Source of the DNA: an uncultured Flavobacteriales bacterium
GTDB lineage: Bacteria > Bacteroidota > Bacteroidia > Flavobacteriales > Flavobacteriaceae
Reading direction: 5' to 3'
Assembly: GCA_913063255.1 (NCBI GenBank)
Contig: CAJXYJ010000007.1
Span: 1 to 42,958 of the forward strand
DNA: 42,958 nt
This document shows positions 1-42,958 of this stretch, piece by piece (the stretch's first letter is position 1; every line of letters begins with the position of its first letter). Made by a program: the position numbers and the translations under genes. The notes beneath the pieces were generated by a model. The model was not told the DNA's origin. It saw only the letters and a program-made list of their open reading frames with translations, and made no database searches.

Positions 1-458
1 TTTAATCCAGAAACCGAAACCATATTAATGATGCGTCCGTATCTATTAACCAATAATTTCTGAATTAAATGATTGGTAACATTAAAGAATCCATTTAAAC
101 TAGTATCGATAACATTTGTCCAATCTTCCCTTTTCATCCACATAAACAAATTGTCCTTGGTGATTCCTGCATTATTAACAATCACTTCTATAATTGCATC
201 CTTATGGTTATCGTGCCAATTATCTAACACCGTTGCAACCTGTTCTGCATTAGCAACATCAAACGGAAGCAGTTCTCCATTTCCACCTAATGCTTTCACA
301 TTCTCTAAAGTAGCCTCAGCAGCTTCTTTATTTCCTCTATAATTAATTAGTAATTTATAATTGGAATCTTTTGCTAATTGAAGACAAATTGCGCTTCCAA
401 TACCTCTAGATCCTCCTGTTACTAATGCGTATTTAATTTTTTCTGTTTTTTCTTTCAT
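1..458 (-). CDS. fabG: 3-oxoacyl-ACP reductase FabG-like, partial (C-terminus outside window)
   Basis: Short-chain dehydrogenase/reductase that reduces a 3-ketoacyl chain on acyl carrier protein with NADPH. About 152 residues are visible from the ATG at 456-458. The Rossmann motif TGGSRGIG is at residues 14-21, NNAG follows near residue 95, and the catalytic-serine segment (MVSVSG) lies at the truncated end; the Tyr-x-x-x-Lys pair is beyond the window. It sits 23 bp behind the WG-repeat gene and downstream of tyrosine ammonia-lyase, so it probably reduces the growing aryl-polyene chain of a flexirubin-type pigment rather than serving bulk fatty-acid synthesis. The family call is secure; the pathway is inferred from neighbours. 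Confidence 0.9.
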   Translation of the reverse strand, partial: MKEKTEKIKYALVTGGSRGIGSAICLQLAKDSNYKLLINYRGNKEAAEATLENVKALGGNGELLPFDVANAEQVATVLDNWHDNHKDAIIEVIVNNAGITKDNLFMWMKREDWTNVIDTSLNGFFNVTNHLIQKLLVNRYGRIINMVSVSGL

Positions 459-481
459 CAACTATTCTTCGTAATCTATTT

Positions 482-1612
482 TTATTTTGAAAACAACTCA
501 GCATGTTCATACCATTTCCCGTCTAACAATTCTCCATCAGCATTAATATAACCCCATTTCTTTTTTGCAGAAACTCTTGCCAAACCATTATGGAATCCTT
601 TTATATTATTTTTAGAAAACATAGAAAATCCCTTGGCTGTAATTTCATAGCCTTCTTCAATTTTCATAGACCCACTTTCATCTATAAATCCCCATAATTT
701 TTTTTCTTTTACTGGAGCCAGTCCATTTTTTGCAAAAACCTCAGCATCTTTATAGGATTCAGGTATTACTATTTCACCTTTTTCATTGATATAACCCCAA
801 AGCTTTCCTTTCATTGCTGGCGCTAATCCATTTCTAAACGCTTTTACTTTTGCATATTCTGGTTGTATTACCCATTCTGCTTTTGCATTTACAAATCCCC
901 ATAATTTATCTTTACGAGCATAGGTTAAATTTTCACCGTAATGAAAATCTGAAATTTTATTTATATCTGAATTTTCATGAAATTCATTATCCGAAATCAC
1001 TCCATAAGTTTCTCCTTTTTTTGCCCAAATCCCTACACTACTATAATCACCAATACCTTCAAAATTTAAATTAACTATTACTTTTCCAGAAGTATCAATC
1101 ATTCCCCACTTATCATTATTTCTAACTTTAGCATATCCATTTCTAAATTTTTTTATTACATCGTATGTAGGCTCTAAAATTACTTTTCCATCGGTTCCTA
1201 TCAAACCTATTTTCTTTTCTACTTTAAAAAACGCAACACCATCGTTAAAATCGAAAACTTTTTCAGTTGCAGGAATTTCTAATACTTTGTTAGCAGCGTC
1301 AACATGCTTCCATTGGTCATCTTTTAATACCACAACAAATCCTGAATTAAAAGTTTTCATTTTATCGTATTCTGGGGATATTACCCACTCTCCCATGGTG
1401 TTGATAAGCCCCCAGACTTTCCCGTTTTCGGAAGCAGCTGCATATCCTTCAGAAAATTTTCCTGCATTTTTAAACTTTGCCGGAATAACCATTTCGCCAG
1501 GTTTGTTAATATATCCTGCTTTGCCATCCTCAACAACTAGAGCTAATTCTTGAGCAAAACAATTACCTGTAATAAATACAAATGCGAATACTAATAAAAT
1601 CGACTTTTTCAT
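482..1612 (-). CDS. Exported WG-repeat protein in the pigment operon
   Basis: 376 residues. An N-terminal signal peptide (Lys-Lys, hydrophobic core, likely cleavage after CFA) is followed by tandem WG repeats of roughly 35-45 residues over the whole length. Six copies keep a Trp-Gly core followed by a hydrophobic pair (VWGLI, KWGMI, LWGFV, LWGYI, LWGFI, KWGYI), and others are degenerate (AGYI, IGLI, TYGVI). WG repeats are thought to build a beta-rich scaffold; no enzymatic residues are evident. The gene starts 9 bp after the ammonia-lyase stop and ends 23 bp before fabG, so it is almost certainly co-transcribed with pigment genes. A periplasmic or outer-membrane role linked to pigment placement is possible but inferred only from position. 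Confidence 0.88.
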   Translation of the reverse strand: MKKSILLVFAFVFITGNCFAQELALVVEDGKAGYINKPGEMVIPAKFKNAGKFSEGYAAASENGKVWGLINTMGEWVISPEYDKMKTFNSGFVVVLKDDQWKHVDAANKVLEIPATEKVFDFNDGVAFFKVEKKIGLIGTDGKVILEPTYDVIKKFRNGYAKVRNNDKWGMIDTSGKVIVNLNFEGIGDYSSVGIWAKKGETYGVISDNEFHENSDINKISDFHYGENLTYARKDKLWGFVNAKAEWVIQPEYAKVKAFRNGLAPAMKGKLWGYINEKGEIVIPESYKDAEVFAKNGLAPVKEKKLWGFIDESGSMKIEEGYEITAKGFSMFSKNNIKGFHNGLARVSAKKKWGYINADGELLDGKWYEHAELFSK

Positions 1613-1621
1613 AATATTAAT

Positions 1622-3142
1622 TTAATGGTTAATTATATATTCTTTTACCTTATTTACAAAAGGGTACATCACTACGTCTTCAGTAAAGATAGGCACAATT
1701 TCTCTAATTGCATCGTACATTTTTTTCGTTTTGGAAGACACCTTATCTTGAACCTTAAGGTATTCTATAGCTTGAACTATCGTTATAAGTTCTATTGCAA
1801 TTACCTCAAAAGAGTTTTCTATCACTTTCTTAGTAATCGTAGCTGCATTAGTACCCATACTCACAATATCTTGATTATCGTTATTATTAGGAATACTATG
1901 CACATACATAGAGTTCGATAACATTTGACTTTCAGCTGTAGTTGATGTTGCGGTAAACTGCACCCCTTGCATCCCAAAATTAAGACCCAATTTAGCCAAA
2001 TTAACAAATGGAGGCAAGCAATCGTTTAATCGTGAATTTAATAAATAATTAAGTTGCCTTTCTGCTAGCATAGTCATTTTAGTAACTACCAATTTTAACT
2101 TATCCATTTCTAAAGACACATAATCTCCATGAAAATTACCCCCGTGATAAACACTCTTTTTCTCAACATTAACAATAGGATTGTCATTTGCCGAATTTAC
2201 TTCTTCTATTAGTATTTTTTCAGTATGATTTAAGGTATCTAAAACTGGTCCTAAAATTTGAGGCACACAACGCAAAGAATAATATTCCTGTACTTTTTCC
2301 TCAAAAACCGTGATCCCATTATTATCTTTATAAAGATGTTGTTCTCGCTTTCTTGTTAAACTACTGTCACTTAAATGCTCTCGCATTTTTTGCGCAACTT
2401 GTTGTTGTCCTATGTGTTTTTTAGACTCATTTAATTCGCAAGACAAATGATCGTCATAGGCTTGAACTATTTCATTTATAGCAGAGGAACAAATTACCGC
2501 CCAATTTAATAGTTTTCTAGTATTAACAGTATTTACTAGACCAATACCTGTCATTACTGAAGTACCATTCATCAAGGCTAATCCTTCTCGTAATTTAACT
2601 TCGATAGGCCTTAGGTTTTCAATTTCAAAAACTTCTTTTGTTGACTTTAATTCGCCTTTATAAAACACTTCACCTTCTCCAATTAACACCAGTGCCAAAT
2701 GCGCTAACTGAACCAAATCTCCACTTGCTCCTACACCTCCATGTTCGAAAATTAAAGGTGTAATATCACGATTTATTAGCTCGGTCATTAATTGAATTAC
2801 AGAAATATGTACACCAGAATTCCCCAAACACAAGGTATTTAATCTGGCTAACATTGCAGCTTTCACACATCTTGGGTCTATAGGATTTCCTGTTCCAGAA
2901 GCGTGACTTCTTATCAAATTATATTGTAGTTGGTTCCTTTCTGAATCTTGAATTTTATACTGAGCCATTGGTCCAAACCCAGTATTTACACCATATATAA
3001 TTTTATTCTCTGAAAATTCTTTAAGAAATTCGAAACTTTTAGTTACTCTGTCTACTACTGTTTGATCTATCTGAAGCGTATCACCATTAAAAACTACTTC
3101 TTTAAAACGCTCTATATCCAAACTTCCTCTGTCTTTTAACAT
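1622..3142 (-). CDS. Tyrosine ammonia-lyase (aromatic amino acid lyase, MIO family)
   Basis: 506 residues of the HAL/PAL/TAL family, which removes ammonia from an aromatic amino acid using the MIO prosthetic group formed from Ala-Ser-Gly. The ASG triad is at 139-141 in GGVGASGDL, the catalytic-loop tyrosine is Tyr50 in YGVNTGFG, and the substrate-side His80 lies in IRSHASGTG. From memory the sequence resembles the characterised tyrosine ammonia-lyase of Flavobacterium johnsoniae along its whole length; no alignment was run. It would supply 4-coumarate as the starter of a flexirubin-type aryl polyene. The ATG at 3140-3142 starts a full-length protein. First gene of the operon with the WG-repeat protein and fabG. 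Histidine ammonia-lyase is the alternative, but no other hut genes are nearby. Confidence 0.9.
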   Translation of the reverse strand: MLKDRGSLDIERFKEVVFNGDTLQIDQTVVDRVTKSFEFLKEFSENKIIYGVNTGFGPMAQYKIQDSERNQLQYNLIRSHASGTGNPIDPRCVKAAMLARLNTLCLGNSGVHISVIQLMTELINRDITPLIFEHGGVGASGDLVQLAHLALVLIGEGEVFYKGELKSTKEVFEIENLRPIEVKLREGLALMNGTSVMTGIGLVNTVNTRKLLNWAVICSSAINEIVQAYDDHLSCELNESKKHIGQQQVAQKMREHLSDSSLTRKREQHLYKDNNGITVFEEKVQEYYSLRCVPQILGPVLDTLNHTEKILIEEVNSANDNPIVNVEKKSVYHGGNFHGDYVSLEMDKLKLVVTKMTMLAERQLNYLLNSRLNDCLPPFVNLAKLGLNFGMQGVQFTATSTTAESQMLSNSMYVHSIPNNNDNQDIVSMGTNAATITKKVIENSFEVIAIELITIVQAIEYLKVQDKVSSKTKKMYDAIREIVPIFTEDVVMYPFVNKVKEYIINH

Positions 3143-3190
3143 TTAATAGTTATTGAATGATTTTAGATTTAAAATCATTAATTTAGTATG

Positions 3191-3198
3191 CAAATTTA
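3191..3198 (-). promoter_or_regulatory. Candidate -7 box of the ammonia-lyase operon
   Basis: Reads TAAATTTG on the minus strand, matching the Bacteroidota -7 consensus TAnnTTTG, and would give a start about 40 nt before the ammonia-lyase ATG. The nearest upstream TTG is 25 nt away, slightly longer than the usual spacing, so the -33 element is uncertain. It lies in the 86-bp divergent gap with the halogenase-like gene. Confidence 0.4.
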
Positions 3199-3228
3199 AA
3201 ACAATTTTTTACACTAAAATAATCAATT

Positions 3229-4470
3229 TTGAAAGACAAAATTATTGACGTTTTAATCATTGGAGCAGGACCTTCAGGATGTGTTTCAGCTTCCTATTTA
3301 CACAACAATAATGTAAATATAAAAGTAATAGAAAAAAGCAAATTCCCTAGATTTGTAATAGGCGAAAGCTTGTTGCCTCGGTGCATGGATCATTTTGAAG
3401 AAGCTGGATTATTAGATGCTTTAAAGAATTTTGGTTTTGAGAAAAAGGAAGGTGCTCGTTTTTTACAAGGAGATATTATATGTGAATTCGATTTTAGTAA
3501 AAAACATGGGGATGGTTGGGATTGGACTTGGCAAGTACCTAGAGCAGATTTCGATAATGTCTTGGCTCAAGAACTTGTAAAAAGAGGAGTAGATATCGCT
3601 TTTGAACATGAAGTAATTGCTGTGGATTTCGATGAAAATGGGATTTCTACCACTACAATTAAAGATGGAAATGGAAACAATTATAGCATTACTGCTAAAA
3701 ACATAATTGACTCAAGTGGCTACGGAAGGGTATTGCCCAGATTGTTAGATTTAAGTTTGCCATCAGATTTACCAAAACACTCCTCTGTTTTTACCCATGT
3801 TAAAGACATTAAAAGACCTGAAGGTTATCAAGGAACTCGAATCACTTTTGATGTTTTAGACACACAAACATGGTTATGGATAATTCCATTTTCAGATGGA
3901 AATACAAGTATAGGATACGTTGGACCAACAGAACACATAGAATCTTTTCCTGGAAATACTACTGAAAAATTACAAGCAATGGTTCGTCAATCTGATTTTT
4001 TCAAGGATCGATTCGAGGATATCGACTATTTATTTGAACCTGTTTTAATTAAAAATTACTCTGTTTCTGTTAAACAATTATATGGAAAAGGCTATGTATT
4101 AACTGGAAATAGTACTGAGTTTTTAGACCCGGTATTCTCATCTGGAGTAACCTTTGCTACAGAATCTTCTTTATTAGCGGCAAAACTAGTTACAAAACAA
4201 TTACAAGGAGAACCTGTAGACTGGGAAAAAGAATATACAGAATACATTCTTGAAGGTGTAAATGTTTTTAAATCTTATGTAAATGAATGGTACTCTGGCA
4301 ACCTGCAAAAGTTGTTTTTTCACAGACCAGAAAACCCCGAAATTAAAGCTCAGATTTGTGCAGTATTAGCGGGTTATGTATGGGATAAAACTAATCCTTT
4401 CGTGACAAAACATAAAAGAATAGTGTCGACTATGGCTCATTTATTAGAAATGGAAAGTAGTAATTCTTAA
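3229..4470 (+). CDS. Flavin-dependent halogenase/oxidoreductase-like protein
   Basis: 413 residues with a flavoprotein fold of the tryptophan-halogenase/geranylgeranyl-reductase type. The dinucleotide motif GAGPSG is at 12-17, GESLLP at 45-50, WLWIIP at 215-220 (close to the halogenase WxWxIP signature), and a second FAD-contact segment FLDPVFSSG at 298-306. GFEKKEGARF at 69-78 resembles the GFxxKxGAxF segment that carries the catalytic lysine of halogenases acting on carrier-protein substrates, which would make Lys73 the candidate. The start is TTG at 3229: an in-frame stop lies at 3220-3222 and the FAD motif leaves no room for a later ATG. Divergent from the ammonia-lyase, so a tailoring step on the pigment's aryl ring (chlorination or hydroxylation) is likely but unproven. 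Confidence 0.82.
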   Translation: MKDKIIDVLIIGAGPSGCVSASYLHNNNVNIKVIEKSKFPRFVIGESLLPRCMDHFEEAGLLDALKNFGFEKKEGARFLQGDIICEFDFSKKHGDGWDWTWQVPRADFDNVLAQELVKRGVDIAFEHEVIAVDFDENGISTTTIKDGNGNNYSITAKNIIDSSGYGRVLPRLLDLSLPSDLPKHSSVFTHVKDIKRPEGYQGTRITFDVLDTQTWLWIIPFSDGNTSIGYVGPTEHIESFPGNTTEKLQAMVRQSDFFKDRFEDIDYLFEPVLIKNYSVSVKQLYGKGYVLTGNSTEFLDPVFSSGVTFATESSLLAAKLVTKQLQGEPVDWEKEYTEYILEGVNVFKSYVNEWYSGNLQKLFFHRPENPEIKAQICAVLAGYVWDKTNPFVTKHKRIVSTMAHLLEMESSNS

Positions 4471-4513
4471 ATCGAAATTCTTATTAGAATTGGGTAATTG
4501 CCCTGTTTTACTA

Positions 4514-4762
4514 TCATGAAAAATCTATGGTCCCTTGAGATTTCAATTCAAATTCAATCACTTTTAGGGTATCAAATTCAAAGTTTCTAATACCTCTCCT
4601 CCTTCTGCCTAATATATTTTTAAACTCAGGTTCGTATAATTTAGCCCTATGGTATTCCCTACTTTTTAAATAATTGACCACTTTTTTTGTAGACATGGTT
4701 TCGGGTAAAATATTTGCTTCTATAAGATTAGCAAGTACAGATTTAATTTCTTCGGGTATCAT
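4514..4762 (-). CDS. Small hypothetical protein (82 aa) behind mutS
   Basis: I do not recognise this protein. It is 82 residues long, with a probably helical first half, a basic run (GRRRRG) in the middle and no signal peptide or membrane segment. The ATG at 4760-4762 lies 72 bp beyond the mutS stop in the same direction, so it could be transcribed by read-through from mutS; a GGAG sits only about 3 nt before the ATG, too close to be a good ribosome site. Composition looks protein-like and the opposite-strand ORF here is poorer, but it could be chance. Confidence 0.42.
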   Translation of the reverse strand: MIPEEIKSVLANLIEANILPETMSTKKVVNYLKSREYHRAKLYEPEFKNILGRRRRGIRNFEFDTLKVIEFELKSQGTIDFS

Positions 4763-4834
4763 ACTCCATAAATTTAAAATTCTGATTTTCAGAAAACGCT
4801 CTATAAATTTACGATATAATTTTAATAATGTCTT

Positions 4835-7489
4835 TTATTTTTTAAACTTAATATTTGCCTTAGGTTGAAGCATGCGTTTAATTTCGTTTAGCTTCATTAA
4901 AGCTTCCACGGGAGTTAAAGTGTCAATATCTATATTGAGAATTTCATTTTTAATATCTTCTAAAAGCGGATCGTCTAGCTTGAAAAAACTGAGTTGCATT
5001 TCATCTTTTGCAATTGCCTTCATCTCTTCGGTTAATTCTTCTGAAGAATGGGACTTTTCAAGACGTTTCAATATTTTATTGGCTCGATCTAAAACGGCTT
5101 GTGGCATACCCGCCATTTTAGCAACATGAATTCCAAAACTATGATGGGATCCTCCAGGAACTAATTTCCGAAGAAAAAGAACATTGTCTTTCAACTCTTT
5201 AACCGAAACATTATAGTTTTTAATCCGCTCAAAAGTTTCAGTCATTTCATTGAGCTCATGATAATGGGTTGCAAATAAGGTCTTAGCTTTACTTGGATGT
5301 TCATGCAAATACTCACTAATTGCCCAGGCTATAGAAATACCATCATAAGTACTGGTCCCACGACCAATTTCATCTAATAACACCAAGCTTCTATCTGATA
5401 TATTATTTAATATACTTGCTGCTTCATTCATCTCTACCATAAAGGTAGATTCTCCCATAGAGATGTTATCACTTGCACCAACTCTGGTAAATATTTTATC
5501 TACAATACCCAATCTTGCTGCTTTTGCTGGAACAAAACTCCCAATTTGTGCCATTAAAACAATCAATGCAGTTTGCCGTAATATCGCAGATTTACCACTC
5601 ATATTAGGTCCCGTAATCATAATAATTTGCTGCATCTCCCTATCCAAATAAACATCGTTTGCAATAAAAGGGGAATCTGGCGGAAGTTGTTTTTCTATTA
5701 CAGGATGCCTTCCTTCTTTTATATCAATCTCGAAAGTATCGTCTATAAATGGTCGGGTATAATTAGATGTTTTTGCGTTGGAAGCAAAAGAACACAAACA
5801 ATCCAATTCGCCAATTAACCGTGCATTTTGCTGAACTTGTGCAATATATTGAAGCATCCATTCTATTAATTTTGCGAAGATATCTTGTTCTAATACTGCA
5901 ATTTTTTCTTCAGCTCCAAGAATTTTAGTTTCGTATTCCTTTAGTTCTTCGGTGATATAACGTTCTGCATTTACCAATGTTTGCTTGCGAATCCATTCTT
6001 CTGGAACCTTATCTTTATGGCTATTTCTAACTTCTATATAATATCCAAACACATTATTGGATGCAATTTTTAAAGATGTAATTCCTGTGCGTTCCGTTTC
6101 CCTCTTCAACATTGCATTTAGGTAGTCTTTTCCACCTTTTGCAATACTTCTTAGCTCATCTAATTCTTCGGAAACTCCTTCTGCAATGGCATTCCCTTTC
6201 TGAATCATTACAGGAGCTTCTTCGTTTAAAGTAGCTTTAATTTTCTCACGAAGCAATTCACAATCTTGTAATTGCTCTCCAATAATCTTTATAGATTCAT
6301 TATTTGCTTGCTCGGCTTGTAATTTTATTGGAATAATAGCCTCTAATGAATTTTTAAGGTGAATCACTTCTCTCGGACTTACTTTTCCTGTAGCAACTTT
6401 AGATATTAACCGCTCTAAATCGCCGATACGCTTAATATTTAGTTGAATTTTATCGAGAACTATTGGTTCATCTAATAAATAACTAACTACTTCATGACGG
6501 CTGGTTATTTTGTCTTTATTTTTTAATGGAAGAGCAACCCAACGTTTTAACAATCTACCTCCCATTGGAGAAATTGTACTGTCTATAACATCCAATAAGG
6601 TTACTGCATTTTGTGAAGTGGAATGGTATAATTCTAAGTTTCCAATCGTAAATCGATCCATCCAAACATAAGCATCCTCTGCAATTCTAGATATTTTTGA
6701 TATGTGTTGCAACTTATTATGCCTGGTTTCAGATAAATAATGAAGTGCTGCTCCAGATGAAATAATTCCAGAGGATAAATGTGCGATACCAAATCCTTTT
6801 AAGGATGTTGTTTTAAAATGACTGTTTAATGTTTCGGTAGCATAATCGGTTTGAAAAACCCAATCTTCTAAATGAAATACATGAAAATTATCTCCAAAAG
6901 TTTCAGAAAAAAGCTTCCGTTTTTGTTTAGATAATAAGACTTCTGAAGGACTAAAATTTTGAAGTAATTTATCAACATATTCTGCAGATCCTTGAGAAGT
7001 TAAAAACTCTCCAGTAGATACATCTAAAAAGGATACTCCTATTTCTTGATCCCCTCTTTTTTTGGTTACTGAGCTTGTCGAAGTGCCAAAGTGTATCGCT
7101 GCTAAAAAATTATTGGATTTTGCAGTAAGAATATCATCGCTTAAAGCAACTCCTGGCGTAACTAATTCGGTGACGCCTCTTTTTACAATTTTTTTAGTTT
7201 GTTTAGGGTCTTCTAATTGGTCACAAATTGCCACCCGACAACCTGCCATAACTAATTTTGGCAAATACGTGTTTAACGAATGATGCGGGAAACCAGCCAA
7301 CTCAATCTTTTCTCCATCTCCACCATTATTTCTTGCTGTAAGGGTTATATTTAAAATCCCAGCTGCTTTTATAGCATCTTCCCCAAATGTTTCGTAAAAA
7401 TCCCCTATCCTAAATAACAATAAGGCATCAGGATATTTAGCCTTGATGGCATTATATTGCTTCATTAATGGGGTGACTTTCTTTGCCAT
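4835..7489 (-). CDS. mutS: DNA mismatch repair protein MutS
   Basis: 884 residues, usual MutS1 length. The mismatch-binding motif FYETFG is at residues 31-36 (Phe and Glu insert at the mispair), followed by connector, lever and clamp regions, then the ATPase domain with Walker [10 protein letters not shown] near residue 625, Walker [13 protein letters not shown], and the family motif FATHYHEL. It recognises mismatches and recruits MutL. Relative to family members as I remember them, there is an extra stretch at residues 135-149 at the start of the connector domain, encoded partly by a dispersed DNA repeat (separate entry). The start ATG at 7487-7489 gives the typical MxxxxTPLMKQY N-terminus. 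Divergent from the SpoU methyltransferase gene. Confidence 0.97.
7064..7087. repeat. Copy of a dispersed short repeat inside mutS
   Basis: On the minus strand this reads GGCACTTCGACAAGCTCAGT followed by AACC. The core (CTTCGACAAGCTCAGT, or its complement ACTGAGCTTGTCGAAG) matches the short dispersed repeats common between genes in flavobacterial chromosomes, with other copies in this window near 38437 and 41734. Here it lies in the mutS reading frame and encodes about residues 135-142 (GTSTSSVT) without a stop or frameshift. Confidence 0.6.
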
Positions 7490-7593
7490 TTTTTATAAAT
7501 AATTCTGAATAGGCTAAAGTAGAAAAATACTCCTTTTCTTTAAAATCCTTTCTATCTGAATTATTGGCTTTTATCAACAATCCTCAAAATGAG

Positions 7594-7625
7594 TTGGCAC
7601 TTACAATTTGAAGATTGTACCTTTG
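7594..7625 (+). promoter_or_regulatory. Promoter of the SpoU methyltransferase gene
   Basis: TTG at 7594-7596, a 21-nt spacer, and TACCTTTG at 7618-7625 fit the Bacteroidota consensus TTG-N17-23-TAnnTTTG. The expected start is near 7632, giving a leader of only about 10 nt before the ATG at 7641. Confidence 0.55.
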
Positions 7626-7640
7626 AATTTTTAAATAATC

Positions 7641-8174
7641 ATGCAACACCGAAAGTTAAAAAATAGCGAACTTCTTCGTATTTCTCCAGAAGAATATAAA
7701 ACCTCCAAAAAAACGTCTTTAATAATTATTTTAGACAATATTAGAAGTCTGAATAACATTGGATCTGTTTTTCGTACAGCAGATGCTTTTTTAATTCAAA
7801 AAATATATCTCTGCGGAATCACTGCAACACCTCCGCATAAAGACATTCATAAAACTGCTCTTGGCGCAACTGATAGTGTGGAATGGGAATATATCGAAAA
7901 CACCATAGACCTTATTAAAAAATTAAAGGAACAAAATGTTGAAATTCTGAGTATTGAACAATCTGAAAATTCCGTTTCTTTAGAAAACTTTAAAGCCAAA
8001 AAAAACACTAGGTATGCAATTGTTTTCGGCAACGAAGTAAAAGGAGTGCAACAAGAAGTTGTTTCTACAAGTGATGTTGTTCTTGAAATTCCACAGTATG
8101 GAACCAAGCATTCTTTAAATATTTCGGTAAGTTGCGGTGTTGTAGTTTGGGATTTGTTTGTGAAACTTTCCTAA
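7641..8174 (+). CDS. SpoU/TrmH-family RNA 2'-O-methyltransferase
   Basis: 177 residues forming a single SPOUT methyltransferase domain that transfers a methyl group from S-adenosylmethionine to a ribose 2'-OH in tRNA or rRNA. All three family motifs are present: motif 1 NIRSLNNIGSVFRTAD at 33-48 with the key Asn and Arg, motif 2 VFGNEVKGV at 128-136 with the Gly-Asn-Glu, and motif 3 EIPQYGTKHSLNISVS at 149-164, which forms the knotted cofactor site. The N-terminal substrate-binding domain of RlmB is missing, so it is nearer the short TrmH/TrmL type; the exact target nucleotide cannot be told. Divergent from mutS. Confidence 0.9.
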   Translation: MQHRKLKNSELLRISPEEYKTSKKTSLIIILDNIRSLNNIGSVFRTADAFLIQKIYLCGITATPPHKDIHKTALGATDSVEWEYIENTIDLIKKLKEQNVEILSIEQSENSVSLENFKAKKNTRYAIVFGNEVKGVQQEVVSTSDVVLEIPQYGTKHSLNISVSCGVVVWDLFVKLS

Positions 8175-8179
8175 ATTTG
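8146..8179 (+). promoter_or_regulatory. Candidate promoter of the Tyr/Gly/Arg-rich exported protein
   Basis: TTTG at 8146-8149 and TAAATTTG at 8172-8179, separated by 22 nt, match the Bacteroidota promoter pattern. The -7 box overlaps the stop codon of the upstream methyltransferase gene. Predicted leader is about 50 nt. Confidence 0.42.
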
Positions 8180-8238
8180 TTTTTAAAATATTACCCTAAA
8201 TATTAGAACAAGCTTAATTAATTTGTAAAAAATAATTC

Positions 8239-10383
8239 ATGAAAAAAATAATTCTATTATTACTTACGATTTTTATTTGTAGTAATTTCTCTTTAAATGC
8301 TCAAGAAGTTGAGGATGCGTTTACTTGGCCTAAGGAGATTGTAACTCCTAATAAATCTGTCATTACTCTATACCAACCTCAACTAGAATCTTTTGAGGGT
8401 AATGTTTTAGAAGGAAGAATGGCGGTTACTGTCAAGATTGCTGAAAAAGAAATGATTTTTGGAGCGGTTTGGTTTAAAGCTAATTTATCAACTAATAAGG
8501 AAGAACGAACCGCCTTATTAGAAAAAATGCATATCGTAAAGACTCATTTTCCAGAGATTGTTGACGCTGAAAAAGGGGATCAATTTGCTCTAATTTTAGC
8601 TAAAGAAATGGAATCTTGGGATATTGAAATGTCCTTAGACAGATTGATTTCTTCACTTGAAGAAGTAGATGAGCTTAAAAAATTATCTGATAATATTAAT
8701 AATGACGCTCCTAAAATATACGTAAGAACTACACCGGCTGTACTTATAGTCATTGACGGAAAACCAATTTTAAAGAAAGACGAAAAGTCTGAGTTGGAAT
8801 ATGTTGTAAACACTTCCTTTTTTATTGTTAGGAAGGCTGGTAAAAAAGATTATTATTTTAAGGGAGGCAAATTTTGGTATACTTCCAAAGATATTTTAAA
8901 AGGTTGGAAAGCAACAAAAAGAGTACCGTCAAAAATTGAAAAATTTGCCAAAGAAAATTTAGAGGATAAAGAAACAAATACAGAGGAAGAAGAATCCTCT
9001 AAAGAAGCTCCAGAGTTAATTGTCGTTACAGATCCTTCTGAACTTATTCAAATATCTGGTGAAGTGGATTATAAAGCTATTGAAGGAACCAATTTATTGT
9101 ACGTTTCTAATTCAGAAATTGATATTCTAATGGATATCACCTCTCAAAATCATTATATATTACTCGCTGGTCGTTGGTATAAATCCAAATCATTAGAAAA
9201 TGGGGAATGGATTTTTGAAGAACCTGGAAATCTTCCTGAAGAATTTTTGCTAATTCCAGAAAATTCAGAAATGGAAACTGTTAGAGCTAGTATACCAGGC
9301 ACTCCGGAAGCAGCGGCTGCATTATTAGAACAATCCATTCCTCAAACCGCTACTATAGATAGAAAAACAGCAAAAGTAGAAGTGAAATATGATGGCGACC
9401 CTGAGTTTGAAAAAATTGAAGGAACAGAAATGTCTTATGCAAAAAATACGGATAAATCGGTTTTATTAATTGATGGAACTTTTTATTGTGTTGACAATGC
9501 GGTTTGGTTTTATTCTGATAAAGCAACAGGCCCTTGGACTGTTTCAGACAAAAGACCTACTGAAATAGACGAAATTCCAGCAGATAGTCCAGTGTATAAT
9601 GTTAAATACACTTATGTATATGATTCTACCCCTGAGGTAGTTTATGTTGGATATTTACCAGGTTATACCCACTCCTATATTTATAACGGAGTAGTTGTGT
9701 ATGGTACAGGCTACTATTACTATCCTTGGTATCGTCATTATTATTACCCAAGACATGTAACTTGGGGATACGGTGTACATTGGAGTCCTTATGCTGGATG
9801 GGGGTTCCACGTCGGAATTGGCTATGGCTGGGTAGGCTGGGGATTTCATCCTTACAGAAGAGCTTACTGGGGCCCAAGAGGATACAGAGCAGGATACAGA
9901 AGAGGATACAGGCATGGGTATCATAGAGGTGCTAGAAGTGGCTATCGTAGAGGATATGCCGCAGGTAGTAGGAATTCTAGTCGTAATAGAAATGTTTATA
10001 ACAATAGAAGTTCTGGTGTAAGAAATTCTAGTAACAACAGAGGTTCTAACAATATTAATAATAAGTCACGCTCTTCAGGAAAGTCTAATAATATGTACTC
10101 TGATAAAAGAGGAAATGTTTATCAGCGTAATCAGAATGGAAATTTTGATAGTCGTTCCAATAAACAAAGTCCAAGTACTAATCAAAGATCTCAAAATTCA
10201 ACAAATAGATCTTCACAACAAAATAGGTCTTCACAACAAAATAGATCTACACAACAAAACTTAAACAGGTCTTATCAAAATAGAAATTCTGGTAATCGAA
10301 GTTACAATAATTCTAGATCAAGCGGCGGAAGTCGAGGTGGAAGCAGAGGCGGAAGTCGTGGAGGCGGAGGCAGAAGAGGATAA
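8239..10383 (+). CDS. Exported protein with Tyr/Gly/Trp-rich zone and Arg/Gly-rich tail
   Basis: 714 residues. A signal peptide (MKKIILLLLTIF..., likely cut after NAQ) precedes about 430 residues of mixed sequence containing three similar blocks, each with a short strand-rich segment ending in a ..WY/WF.. pattern (FWYTSKDILKGW, RWYKSKSLENGEW, VWFYSDKATGPW). Residues about 455-575 are extremely rich in Tyr, Gly, Trp and His, ending in repeated GYRxGYR units. The last 140 residues are low complexity: Asn/Ser/Arg/Gln, then GGSRGGSRGGSRGGGG. No catalytic motif is seen. Similar proteins are sometimes annotated as carbohydrate-binding, which I cannot support from sequence. A cell-surface structural or polymer-binding role is a guess. 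Hairpin at 10406-10435 ends the unit. Confidence 0.85.
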   Translation: MKKIILLLLTIFICSNFSLNAQEVEDAFTWPKEIVTPNKSVITLYQPQLESFEGNVLEGRMAVTVKIAEKEMIFGAVWFKANLSTNKEERTALLEKMHIVKTHFPEIVDAEKGDQFALILAKEMESWDIEMSLDRLISSLEEVDELKKLSDNINNDAPKIYVRTTPAVLIVIDGKPILKKDEKSELEYVVNTSFFIVRKAGKKDYYFKGGKFWYTSKDILKGWKATKRVPSKIEKFAKENLEDKETNTEEEESSKEAPELIVVTDPSELIQISGEVDYKAIEGTNLLYVSNSEIDILMDITSQNHYILLAGRWYKSKSLENGEWIFEEPGNLPEEFLLIPENSEMETVRASIPGTPEAAAALLEQSIPQTATIDRKTAKVEVKYDGDPEFEKIEGTEMSYAKNTDKSVLLIDGTFYCVDNAVWFYSDKATGPWTVSDKRPTEIDEIPADSPVYNVKYTYVYDSTPEVVYVGYLPGYTHSYIYNGVVVYGTGYYYYPWYRHYYYPRHVTWGYGVHWSPYAGWGFHVGIGYGWVGWGFHPYRRAYWGPRGYRAGYRRGYRHGYHRGARSGYRRGYAAGSRNSSRNRNVYNNRSSGVRNSSNNRGSNNINNKSRSSGKSNNMYSDKRGNVYQRNQNGNFDSRSNKQSPSTNQRSQNSTNRSSQQNRSSQQNRSTQQNLNRSYQNRNSGNRSYNNSRSSGGSRGGSRGGSRGGGGRRG
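10207..10260 (+). repeat. Three 18-bp tandem repeats in coding sequence
   Basis: Units AGATCTTCACAACAAAAT, AGGTCTTCACAACAAAAT and AGATCTACACAACAAAAC are head-to-tail and encode three copies of a six-residue Asn/Arg-Ser-Ser/Thr-Gln-Gln unit. In-frame unit length allows copy-number change without frameshift. Confidence 0.85.
10327..10362 (+). repeat. Three 12-bp tandem repeats encoding Gly-Ser-Arg-Gly
   Basis: GGAAGTCGAGGT, GGAAGCAGAGGC and GGAAGTCGTGGA are in tandem and encode GSRG three times, making an RGG-like C-terminal tail. Local G+C is far above the surrounding AT-rich DNA. Confidence 0.85.
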
Positions 10384-10405
10384 TATATTTCTTTGTTATA
10401 TTTAT

Positions 10406-10435
10406 AAGCCTGATAATTAAAATATTATCAGGCTT
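10406..10435 (+). terminator. Terminator-like hairpin between convergent genes
   Basis: Perfect 12-bp inverted repeat AAGCCTGATAAT / ATTATCAGGCTT with a 6-nt loop, 22 bp after the exported-protein stop. The T tract behind it is short and interrupted (ATTCTATTT). The convergent metF ends at 10485, so it may serve both strands. Confidence 0.65.
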
Positions 10436-10484
10436 ATTCTATTTAAAGGCAATTAATTTTCTCTAATCTATTTTACAATAAAAG

Positions 10485-11441
10485 TTAAAATATTGAGGAA
10501 GCGATTTTTTTAATATTATCGCTCTTTCCCATAGAATAATAATGCAATACAGGAATTCCATTATTTTTTAATTCTTGAGATTGCTGTATACACCATTCTA
10601 TTCCAACTTCTCTTACCTGTGTATTGTTTTTACATTTTAATACTTCTCGTACCAATTCATCTGGTAAATCTACATGAAAACGATGGGGTATTAAGTTGAG
10701 TTGTTTTTTTGTTGCAATAGGTTTCAACCCGGGAATTATAGGAATCGTAATTCCTTCTTCTCTACATCTTTTTACAAAACTGAAATACTTTTCATTATCA
10801 AAAAACATTTGAGTTACAATATAGGTTGCCCCATTTTTAATCTTCTCTTTTAAGAAATGAATATCGCTATCCAAACTAGGAGCTTCCATATGTTTTTCAG
10901 GATATGCTGCTATACCAATACAAAAATTAGTAGCAGAAGTATTTTGTAAAGAATCGTCTAAATACATCCCTTTATTTAAATCCTGAACCTGAGTTACCAA
11001 TTCACTAGCGAAAGAATGCCCGTCTTTTTCAGGTGTAAAATAGGTTTCACTTTTTACAGCATCTCCCCGTAATGCCATCACATTTTCTATTCCTAAAAAA
11101 TCTAAGTCTATTAAGAAATTTTCTGTGTCTTCTTTTGTAAATCCTCCACATAAAATATGAGGAATGGCATCCACTTGATATTTGTTTTGTATCGCAGCAC
11201 AAATCCCAACAGTTCCTGGGCGTTTACGAACCACTTTTTTTTGGAGCAACCCATTAGCCATTTCAGTATAAACATACTCCTCTCGATGATAAGTTACATC
11301 TATAAATGGAGGATTAAACTCCATTAATGGATCTATATTATCAAATATAGATTGAATATGCTGCCCTTTTAGAGGAGGCAGTATTTCGAATGAAAATAAA
11401 GGATTTCCATTGGCATTATTTATATGTTCTGTTACTTTCAT
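10485..11441 (-). CDS. metF: 5,10-methylenetetrahydrofolate reductase
   Basis: 318 residues, close to the normal bacterial MetF length. It reduces 5,10-methylene-THF to 5-methyl-THF using FAD, providing the methyl donor for methionine synthase. Recognisable family blocks are FSFEILPP near residue 16 (active-site Glu), PFIDVTYHREEY (residues 44-55), NVMALRGD, CIGIAAYPEKH and TYIVTQMFFDNEKYFSFV with the folate/NADH-binding Gln and Phe. The ATG at 11439-11441 follows the metH C-terminal gene stop by 3 bp, so it is the last gene of the riboswitch-controlled methionine operon. Confidence 0.96.
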   Translation of the reverse strand: MKVTEHINNANGNPLFSFEILPPLKGQHIQSIFDNIDPLMEFNPPFIDVTYHREEYVYTEMANGLLQKKVVRKRPGTVGICAAIQNKYQVDAIPHILCGGFTKEDTENFLIDLDFLGIENVMALRGDAVKSETYFTPEKDGHSFASELVTQVQDLNKGMYLDDSLQNTSATNFCIGIAAYPEKHMEAPSLDSDIHFLKEKIKNGATYIVTQMFFDNEKYFSFVKRCREEGITIPIIPGLKPIATKKQLNLIPHRFHVDLPDELVREVLKCKNNTQVREVGIEWCIQQSQELKNNGIPVLHYYSMGKSDNIKKIASSIF

Positions 11442-11444
11442 CTG

Positions 11445-14126
11445 TTAATAGACAATATTTGGATTCAGCCACTTTTGAGCTTCTTCCTTGTTTATATTTC
11501 TCCTTTTACTATAGTCTTCAACTTGATCTTGTTTCATCTTTCCAAGTCCAAAATATTTCGCTTGCTTATTGGCAAAATAGTAACCACTTACACTTGCCGC
11601 TGGCCACATTGCCAAACTTTCGGTAAGTGTTACTCCAATGTTTTCTTTAACTTGAAGCACTTCCCAAATGGTATGTTTCTCCAGATGATCTGGGCAAGCA
11701 GGATAACCAGGAGCTGGTCTAATTCCTTTATAATTTTCTTTAATTAATTCTGAATTTGACAATTTTTCATCGGAAGCATACCCCCAATGTTCTTTTCTAA
11801 CTTGCTCATGTAAATATTCAGCAAAAGCTTCTACCAATCTATCTGCCAAAGCCTTTATCATTATCGAATTATAATCGTCTAAATCTTTTTCAAATTGCGC
11901 TGCTAACTCTTGAGTTCCAAAACCTGTTGTTACACAAAAGCAACCTAAATAATCTTGTTTTCCTGTTTCTTTTGGAGCAATAAAATCTGCCAATGCGAAA
12001 TTTGAAGCACCTTTTCTTTTCTTCAATTGTTGCCGAAGTGTTAAAAAGGTACTTTTCAAATTCTCTTCTTCTCCATAAAAAAATTCAATATCATCGGTAT
12101 TTATAGTATTGGCTTTAAACAAACCAAAAACAGCTTTAGCTTTTAGTAATTTTTCTTTAAATATTCGATTTAACATCGCTTGTGCATCTTTAAACAAAAG
12201 AGAAGCTTGATCTCCAACGACTTCATCTTTTAAAATATTAGGATATCTGCCATGCAAATCCCAACTTCTGAAAAAAGGCGACCAATCGATAAATTTTTCT
12301 AATTTAGAAATGTCAAATTCTTGAATTATTTGCACTCCCATTTGATTGGGCTTATGTATTTCTGAAGTATCCCAATCAATTTTTAGTTGGTTCTCTCTTG
12401 CTTTTTCTAGAGGCAAAAACTCTTTCTTTTTTGATCTATTTAAAAATTTTTCTCTAAATAATTCATACTCTTCTCTTATCTGATTTTTATATAAAGCATT
12501 ATCCTTTTTTAATAAATTCCCTACTACCGTCACCGCTCTAGAAGCATCATTTACATGAACAACCGTATGATTATAATGAGGTGCAATTTTTACAGATGTA
12601 TGTGCTTTAGATGTTGTTGCTCCTCCAATTAAAAGAGGGATATCTATATTTTGTTTTTCTAATTCTTGAGACAAGTAAACCATTTCGTCTAATGAAGGTG
12701 TAATCAAACCACTTAAGCCTATTATATCTACATTTTCCTTAATAGCTGCTTCAATTATTTTTTCAGGAGGAACCATCACTCCTAAGTCAATTATTTCGTA
12801 ATTATTACAACCCAATACAACGCTCACAATATTTTTACCAATATCATGAACATCCCCTTTTACGGTTGCCATTAAAATCTTACCAGAATAACTCGCTTTT
12901 TCATTTTTTTCTAATTCAATAAAGGGCTGTAAATAAGCCACGGCTTTTTTCATCACCCTTGCTGACTTCACTACTTGAGGAAGGAACATTTTTCCACTTC
13001 CAAAAAGATCTCCAACAACACCCATTCCTGTCATTAAATTCCCTTCAATTACTTCAATAGGCTTACTTGATACTAGCCTAGCTTCTTCAACATCTTCGAT
13101 AATAAACTTATCGATTCCCTTTACTAAAGAGTGTGTAATTCGGCTTTGTAAGTCTTCATTTCTCCATTCTTGTACAACAGATTCCTTTTCCTTTTTTTGT
13201 CCCTTTAGGGTTTCAGCAAAATCTAACAAACGCTCTGTAGCATCCTCACTTTTATCAAATAAAACAGCTTCCACTCTATCCAATAAATCTTTTGGAATGC
13301 TGTCATAAACTTCCAACATTTCAGGATTTACAATCCCTAAGGTCATTCCATGTTGAATTGCATGATATAAAAACGCAGCATTTATTGCTTCTCTAACGGT
13401 ATTATTCCCTCGGAAAGAAAATGACACATTACTAACTCCACCCGAAACATTCACATGAGGTAAATTTTCACGAATCCATTTAGTGGCTTTAAAAAAATCT
13501 AAGGCATTTTTTCTATGCTCTTCTAATCCAGTTGCCACTGGAAAAATATTAGGATCAAAAATGATATCTTGAGGAGGGAATCCTACTTTATTTACCAAAA
13601 CATCATAAGATTTCTTACAAATATCGATACGTCTTTGATAGGTATCTGCTTGCCCTATTTCATCAAAAGCCATTACGATTACAGCAGCACCATAGCGCTT
13701 TACTAATTTTGCTTGTTTTATAAATTGTTCCTCTCCTTCTTTTAAACTTATGGAGTTTACAATACTTTTTCCCTGAACCACTTGTAGCCCTGCTTCAATA
13801 ATTTCCCATTTGGAACTATCGATCATTAAAGGTACTCGAGCTATATCTGGTTCGGAAGCAATTAGATTTAAAAAGGTGACCATGGCCTCTTTGCCATCTA
13901 ACAAACCTTCATCCATATTAACATCAATAACCTGAGCGCCTCCCTCCACCTGATTTCTTGCTACCTCAATTGCTTCGGTAAAGTCACCTTCTTTTATAAG
14001 ACGTAAAAACTTACGAGAACCTGTAACATTAGTGCGTTCCCCAACATTTACAAAATTAGTTTCAGGACTAATCACCAAAGGCTCTAAACCCGATAATGTT
14101 AAATATTTTGGCTTGGTTTTAAGCAT
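11445..14126 (-). CDS. metH: Methionine synthase, folate/cobalamin/activation part of split MetH
   Basis: 893 residues covering the second, third and fourth MetH modules: pterin-binding barrel ([14 protein letters not shown] near residue 30), cobalamin cap and B12-binding Rossmann domain with the DxHxxG cobalt-ligand motif DVHDIG near residue 427 plus GLSGLITPS and GGATTS, and the SAM-dependent reactivation domain with [12 protein letters not shown] near residue 805. It moves the methyl group from 5-methyl-THF through cobalamin to homocysteine bound on the partner subunit. The homocysteine module is encoded by the preceding gene, which overlaps by 8 bp, suggesting translational coupling and 1:1 assembly. 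Two-gene MetH is common in Bacteroidota, so the split is not a frameshift artefact. Confidence 0.96.
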
Positions 14127-15120
14127 ATTGGTTTGCTTTTCTAGGTTTATAATTTTTGGCTACTTCAGCAATTGCTTTAATATGCTTTGGATTTGTACCG
14201 CAACAACCTCCAATAATATTTACAATATTATCTTTCAAGTAACTTTCAATAAGAGCTTGCATCTGCTTAGGAGTTTGTTCATATTCTCCAAATGCATTGG
14301 GCAATCCAGCATTAGGATGAGCCGAGGTATAAAATTCAGTTTTAGAAGATAAATTTTGCAAATATGGTTTTAATTGGTCAGCTCCTAGCGCACAATTAAA
14401 GCCTACACTTAATAAGGGAATATGAGATACGGATGCTAAAAAAGCTTCTACTGTTTGCCCCGAGAGTGTTCTCCCCGAGGCATCAGTAATTGTTCCAGAT
14501 ACCATTATTGGGACTTGAATATTTCTTTCTTCCAAAACCTCATCTATAGCAAATAATGCAGCTTTTGCATTTAAGGTATCAAAAATTGTTTCTACTAATA
14601 AAAGATCTACTCCTCCATCTAATAAGCCTTCAACTTGCAATTTATACGCTAGTCGTAAATCATTAAAAGTTACAGCTCGATATCCAGGATCGTTAACATC
14701 TGGAGACATACTTGCCGTTCTATTTGTAGGGCCAATACTTCCAGCAACAAAACGAGGTTTATTTGGATCTGATTTGGTAAACTCCTCCGCTACTTTTTTG
14801 GCAATTTTGGCAGATTCATAATTTAATTCGTAAACCAAATCTTCCATATGATAATCTGCCATGGCAATGGTAGTTCCTGAAAAGGTATTGGTTTCTACAA
14901 TATCAGCTCCGGCTTCAAAATACTTTCGATGAATTTCTGAAATAGCAGCAGGTTGTGTTAGTGACAACAAATCGTTATTCCCTTTTAAGGAACTCGAATA
15001 ATCTTTAAATCGTTCTCCTCGGAAATCTTCTTCAGAAAAATTATAATCTTGAAGCATGGTTCCCATTGCCCCATCTAAAACTAATATTCTTTTTTCGATT
15101 TCTTGCCAAATAGATCCCAT
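14119..15120 (-). CDS. metH: Methionine synthase, homocysteine-binding subunit of split MetH
   Basis: 333 residues, the first MetH module alone. It activates homocysteine with zinc held by three cysteines: Cys243 in GFNCALG and Cys306-Cys307 in GGCCGTNP, exactly the S-methyltransferase pattern. LDGAMGTML near residue 15 and NTFSGTT near 78 are further family blocks. Its 3' end overlaps the next MetH gene by 8 bp and its ATG lies 6 bp after the homoserine dehydrogenase stop. A stand-alone homocysteine methyltransferase is conceivable, but the overlap with the remaining MetH modules makes it the split N-terminal part. Confidence 0.94.
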
Positions 15121-15126
15121 ATTGCT

Positions 15127-16269
15127 CTAATTTAATTTATCACTTAAGCGTAAAATATCTCCAAATACTCCTCTTGCGGTAACCGAAGCTCCTGCACCAG
15201 CGCCTTGAATTATAATTGGGTTCTTACCATAACTTTCCGTATAGATTTCAAAAATAGAATCAGATCCTTTTATCTGTCCTAACATACTATTCTTAGGAAC
15301 AGAGACCAATCGCACATCCAGAAAAGCACCATCATTTCTTGAAAGATCGCCATGAAGATCTCCAACATAACGAAGGACATGATCTGGATCTTGATTTTTC
15401 TTTTTTAAATGATAAGGAACATCAAATTCTTGTAAGCTATTCAGAAAAACCTCTTTCGAAACTTTACGTAATGCTTTAGGAATAAGATTTTCAATAGTTA
15501 CATCTGAAAACTCATTATGCAATTCGAGTTCACGGGCTAATATTAATAGCTTTCTCCCTACATCATTCCCTCCTAAATCTTCACGAGGATCTGGTTCGGT
15601 AAGACCTTTAGAAATTGCGCGTTGAAGTACTTTACTAAAAGGCTCATTTTCTTCCGAAAAATTATTAAACAAATAACTTAGAGACCCAGAAAATATCCCT
15701 TTTATTCTTGTGATATTTTCACCTGATAGATGCAATAACTTTATGGTATCTACCAATGGAAGCCCCGCTCCCACATTGGTTTCGTATAAATATTCTTTTT
15801 TGTTTAATGCAAGAATATTTCTCAATTCTTGGTAATAATCTAAACTTAGTGTATTTCCAATCTTATTAGAAGACACCAAATTAAACCCCGCTTCTACCAA
15901 AGATTTATAATCTTCAACAAATGCCTCGTTTGCCGTATTATCTATTGCAATAAGATTCTCCAAATTATTTTCCTTAGCGAAAGAAATCACATCGGTTACC
16001 GAAAAGGGAACTCCTTTTTTGTTTTTTGTATGATTCCAATTTTCATCAACACCAACCTCATTTAATAATAAAGTGGAGGAATTAGCAATTGCAAAAATGT
16101 TAAACTCTAAGGATCTTCGCTTTGAAATTTCTTTTTGGGATGCAAGTATTTGATTAATTAAAATACTACCAACATTACCATGGCCAAATATTGCCAGGTT
16201 GATTTGTTTCTTTTTTAATAGCGCTAAATCTACTAAAGATTTAGGGCTTTCATTTACAGCTGTACTCAT
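15127..16269 (-). CDS. Homoserine dehydrogenase
   Basis: 380 residues. It reduces aspartate semialdehyde to homoserine. The NAD(P) motif GHGNVG is at 29-34, the substrate-pocket segment NVGAGLPLVDT and FSGSLSYLFNNF follow, and EPDPREDLGGNDVGRKLLILAREL carries the catalytic Asp and Lys. It resembles the dehydrogenase half of bifunctional aspartokinase-homoserine dehydrogenase, but no kinase domain is present. It sits between the sulfhydrylase-like gene (11 bp) and metH (6 bp), giving the methionine operon its own supply of homoserine under SAM control. Symbol left blank because hom and the thrA/metL C-terminal half cannot be separated here. Confidence 0.92.
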   Translation of the reverse strand: MSTAVNESPKSLVDLALLKKKQINLAIFGHGNVGSILINQILASQKEISKRRSLEFNIFAIANSSTLLLNEVGVDENWNHTKNKKGVPFSVTDVISFAKENNLENLIAIDNTANEAFVEDYKSLVEAGFNLVSSNKIGNTLSLDYYQELRNILALNKKEYLYETNVGAGLPLVDTIKLLHLSGENITRIKGIFSGSLSYLFNNFSEENEPFSKVLQRAISKGLTEPDPREDLGGNDVGRKLLILARELELHNEFSDVTIENLIPKALRKVSKEVFLNSLQEFDVPYHLKKKNQDPDHVLRYVGDLHGDLSRNDGAFLDVRLVSVPKNSMLGQIKGSDSIFEIYTESYGKNPIIIQGAGAGASVTARGVFGDILRLSDKLN

Positions 16270-16280
16270 GTCAAAACGAT

Positions 16281-17450
16281 TTAAATAAAAAGAGAATTCT
16301 TTTCTTTAGTGATACTTTTCAGGCTCTCTGATAAATCTGATATTAAGTCTTCAGCACATTCAATTCCACAAGACAATCGAATTAAAGAATCTTTAATTCC
16401 CGATTTTAATCTAATCTCTCTTGGAATAGAAGCGTGTGTCATTTGGGCCGGATGGCATAGTAAACTTTTAACGCCCCCTAAGCTTTCTGCTAGTTTAAAA
16501 TACTGAGTATTAGTCACTACATTGACCGCTTCTTCTTGTGTGTCTTCTTTTAAAGTAAAAGACACAATTCCTCCAAAAAGACCATTTTGTTGTCGTTTTG
16601 CGATCTCATGATTTTTATGAGTTGCTAATCCTGGGTAATACACCTCTTGCACTGCTTCGTGATTTACTAAATACTTAGCCACTTTAAAAGCATTTTCACA
16701 TTGTTTTTTATAACGAATTTCTAGAGTTTCAATTCCTCTAATGGTTAAAAAACAATCCCAAGGTCCTAAAACTGCTCCAGAAGCATTTTGGACAAATTTA
16801 ATTTTTTCTGAAAGTTCTGCTGTCTTTGTAATTACCAAACCAGCTACCAAATCGGAATGCCCAGCAATGTATTTTGTACCGCTATGAATTACGATATCTG
16901 CTCCCAAATCTATAGGGTTTTGCGCAATAGGACTTGCAAAAGTGTTATCCACTATTAAAAGTGCATCTATGCTTTTAGCAATTTTAGATATTTCTTTTAT
17001 ATCGGATACTTTTAAGGTTGGATTGGTAGGCGATTCAATCCAAATAAGTTTTGTTTTACTGCTGATGTTTTTCGCAATATTACTTGCCTCTGTGGTATCG
17101 ACATAGTGAACTTTTATGCCTAATTTTTCGTAGACATGTGTAAATAATCGATAAGCTCCACCGTAAATATCATCTACAGCGATAATTTCATCACCAGCTG
17201 AAAGTAATTTTAAAACAGCGTCTATTGCAGCAAGTCCTGTGGAAAAGGCAAAGCCTGCATCCCCATTTTCTAATTTTGCCACAACGTCTTCTAAAACTTT
17301 ACGTGTGGGATTATTACTTCTGGCGTAATCAAACCCTTTGTTTACGCCTGGTGCTTCTTGAATAAACGTCGAAGTCTGATAAATTGGAACTGAAATAGCT
17401 CCTGTTAACGGATCACTCGGAATTGAGTGGATAATTTGTGTTGCATTCAT
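16281..17450 (-). CDS. Cys/Met-metabolism PLP enzyme (cystathionine gamma-synthase or O-acylhomoserine sulfhydrylase)
   Basis: 389 residues of the trans-sulfuration family. The PLP-binding lysine is Lys193 in HSGTKYIAGHSD, preceded by the cofactor Asp in DNTFASP near 168-174, with the substrate/phosphate contacts YARSNNPTR at 42-50 and STGLAAI at 70-76. As first gene after the SAM-I riboswitch and before homoserine dehydrogenase and metH, its likely job is to convert activated homoserine to cystathionine or homocysteine. The subfamily (MetB, MetZ or a lyase) cannot be settled by eye, and no homoserine acyltransferase is in the window. Confidence 0.9.
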   Translation of the reverse strand: MNATQIIHSIPSDPLTGAISVPIYQTSTFIQEAPGVNKGFDYARSNNPTRKVLEDVVAKLENGDAGFAFSTGLAAIDAVLKLLSAGDEIIAVDDIYGGAYRLFTHVYEKLGIKVHYVDTTEASNIAKNISSKTKLIWIESPTNPTLKVSDIKEISKIAKSIDALLIVDNTFASPIAQNPIDLGADIVIHSGTKYIAGHSDLVAGLVITKTAELSEKIKFVQNASGAVLGPWDCFLTIRGIETLEIRYKKQCENAFKVAKYLVNHEAVQEVYYPGLATHKNHEIAKRQQNGLFGGIVSFTLKEDTQEEAVNVVTNTQYFKLAESLGGVKSLLCHPAQMTHASIPREIRLKSGIKDSLIRLSCGIECAEDLISDLSESLKSITKEKNSLFI

Positions 17451-17573
17451 TTTTTTTAATTTTGAATTAATAAATGGATTAAATCAAATTCAAAATGCGC
17501 CTTTTTACAGACGTACCTTTTAAAAAAAATGTTATTAAGAATATTAGAATCTACTGAATGTAAATTCTTTTTG

Positions 17574-17688
17574 GTTATCTATCCAATTACTGAAATTTTC
17601 AGTAATAAAGTAGAATTTAGCACCTTCTTTATAAATAAAGGGTTGCTAAGGCTTCAATGGGTCTAATCCCTCCGCCTTTCTTGATAAC
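17574..17688 (-). promoter_or_regulatory. SAM-I (S-box) riboswitch of the methionine operon
   Basis: On the minus strand: P1 strand GTTATC (17683-17688 region), then AAGAAAGGCGGAGGGAT, TAGACCCATTGAAGCC, TTAGCAACC, a variable P3 hairpin, AGGTGCTAAATTC, a P4 hairpin built on TACTGAAA / TTTCAGTA (17588-17604), and the closing GATAAC (17574-17579) pairing with GTTATC. These are the conserved S-box blocks in order. It binds S-adenosylmethionine and lies about 124 nt before the first methionine gene. The expression platform is unclear: a hairpin with 9-bp arms at 17546-17568 follows, with a T-rich stretch further on. Confidence 0.93.
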
Positions 17689-17718
17689 AGTTTCAATAAG
17701 TGTTTGAACTTTGAGCTG

Positions 17719-17750
17719 CAAATATTCAGTCACAAAAAGTTAATATGCAA
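17719..17750 (-). promoter_or_regulatory. Candidate promoter ahead of the SAM riboswitch
   Basis: Minus-strand TTG (17748-17750), a 21-nt spacer and AATATTTG (17719-17726). The -7 box differs from TAnnTTTG at one position. Placement about 30 nt before the aptamer is right for a riboswitch leader. Confidence 0.35.
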
Positions 17751-17783
17751 GCTTTTTTGTGTTTTTATTTTTTAGAAGGGTTT

Positions 17784-19331
17784 TTATTTATCAAAATTAG
17801 CTAAATATTTTTCCTTAATCACCTGAGCAACTGGCGTATTAGTAATTTTACTTTCCAGCCAAGAAATAATATCTAAATACAAAAAAGCTCTACGCTCATA
17901 AGGGTGATTTTCATATTTTTTTAATGTTTTATGAAGTTCTTTAAATGCCTTTTTTATATCATGAGGGTAAATATTTTGTAATCCTTTAATAAATTTTATC
18001 ATTTCCTGTTGCACCTCATATAAATCATCCATCTTGATTAAAAATTTATAAGTACTTTTTAAAAGGGATTCAAAATGGTAATCTAATCCCGCTTCATAAT
18101 GTGCAAATAAATTCAAGATTCTAGAAAAGCAAAGTAAATCTTTTCTCATGGAAAGTGATTTATTTGAAATGATCCTGTCTAAATATTCAATACATTTTTT
18201 ATTATTACCTGCCCCAAAATGAAGACAAGCAAATTTATAATAAAAGGTCATAATGTAATGTTCATCTATCCTACTTTCAAAAGACTTTAAATCCATTTCA
18301 ATGGTAGGGATTATATCCAAGCCTTCCTCAAAACTACCATCGATAAAATAATAATTTACTTTATTTAAATTCAGATAAAGAAATGACAATGCTTCTAAAT
18401 TCTCATTTTTAGGAAAAGATTTACTGAGGATTAAATCTTCAAAGTTTTCGAGTGTTATTTGAAATCTTTTTTTATTTTTTGCAAAGAAAAGAGACTCCAA
18501 TAAGTAGTTATTTCCTTTTAAAAAGAAGACAGGATTTAAATTAATCATTTTTGGGTTTTTGTAAAATAAATTCACCCATTTTAAAGAATACTTATAGCAA
18601 TTTAAAAAATCTTGCATTAAAAAACTATACCATAAATATGCATTATACAACCATAATTTTTCACGAAATCCCAATTTATTTATATCTACTTCGGGTAAAC
18701 ATTTTTTAAAATATTCGGTTACTCTTTCTCTCTCCTCTTCATTTTTAACATAACCCGATTGCAAAATAATACTATACAATTGCAAGGATAAATTTGACAA
18801 ATTACTCGCTATACTATTTAACTCACTTAATTCACTTGCTTGATTGGTTAATTCATCTGCTCTTGAATTTAGACTCCTCGTTATGTATTGAGATTCTATA
18901 ACTTTTTCCAAATCCACTATCTCATAAGCCATATTCTTTTCTTCGTTTTGAATAGCTACAACTTTAACTTTATCCAAAATTATAAGACTTTGTTTATACA
19001 AACCTTTATGATACAAAATAGAAGCAAAATCCAATTGCTCCCTTATTTTAGATCTAATGTTTTGATGGGAAGGATTTAATTTCAGACTTATAAGAATCTG
19101 CTTATATAAATGGGCTTTTACATTCGCCAATTGCTGTTTATTTACAATTCCAAGTTTTAAAATTGCTGCTTCATTATAGGCAGGCAACTTTTCTAAAATG
19201 GTAAATAAGTTTAAAAATTTAGACTCCGTATTCCCTTCTAATCTTCCAACGTACAATTTAAATTGTCGCTTTTCAGATTTAGTTAGAGACTTGATCAATA
19301 AAAATAAACTATCTTTTTGTTCTTTAGCCAT
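17784..19331 (-). CDS. Conserved-looking helical protein of unknown function
   Basis: 515 residues; I cannot assign a function. No signal peptide or membrane span. The N-terminus (KSLTKSEKRQFKLYVGRL) is basic and helical, and the rest is a long series of amphipathic helices with Tyr/Leu/Phe-rich spacing that resembles TPR-type superhelical scaffolds, though no canonical TPR unit is clear. It is monocistronic, flanked by the methionine operon leader downstream and the divergent leu operon upstream. The ATG at 19329-19331 is preceded by a run of A/T. I believe similar proteins are widespread in flavobacteria. A protein-interaction role is inferred from architecture only. Confidence 0.85.
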   Translation of the reverse strand: MAKEQKDSLFLLIKSLTKSEKRQFKLYVGRLEGNTESKFLNLFTILEKLPAYNEAAILKLGIVNKQQLANVKAHLYKQILISLKLNPSHQNIRSKIREQLDFASILYHKGLYKQSLIILDKVKVVAIQNEEKNMAYEIVDLEKVIESQYITRSLNSRADELTNQASELSELNSIASNLSNLSLQLYSIILQSGYVKNEEERERVTEYFKKCLPEVDINKLGFREKLWLYNAYLWYSFLMQDFLNCYKYSLKWVNLFYKNPKMINLNPVFFLKGNNYLLESLFFAKNKKRFQITLENFEDLILSKSFPKNENLEALSFLYLNLNKVNYYFIDGSFEEGLDIIPTIEMDLKSFESRIDEHYIMTFYYKFACLHFGAGNNKKCIEYLDRIISNKSLSMRKDLLCFSRILNLFAHYEAGLDYHFESLLKSTYKFLIKMDDLYEVQQEMIKFIKGLQNIYPHDIKKAFKELHKTLKKYENHPYERRAFLYLDIISWLESKITNTPVAQVIKEKYLANFDK

Positions 19332-19441
19332 CTACAAATTATAATTACAATACATTGATTACCTTATCTTTAAATCCCTTTGCCTGATTTGAACATCGTA
19401 ATTCATTTTTTTTAATACGAAGCTTACAGAATTCCAAAATA

Positions 19442-19449
19442 TACATTTG
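19442..19449 (+). promoter_or_regulatory. -7 box of the leu operon
   Basis: TACATTTG matches TAnnTTTG exactly. No good TTG or TTTG sits 17-23 nt upstream. It predicts a short leader of about 22 nt before the leuA ATG at 19479, leaving no room for a leader peptide or terminator. Confidence 0.42.
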
Positions 19450-19478
19450 TACCCTAATAAGAAAGTAAATATTGAAAA

Positions 19479-20657
19479 ATGTCCTCGACCAACATTAAAA
19501 TTTTTGACACGACATTACGGGATGGGGAACAAGTTCCTGGATGTAAATTAAACACCCAACAAAAACTAGTTATTGCAAAACAATTAGATGTACTAGGGGT
19601 AGATGTTATTGAAGCAGGCTTTCCTGTTTCTAGTCCCGGTGATTTCGAATCTGTTTCAAAAATTTCTAAACTAGTAAAAAACGCCACCGTTTGTGGACTT
19701 ACTAGGGCTGTAAAAAATGACATTGAAGTAGCTGCTGAAGCTTTGCAATATGCAAAAACACCAAGAATACATACTGGAATTGGTACATCAGATTTTCATA
19801 TTAACTTTAAATTTAATACTTCAAGAAAAGATATTATTCAACGAGCATTTAAAGCAGTTCAATATGCAAAATCTTTTGTGGAAGATGTAGAATTTTATGC
19901 TGAAGACGCAGGAAGAACAGACAATGAGTATTTAGCCAAAGTTTGTGAAGCAGCGATTAAAGCAGGTGCAACTGTATTAAATATTCCGGACACCACAGGC
20001 TATTGCTTGCCCAGTGAATATGGCGCAAAAATTAAGTATTTAAAAGAAAATGTAAAAGGAATTGATAAAGCCATTTTATCCTGTCATTGCCATAACGATT
20101 TAGGTTTAGCGACTGCCAATGCAATTGAAGGAGTTATCTATGGTGCTAGGCAAATTGAATGTACCATAAATGGAATTGGAGAAAGAGCCGGAAATACTGC
20201 CTTAGAAGAGGTGGTCATGGTTTTAAAGCAACACCCCTATTTAAACATGGACACCAACATCAATACTTCAAAACTTTATGCAACAAGTCAATTGGTTTCT
20301 GAAAACATGGGGATTTATACACAACCTAACAAAGCAATTGTCGGTGCTAATGCCTTTGCTCACAGTTCTGGAATTCACCAAGATGGAATGATAAAAAACA
20401 GAAATACTTATGAAATTATTAATCCAAAAGATGTCGGAGTAACCAAATCTGCTATTGTATTAACCGCCAGAAGTGGTAGAGCAGCTTTGGCTTATAGAGC
20501 AAAAAATGTGGGTTATAATTTAACCAAACTTCAACTAGATGTAATTTATAATAGTTTTTTACGAATTGCCGATACTAAAAAAGTGGTTCTAGATAATGAC
20601 CTACATCAAATCATAGAAAGCAGTAAATTATATAATGAAATAAAAGCGGTTTCATGA
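19479..20657 (+). CDS. leuA: 2-isopropylmalate synthase, short form
   Basis: 392 residues. It condenses acetyl-CoA with 2-ketoisovalerate, the first committed step to leucine. The catalytic/metal block [13 protein letters not shown] lies at residues 9-21, [13 protein letters not shown] carries the metal-binding HxH, and NGIGERAGN and [10 protein letters not shown] are further family signatures. The protein stops after the accessory domain: the roughly 130-residue C-terminal leucine-binding regulatory domain of classic LeuA (usually over 500 residues) is absent, so leucine feedback is probably different or lacking. Homocitrate synthase has a similar length, but the following leuC, leuD and leuB fix the assignment. 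Overlaps leuC by 4 bp. Confidence 0.93.
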
Positions 20658-22036
20658 AAAAAACATTATTCGACAAAGTTTGGGATGCCCATGTAGTGGA
20701 ATCTATTGAGAATGGACCACAGGTTTTTTACATTGACAAACATCTAATTCATGAAGTGACCAGCCCACAAGCATTCAATGAACTTGAGAAGCGTGGGATA
20801 CCTATTTTACGTCCAAAACAAATTGTTGCAACTGCAGACCATAATACCCCTACAATTGAGCAACATTTACCCATTAAAGATGAATTGTCTAAAAAACAAC
20901 TAGAACAACTCTCCATAAACTGTAAAAAAAACAACATCACTCTTTATGAATTAGGTCATAAATATAACGGTATCATTCATGTAATTGCGCCAGAACTTGG
21001 AATCACACAACCCGGAATGACCATGGTTTGTGGGGATAGCCATACCTCAACTCATGGTGCTTTTGGAGCCATAGCCTTTGGTATTGGTACAAGCCAAGTA
21101 GCACAAGTTTTTGCAAGTCAATATTTACTATTAACCAAACCAAAAAAACTACGCATTACTGTAAATGGAAAACTAAAAGCTGGAGTTCTATCGAAGGACG
21201 TAATATTATATATTATTTCAAAATTAGGAACCAATTCTGGAACTGGTTATTTCTGTGAATACGCAGGAACTGTCTTTGAAAATATGAGTATGGAAGGTAG
21301 AATGACCGTTTGTAATATGAGTATAGAAATGGGTGCCCGTGGCGGTATGATAGCACCAGACGAAAAAACTTTTGAATATATAAAAGGACGTGAATTTGCA
21401 CCTCAAGGTAAAGAATTTGACCAGAAAGTCGCCTATTGGAAAACTCTAGTTACCGATGAAGACGCTTTATTTGATAAAGAACATTATTTTGATGCAGCCG
21501 ATATAGAACCCATGATTACCTATGGAACAAACCCCGGAATGGGAATAAAAATTTCAGATTATATCCCAGATATCCAAAATAATTCTTTTAAAAAGTCATT
21601 GAATTATATGAATTTAAAAGCTGGGGAATCCCTTATTAACAAGCCCATAAATTACGTTTTTATTGGAAGTTGTACCAATTCAAGAATTGAAGATTTTAGA
21701 GTGGCTGCCGATTATGTAAAAGGAAAACAAAAAGCCGATAACGTAATCGCCTGGCTAGTTCCAGGAAGTAAAAAGGTGGAAAGTCAGATTTATGAAGAAG
21801 GACTGAATACTATTTTTGAAAACGCGGGATTTACCCTTAGACAGCCGGGCTGTTCCGCTTGTTTAGCTATGAATGATGATAAAATTCCACAAAACGAATA
21901 TTGTGTTTCTACTTCCAATAGAAATTTCGAAGGTCGTCAAGGTCAAGGAGCAAGAACAATTCTAGCTAGTCCGTTGGTAGCAGCTGCTACAGCTGTAGCA
22001 GGAAGAATTGTTGACATTTCAAAAAGTTTAAATTAA
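20654..22036 (+). CDS. leuC: 3-isopropylmalate dehydratase large subunit
   Basis: 460 residues, normal LeuC length. With LeuD it isomerises 2- to 3-isopropylmalate using a [4Fe-4S] cluster. Cluster cysteines are in FIGSCTNSR and [23 protein letters not shown] is the aconitase-family active-site block near residue 120. Its ATG overlaps the leuA stop (ATGA), and its TAA overlaps the leuD start (TAATG), implying translational coupling. Confidence 0.97.
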
Positions 22037-22632
22037 TGGAAAAGTTTAAAACAATTAGCTCGAGAGCTATCCCTTTAGCGATTGAAAATATAGATACCGA
22101 TCAAATTATCCCTGCACGCTTTTTAAAATCCACTGATAAAGAAGGGTTTGGAGAACATTTATTTAAAGATTGGAGACATCATCGAAATGGCTCCATAAAC
22201 AGTGATTTTGTTTTAAATAGCCCAATATTCTCTGGCAGTATTTTGGTTGCTGGAACTAATTTTGGTTGTGGCTCCAGTCGAGAACATGCAGCTTGGGCAC
22301 TTTGTGATTATGGGTTTAAGGTCGTTATTTCTAGTTTTTTTGCCGATATTTTTAAGGGAAATGCACTAAATAATGGACTATTACCTGTTCAGGTTTCGGA
22401 AGAATATTTAAAATATCTTTTTCAGAAAATAAATGAAAACTCAGATACTAAAATTATAGTAGATCTTAAAAAACAGACTATAGCAATTGAAAACAGTGAT
22501 TTGCAAGAAACATTCGACATCGATCCTTATAAAAAAACTTGTCTGATGAATGGCTATGACGATATTGACTATCTATTGACTAAGCTACCAAACATAAAAG
22601 AATTTGAAACAAATAAATTAAGATTCGCATGA
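22036..22632 (+). CDS. leuD: 3-isopropylmalate dehydratase small subunit
   Basis: 198 residues, the swivelling aconitase-type domain that completes Leu[14 protein letters not shown] near residue 18 and [14 protein letters not shown] near residue 75 are the substrate-binding family motifs. One base overlaps the leuC stop and four overlap leuB, so the stoichiometric partner is translated in step with leuC. Confidence 0.97.
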
Positions 22633-23747
22633 AATTAAATATTGCAGTATTACCCGGTGATGGAATCGGCCCCGAAGTTACCCAACAATCCATAAAAGTA
22701 TTAAAAGCCATTGCAGTAGAATTTGACCACACCATTGTTTTTAAACAAGCTGATGTTGGAGCTATAGCAATAGACAAAAGTGGAAATCCATTACCAAAAG
22801 ACACTCTAAATCTTTGTAAAGAAAGTGATGCCATATTATTTGGTGCTATAGGAGATCCTAAATACGACAATGACCCTTCGGCTAAAGTTAGACCAGAACA
22901 AGGATTATTAGAACTCCGGAAATCTCTTGGTTTATTTGCTAATATTCGTCCAGTAAAAGCCTATCAAAATTTATTGGAAGAATCTCCTTTAAAAACCAAT
23001 ATTATTGAAGGAACTGACATTTGTATTTATCGCGAACTTACAGGAGGAATTTATTTTGGTGAAAAGAAATTAAGTGAGGATGGAGATACCGCTTCCGATT
23101 TATGTACTTATACCCGTAATGAAATTGAGCGGGTTACCCATTTGGCATTTAAAGCTGCACAATCTAGAAAAAATAAAGTCACTTTAGTAGATAAGGCAAA
23201 TGTTTTAGAAAGTTCAAGACTTTGGAGAAAAGTGGTGACTGAAATTGCTAAGCAATATCCAGAAGTAGAATTAGATTTTCTATTTGTAGATAATGCTGCC
23301 ATGCAGTTAATTTTAAATCCGAAACAGTTTGATGTAATTCTTACTGAAAATATGTTTGGTGATATTATTTCAGATGAAGCTAGTGTTATTGGTGGATCTA
23401 TTGGACTATTAGCATCGGCATCTATTGGAGAAAATTATGCATTATTTGAACCCATCCATGGTTCTTATCCACAAGCAAAAGGGAAAGGTATTGCCAACCC
23501 AATTGCATCTATTCTATCTGCAGGAATGCTATTGGAACATTTTGGTTTACAAGAGGAAGCCAATAGAATTACGGAAGCAGCAGAAAAGTCACTAGAATTA
23601 GACATTACCACTCCCGATTTAAATTCAGACAACACCCGTATAAGTACTGATAATGTTGGCGATTTTATCGAAGATTTTATTCTAAATCCAATCGACACCA
23701 ATTTTAATTATACAAATATTCATTTGGGGCAATCTACCATTATTTAA
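22629..23747 (+). CDS. leuB: 3-isopropylmalate dehydrogenase
   Basis: 372 residues. It oxidises and decarboxylates 3-isopropylmalate to 2-ketoisocaproate with NAD. Family blocks: [13 protein letters not shown] at the N-terminus, [16 protein letters not shown] (substrate arginines), [28 protein letters not shown], the metal-binding run VDNAAMQL / [16 protein letters not shown], and the nucleotide-site [15 protein letters not shown]. Last gene of the leu unit; convergent proC ends 21 bp away with no clear terminator between. Confidence 0.97.
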
Positions 23748-23768
23748 AGATGAGAATATAAATATTGA

Positions 23769-24569
23769 CTATAATTGCTCCTTTTTAATGGCATTAATTT
23801 TTTGAAAAGAAGTTACCATTCCTTGAATTAGAGAGGAACTTAATCCTTTATGCTCCATTTCATTTAGACCTTCAATCGTACAGCCTTTTGGCGTGGTAAC
23901 TTTGTCTATTTCTTGCTCTGGATGATTCCCAGTAGAAATTAATAAACTAGCAGCGCCTTCACAGGTATGCATTGCTAATTCTTGAGCCTCCTTAGCATCA
24001 AATCCTAATTGGATTGCAGCTTGTGTAGATGCTCTTATTAGTCGCATCCAAAAAGCTATTCCACTTGCACAAACTACCGTAGCTGCTTGCATTTGATTTT
24101 CTGGAATACTAATAGAAGTTCCTAAACTATTAAAAATTGATTTTGCAATTTCAATTTGATTTTCACCCTTCTCATTTGAACAAATACAAGTCATCGATTT
24201 TCCAACAGCAATTGCTGTATTAGGCATCGCTCTAATAATAGGCTGATCTGTACCTAATATCGTTTCCATATCGGCAAGTAAAAAACCTGTAATTGTTGAA
24301 ATGACAATGTGTTTTTCAGTAATTACAGGACTTAATTCTTTTAATAAGGATTCTATATGGGCTGGTTGTACCGCAAAAATTAAAATTTCAGATTGTTCAA
24401 CTGCTAAAAGGTTATCAGAAGTTATGGTAACATTCGGATATTCTTCAAAATCTTTTAAAGATTCTGTATTTCTTTTAGTCAAATATAAAGACGCTATTGA
24501 ATTATTAAGCAGTAGCCCCTTTGCTATAGATCTTCCTAAATTTCCAACTCCTATAATTGCAATTTTCAT
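23769..24569 (-). CDS. proC: Pyrroline-5-carboxylate reductase
   Basis: 266 residues, standard length. It makes proline from pyrroline-5-carboxylate with NAD(P)H. The dinucleotide motif is GVGNLG at 7-12, IRAMPNTA is the family block at the domain junction, and the C-terminal dimerisation/active-site helices carry MHTCEGAASLL and VTTPKGCTIEGLNEME (PROSITE-like P5CR signature TPxGxTxxG). A well-formed promoter lies 25-55 bp upstream. No partner proline genes are nearby. Confidence 0.95.
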   Translation of the reverse strand: MKIAIIGVGNLGRSIAKGLLLNNSIASLYLTKRNTESLKDFEEYPNVTITSDNLLAVEQSEILIFAVQPAHIESLLKELSPVITEKHIVISTITGFLLADMETILGTDQPIIRAMPNTAIAVGKSMTCICSNEKGENQIEIAKSIFNSLGTSISIPENQMQAATVVCASGIAFWMRLIRASTQAAIQLGFDAKEAQELAMHTCEGAASLLISTGNHPEQEIDKVTTPKGCTIEGLNEMEHKGLSSSLIQGMVTSFQKINAIKKEQL

Positions 24570-24594
24570 GGTTTCTTTTATTTTTTTGAAAGCG

Positions 24595-24625
24595 CAAAAC
24601 TATATCGAATTGAACTCAAAAACAA
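24595..24625 (-). promoter_or_regulatory. Promoter of proC
   Basis: On the minus strand: TTG at 24623-24625, 20-nt spacer, TAGTTTTG at 24595-24602, matching TTG-N17-23-TAnnTTTG. The ATG is at 24569, giving a leader of about 20 nt. Confidence 0.55.
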
Positions 24626-24674
24626 CAAATTATATGATATTAAATTTAGTTTAAAAAAAATATTCTCAAAGAAA

Positions 24675-24884
24675 TCAACCCTTCATAGTAAAGCCAACTT
24701 TTATGGTTACCTGCCATTTATCAATACTTCCTTCTGTAATAGAACCTCTGGTTTCTACTACTTCGAACCATCTTAAGTTTTGAATAGATTTTGATGCCAT
24801 TGCTATGGCATTTTGAACAGCTTCATCGCTAGAATTACTAGATGTTCCGGTAATTTCAATTTTTTTATATACATGATCTTCCAT
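24675..24884 (-). CDS. Dodecin, flavin-binding small protein
   Basis: 69 residues. Dodecins form hollow dodecamers that bind riboflavin, FMN or CoA as stores. The family pattern is complete: VYKKIEITGTSSNSSDEAVQNAI at the N-terminus, the stacking Trp in LRWFEVVETRG, and the terminal strand KWQVTIKVGF. Single gene between proC and ilvA with roughly 100-bp gaps on both sides. A weak TTG-N20-TAAATTTC lies upstream. Confidence 0.92.
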   Translation of the reverse strand: MEDHVYKKIEITGTSSNSSDEAVQNAIAMASKSIQNLRWFEVVETRGSITEGSIDKWQVTIKVGFTMKG

Positions 24885-24981
24885 CGTAAATGAATTTAGA
24901 AAAATTAGACTTCAATTTACGAAATTTATCACAATTCACCCTTGCAAACAACTGTGTATTTGCTATTTACAATACTACCTG

Positions 24982-26253
24982 TTAAACCAAAAATTGAAAT
25001 AAATCCGGTTTATCGTTTAAATAATCCCCATAAAAAAGATTTGTTTTCATTCTAGTAATTAAAGGTTTCAGATCCTTTGGTGACTTTAACTCTACCCCAA
25101 CAACCGCTGAACCATTTTCTCGATTTGTTTTTTTAGCATATTCGAAGTGGGTAATATCATCATTTTCTCCTAAAACATCTACCACAAATTCTCTAAGTGC
25201 TCCAGCACGTTGCGGGAATTTTATAATGAAATAATGTTTTAAGTTGGCATATAATAAAGCCCGTTCTTTAATTTCTGGGGTACGTATAATATCATTATTA
25301 CTCCCACTTATTAAGCAGACTACATTTTTCCCTTTTATTTCATCTTTATAATAATCCAATGCTGAAATACTCAATGCTCCGGCAGGCTCTACTACAATAG
25401 CGTCTTTGTTATACAGTTCTAAAATAGTCTGACAAACTTTACCTTCAGGCACAGTAATCATAGCATCTAAATTTTGTTTGCAAATAGGGAAAGTAAGGGT
25501 TCCCACTTTTTTTACTGCAGCACCATCTACAAACTTTTCAATAGCTGGAAGTTTGGTGTTTCTATTGTTTTTAATAGAAACCGACATAGATGCAGCTCCT
25601 TCTGGTTCGACGCCTATGATTTTTGTTTTTGGAGAAATCATTTTAAAAACAGAAGATAATCCTGCTGCTAACCCACCACCTCCCACAGGAATAAAAATAT
25701 AATCTATGGGCTTATTACTTTGCTTTACTATTTCTAATCCTACTGTTGCTTGGCCTTCAATAACCTTTTCATCATCAAAAGGATGAACAAATGTTCTATA
25801 GCTAAGCTCACATTTTAATTTTGCAGCTTGACAAGCATCATCATAGGTATCTCCTTCCATAACAATCTCTACATACTCCTCTCCAAACATTTTTACCTGC
25901 TCGATTTTTTGATTTGGTGTAGGCAAAGGCATATAAATCGTTCCTTTAATTTTTAACAATTTACAGGACAGAGCTACTCCTTGGGCGTGATTTCCAGCAC
26001 TTGCACAAACGATTCCTTTCTCCCTTTCTGAAAGATTCAAAGAGGACATTTTATGGTAAGCTCCTCTTATTTTATAAGATCTAACCATTTGAAAATCCTC
26101 GCGCTTAAAATAGATGTCGCTTTCAAATCTAATTGAATATTGAAGGTTTTTCATTAGTGGAGTAACAGAAGCAATCCCATTTAAATTTTCTGCAGCAGCT
26201 TCCACATTAACCAATGTTGGGAAATACGAAATTTTAGTTTCTACCTCATCCAT
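24982..26253 (-). CDS. ilvA: Threonine dehydratase (biosynthetic type, one ACT-like domain)
   Basis: 423 residues. It deaminates threonine to 2-ketobutyrate, the entry to isoleucine. PLP lysine is Lys61 in RSYKIRGAYHKM; CASAGNHAQGVA and PVGGGGLAAGL bind the phosphate and cofactor. Residues about 330-423 form a single Thr_dehydrat_C ACT-like regulatory domain (HYFIIKFPQRAGALREFV), half the length of the E. coli double domain, so isoleucine inhibition may differ. Twelve bp behind ilvC and last in the operon, which couples isoleucine supply to the shared branched-chain enzymes. Confidence 0.95.
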   Translation of the reverse strand: MDEVETKISYFPTLVNVEAAAENLNGIASVTPLMKNLQYSIRFESDIYFKREDFQMVRSYKIRGAYHKMSSLNLSEREKGIVCASAGNHAQGVALSCKLLKIKGTIYMPLPTPNQKIEQVKMFGEEYVEIVMEGDTYDDACQAAKLKCELSYRTFVHPFDDEKVIEGQATVGLEIVKQSNKPIDYIFIPVGGGGLAAGLSSVFKMISPKTKIIGVEPEGAASMSVSIKNNRNTKLPAIEKFVDGAAVKKVGTLTFPICKQNLDAMITVPEGKVCQTILELYNKDAIVVEPAGALSISALDYYKDEIKGKNVVCLISGSNNDIIRTPEIKERALLYANLKHYFIIKFPQRAGALREFVVDVLGENDDITHFEYAKKTNRENGSAVVGVELKSPKDLKPLITRMKTNLFYGDYLNDKPDLFQFLV

Positions 26254-26265
26254 AGTTTACCATTT

Positions 26266-27744
26266 TTAAACTTTTGTTTTAACCGTTTTCATAGCAGTCA
26301 TTGCGCTACGTAATGATTTTCCGATTTTTTCGATAGGGTGATTTCTAATCGAATCATTTACTTGAATTAAGGCTATATTATTTACGTTTTCAGAAGATGA
26401 ATACGATTTTCCAATTACAGATACATCTACCGATTTCATAAAGTCTTCTAATAATACTTTACAAGAATGATCAAACAAATAGCAGCCATATTCTGCTGTA
26501 TCTGAAATAATCCTATTCATTTCAAAAAGTTTTTTTCTTGCTACGGTGTTTGCAATTAAGGGTAGTTCATGCAAGGATTCATAATAAGCAGATTCTGAAA
26601 CAATCCCTGATTTTACCATGGTTTCATAGGCAAGTTCCACACCAGATTTCACAAAAGAAACCATCAAAACTCCATGATCAAAATATTCTTGTTCGGAAAT
26701 TTCTTCTGAACTAGCTTCTGTTTTTTCAAAGGTAGTTTCTCCCGTTTCTGCTCTCCATTTTAACAAATTAATATCGGCATTTTCCCAATCTTTCATCATG
26801 GTTTCTGAAAATTTTCCAGACATAATATCGTCCATATGTTTATTAAATAAAGGCGCTAAAATTTCTTTTAATTCTTCAGATAGCTGGTTGGCTTTAATTT
26901 TTGCTGGGTTTGACAATCGATCCATCATATTGGTGATTCCTCCATGTTTTAAAGCTTCGGTAATGGTTTCCCATCCATACTGAATAAGTTTTGCAGCGTA
27001 ACTAGCCTCAATTCCCTCTTCTATCATTTTATTGAAACACAAAATGGATGCAGTTTGTAAAACGCCACATAAAATAGTTTGTTCTCCCATTAAATCTGAC
27101 TTTACCTCAGCCACAAAAGAGGATGCTAATACTCCTGCTTTGTGTCCACCTGTAGCAACCGCATAAGCTTTTGCTTGTTCCCAACCTTTTCCTTCGGGGT
27201 CATTTTCTGGATGTACCGCAATAAGAGTTGGCACGCCAAAACCTCGTTTATATTCTTCTCTAACTTCGGTTCCTGGGCATTTTGGAGCCACCATTATAAC
27301 TGTTATATCTTCTCTAATTTGTTTCCCTTCTTCTACAATATTAAATCCGTGTGAGTAACTTAAAGTTGCCCCCTTTTTCATTAATGGCATGACCGTATCT
27401 ACCACTTTTGAATGTTGCTTGTCTGGGGTTAGGTTCAATACCAAATCTGCAATTGGAATCAATTCTTCAAAAGTCCCTACAGTAAAATTATTCTCAGTTG
27501 CATTTTTATAGGAATTTCGCTGTTCTGAAATTGCTTCTTCTCGTAAGGCATACGAAATATCTAAACCAGAATCCCGCATATTTAATCCTTGATTTAATCC
27601 TTGTGCTCCACAACCCACGATTACAATCTTTTTTTGTTCTAATTTTTTTACTCCATCTTCAAATTCTGAAGATTCCATTAATCGACACATCGCTAATTGG
27701 TCGAGTTGATTTCTAAGGGAAAGTGTATTAAAATAATTTGTCAT
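26266..27744 (-). CDS. ilvC: Ketol-acid reductoisomerase, class II (long form)
   Basis: 492 residues, matching the long class II KARI with duplicated C-terminal knotted domain. It isomerises and reduces acetolactate or acetohydroxybutyrate with NADPH and Mg2+. The cofactor motif is [11 protein letters not shown] near residue 45, followed by [18 protein letters not shown], whose Arg/Ser pattern is that of NADPH-preferring enzymes. The metal-binding [15 protein letters not shown] and a C-terminal DxxEYGxYLF-like segment ([14 protein letters not shown]) are present. Sits 11 bp behind ilvN. Confidence 0.96.
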
Positions 27745-27755
27745 TATATGTCTTT

Positions 27756-28277
27756 TTATTTTCTATTATTAAGTAATATTTCTGAAATATTCATTCTTTG
27801 TTTTGTAATGGCTACCCTACCTGAGCGTACAAATTGCATTAATCCAAATGGCTTTAATTCATTGTATAAAGCATCGGTATCTGCTTTAGTTCCAGTTTTT
27901 TCAACCACTACAAAATTCTTTTCAATTTCTACAATTCGCGCATGGTGGGAACTAATAATTTCTTTGAATTTAGCTTCATATACATTTTCGATATCCATTT
28001 TATATAAAGCAATTTCTTGAAATACTGTCTGATCTTCTAAATGATAAAATGCTCCAATTACATCGATTTGCTTTTCTATTTGTCTTACTATTTTTTCAAT
28101 AAGAGATGGACTCTCTTTAACGACAATAGTATATCGATGTACATTTTCTATTTCAGATTTTGAAGCAGTGATACTCTCAATATTTACATGTCTTTTAGTG
28201 AAAATTGTGGTAACTCGATTTAATAATCCAACAAAATTTTCAGTGTAAATACAAACGGTGATTAATTGTTTTTCCAT
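27756..28277 (-). CDS. ilvN: Acetolactate synthase small (regulatory) subunit
   Basis: 173 residues. An N-terminal ACT domain ([29 protein letters not shown]) binds valine or related effectors and is followed by the conserved C-terminal domain ([26 protein letters not shown] end). It activates and gives feedback control to the IlvB catalytic subunit, encoded 6 bp upstream. Length and ACT position are typical; whether it belongs to the ilvH or ilvN naming group is arbitrary. Confidence 0.94.
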
Positions 28278-28283
28278 CTTTTT

Positions 28284-30023
28284 TTATTTTAATCTAACTT
28301 CCGAAACGGATGCCCCTGTAGGGATCATCGGAAATATATTACCTTCTTTTTCTATGATTACTTCTAAAAAATAAGATTCTTTACAAGCTATCATTTTTTG
28401 TATTGCAGCTTGTAAATCTTCTCTTTTATCCACTCGTTGTGCTTCTATATCGTAGCCTTCAGCAATCTTAACAAAGTTGGGGTTTACCATTTCTGTAGAT
28501 GCATATCGCTTATCAAAAAACAATTCCTGCCATTGGCGAACCATTCCCAAAAAACTGTTGTTTAAAACCACGATTTTAACAGGCACTTTTGTTTGAAAAA
28601 TAGTACCTAATTCCTGAATGGTCATCTGATATCCTCCATCCCCAATAATCGCAATCACCTCACGTTGGGGGGCTCCCATTTTAGCTCCTATTGCAGCAGG
28701 TAAAGCAAAGCCCATGGTTCCTAATCCTCCTGAAGTTATTTTACTTCGGGTTGTATTGAATTTCGCATATCGACAAGCAAACATTTGATGTTGTCCCACA
28801 TCTGAAACAATAACCGCTTCCCCATTCGTTTCTTTATTAATTCCTTCCAAAACCTCCCCCATGGTTAAGCCTTCCTTTTTAGGGTTTAACTGATCCTTAA
28901 TGACTTCCATAAATTCAATATCATATAAGTCTTTAAATTCTTGATGCCATTTTTTATGAGAAGCCTTTTTAATAAGTGGAATTATTGCCTTGAGCGTTTC
29001 TTTTACATCTCCTAATACAGCAACATTTGTTTTTACATTCTTATCTATTTCGGCTGGATCTATCTCAAAATGGATCACTTTTGCCTGTTTTGCATAACGA
29101 TTTAAATCCCCCGTTACCCGATCGTCAAATCGCATTCCGATAGCGATTAACACATCACATTCATTGGTTTTCAAATTGGGTGCATAATGCCCATGCATTC
29201 CTACCATCCCAACAAATAAAGGATGATTGGTTTCTAAACCTGAAAGGCCTAGTGCTGTGGATGCCGTTGGAATTCCTGTTTTAGAAATTAAATCCTTCAA
29301 TTCATTTTCTGCATTTCCTAAAATCACACCTTGCCCCATGATGATAAATGGTTTTTTTGCTGAATTAATTAATTCTGCAGCATCCTTTACTTGTTCTAAG
29401 TCTACCTTTGGAACTGGAAAATAACTTCTAATGTTTTTACATTTTTTATAATGGAAGTCTATTTCTCCAAATTGAGCGTCTTTTGTAATATCAATTAATA
29501 CAGGTCCAGGTCTTCCTGAATTAGCGATATAAAATGCTTTGGCTAATACTTCAGGGATTTCTGATGCCTTAGTAACCTGATAATTCCATTTGGTAACTGG
29601 TGTAGAAATACTAACAATATCGGTTTCCTGAAATGCATCTGTTCCCAAAAGATGAGAAGATACTTGCCCTGTAATGCAGACCATTGGCGTTGAATCTATT
29701 TGAGCATCGGCGATACCCGTTACCAAATTAGTTGCTCCAGGACCTGAGGTTGCAAACACTACTCCTGTTTTTCCGGTAACTCTAGCAAATCCCTGAGCCG
29801 CATGAGTTGCTCCTTGCTCATGACGAGTTAGTACATGATTTAGTTGATCTTGATACTTATACAGCTCATCATAAATTGGCATTATTGCCCCACCTGGATA
29901 CCCATAAATTAAATTGATTTCTTCTTCCAATAAACATTTTATCACCGCTTCTGCTCCCGATATTCTAACAGCAGTAGGTTTCACTTTTTTTGCCTGAGTC
30001 TTTGTTTTAGTCTGTGTTTCCAT
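28284..30023 (-). CDS. ilvB: Acetolactate synthase large (catalytic) subunit
   Basis: 579 residues, ThDP/FAD enzyme that condenses pyruvate with pyruvate or 2-ketobutyrate. The ThDP-activating glutamate is in NHVLTRHEQGATHAAQGFAR near residue 68; GDGGYQMTIQELGT...VVLNN near residues 470-495 is the ThDP/Mg motif; the central FAD-binding half includes GMHGHYAPN and GMRFDDRVTGD. A Lys/Thr-rich stretch precedes the conserved start (about 15 residues). Lies 10 bp behind ilvD. Confidence 0.96.
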   Translation of the reverse strand: METQTKTKTQAKKVKPTAVRISGAEAVIKCLLEEEINLIYGYPGGAIMPIYDELYKYQDQLNHVLTRHEQGATHAAQGFARVTGKTGVVFATSGPGATNLVTGIADAQIDSTPMVCITGQVSSHLLGTDAFQETDIVSISTPVTKWNYQVTKASEIPEVLAKAFYIANSGRPGPVLIDITKDAQFGEIDFHYKKCKNIRSYFPVPKVDLEQVKDAAELINSAKKPFIIMGQGVILGNAENELKDLISKTGIPTASTALGLSGLETNHPLFVGMVGMHGHYAPNLKTNECDVLIAIGMRFDDRVTGDLNRYAKQAKVIHFEIDPAEIDKNVKTNVAVLGDVKETLKAIIPLIKKASHKKWHQEFKDLYDIEFMEVIKDQLNPKKEGLTMGEVLEGINKETNGEAVIVSDVGQHQMFACRYAKFNTTRSKITSGGLGTMGFALPAAIGAKMGAPQREVIAIIGDGGYQMTIQELGTIFQTKVPVKIVVLNNSFLGMVRQWQELFFDKRYASTEMVNPNFVKIAEGYDIEAQRVDKREDLQAAIQKMIACKESYFLEVIIEKEGNIFPMIPTGASVSEVRLK

Positions 30024-30033
30024 TTTTTAAAAT

Positions 30034-31713
30034 TTAAAACTCATCGGTTACACATCCCATGGATGCCGATGAAACAGTTCTCGCATATTTATAAAGCACA
30101 CCGTTTTCTACTTTTAATTTAGGTGCTTCCCATTCTTGTTTTCTTTTTTGAAGTTCTTCTTCGGAAACCTCAAGGCTAATCGTATTTAATTTTGCATCAA
30201 TACTTATTACATCTCCATCTTTTACTAAAGCAATAGTTCCCCCTTCTTGGGCTTCAGGAGTTATGTGTCCTACCACAAAGCCATGCGTACCTCCCGAAAA
30301 ACGACCATCGGTAATTAATGCAACATCATTACCTAAACCTGCGCCCATAATTGCTGCTGTAGGCTTTAACATTTCTGGCATTCCTGGTCCTCCTTTAGGC
30401 CCCTCATATCTAATGACTATAACATCTCCTTTTTCTACTTTTCCGTCTCTTATTCCATCATTTGCGTCAAATTCTCCTTCAAACACTTTTGCTTTTCCTT
30501 TAAAATAAAGTCCTTCTTTTCCTGTTATTTTTGCAACACTACCTTCTTCCGCTAAGTTTCCGTATAACATCCTTAAATGTCCCGAAGTTTTAATAGGGTT
30601 TTCTAGTGTTTTAATTACTTCTTGCCCTTGACTAAGATCCTCCACATCCAATAGATTTTCAGCAAGTGTTTTTCCAGTAACCGTTAAACAGTCTCCGTGT
30701 AGTAATCCTTTCCGAAGTAAATATTTTAAAACTGCTGGAATTCCGCCTATCTTATGAATGTCTTCCATTAAGTATTTTCCGCTGGGTTTTAAATCTGCTA
30801 AAAATGGAGTTACCTCACTTATCTTTTGAAAATCTTTTAAACTGAAATCTATTTTTGCTGCTCTTGCGATTGCTAAAAAATGAAGTACCGCATTGGTAGA
30901 TCCTCCAAGAACCGTTACCAATCTGATTGCATTTTCTAATGATTTTTTAGTGATAATATCTAAAGGTTTAATATCTTTTTCTATCAAATTTCGCATTGCA
31001 TTTCCCGCCTCAACAGACTCTTTTGTTTTCAAATCGCTTTTAGCAGGGTTTGAAGAATTATATGGCAAGGACATTCCTAAAGCTTCTATTGCTGAAGCCA
31101 TGGTATTAGCGGTATACATACCTCCACAAGCACCAGCTCCAGGACAAGCTTTCTTAACGATACTTTTAAATTCGGTTTCGCTAATTGTTCCTGCAACTTT
31201 AGAACCCCAAGCTTCAAATGCTGAAACCACATCCAATTTTTTACCTTCATGACATCCAGAATCAATAGTCCCTCCATAGACTAAAATCGATGGTCTATTC
31301 AAACGAATCATTGCAATTAAAGCACCAGGCATATTTTTATCACAACCCACAACGGTAACCAAACCATCATAACTCATTGCCTGAACAACGGTCTCCATAG
31401 AATCTGCTATAATATCACGGGAAGGCAATGAATATCGCATTCCTGGGGTTCCCATAGAAATACCATCACTTACACCAATGGTGTTAAAAATGAGTCCAAT
31501 CAAATCTGTTTCCAGAGTACCTTTTTTCACTAAGGTTGCTAAATCATTAAGGTGCATATTACAAGGGTTACCTTCATAACCCGTACTTGCGATACCCACT
31601 ATAGGTTTTGTAAAATCTTCTTCGGTTAACCCAATGGCATGCAACATCGCTTGAGCGGCTGGTTGACTAGGATCTTGTGTAACTGTTTTACTATATTTAT
31701 TTAGTTCTTTCAT
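30034..31713 (-). CDS. ilvD: Dihydroxy-acid dehydratase
   Basis: 559 residues. It dehydrates the 2,3-dihydroxy acids to 2-keto acids using an Fe-S cluster. Cluster cysteines are seen in [23 protein letters not shown] and [32 protein letters not shown] and [21 protein letters not shown] are family signatures, the latter with the substrate serine. The four-base overlap with ilvE (31710-31713) couples translation. Confidence 0.97.
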
Positions 31714-32603
31714 TTTACTGCAAGTATTTTTTTATGCCGTTTTCCTAAAACTTCTTCTTTATATAATCTCATAAGTTGAAACCCAATAGATGGTTTCCAA
31801 TCCTTAGGAAAAACATATTCATCTATAGATTTTAAACCAATAACTTCTGCTGCGGTTCCTGTAAAAAAAGCGCTGTCTGCTTCTTTAAATTCTTCTAAAG
31901 TGAAAAGTTTTTCTTCCACTGAAATATTTTCTTCTTTACACATTTCAATTATGGTAGAACGTGTAATTCCTGGCATAATATTCCCTTTTGGAGGGGTATA
32001 TAATTTGTTGTCTTTTTCCATAAAAACATTTGCTCCAGAGCATTCCGCTACATAACCATTCATATCTAAAAGCAATGCTTCATCGTAACCCAGACTTTTA
32101 ACTTCATTGGTAGATAAAACCGAATTTGTATAATGCCCAGTAACTTTAGCTTCTACAAAACAAGATTTAGGATTTGGCCTTTGAAATTTTGAAGTCTTTA
32201 CTCTTAAAAGTTGATCACCCATATACTGACCCCACTCCCAACATTGCATAGTAAATAAAGATTGAGTATTCGATTTAAGGCTCATATCTTCTCCCATCGT
32301 AATAAGAGGTCTGATGTAGGCATCTTTTAAATTATTTAATTCTAATAATTTATAGGATATTGCAATCAGCTCTTTTTCTGAGTAATTAAAAGGGATGCTC
32401 ATTACTTTAGCGCCATGTTTTAGCCTTTTATAATGTGCCTCTGCTTTAAATATTTTGGCTCCACAATCGGTATCGTATGATCTAATACCTTCAAATACAC
32501 CATTTCCATAATGAAGACTTTGATTATATGGAGATATTTGAATGTCTTTTGCTTTTACAAATTCTCCATTGTGATACACGATGGTATTCTCATTATAATA
32601 CAT
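31710..32603 (-). CDS. ilvE: Branched-chain amino acid aminotransferase
   Basis: 297 residues, fold-type IV PLP enzyme doing the last transamination to Ile, Val and Leu. The PLP lysine is in the segment [30 protein letters not shown], and ECSGANVFM and [11 protein letters not shown] are the Glu and phosphate-binding blocks. First structural gene of the ilv operon, 158 nt after the second attenuator. The ATG at 32601-32603 gives the usual [16 protein letters not shown] start. Confidence 0.95.
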
Positions 32604-32760
32604 ATGCTGCTTTTTAAGGGTTCGAAATTAATTTTTTGTTATTTGTATTATCCTTATTCATTTTAATCCTATTTAAACTCATATTCCATTATTCTTTTTA
32701 CACTTCTGCTATTCAGTACTTTATCCGTATAGATGTCCGATGCCCAAAGCGTTTTATTAA

Positions 32761-32796
32761 TAAAAAAAAGCCTGTATCAAAATGGATACAGGCTTT
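32761..32796 (-). terminator. Proximal attenuator of the ilv operon
   Basis: Minus strand: AAAGCCTGTATC, 6-nt loop, GATACAGGCTTT, then a run of T. Perfect 12-bp stem. It lies 27 nt after the stop of the proximal leader peptide and before ilvE. A stretch TTACAGTTT between leader and terminator can pair with part of the ascending arm (CTGTA, AAA), a plausible antiterminator when ribosomes stall. Confidence 0.85.
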
Positions 32797-32823
32797 AATT
32801 ATTTTCATAGCAAACTGTAACCA

Positions 32824-32874
32824 CTAAGTGGAGTTGATAATGACAATAATAATTATGTTGCTATATGTTTTCAT
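32824..32874 (-). CDS. Proximal ilv leader peptide (16 aa)
   Basis: ATG at 32872-32874, TAG at 32824-32826; sequence MKTYSNIIIIVIINST. Residues 7-13 are six Ile and one Val in a row, with no Leu. Too short for an ORF caller, but placed 27 nt ahead of an intrinsic terminator and upstream of ilvE, the textbook arrangement for transcription attenuation by ribosome stalling at Ile codons (mostly ATT, plus ATA and ATC). Similar in coding block to the distal leader. Confidence 0.8.
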   Translation of the reverse strand: MKTYSNIIIIVIINST

Positions 32875-32900
32875 ATTCTTTGTTATCCGTTTAGGATCAT

Positions 32901-32931
32901 AAAAAAAGCCTTCCGATTTGGAAGGCTTTTT
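32901..32931 (-). terminator. Distal attenuator of the ilv operon
   Basis: Minus strand: AAAAAGCCTTCC, 5-nt loop, GGAAGGCTTTTT plus two more T. Perfect 12-bp stem with a long U tract. It lies 29 nt after the distal leader stop and about 26 nt before the proximal leader start. AAGG in the region following the leader stop can pair with CCTT of the ascending arm. Confidence 0.85.
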
Positions 32932-32960
32932 AAAAATATATTAATTTTAATAGCATTCCC

Positions 32961-33023
32961 TTATCCTTGTGAAATAATCACAATGACAATAATAGAAATG
33001 ATATTTATAATTTGTTTTTTCAT
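32961..33023 (-). CDS. Distal ilv leader peptide (20 aa)
   Basis: ATG at 33021-33023, TAA at 32961-32963; sequence MKKQIINIISIIVIVIISQG, with nine Ile and two Val in twenty residues and no Leu. It starts about 25 nt after the predicted transcription start, with a short hairpin (ACAGTA / TACTGT) just before its ATG. Directly followed by its own intrinsic terminator. Role in sensing charged tRNA-Ile and perhaps tRNA-Val is inferred from composition and layout. Confidence 0.82.
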   Translation of the reverse strand: MKKQIINIISIIVIVIISQG

Positions 33024-33053
33024 GTACAGTATTACTACTGTTTATTTATGGTA

Positions 33054-33085
33054 CAAATAATCGAATTTAAATTTCAAAAAGCAAA
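33054..33085 (-). promoter_or_regulatory. Candidate promoter of the ilv operon
   Basis: Minus strand TTTG (33082-33085), 20-nt spacer, ATTATTTG (33054-33061). The -7 box keeps TTTG but has AT instead of TA at its left end. It is the only suitable pattern ahead of the first leader peptide. Confidence 0.4.
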
Positions 33086-33127
33086 TTTTTTATGAATTTA
33101 TTTTTTTTAGCTTAGTTAATTAGGGAA

Positions 33128-33616
33128 TTAAGCTCTTAATTTTAATAGAAATTTTTCAATCTGTCTACGGTGTCGAAGTATATGAACAATGGCATGTTCC
33201 ATTAATTGTTCTACATCGTATCTTTGTCCCCAACGGACTAATATTTTTTTATCATCCTTATGTTCTTCCAACTTAATTGTTGGATAGTCATTAAATAATT
33301 GAACATTATACTGAAACATTTTTTGCAATTCTACCAGATATTCATCTAGCGTATTGAAAAACATGTCATCTCTATACTCCGCTTTTTCTCCAAAATGCTT
33401 TCGGATAATAACCGCATAACAATAGCCAGAACCAATAATGTGAGTTAAAACTGTTTGTATGGTTTTACATTCTGGATCTTTTGTTTCTGTATCAGCTACC
33501 TTTACTAATTCCTCTGGCGTAACCTCATTAATCACTTGCTCTAATTCGAAGAGGGCTTTTTCGTATTCGTCTAATAAAGCACCTATTGCTCTGTTATTTC
33601 TGAATGTTTTTTTCAA
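33128..33616 (-). CDS. DinB-family four-helix protein
   Basis: 162 residues with the DinB/YfiT layout: a helix carrying His59 (QTVLTHIIGSG) and a final helix with His141, His145 and His149 (MEHAIVHILRHRRQIEKFL), giving the three-His metal site. Members include metal-dependent thiol transferases and many proteins without known function; the substrate cannot be named. Lies 55 bp behind the FolK-kinase gene, separated by a dispersed repeat. The ATG at 33614-33616 gives a normal-length protein. Confidence 0.78.
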   Translation of the reverse strand: MKKTFRNNRAIGALLDEYEKALFELEQVINEVTPEELVKVADTETKDPECKTIQTVLTHIIGSGYCYAVIIRKHFGEKAEYRDDMFFNTLDEYLVELQKMFQYNVQLFNDYPTIKLEEHKDDKKILVRWGQRYDVEQLMEHAIVHILRHRRQIEKFLLKLRA

Positions 33617-33630
33617 ATTATAAAAATTTT

Positions 33631-33670
33631 TGAGATTCCTCGGCGCAAAAAACGCTTAGTCGGAATGACA
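33631..33670. repeat. Degenerate copy of a dispersed intergenic repeat
   Basis: Minus strand begins TGTCATTCCGACTAAGCG and ends GAGGAATCTCA, the two ends of a repeat widespread between flavobacterial genes. It fills the gap between the FolK-kinase gene and the DinB-like gene. Confidence 0.45.
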
Positions 33671-33671
33671 T

Positions 33672-34799
33672 TTAACTTAATATTTTCCTAAGAAGATGAA
33701 TATAATCCTCTCTATTATTTACAAAATCCATATCTGAAATATCTATAATTTTAATAGTTTCACTATGTTGGTTTCGTATAAACTCCATATATCCTTCATT
33801 GATTTTTTGAAGGTAAGAAGCTTCAATTTCCTGTTCAAAATCTCTACCTCTATTTTTTATATTTTGTAATAATCGTTCGGTATTTTGATATAAATACACA
33901 TATCTATCTGGACTTGACAGGTCCTTATGCATTAAATGAAAAAGTTTTTTATACAGGGTATATTCTTCTTCTTGAAGGGTGATTTTTGCAAAAATGAGTG
34001 ATTTATAACTGTCATAATCCCCAATTACATTTTCTTTAAATAAATCGTATTGGGTTAAATCGTCTAATAATTGTTGGTATCGATCTGCTAAAAATGACAT
34101 TTCTAAAGGAAAGGCATAGCGATCGGGTTCTTTATAAAATTTAGGCAAAAAAGGATTTTCTTTAAATCGTTCCAATACTAATTTTGAATTAAAATCGGCG
34201 GCCATTTTAGTTGCTAAACTTGTTTTACCCGCACCAATATTTCCTTCAATTGCAATATATCTAAACTTTGAAATATCATAATCCAATATTGGATTCCGAA
34301 GTTTTTTAGATTGTTTTATGATCTCACTATCATCACTTGTTACTGCTAAAAGTTCGGCGATAGTTTTATTTAATTTTGGATGGATTAATGTTTCAGAAAT
34401 ATCTGCCAAGGGTTGCAATACAAACCTTCTATTCTGAATTTCGGGATGTGGAACTATTAGATCTTTTAATGCAATTACTTCTTGATCAAAAAATAAGATA
34501 TCAATATCGATAGGTCGTGAAGAATAACCTTTTGCCTCATCACGCACTCTACCCAGTTCCTTTTCAATAGAAAGTGCTTTTTTTAGGGTTTCTGTAGGGG
34601 AATAATGGGACTGAATTTGAATTACACAATTTAAAAAATCATCCCCATCAAAACCTATGGCAGGAGTTTGATAAACCGGCGATATTTTAACAATAGACCC
34701 CAATTGTTCAAAAATGGAGTTTATCGCATTTTGTAGGTATTCAAATTTATTACCTAAATTGCTTCCTAAAGAAAGATATATTTGATGCTTTGGTTTAAT
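33672..34799 (-). CDS. folK: Fusion of dihydropterin pyrophosphokinase (FolK) and deoxynucleoside kinase
   Basis: About 375 residues from a proposed ATT start at 34797-34799. Residues 1-165 are FolK: IYLSLGSNLGNK at 7-18, SPVYQTPA, DFLNC and SSRPIDIDILFFD near 93-105, the Mg/ATP motif; it makes the pyrophosphorylated pterin for folate. From about 178 comes a deoxynucleoside kinase: P-loop EGNIGAGKT at 185-193, ERFKENPF, ADRYQQLLDDL and the lid RGRDFEQEI. A start at the TTG at 34701-34703 would delete the FolK substrate loop, so the real start lies upstream, where the frame is open to a stop at 34848-34850 but has no ATG, GTG, TTG or CTG. ATT (or ATA at 34779-34781) is all that remains. Confidence 0.88.
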   Translation of the reverse strand: MKPKHQIYLSLGSNLGNKFEYLQNAINSIFEQLGSIVKISPVYQTPAIGFDGDDFLNCVIQIQSHYSPTETLKKALSIEKELGRVRDEAKGYSSRPIDIDILFFDQEVIALKDLIVPHPEIQNRRFVLQPLADISETLIHPKLNKTIAELLAVTSDDSEIIKQSKKLRNPILDYDISKFRYIAIEGNIGAGKTSLATKMAADFNSKLVLERFKENPFLPKFYKEPDRYAFPLEMSFLADRYQQLLDDLTQYDLFKENVIGDYDSYKSLIFAKITLQEEEYTLYKKLFHLMHKDLSSPDRYVYLYQNTERLLQNIKNRGRDFEQEIEASYLQKINEGYMEFIRNQHSETIKIIDISDMDFVNNREDYIHLLRKILS

Positions 34800-34833
34800 G
34801 GGATTCTTATTTAAATTGGAAGACGAATTTAAG

Positions 34834-34867
34834 TAAAAGTAACAGCATTACCTTTAAAAAAAACAAA
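34834..34867 (-). promoter_or_regulatory. Candidate promoter of the folK-kinase gene
   Basis: Minus strand TTTG (34864-34867), 22-nt spacer, TACTTTTA (34834-34841), a near match to TAnnTTTG. Predicts a start near 34827, just ahead of the proposed ATT codon and after the in-frame stop. Confidence 0.3.
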
Positions 34868-34872
34868 TTCTT

Positions 34873-35568
34873 GTGGTAAAACTCACTATAAAAGATCAAC
34901 TAGCAGCACAGCGCATTTACCTCATATTTGCTGCTTTGTTTATCGCTTCATTAGTGGTTTCCAATTTAATTTTCCAAAAATTTTTTTATTGGGATTTCTT
35001 CGGCATTTACACTTTTGAGATTTCTGTTGGAATTCTCCCTTATCCCATAACTTTTCTCATTACCGATATTATAAGCGAAGTGTATGGAAAGAAAAAAGCC
35101 AATCAAGTAGTAACCGCAGGAATATTTGCCTCCTTTTTTTCGATGCTTATTGTTTTTGTAGCAGATTACGTTCCAGCAACTACATGGAGCCCTATTAATG
35201 ATTCGTTATTTACTAAGGTGTTTGGAGCTACTGCTATAGCTGTACTGGCTTCGATGATGGCTTATTTGTTAGCACAATATATCGACATTCAGATTTTTCA
35301 CTTTTGGAAGCGAATTACTAAAGGTAAACACCTTTGGCTTCGGAACAATTTTTCTACTTTTCTTTCTCAGTTTGTAGATACGTTTACGGTACTTTTTCTT
35401 TTATGCAGTTTCGGAAAAATCGATTGGAAATTATTTAGCGCCCTATTGGCCAGTGGGTTTTTATTTAAGGTGATGATTGCAGCTTTAGACACTCCATTTT
35501 TATATGCTGCTGTTTATACGCTTCGGAAACGGTTTGGATTGAAAATGGGTGAAGAGATTAAAATATAA
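34873..35568 (+). CDS. Queuosine precursor transporter (YhhQ/VUT family)
   Basis: 231 residues with about six hydrophobic spans. The family signature is FEISVGILPYPITFLITDIISEVYGKKKANQVV at roughly residues 35-70, including the Pro-rich turn and the Glu-Val-Tyr-Gly-Lys motif. Members bring preQ0/preQ1 or queuine across the inner membrane. The start is GTG at 34873; the next Met would remove the first membrane span. No que genes or preQ1 riboswitch are next to it. Convergent with the DUF2797 gene (5-bp gap). Confidence 0.88.
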   Translation: MVKLTIKDQLAAQRIYLIFAALFIASLVVSNLIFQKFFYWDFFGIYTFEISVGILPYPITFLITDIISEVYGKKKANQVVTAGIFASFFSMLIVFVADYVPATTWSPINDSLFTKVFGATAIAVLASMMAYLLAQYIDIQIFHFWKRITKGKHLWLRNNFSTFLSQFVDTFTVLFLLCSFGKIDWKLFSALLASGFLFKVMIAALDTPFLYAAVYTLRKRFGLKMGEEIKI

Positions 35569-35573
35569 TCTCA

Positions 35574-36368
35574 TTATAAGACAGAGAGACTTACCACCAA
35601 CCCTTCATTACTACGTACATTAAAAACAGTGTCGTCTTCAAAAATTAAGTACTGCCCTTTGATTCCTTTTAAGACTCCTTCATAATTTAGATGTTTTGCT
35701 ATATTTAAACTTTTCAGTTTTTTAGGATATTGTAACACTGGAAAATCCATATGTGTTTCGGTATTATTCTCCACAAAATACTCCTTAGCCTCATCTGGAA
35801 TATACTGTTTTAATTTGTTGCGCCATTCTATTAAATCTTCATCTTTTATTTCATTCTTAAGCATGGTACGCCAATTGGTTTTATCCCCCACATGTTCTTT
35901 TAAAGCAACCTCAGTAATTCCAGCTAAATAACGATTGGGAACTTCCACAATTTCAATAGCTTCGTGAGCTCCTTGATCTACCCAACGCGTAGGCACCTGT
36001 GTTTTGCGGGTTACCCCTACTTTTACATCACTGCTGTTAGCCAAATACACAATATGTGGTTTTAACTGAACCGCTTTTTCATATTCTAAATCACGATCCT
36101 CAATATTAAGATGTGCCTTGCTAAGTTCTGGATTTATAATCCAATCTGCAGCTTGAGGAATTTCAAAAAAACAATCGTAACAAAACCCTTGACGATAGAT
36201 TTTCTTTGCCTTATGGCAATTTAAACATTCGTAACCTTCAAAAGAGATAGACATCTTTTTGTTAAGCAACTGATTGACGTTCAAGAAATCATCCTTAAAA
36301 ACCAAATAATATTGTATAGGTGAACCTATTTCGGTTTGCATTTTTGTTAGCACTCCTTGGTAGTTCAT
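35574..36368 (-). CDS. DUF2797 protein (zinc ribbon plus GIY-YIG-like)
   Basis: 264 residues. Four cysteines, Cys48, Cys51, Cys63 and Cys66 (CLNC...CYDC), form a zinc ribbon. HIVYLANSSDVKVGVTR at 105-121 followed by RWVDQGA at 128-134 and Glu153 resembles the GIY-YIG nuclease core, as proposed for DUF2797. Real activity is unknown. Divergent from the GH3 gene with a 45-bp gap. Confidence 0.82.
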   Translation of the reverse strand: MNYQGVLTKMQTEIGSPIQYYLVFKDDFLNVNQLLNKKMSISFEGYECLNCHKAKKIYRQGFCYDCFFEIPQAADWIINPELSKAHLNIEDRDLEYEKAVQLKPHIVYLANSSDVKVGVTRKTQVPTRWVDQGAHEAIEIVEVPNRYLAGITEVALKEHVGDKTNWRTMLKNEIKDEDLIEWRNKLKQYIPDEAKEYFVENNTETHMDFPVLQYPKKLKSLNIAKHLNYEGVLKGIKGQYLIFEDDTVFNVRSNEGLVVSLSVL

Positions 36369-36413
36369 AAAGAGAAAATGATTATTTTTATTGCATAAAG
36401 ATACGTTTTAAAA

Positions 36414-37925
36414 ATGCCGATACCAATAGTAAACTCCATTGCCACCTGGTTTTTAAAAAAGAGAATTCATCAAATAGATTTATTCTTAAAATACCCTATT
36501 GACGTTCAGGAAGAACTACTAAAAGGATTAATTTTTAAAGCTCGTTTTACTGAAATTGGGAATCAATACGACTTTTCTAGTATTAAAACCTATCAAGATT
36601 TTGCTGAGAGAATCCCGGTTACTACTTATGAAGAAAACGATTCTTTGTACCAAAGAGCACGTAAAGGAGAAAGCAATATTTTTTGGCCTTCCCCTATTAA
36701 ATGGTTTGCAAAATCTAGCGGAACTACCAGTACAAAAAGTAAATTTCTTCCGGTAAGTAATGAATCCCTAGAAGATTGTCATTTTGCGGCTAGTAAAGAT
36801 TTATTGTGTTTATATTTAAATAACAATCCTGATTCTGAATTATTTCTTGGGAAAAGTTTGCGCCTAGGTGGAAGCAAAGAGTTGTACGAACAAAACGGTA
36901 CTGTTTTCGGTGATCTATCTGCAATTTTAATAGACAATATGCCATTTTGGGCAGAATTTAGTAGTACCCCAAGCAATGAAGTTACTCTAATGTCTGACTG
37001 GGAATTTAAAATGCAAGCTATAGTTGACGAAACAATTAACGAAAACGTAACCAGTTTGGTTGGTGTTCCTTCTTGGGTTTTGGTCTTACTTAATAATGTA
37101 ATGGAAACCACACAAAAGAAAAATTTATTTGAGGTTTGGCCTAATCTAGAAGCGTATTTTCATGGGGGGGTAAGTTTTGATCCTTATGTGGAGCAATACA
37201 AAAAACTATTGCCTAAAAACAATTTTAGGTATTACGAAACCTATAATGCTTCGGAAGGATTTTTTGCGATACAGGACCGGAACAATAGCAAGGAATTATT
37301 GTTGATGTTGGACTATGGTATTTTTTATGAGTTTATACCGATGAAAACCTACGGAACTTCAGAAGAGAAAGTCATTCCGCTTAGTGAAGTAGCACTGGGG
37401 AAAAATTATGCGATTGTAATCACGACTAATGCGGGTTTATGGCGTTATAAAATTGGAGATACCGTACGGTTTACTTCTATTAATCCTTTTAGGATAAAAG
37501 TTACTGGACGTACCAAGCACCATATAAATGTATTTGGCGAAGAACTCATTATAGAAAATGCCGAAGCAGCTTTACGTAAAGCGTCGAAACTAACCCATTC
37601 TGAAATTGTGGATTATACCGCTGGACCAATTTTTATGGATGGAAAAGAAAAAGGAGCGCATGAATGGATCATTGAGTTTAAAAAAGCTCCCGATAATACC
37701 GAAACCTTCAAACAACTTTTAGATGCATTATTACAAGAAGTAAATAGCGATTATGAAGCCAAGCGATATAATAATACGACTTTAAACTTTCCGATAATCC
37801 ATATTGCTAGAAAAGACCTTTTTAATGAATGGTTAAAAAAACATGATAAATTGGGAGGACAACATAAGGTTCCTAGACTTTCCAATACAAGAGAGTTTAT
37901 TGAAGAGCTTTTAGAATTAAATTAA
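36414..37925 (+). CDS. GH3-family acyl-adenylating protein
   Basis: 503 residues, ANL-superfamily fold of the plant GH3 type. ATP-binding loop SSGTTSTKSK is at 101-110, ETYNASEGFFAIQD near residue 277 is the second adenylate motif, and the hinge WRYKIGDTVRFT near 345 leads to the C-terminal lid (KVTGRTKHHINVFGEEL). In plants these enzymes join amino acids to acyl acids; substrates of bacterial homologues are not known. It stands alone between DUF2797 and a lipoprotein gene, with nothing nearby naming an acid substrate. Confidence 0.88.
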   Translation: MPIPIVNSIATWFLKKRIHQIDLFLKYPIDVQEELLKGLIFKARFTEIGNQYDFSSIKTYQDFAERIPVTTYEENDSLYQRARKGESNIFWPSPIKWFAKSSGTTSTKSKFLPVSNESLEDCHFAASKDLLCLYLNNNPDSELFLGKSLRLGGSKELYEQNGTVFGDLSAILIDNMPFWAEFSSTPSNEVTLMSDWEFKMQAIVDETINENVTSLVGVPSWVLVLLNNVMETTQKKNLFEVWPNLEAYFHGGVSFDPYVEQYKKLLPKNNFRYYETYNASEGFFAIQDRNNSKELLLMLDYGIFYEFIPMKTYGTSEEKVIPLSEVALGKNYAIVITTNAGLWRYKIGDTVRFTSINPFRIKVTGRTKHHINVFGEELIIENAEAALRKASKLTHSEIVDYTAGPIFMDGKEKGAHEWIIEFKKAPDNTETFKQLLDALLQEVNSDYEAKRYNNTTLNFPIIHIARKDLFNEWLKKHDKLGGQHKVPRLSNTREFIEELLELN

Positions 37926-38088
37926 AAGAGAAAAGACTATAACGTTTTCAGACAAAAGTAAAACCCTTCAATATCATATCGTTAAAAAACTCTTTTTACC
38001 GATAAAGAAATCTTTAATACTATTACTAAAAATATTATTTCTTAAATATTACACTTTAACGAGTATATAACTCATTACAACAAATATT

Positions 38089-38120
38089 TTTGGTAGTACT
38101 TTTCTTACGCAATATGTTTG
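38089..38120 (+). promoter_or_regulatory. Promoter of the small lipoprotein gene
   Basis: TTTG at 38089-38092, 20-nt spacer, TATGTTTG at 38113-38120: exact match to the Bacteroidota consensus. Predicted start near 38127, about 23 nt before the ATG. The rest of the 224-bp gap from 37926 shows no other feature. Confidence 0.65.
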
Positions 38121-38149
38121 TCCTGTTGTAAAGATTAAACAACCTCACC

Positions 38150-38338
38150 ATGATAAAAATTATTTACATAGCAATCACTGTATTTTTCGCAGTATCACTT
38201 ACTTCTTGTGGGGCTGGATGTTCTGCAAAAAAAGGGAAGAAAAAAGAAGTTGCGAGCTATACCTTAAAAAATAAAAAAGAAATTATGGAGCAAAAAATAC
38301 TTCATAAAAAAAACAAAACAATTATAGTAATTCCATAA
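38150..38338 (+). CDS. Small lysine-rich lipoprotein (62 aa)
   Basis: 62 residues. A signal peptide ends in the lipobox LTSC (Cys20), followed by a short segment GAGCSAKKGKKKE and a Lys-rich, mostly helical tail. Lipidation would anchor a very basic 42-residue peptide to a membrane. Own promoter and a strong terminator make it a complete monocistronic unit. Function unknown; the strong signals support a real gene despite its size. Confidence 0.8.
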   Translation: MIKIIYIAITVFFAVSLTSCGAGCSAKKGKKKEVASYTLKNKKEIMEQKILHKKNKTIIVIP

Positions 38339-38360
38339 TTGTTTCTATTTGAATTAATTA

Positions 38361-38398
38361 AAAAAAAGCCTCTGAATCTAGATTCAGAGGCTTTTTTT
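38361..38398 (+). terminator. Strong bidirectional terminator after the lipoprotein gene
   Basis: AAAAAAAGCCTCTGAATC and its exact complement with a TA centre: 18-bp arms flanked by A and T runs on both sides. It can stop transcription in both directions. Confidence 0.92.
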
Positions 38399-38436
38399 GG
38401 TTATTATTTTCCTATGCAAATATAAAGTTTTGCTGC

Positions 38437-38495
38437 CTTCGACTACATTTCGACAAGCTCAATGCACGGCTAAGGGAATAAGCTCAAAATGACAT
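38437..38495. repeat. Copy of a dispersed intergenic repeat
   Basis: Plus strand CTTCGACTACATTTCGACAA, then GCTCAATG, and further GCTCAAAATGACA. Minus-strand TGTCATTTTGAGC and GAGCTTGTCGAA are typical members of the flavobacterial repeat family seen elsewhere in the window. It fills the space after the leucine-rich protein gene. Confidence 0.55.
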
Positions 38496-38508
38496 ACAAT
38501 CAATTATC

Positions 38509-39546
38509 TTACTCCTTTAGAATTTTCTTTGTAATCACACCTTCATCTGTTTCTAGTTGAACAAATAACATCCCATTAGCTAAGCTAGAAACATCTAATT
38601 GTTCTGTTGAGTTACTATCCTGTAAAACTAACCTACCTAATACATCGTAGATTTTTAGGGCATTTATAGTATAACTACTATTATTTTCTAGATACAACAC
38701 ATTTTGTACAGGGTTGGGATAGATGCTAATTTGTGTAGCTAAGTTGTCATTAAGCCCTAAACTACAATCGTCTGTAATGGTTAATAATGGGTTGTTTTCT
38801 ATATTCCAAACATCATAAGGAGGGTCTACACCAGCTATAACAGCAGCGGGGTCATCTACCTGTAGGCATTGTAAATTTGGATTGTCATGTATCTCTAAAT
38901 GACCAAGATCCAAATTAGCACCGTTTTTTATATTTACTACCGTTAATTCTTCCATAGAGCGTAAATCTAAAAGATTGATCTCTAAATTATTTGTTAAATC
39001 TAACTCGGTAAATAAGTTACGTCTTAATATTAAAGTCCTCAACAATACATTAGTGGTTAAATCTATCTCGGTAATTAACGTAGAAATTCTAAGATGGCTT
39101 AATAATACATTATTAGAGATATCGATACTGTTTATAGGGGAAGTATACATCCCTGCTTCGTTGTTTAACCCAAGAGAAAAAACCAATAAATTAACATTTG
39201 CTGATAAATCTAAACTTTCCAGACTTACATCAGAAATGTCAAGGTCTCTTAAATTAATATTCTGTGAAAGGTCAATTTCTGTAATATCCATTTTCCAGAT
39301 ACTTAAAATCTCTAAACTTTCAAAATCTTCTATCCCTGTTAAATCTGTAATATAGTGCTCATGTACCAAACTTAAATGTGTTACGTCTACAATATCACTG
39401 GTGAGTACCTGCCCATTTATTTCACCATCGGTATCTATACCTGTAATTACTAAATATTGTTCAAAATATTCGTCAGGAATTAAGGTGTACTGGGCTAGTA
39501 ATAGATTACTAAACAATAGTATACAGACATATAGTATCTTTTTCAT
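38509..39546 (-). CDS. Leucine-rich protein with type IX secretion sorting tail
   Basis: 345 residues. The signal peptide ends near LLLAQ. Residues about 50-255 carry irregular leucine-rich repeats of 20-25 residues (LDLSANVNLLVFSLG, IDLTTNVLLRTLILRR, LDLTNNLEINLLDLRS), a curved interaction surface. The C-terminal 73 residues from ISIYPNPVQN to VITKKILKE form a type A sorting domain (Por_Secre_tail), including YPNP and the IYDVLGR motif, so the protein is exported by the T9SS to the surface or medium. Has its own promoter, which overlaps the clpX terminator. Confidence 0.9.
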   Translation of the reverse strand: MKKILYVCILLFSNLLLAQYTLIPDEYFEQYLVITGIDTDGEINGQVLTSDIVDVTHLSLVHEHYITDLTGIEDFESLEILSIWKMDITEIDLSQNINLRDLDISDVSLESLDLSANVNLLVFSLGLNNEAGMYTSPINSIDISNNVLLSHLRISTLITEIDLTTNVLLRTLILRRNLFTELDLTNNLEINLLDLRSMEELTVVNIKNGANLDLGHLEIHDNPNLQCLQVDDPAAVIAGVDPPYDVWNIENNPLLTITDDCSLGLNDNLATQISIYPNPVQNVLYLENNSSYTINALKIYDVLGRLVLQDSNSTEQLDVSSLANGMLFVQLETDEGVITKKILKE

Positions 39547-39637
39547 AGAAAAAAATTTATTTTGAAAATGTTTACTTTAACTAATTGGGGAGGAAAGTAT
39601 TAATTAAAAGGTTATCCATTTTAAATGGATAGCTTTA

Positions 39638-39668
39638 CAAAGCTAAAATAAAAAAGGCGCTAAACAAA
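39638..39668 (-). promoter_or_regulatory. Promoter of the T9SS leucine-rich protein gene
   Basis: Minus strand TTTG (39665-39668), 19-nt spacer, TAGCTTTG (39638-39645): exact consensus match. The -33 box lies in the loop and descending arm of the clpX terminator hairpin. Predicted leader is about 85 nt and holds two short palindromes. Confidence 0.65.
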
Positions 39669-39680
39669 AAGTTTAGCGCC
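39651..39680 (-). terminator. Terminator of clpPX
   Basis: GGCGCTAAAC, five-base loop, GTTTAGCGCC: perfect 10-bp stem 23 bp after the clpX stop, followed on the minus strand by six T, one A and four T. Confidence 0.92.
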
Positions 39681-39703
39681 TTTTAATTTTCAATTTTAAT
39701 GCC

Positions 39704-40936
39704 TTAAGAAACCGCTTTTAGTTTTTTAATGGTCGATTTATTTAATTTTGCTTGTGCATATTCCTTAGTCACCTCTAGGTTTTTTTCCTCACCGTCTGGC
39801 ATTTCGAACATAGCATCGGTTAATACCGCTTCGCATAAAGAACGCAATCCACGAGCTCCTAATTTATAATCTACCGCTTGTTCTACAATATAATCTAGAG
39901 CACCATCGGTGATGGTAAATTTAATACCATCCATTTCAAACAACTTTTCGTATTGCTTAATGATGGCATTTTTAGGCTCTGTTAAAATCGCTCTTAGTGT
40001 TTTCTTGTCTAAAGGATTCATATAGGTTAACACCGGAAGACGACCAATAATTTCAGGAATAAGCCCAAAATCTTTTAAATCTTTAGGGATAATATACTTT
40101 AATAAATTATCATGGTCTAAAGTATCTTCTTTTTTGGAAGCACTAAATCCAACAGCTTGTAAGTTGAGTCGTTTAGAAATTTTTCGTTCTATACCATTAA
40201 AAGCACCTCCTGCAATAAAGAGAATGTTTTCGGTTTTCACCTCAATAAATTTCTGGTCTGGGTGTTTACGCCCTCCTTTTGGCGGAACATTTACCGTAGT
40301 ACCTTCCAATAACTTTAATAAAGCCTGTTGTACTCCTTCCCCACTAACATCTCTGGTAATAGAAGGATTGTCTCCTTTACGAGCAATTTTATCTATCTCA
40401 TCGATAAAAACAATCCCATGTTGTGCTTTTTCTACATTATAATCAGCCGCTTGTAATAATCTGGTTAAGATACTTTCTACATCTTCTCCAACATAACCAG
40501 CTTCGGTTAATACCGTTGCATCTACAATGGCTAAAGGAACGTTTAACATCCTTGCAATGGTTTTTGCCATTAAGGTTTTACCGGTACCTGTAGCACCAAC
40601 AATTATGATGTTACTTTTTTCTATTTCTACATCATCCTCTGTATTTAATTGTAATAACCTTTTGTAGTGATTATAAACGGCAACAGATAATATTTTCTTT
40701 GAATAATCTTGACCGATAATATATTCTTCTAGGAATTTTTTAATCACCCTAGGCTTTTTAAGCATGAGTTCTTCCGATAATCCATCATTATCGGTATGCA
40801 ATGCTTCTTCGGAAACTATTCCGTGTGCTTGTTCGATACAACGATCACAAATATGAGCATCTAAACCTGCGATAAGTAAATTGGTTTCTGGCTTTTTACG
40901 ACCACAAAACGAACATTCTAATTCTTCTTTTGACAT
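39704..40936 (-). CDS. clpX: ATP-dependent protease ATPase subunit ClpX
   Basis: 410 residues. The zinc-binding domain has Cys8, Cys11, Cys30 and Cys33. The AAA+ core has Walker A GATGTGKT at 114-121, pore-loop GYVGED at 147-152, Walker B IVFIDE at 175-180 and sensor/arginine region [15 protein letters not shown]. It unfolds tagged substrates and feeds ClpP. The ClpP-docking loop appears as VGF (in LQAVGFSAS) where many ClpX have IGF. Starts 35 bp behind clpP. Confidence 0.97.
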
Positions 40937-40971
40937 AATCCTCTTCTTTCTTTATTTCTTCCTAAACGAAA

Positions 40972-41643
40972 CTAACGTACTAAAATTTCATCTATCATTC
41001 CGTATTTCAAGGCTTTATCAGATTTCATCCAATAATCACGATCACTATCCTCGTATACTTTATCATAGCTTTGACCAGAATGTTTTGAAATTATCTCATA
41101 TAATTCTTTTTTTAAGGTCAATATTTCTTTTACTGTTATTTCTAATTCACTTGCTTGTCCTTGTGCTCCTCCTAAAGGTTGGTGAATCATCACACGAGAA
41201 TGTGTTAAACCACTTCGCTTTCCTTTGGCTCCAGCACAAAGCAATACCGCACCCATTGAGGCAGCCATTCCTGTACAAATAGTGGCTACATCTGGCTTGA
41301 TAAATTGCATGGTATCGTAAATCCCTAATCCAGCATATACGCCTCCTCCAGGGGAATTGATATAAATCTGAATGTCTTTAGATGCATCTGTACTTTCTAA
41401 AAATAATAATTGTGCTTGTATAATATTGGCAATTTGATCATTAATTGCAGTTCCTAAAAATATGATGCGATCCATCATTAAACGTGAAAAAACATCCATT
41501 GCCACGACGTTCATTTGGCGTTCTTCTATAATATTAGGTGTAAAACCCATTGGGTTCATACTACTCACTATGGAATCGTAATACATACTATTGATTCCTT
41601 GATCTTTAATTGCAAATTTTTTAAACTCTTTTCCGTAGTTCAT
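40972..41643 (-). CDS. clpP: ATP-dependent Clp protease proteolytic subunit
   Basis: 223 residues. Serine protease of the ClpP family with Ser129 in GMAASMGA, His154 in MIHQPLGG and the Asp in EDSDRD near 199-203. The N-terminal 40 residues are typical of ClpP in this phylum and probably include a propeptide. A strong terminator hairpin ends only about 20 nt before its ATG, so its transcription from tig is likely limited. Confidence 0.97.
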   Translation of the reverse strand: MNYGKEFKKFAIKDQGINSMYYDSIVSSMNPMGFTPNIIEERQMNVVAMDVFSRLMMDRIIFLGTAINDQIANIIQAQLLFLESTDASKDIQIYINSPGGGVYAGLGIYDTMQFIKPDVATICTGMAASMGAVLLCAGAKGKRSGLTHSRVMIHQPLGGAQGQASELEITVKEILTLKKELYEIISKHSGQSYDKVYEDSDRDYWMKSDKALKYGMIDEILVR

Positions 41644-41663
41644 AAATATTCTTTTGTTTTATT

Positions 41664-41697
41664 AAAAAAGGCGTTAAATATCACTGTATTCAACGCC
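41664..41697 (-). terminator. Terminator between tig and clpP
   Basis: Minus-strand GGCGTTGAATA, loop CAGTGA, TATTTAACGCC, then six T. Eleven base pairs with one G-U, which would be an A-C mismatch in the opposite RNA, so it works only in the tig-clpP direction. Confidence 0.85.
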
Positions 41698-41733
41698 CTA
41701 AAGATAATAATTTTATTGCTAGATTCCGAACTT

Positions 41734-41770
41734 ACTTCGACTGTGCTCAGTACAAGTGTTCAGATTGACA
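41734..41770. repeat. Copy of a dispersed intergenic repeat
   Basis: Plus strand ACTTCGACTGTGCTCAGTAC then AAGTGTTCAGATTGACA; on the minus strand it starts TGTCAATCTGAACACTTG and contains ACTGAGCACAGTCGAAGT, the same family as the copies near 7064 and 38437. Confidence 0.55.
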
Positions 41771-41781
41771 ATTCTCAAGAT

Positions 41782-41800
41782 TCTCGAAATAATTTCGAGA
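41782..41800. repeat. Palindrome behind tig
   Basis: TCTCGAAAT, one base, ATTTCGAGA: perfect 9-bp arms located 13 bp after the tig stop. No T run follows, so it is not a clear terminator; it may be part of the neighbouring repeat or an RNA-processing hairpin. Confidence 0.7.
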
Positions 41801-41812
41801 GTAGATCATAGA

Positions 41813-42958
41813 TTAACTATGCGCTTCTTTCATGAATTTATCGTAGGTAATTTCTTTTGTCTTTAATTTTGCGTTTTCCTTAAAGAATTTCAATAATTTC
41901 TGACTGTTCAATTGTTCTGAAAGTCTTTTTACCTCTTCTTCATTAGACATGATACGAGCAGCAATAGTATCTAATTCTTCGTCTGAAGGATTAGCTTGAC
42001 CATATTGCGCCATTTGCATTCTAATCATGTTTTTAGAATAGTCTTTCAATTCGTCAAAACTTACTTGAATTTTATGCTCGTTTCTAATCTTACCTTCAAT
42101 AAGTTGGTAACGCAATCCTTTTTCACTTTTTTCGTATTCCGCTTTTGCTTCTTCTTCCGTCATTGGCTTTTCTCCAGAAAACTGAATCCAACGAGTTAAG
42201 AATTCACCTGGTAAGTCGAATTTTGTATTGGAAATTAAAGATTCCACCACTTCATCCATCAACTTTTGATCGCTTTGTTGCTCAAATTGCTTCTCAGCGT
42301 CTTCTTTAATTTTTCCTTTTAATTCCTCTTCAGTCTTTACTAAATCTTTTCCAAAAATCTTATCTAAAAAATCTTGGTTTACTTCAGCAAGTTCTCTTTG
42401 GTTTACTTCTTTAATTTTAAAAGTCACTTCGATATCCAACCCGTGAGCATCGTCATGTTCCACTCCTAAATGCGTTTGGTTTAAATGATCGTTTGTAAAC
42501 AATCCTTTTGTTTTTAGAGTAACTATATCTCCAACTTTAGCACCAATAAGTTTTTTAAGTTGTGATTTTCCTTTTATATCTTCTGTAGAGAAAGTAGTGT
42601 CTTTATTAATTTCTTTTTCTTCTGAACTAAAGTACCCAGTAATTTCATCTCCTTCTCCAACTTCATTTTTCGAAATTAATTTTCCGTATTGTTTACGCAT
42701 GTGCACCACTTGATCGTCGATCATTTTATCGTCTGCAACAATTTTATAATGTGGTAATGCTTTTTTTCCTTTTACATCTACTTCAAACTTTGGTGACATT
42801 CCCAATTCAAAGTCAAAAGTGAAATCTGAAGCATCCCAATCTATTTCAGTATCGTTTTTTGGAAGAGGATTACCAAGAACATCTAGCTTTTCTTCGGTTA
42901 AAAATTTATGCAATGAATCTTGAAGTAATTTGTTTACTTCTTCCACTAAAACAGCTTT
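41813..42958 (-). CDS. tig: Trigger factor, partial (N-terminus outside window)
   Basis: About 381 residues remain and the frame is open to the window edge, so the real start and roughly the first 65 residues, including the ribosome-docking loop, lie beyond 42958; the GTG at 42944-42946 is an internal valine. Visible are the end of the N-terminal domain (KAVLVEEVNKLLQDSL), a PPIase-like domain (GDEITGYFSSEEKEI ... GLDIEVTFKIKEVNQREL) and the long helical C-terminal arms. It is the ribosome-associated chaperone, upstream of clpP and clpX as in many bacteria. Confidence 0.95.
   Translation of the reverse strand, partial: KAVLVEEVNKLLQDSLHKFLTEEKLDVLGNPLPKNDTEIDWDASDFTFDFELGMSPKFEVDVKGKKALPHYKIVADDKMIDDQVVHMRKQYGKLISKNEVGEGDEITGYFSSEEKEINKDTTFSTEDIKGKSQLKKLIGAKVGDIVTLKTKGLFTNDHLNQTHLGVEHDDAHGLDIEVTFKIKEVNQRELAEVNQDFLDKIFGKDLVKTEEELKGKIKEDAEKQFEQQSDQKLMDEVVESLISNTKFDLPGEFLTRWIQFSGEKPMTEEEAKAEYEKSEKGLRYQLIEGKIRNEHKIQVSFDELKDYSKNMIRMQMAQYGQANPSDEELDTIAARIMSNEEEVKRLSEQLNSQKLLKFFKENAKLKTKEITYDKFMKEAHS

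Follow-up and report, generated by a model that had tools for sequence, protein, structure and literature searches.

The enterobacterial ilvGMEDA operon is governed by an amino-acid leader-peptide attenuator of the ilvL/trpL/thrL type, and a biosynthetic operon as a rule has just one attenuator. The DNA analyzed here, a 42,958-nucleotide stretch from an uncultured member of the Flavobacteriaceae (contig CAJXYJ010000007.1; hereafter the window), raises the question of why two short isoleucine-rich ORFs, each with its own terminator, should precede one ilv operon, and whether RNA polymerase meets them as two attenuators in series. We consider it highly probable that transcripts starting upstream of the first leader meet two serial isoleucine attenuators, and that a conserved block closer to ilvE is most likely a second promoter giving attenuator-independent transcription.

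Two leader–terminator units ahead of ilvE

Downstream of the leaders, the operon runs on the minus strand in the order ilvE-ilvD-ilvB-ilvN-ilvC-ilvA, with which the Pfam assignments agree (Table 1). The leuA-C-D-B genes of the window form a separate operon that is convergent to it. The leaders are immediately preceded on this strand by an ORF of 162 aa (33128–33616) with no Pfam match at 1e-5. Elsewhere on the minus strand, a SAM riboswitch (RF00162, 73.8 bits, 17572–17690), the only Rfam family found in the window, lies upstream of a gene whose coding start is near 17450 and which is probably involved in methionine metabolism.

The two ORFs with Ile runs that a sequence-only reading of this DNA had placed before ilvE proved exact to the base (33023–32961 and 32874–32824, minus strand). 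Its description of both as rich in Ile, with some Val and no Leu, also held, with 9 Ile, 2 Val and 0 Leu codons in the first leader (A) and 6, 1 and 0 in the second (B). Likewise, the perfect 12-bp terminator said to follow each ORF within 30 nt was found 29 nt after the first stop codon and 27 nt after the second, with a T-run present at both.

Table 1. Coordinates of the ilv operon and of the features preceding it, in window positions
Feature	Positions	Strand	Basis or remark
Candidate promoter P1: TTTG (33085–33082), 20 nt, ATTATTTG (33061–33054)	33054..33085	−	sequence; weak candidate
Leader peptide A, 20 aa, MKKQIINIISIIVIVIISQG	32961..33023	−	sequence; type-A profile 125.6 bits
Unit A protector: region 1 (33004–32994) pairs with region 2 (32960–32950)	32950..33004	−	MFE fold
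Terminator A, 12-bp stem 32931–32903, 5-nt loop, T-run	32901..32931	−	sequence
Leader peptide B, 16 aa, MKTYSNIIIIVIINST	32824..32874	−	type-B profile 95.2 bits
Unit B protector hairpin, AACTCCAC / GTGGTT, covers ORF end and stop	32819..32835	−	covariation
Unit B region 2, GGTTACAGTTTGCTAT, antiterminator partner of terminator 5′ arm	32807..32822	−	pairing among relatives
Terminator B, 12-bp stem 32796–32767, 6-nt loop, T-run	32760..32796	−	sequence
Conserved promoter-like block, candidate P2, 134 nt	32615..32748	−	between terminator B and ilvE
ilvE, class IV branched-chain aminotransferase, first operon gene	31710..32603	−	Pfam; ATG at 32603
ilvD, ilvB, ilvN, ilvC, ilvA, remainder of operon	24982..31713	−	Pfam

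As a test against chance, the 700 nt upstream of the first ilv gene (ilvD/ilvE) of 101 Flavobacteriaceae genomes were scanned for an Ile/Val-rich ORF followed by a terminator. The sense strand held at least one such unit in 46 of the 101 regions and at least two in 10, whereas their antisense strands held none (0/101), which argues that the combination of an Ile-run ORF and a terminator does not arise by chance. The leader–terminator units also fold far better than dinucleotide-shuffled controls, with z values of −6.4 for A and −3.8 for B. Overall, as judged from sequence, the predicted tandem attenuators are real, conserved and mechanistically coherent.

Architecture of the predicted switches and the signal they read

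Both units combine a run of codons for a pathway end product with a protector hairpin and an intrinsic terminator, and both are located before the matching biosynthetic operon. In unit A, region 1 of the protector falls within the Ile codons and region 2 just past the stop, with an inner hairpin between them. Among 34 aligned sequences this protector is paired in 86% of cells, compared with 37–60% for slid controls, and both partners have changed in 10 of its 17 pairs. The 5′ arm of terminator A, AAGCCTTCC, is able to pair with region 2 instead, forming an antiterminator; measured against shuffles, this duplex has a median z of −2.0 in the family and a z of −0.37 in the window alone, where it does not clearly exceed the shuffles. 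Covariation within terminator A was left uncounted, as the terminator arms are out of register in the type-A alignment.

With respect to unit B, both-sided changes occur in 5 of the 9 protector pairs and in 3 of the 11 terminator stem pairs among 24 sequences, and the window's protector is offset from the family consensus AACTC..GAGTT. The sequence GATACAG overlaps the 3′ strand of the protector, and its pairing with CTGTATC, the terminator arm, is kept in 96% of cells. The resulting antiterminator duplex beats shuffles in the family (median z −2.4); changes in its main helix among relatives are one-sided only, and the window's version carries a mismatch. Mutual exclusion of antiterminator and terminator holds at the family level, to be read beside the weak z of unit A in the window and the one-sided changes in the unit B helix.

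On this architecture, transcripts starting before leader A would meet the ribosome-mediated attenuators A and B in that order, with charged isoleucyl-tRNA as the main signal of both and valyl-tRNA as a weaker one. We infer that the leaders are translated, that ribosomes stall within them and that termination occurs in the cell. Specifically, when Ile is plentiful the ribosome would reach the leader stop and cover region 2, allowing the terminator to form; when Ile is short, a stall in the Ile run would mask region 1, and region 2 would pair with the terminator 5′ arm to give read-through. Since the polymerase must pass both attenuators, leak should multiply down across A and B.

The switch was modeled by setting a ribosome at each codon and folding the downstream RNA before the terminator 3′ arm is made, the readout being how often upstream RNA occupies the terminator 5′ arm. 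For unit A of the window, the model predicts that the arm is held at about 0.75 with ribosomes stalled at Ile codons, 0.01 with a ribosome at the stop codon and 0.45 with no ribosome; for unit B, the corresponding values are 0.75–0.81, 0.21 and 0.47. Predicted family means (best Ile stall, stop and no ribosome) are 0.79, 0.05 and 0.42 for A and 0.84, 0.16 and 0.41 for B, although the contrast between stall and stop is partly trivial, as the spacer is covered whenever a ribosome sits at the stop. The control, shuffling of the spacer, gives 0.73 versus 0.46 for A and 0.82 versus 0.42 for B. When only the window is considered, 6 of 60 shuffles were equally high for A and 3 of 60 for B. The model is thus consistent with stalls at Ile codons favoring antitermination and ribosomes at the stop codon not doing so.

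In terms of the signal, the two leader types have nearly the same residue make-up (A and B, respectively: Ile 31.8 and 31.3%, Val 13.3 and 13.3%, Leu 5.7 and 5.5%), and their Ile codons are mostly ATT. Because of this shared make-up, A and B should sense the same signal, with isoleucine read first and valine second as far as codons can tell. The earlier suggestion that a lack of Leu codons fits an operon containing ilvA and no leu genes gained support from all 20 relatives checked, in which the ilv operon extends from ilvD to a final ilvA and its strand carries no leu gene (in one of them, G093, ilvC was not found).

Two conserved types in a fixed order

The units of the window belong to two types, A having a CCTTCC terminator and B a CCTGTATC terminator. 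The family sample comprised 101 Flavobacteriaceae genomes including the window's, nearly one per genus, with relatives anchored on ilvD; ilvE is a poor anchor, the form found in the window being present in just 10 of 199 family genomes at the threshold used. Profiles of both types, each with the window among its training rows, were run on the upstream regions of the 100 relatives. Across the whole genome of the window, leader B was the sole strong match of the type-B profile (95.2 bits); many other matches at 25–42 bits, often on both strands, were read as generic terminators.

Both types were present in 18 of the 101 genomes, A only in 30, B only in 11 and another leader in 6, and none was found in 36. 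The tandem count depends on threshold, the first ORF scan giving 10 regions and the profiles 18 by accepting imperfect terminators (for example in L130 and L142). Type A lies upstream of type B in 18 of 18 tandem genomes, and the same order is seen in an uncultured Kordia, in Kordia aestuariivivens and in Flavobacteriales bacterium ALC-1. The distance from the end of A to the start of B does not exceed 25 nt in 14 of the 18 tandems; the other four have 39–147 nt, leaving room for a promoter. In the 22-nt gap of the window, no −7 box of the form TAnnTTTG, given as the flavobacterial consensus in PMC9723704, is visible; the simplest route to unit B is therefore read-through of A.

On the ilvD tree, on which many branches are weakly supported, the leader classes are interleaved and the AB class requires 15 changes. 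As the order is fixed while the classes interleave, an old tandem with repeated loss appears the most likely history; repeated gain may be an alternative. Within the window's genus, ilvD was found in 4 of 19 genomes, with A in three of the four and B in the window only. Many of these genomes are incomplete and the count applies at the threshold used, and on its basis members of the genus may often lack branched-chain amino-acid synthesis. A separate observation concerns G093, where three leader–terminator units stand in series before ilvE (locus positions 1454–1856); its units 2 and 3 are near-identical (116 of 123 aligned positions match), and its unit A is a weak profile match at 51.8 bits. 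Outside the Flavobacteriaceae, the scan found at most one plausible Ile/Val leader per locus.

The comparison of ilv upstream regions among related flavobacteria, which had been put forward as a check on the tandem, thus shows leaders and pairings recurring. By sequence comparison, the A–B pair is a combination of two distinct conserved types in fixed order and no chance pairing, a point that the sequence-only reading had missed.

A conserved block before ilvE and competing readings

Upstream of leader A, the candidate promoter P1 of the leader transcript is a weak match to the Bacteroidetes pattern, its −7 box having 2 mismatches to TAnnTTTG. Among relatives, −7 boxes with at most one mismatch occur upstream of A leaders in 43 of 45 cases, versus about 26 of 45 in shuffled sequence. 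A second candidate, P2, is the block between terminator B and ilvE. Its motifs follow one another in the order TTGAACATCATA, TAAA..CTGATAATCA, TGAATTTAAC and TAATTTCG, nearly gapless across 35 genomes, and the block is closed by the −7-like TAATTTCG at 32630–32623 (minus strand), one mismatch from the consensus. A block profile built without the window matches the window at E 6.9e-10 and nothing else in its genome (next E 0.07). At E <0.01 the profile recognizes the block in 86 of the 100 relatives' regions, and 59 of these matches reach about 1e-6 or better (training rows account for 35). The block occurs with A, with B, with both or with no leader found. A search of 32748–32615 for conserved RNA structure found none. 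These features suggest that the block is most likely a second, regulated promoter, where a DNA-binding regulator would control ilv transcription that bypasses both attenuators, and they make it a candidate binding region for a branched-chain amino-acid regulator.

Upstream of leuA (19479), at 19388–19450 on the plus strand, TTGAACATCGTA is followed by a −7-like TATACATTTG; TTGAACATCGTA has 1 mismatch to the first motif of the block, a fit equaled by 5 of 2000 shuffles. In G063, the region upstream of leuA carries TTAAACATCGTA (2 mismatches) and a CTGATAAACAG site. This resemblance suggests a regulator common to the ilv block and the leuA upstream sites.

The block, which the sequence-only reading had also overlooked, bears directly on the earlier claim that polymerase must pass two checkpoints. 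That claim stands for transcripts starting upstream of leader A and is doubtful for the operon as a whole, which the block may allow to be transcribed by another route. A main promoter downstream of 32761 had been named as an outcome that would overturn the proposal, and a candidate for one, promoter-like in sequence, does exist at 32748–32615, so that control of the entire operon by the attenuators is doubtful. Two gates in series are well supported for transcripts through the leader, and the evidence suggests that some of the operon's transcription escapes them.

A stronger version of this idea, that the downstream promoter with its DNA-binding regulator yields most ilv mRNA and leaves the attenuators a minor or conditional input, is a real possibility, if not the one we favor. 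It draws on the retention of the block irrespective of leader type, its uniqueness in the genome, its −7-like end and the related motifs before leuA. Selection nonetheless keeps leaders and pairings in many genera, and two loci, L205 (G093) and L148, have leaders and a terminator close to the gene with no block match, which indicates that attenuation can be the sole visible control; moreover, it is from sequence that we infer promoter activity of the block. Frequent gain and loss (the A-only and B-only genomes above, and the two ilvD-bearing congeners that keep only A), together with the weak window A antiterminator and the mismatch in that of B, could instead point to a single functional unit in this species and a decaying relic. 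We regard this as unlikely, given that every element is intact in both units, that both act as switches in the folding model and that the profiles score them at 95 (B) and 126 bits (A), though both are among the training rows.

Two further readings are very improbable. The gene at 33616–33128 shares the strand of the leaders, its end being about 100 nt short of leader A, as would be needed if the hairpins were its ordinary terminators and the ORFs had arisen by chance; the empty antisense controls, the conserved Ile/Val runs and the compensatory pairings linking coding and terminator parts speak strongly against this. A metabolite riboswitch or T-box in place of leader peptides would similarly account for a long structured 5′ region with terminators, but no Rfam family reaches its gathering score at the leader region, and the highest-scoring matches below threshold belong to leader-peptide families (Phe_leader, 35.5 bits, and Thr_leader, 35.1 bits, against a cut-off of 55). 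We thus retain serial attenuation with a probable bypass promoter. A fuller form is put forward tentatively, with close to an even chance of being right in all its parts: an old, co-inherited pair of distinct attenuators in fixed order reads a single amino acid at both steps in the Flavobacteriaceae, duplication has given one genome a third unit, and behind the attenuators stands a regulated bypass promoter that shares motifs with the leucine operon.

Relation to known attenuators and implications

Like attenuators of the ilvL/trpL/thrL type, the units of the window present an ORF with regulatory codons, a protector, an antiterminator and an intrinsic terminator before the matching operon; they differ in being two full units of distinct types, with Ile/Val codons, almost no Leu and other sequence. 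The Corynebacterium ilvBNC operon has a leader-peptide attenuator of the same general type (PMC11857589). The tandem attenuators of Salmonella mgtCBR read ATP and proline, and its authors, who describe two signals on one leader as a singular example, contrast that leader with leaders holding two intrinsic terminators (PMC3641672). As there, two leader ORFs in one leader govern transcription into the operon here. Judged by codons, however, A and B have the same make-up and appear to read the same amino acid instead of different signals, and each has its own terminator. In Bacillus clausii metE, tandem riboswitches respond to two different signals (described in PMC3641672), again as two serial sensors with a terminator each, but that RNA senses metabolites directly, without leader peptides. 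The ermB gene is also preceded by two leader peptides; its attenuation, induced by erythromycin (PMC8274638), is translational and, unlike that proposed here, involves no transcription termination. Within the same family, and for the same kind of mechanism, leader-peptide attenuation before amino-acid operons was inferred in Flavobacterium psychrophilum from transcript maps, in passages of PMC9723704 that make no mention of tandem arrangements or of ilv.

In the part of the attenuation literature covered by our search, we found no serial leader attenuators that read the same amino acid and have their own terminators. Leader-peptide attenuation as such is known, and what appears to be new is two distinct units for the same signal in series, although attenuators in the Flavobacteriaceae, or the tandem itself, may have been noticed earlier. 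Possible benefits of serial attenuation are lower leak, a steeper response and redundancy; the sharper response or wider range suggested in the sequence-only reading is a conjecture. Because operons that are otherwise alike carry A only, B only, both or three units, the benefit is directly testable. Taken together, the results provide a comparative account of ilv control in the Flavobacteriaceae, in which the conserved block may mark a branched-chain amino-acid regulon.
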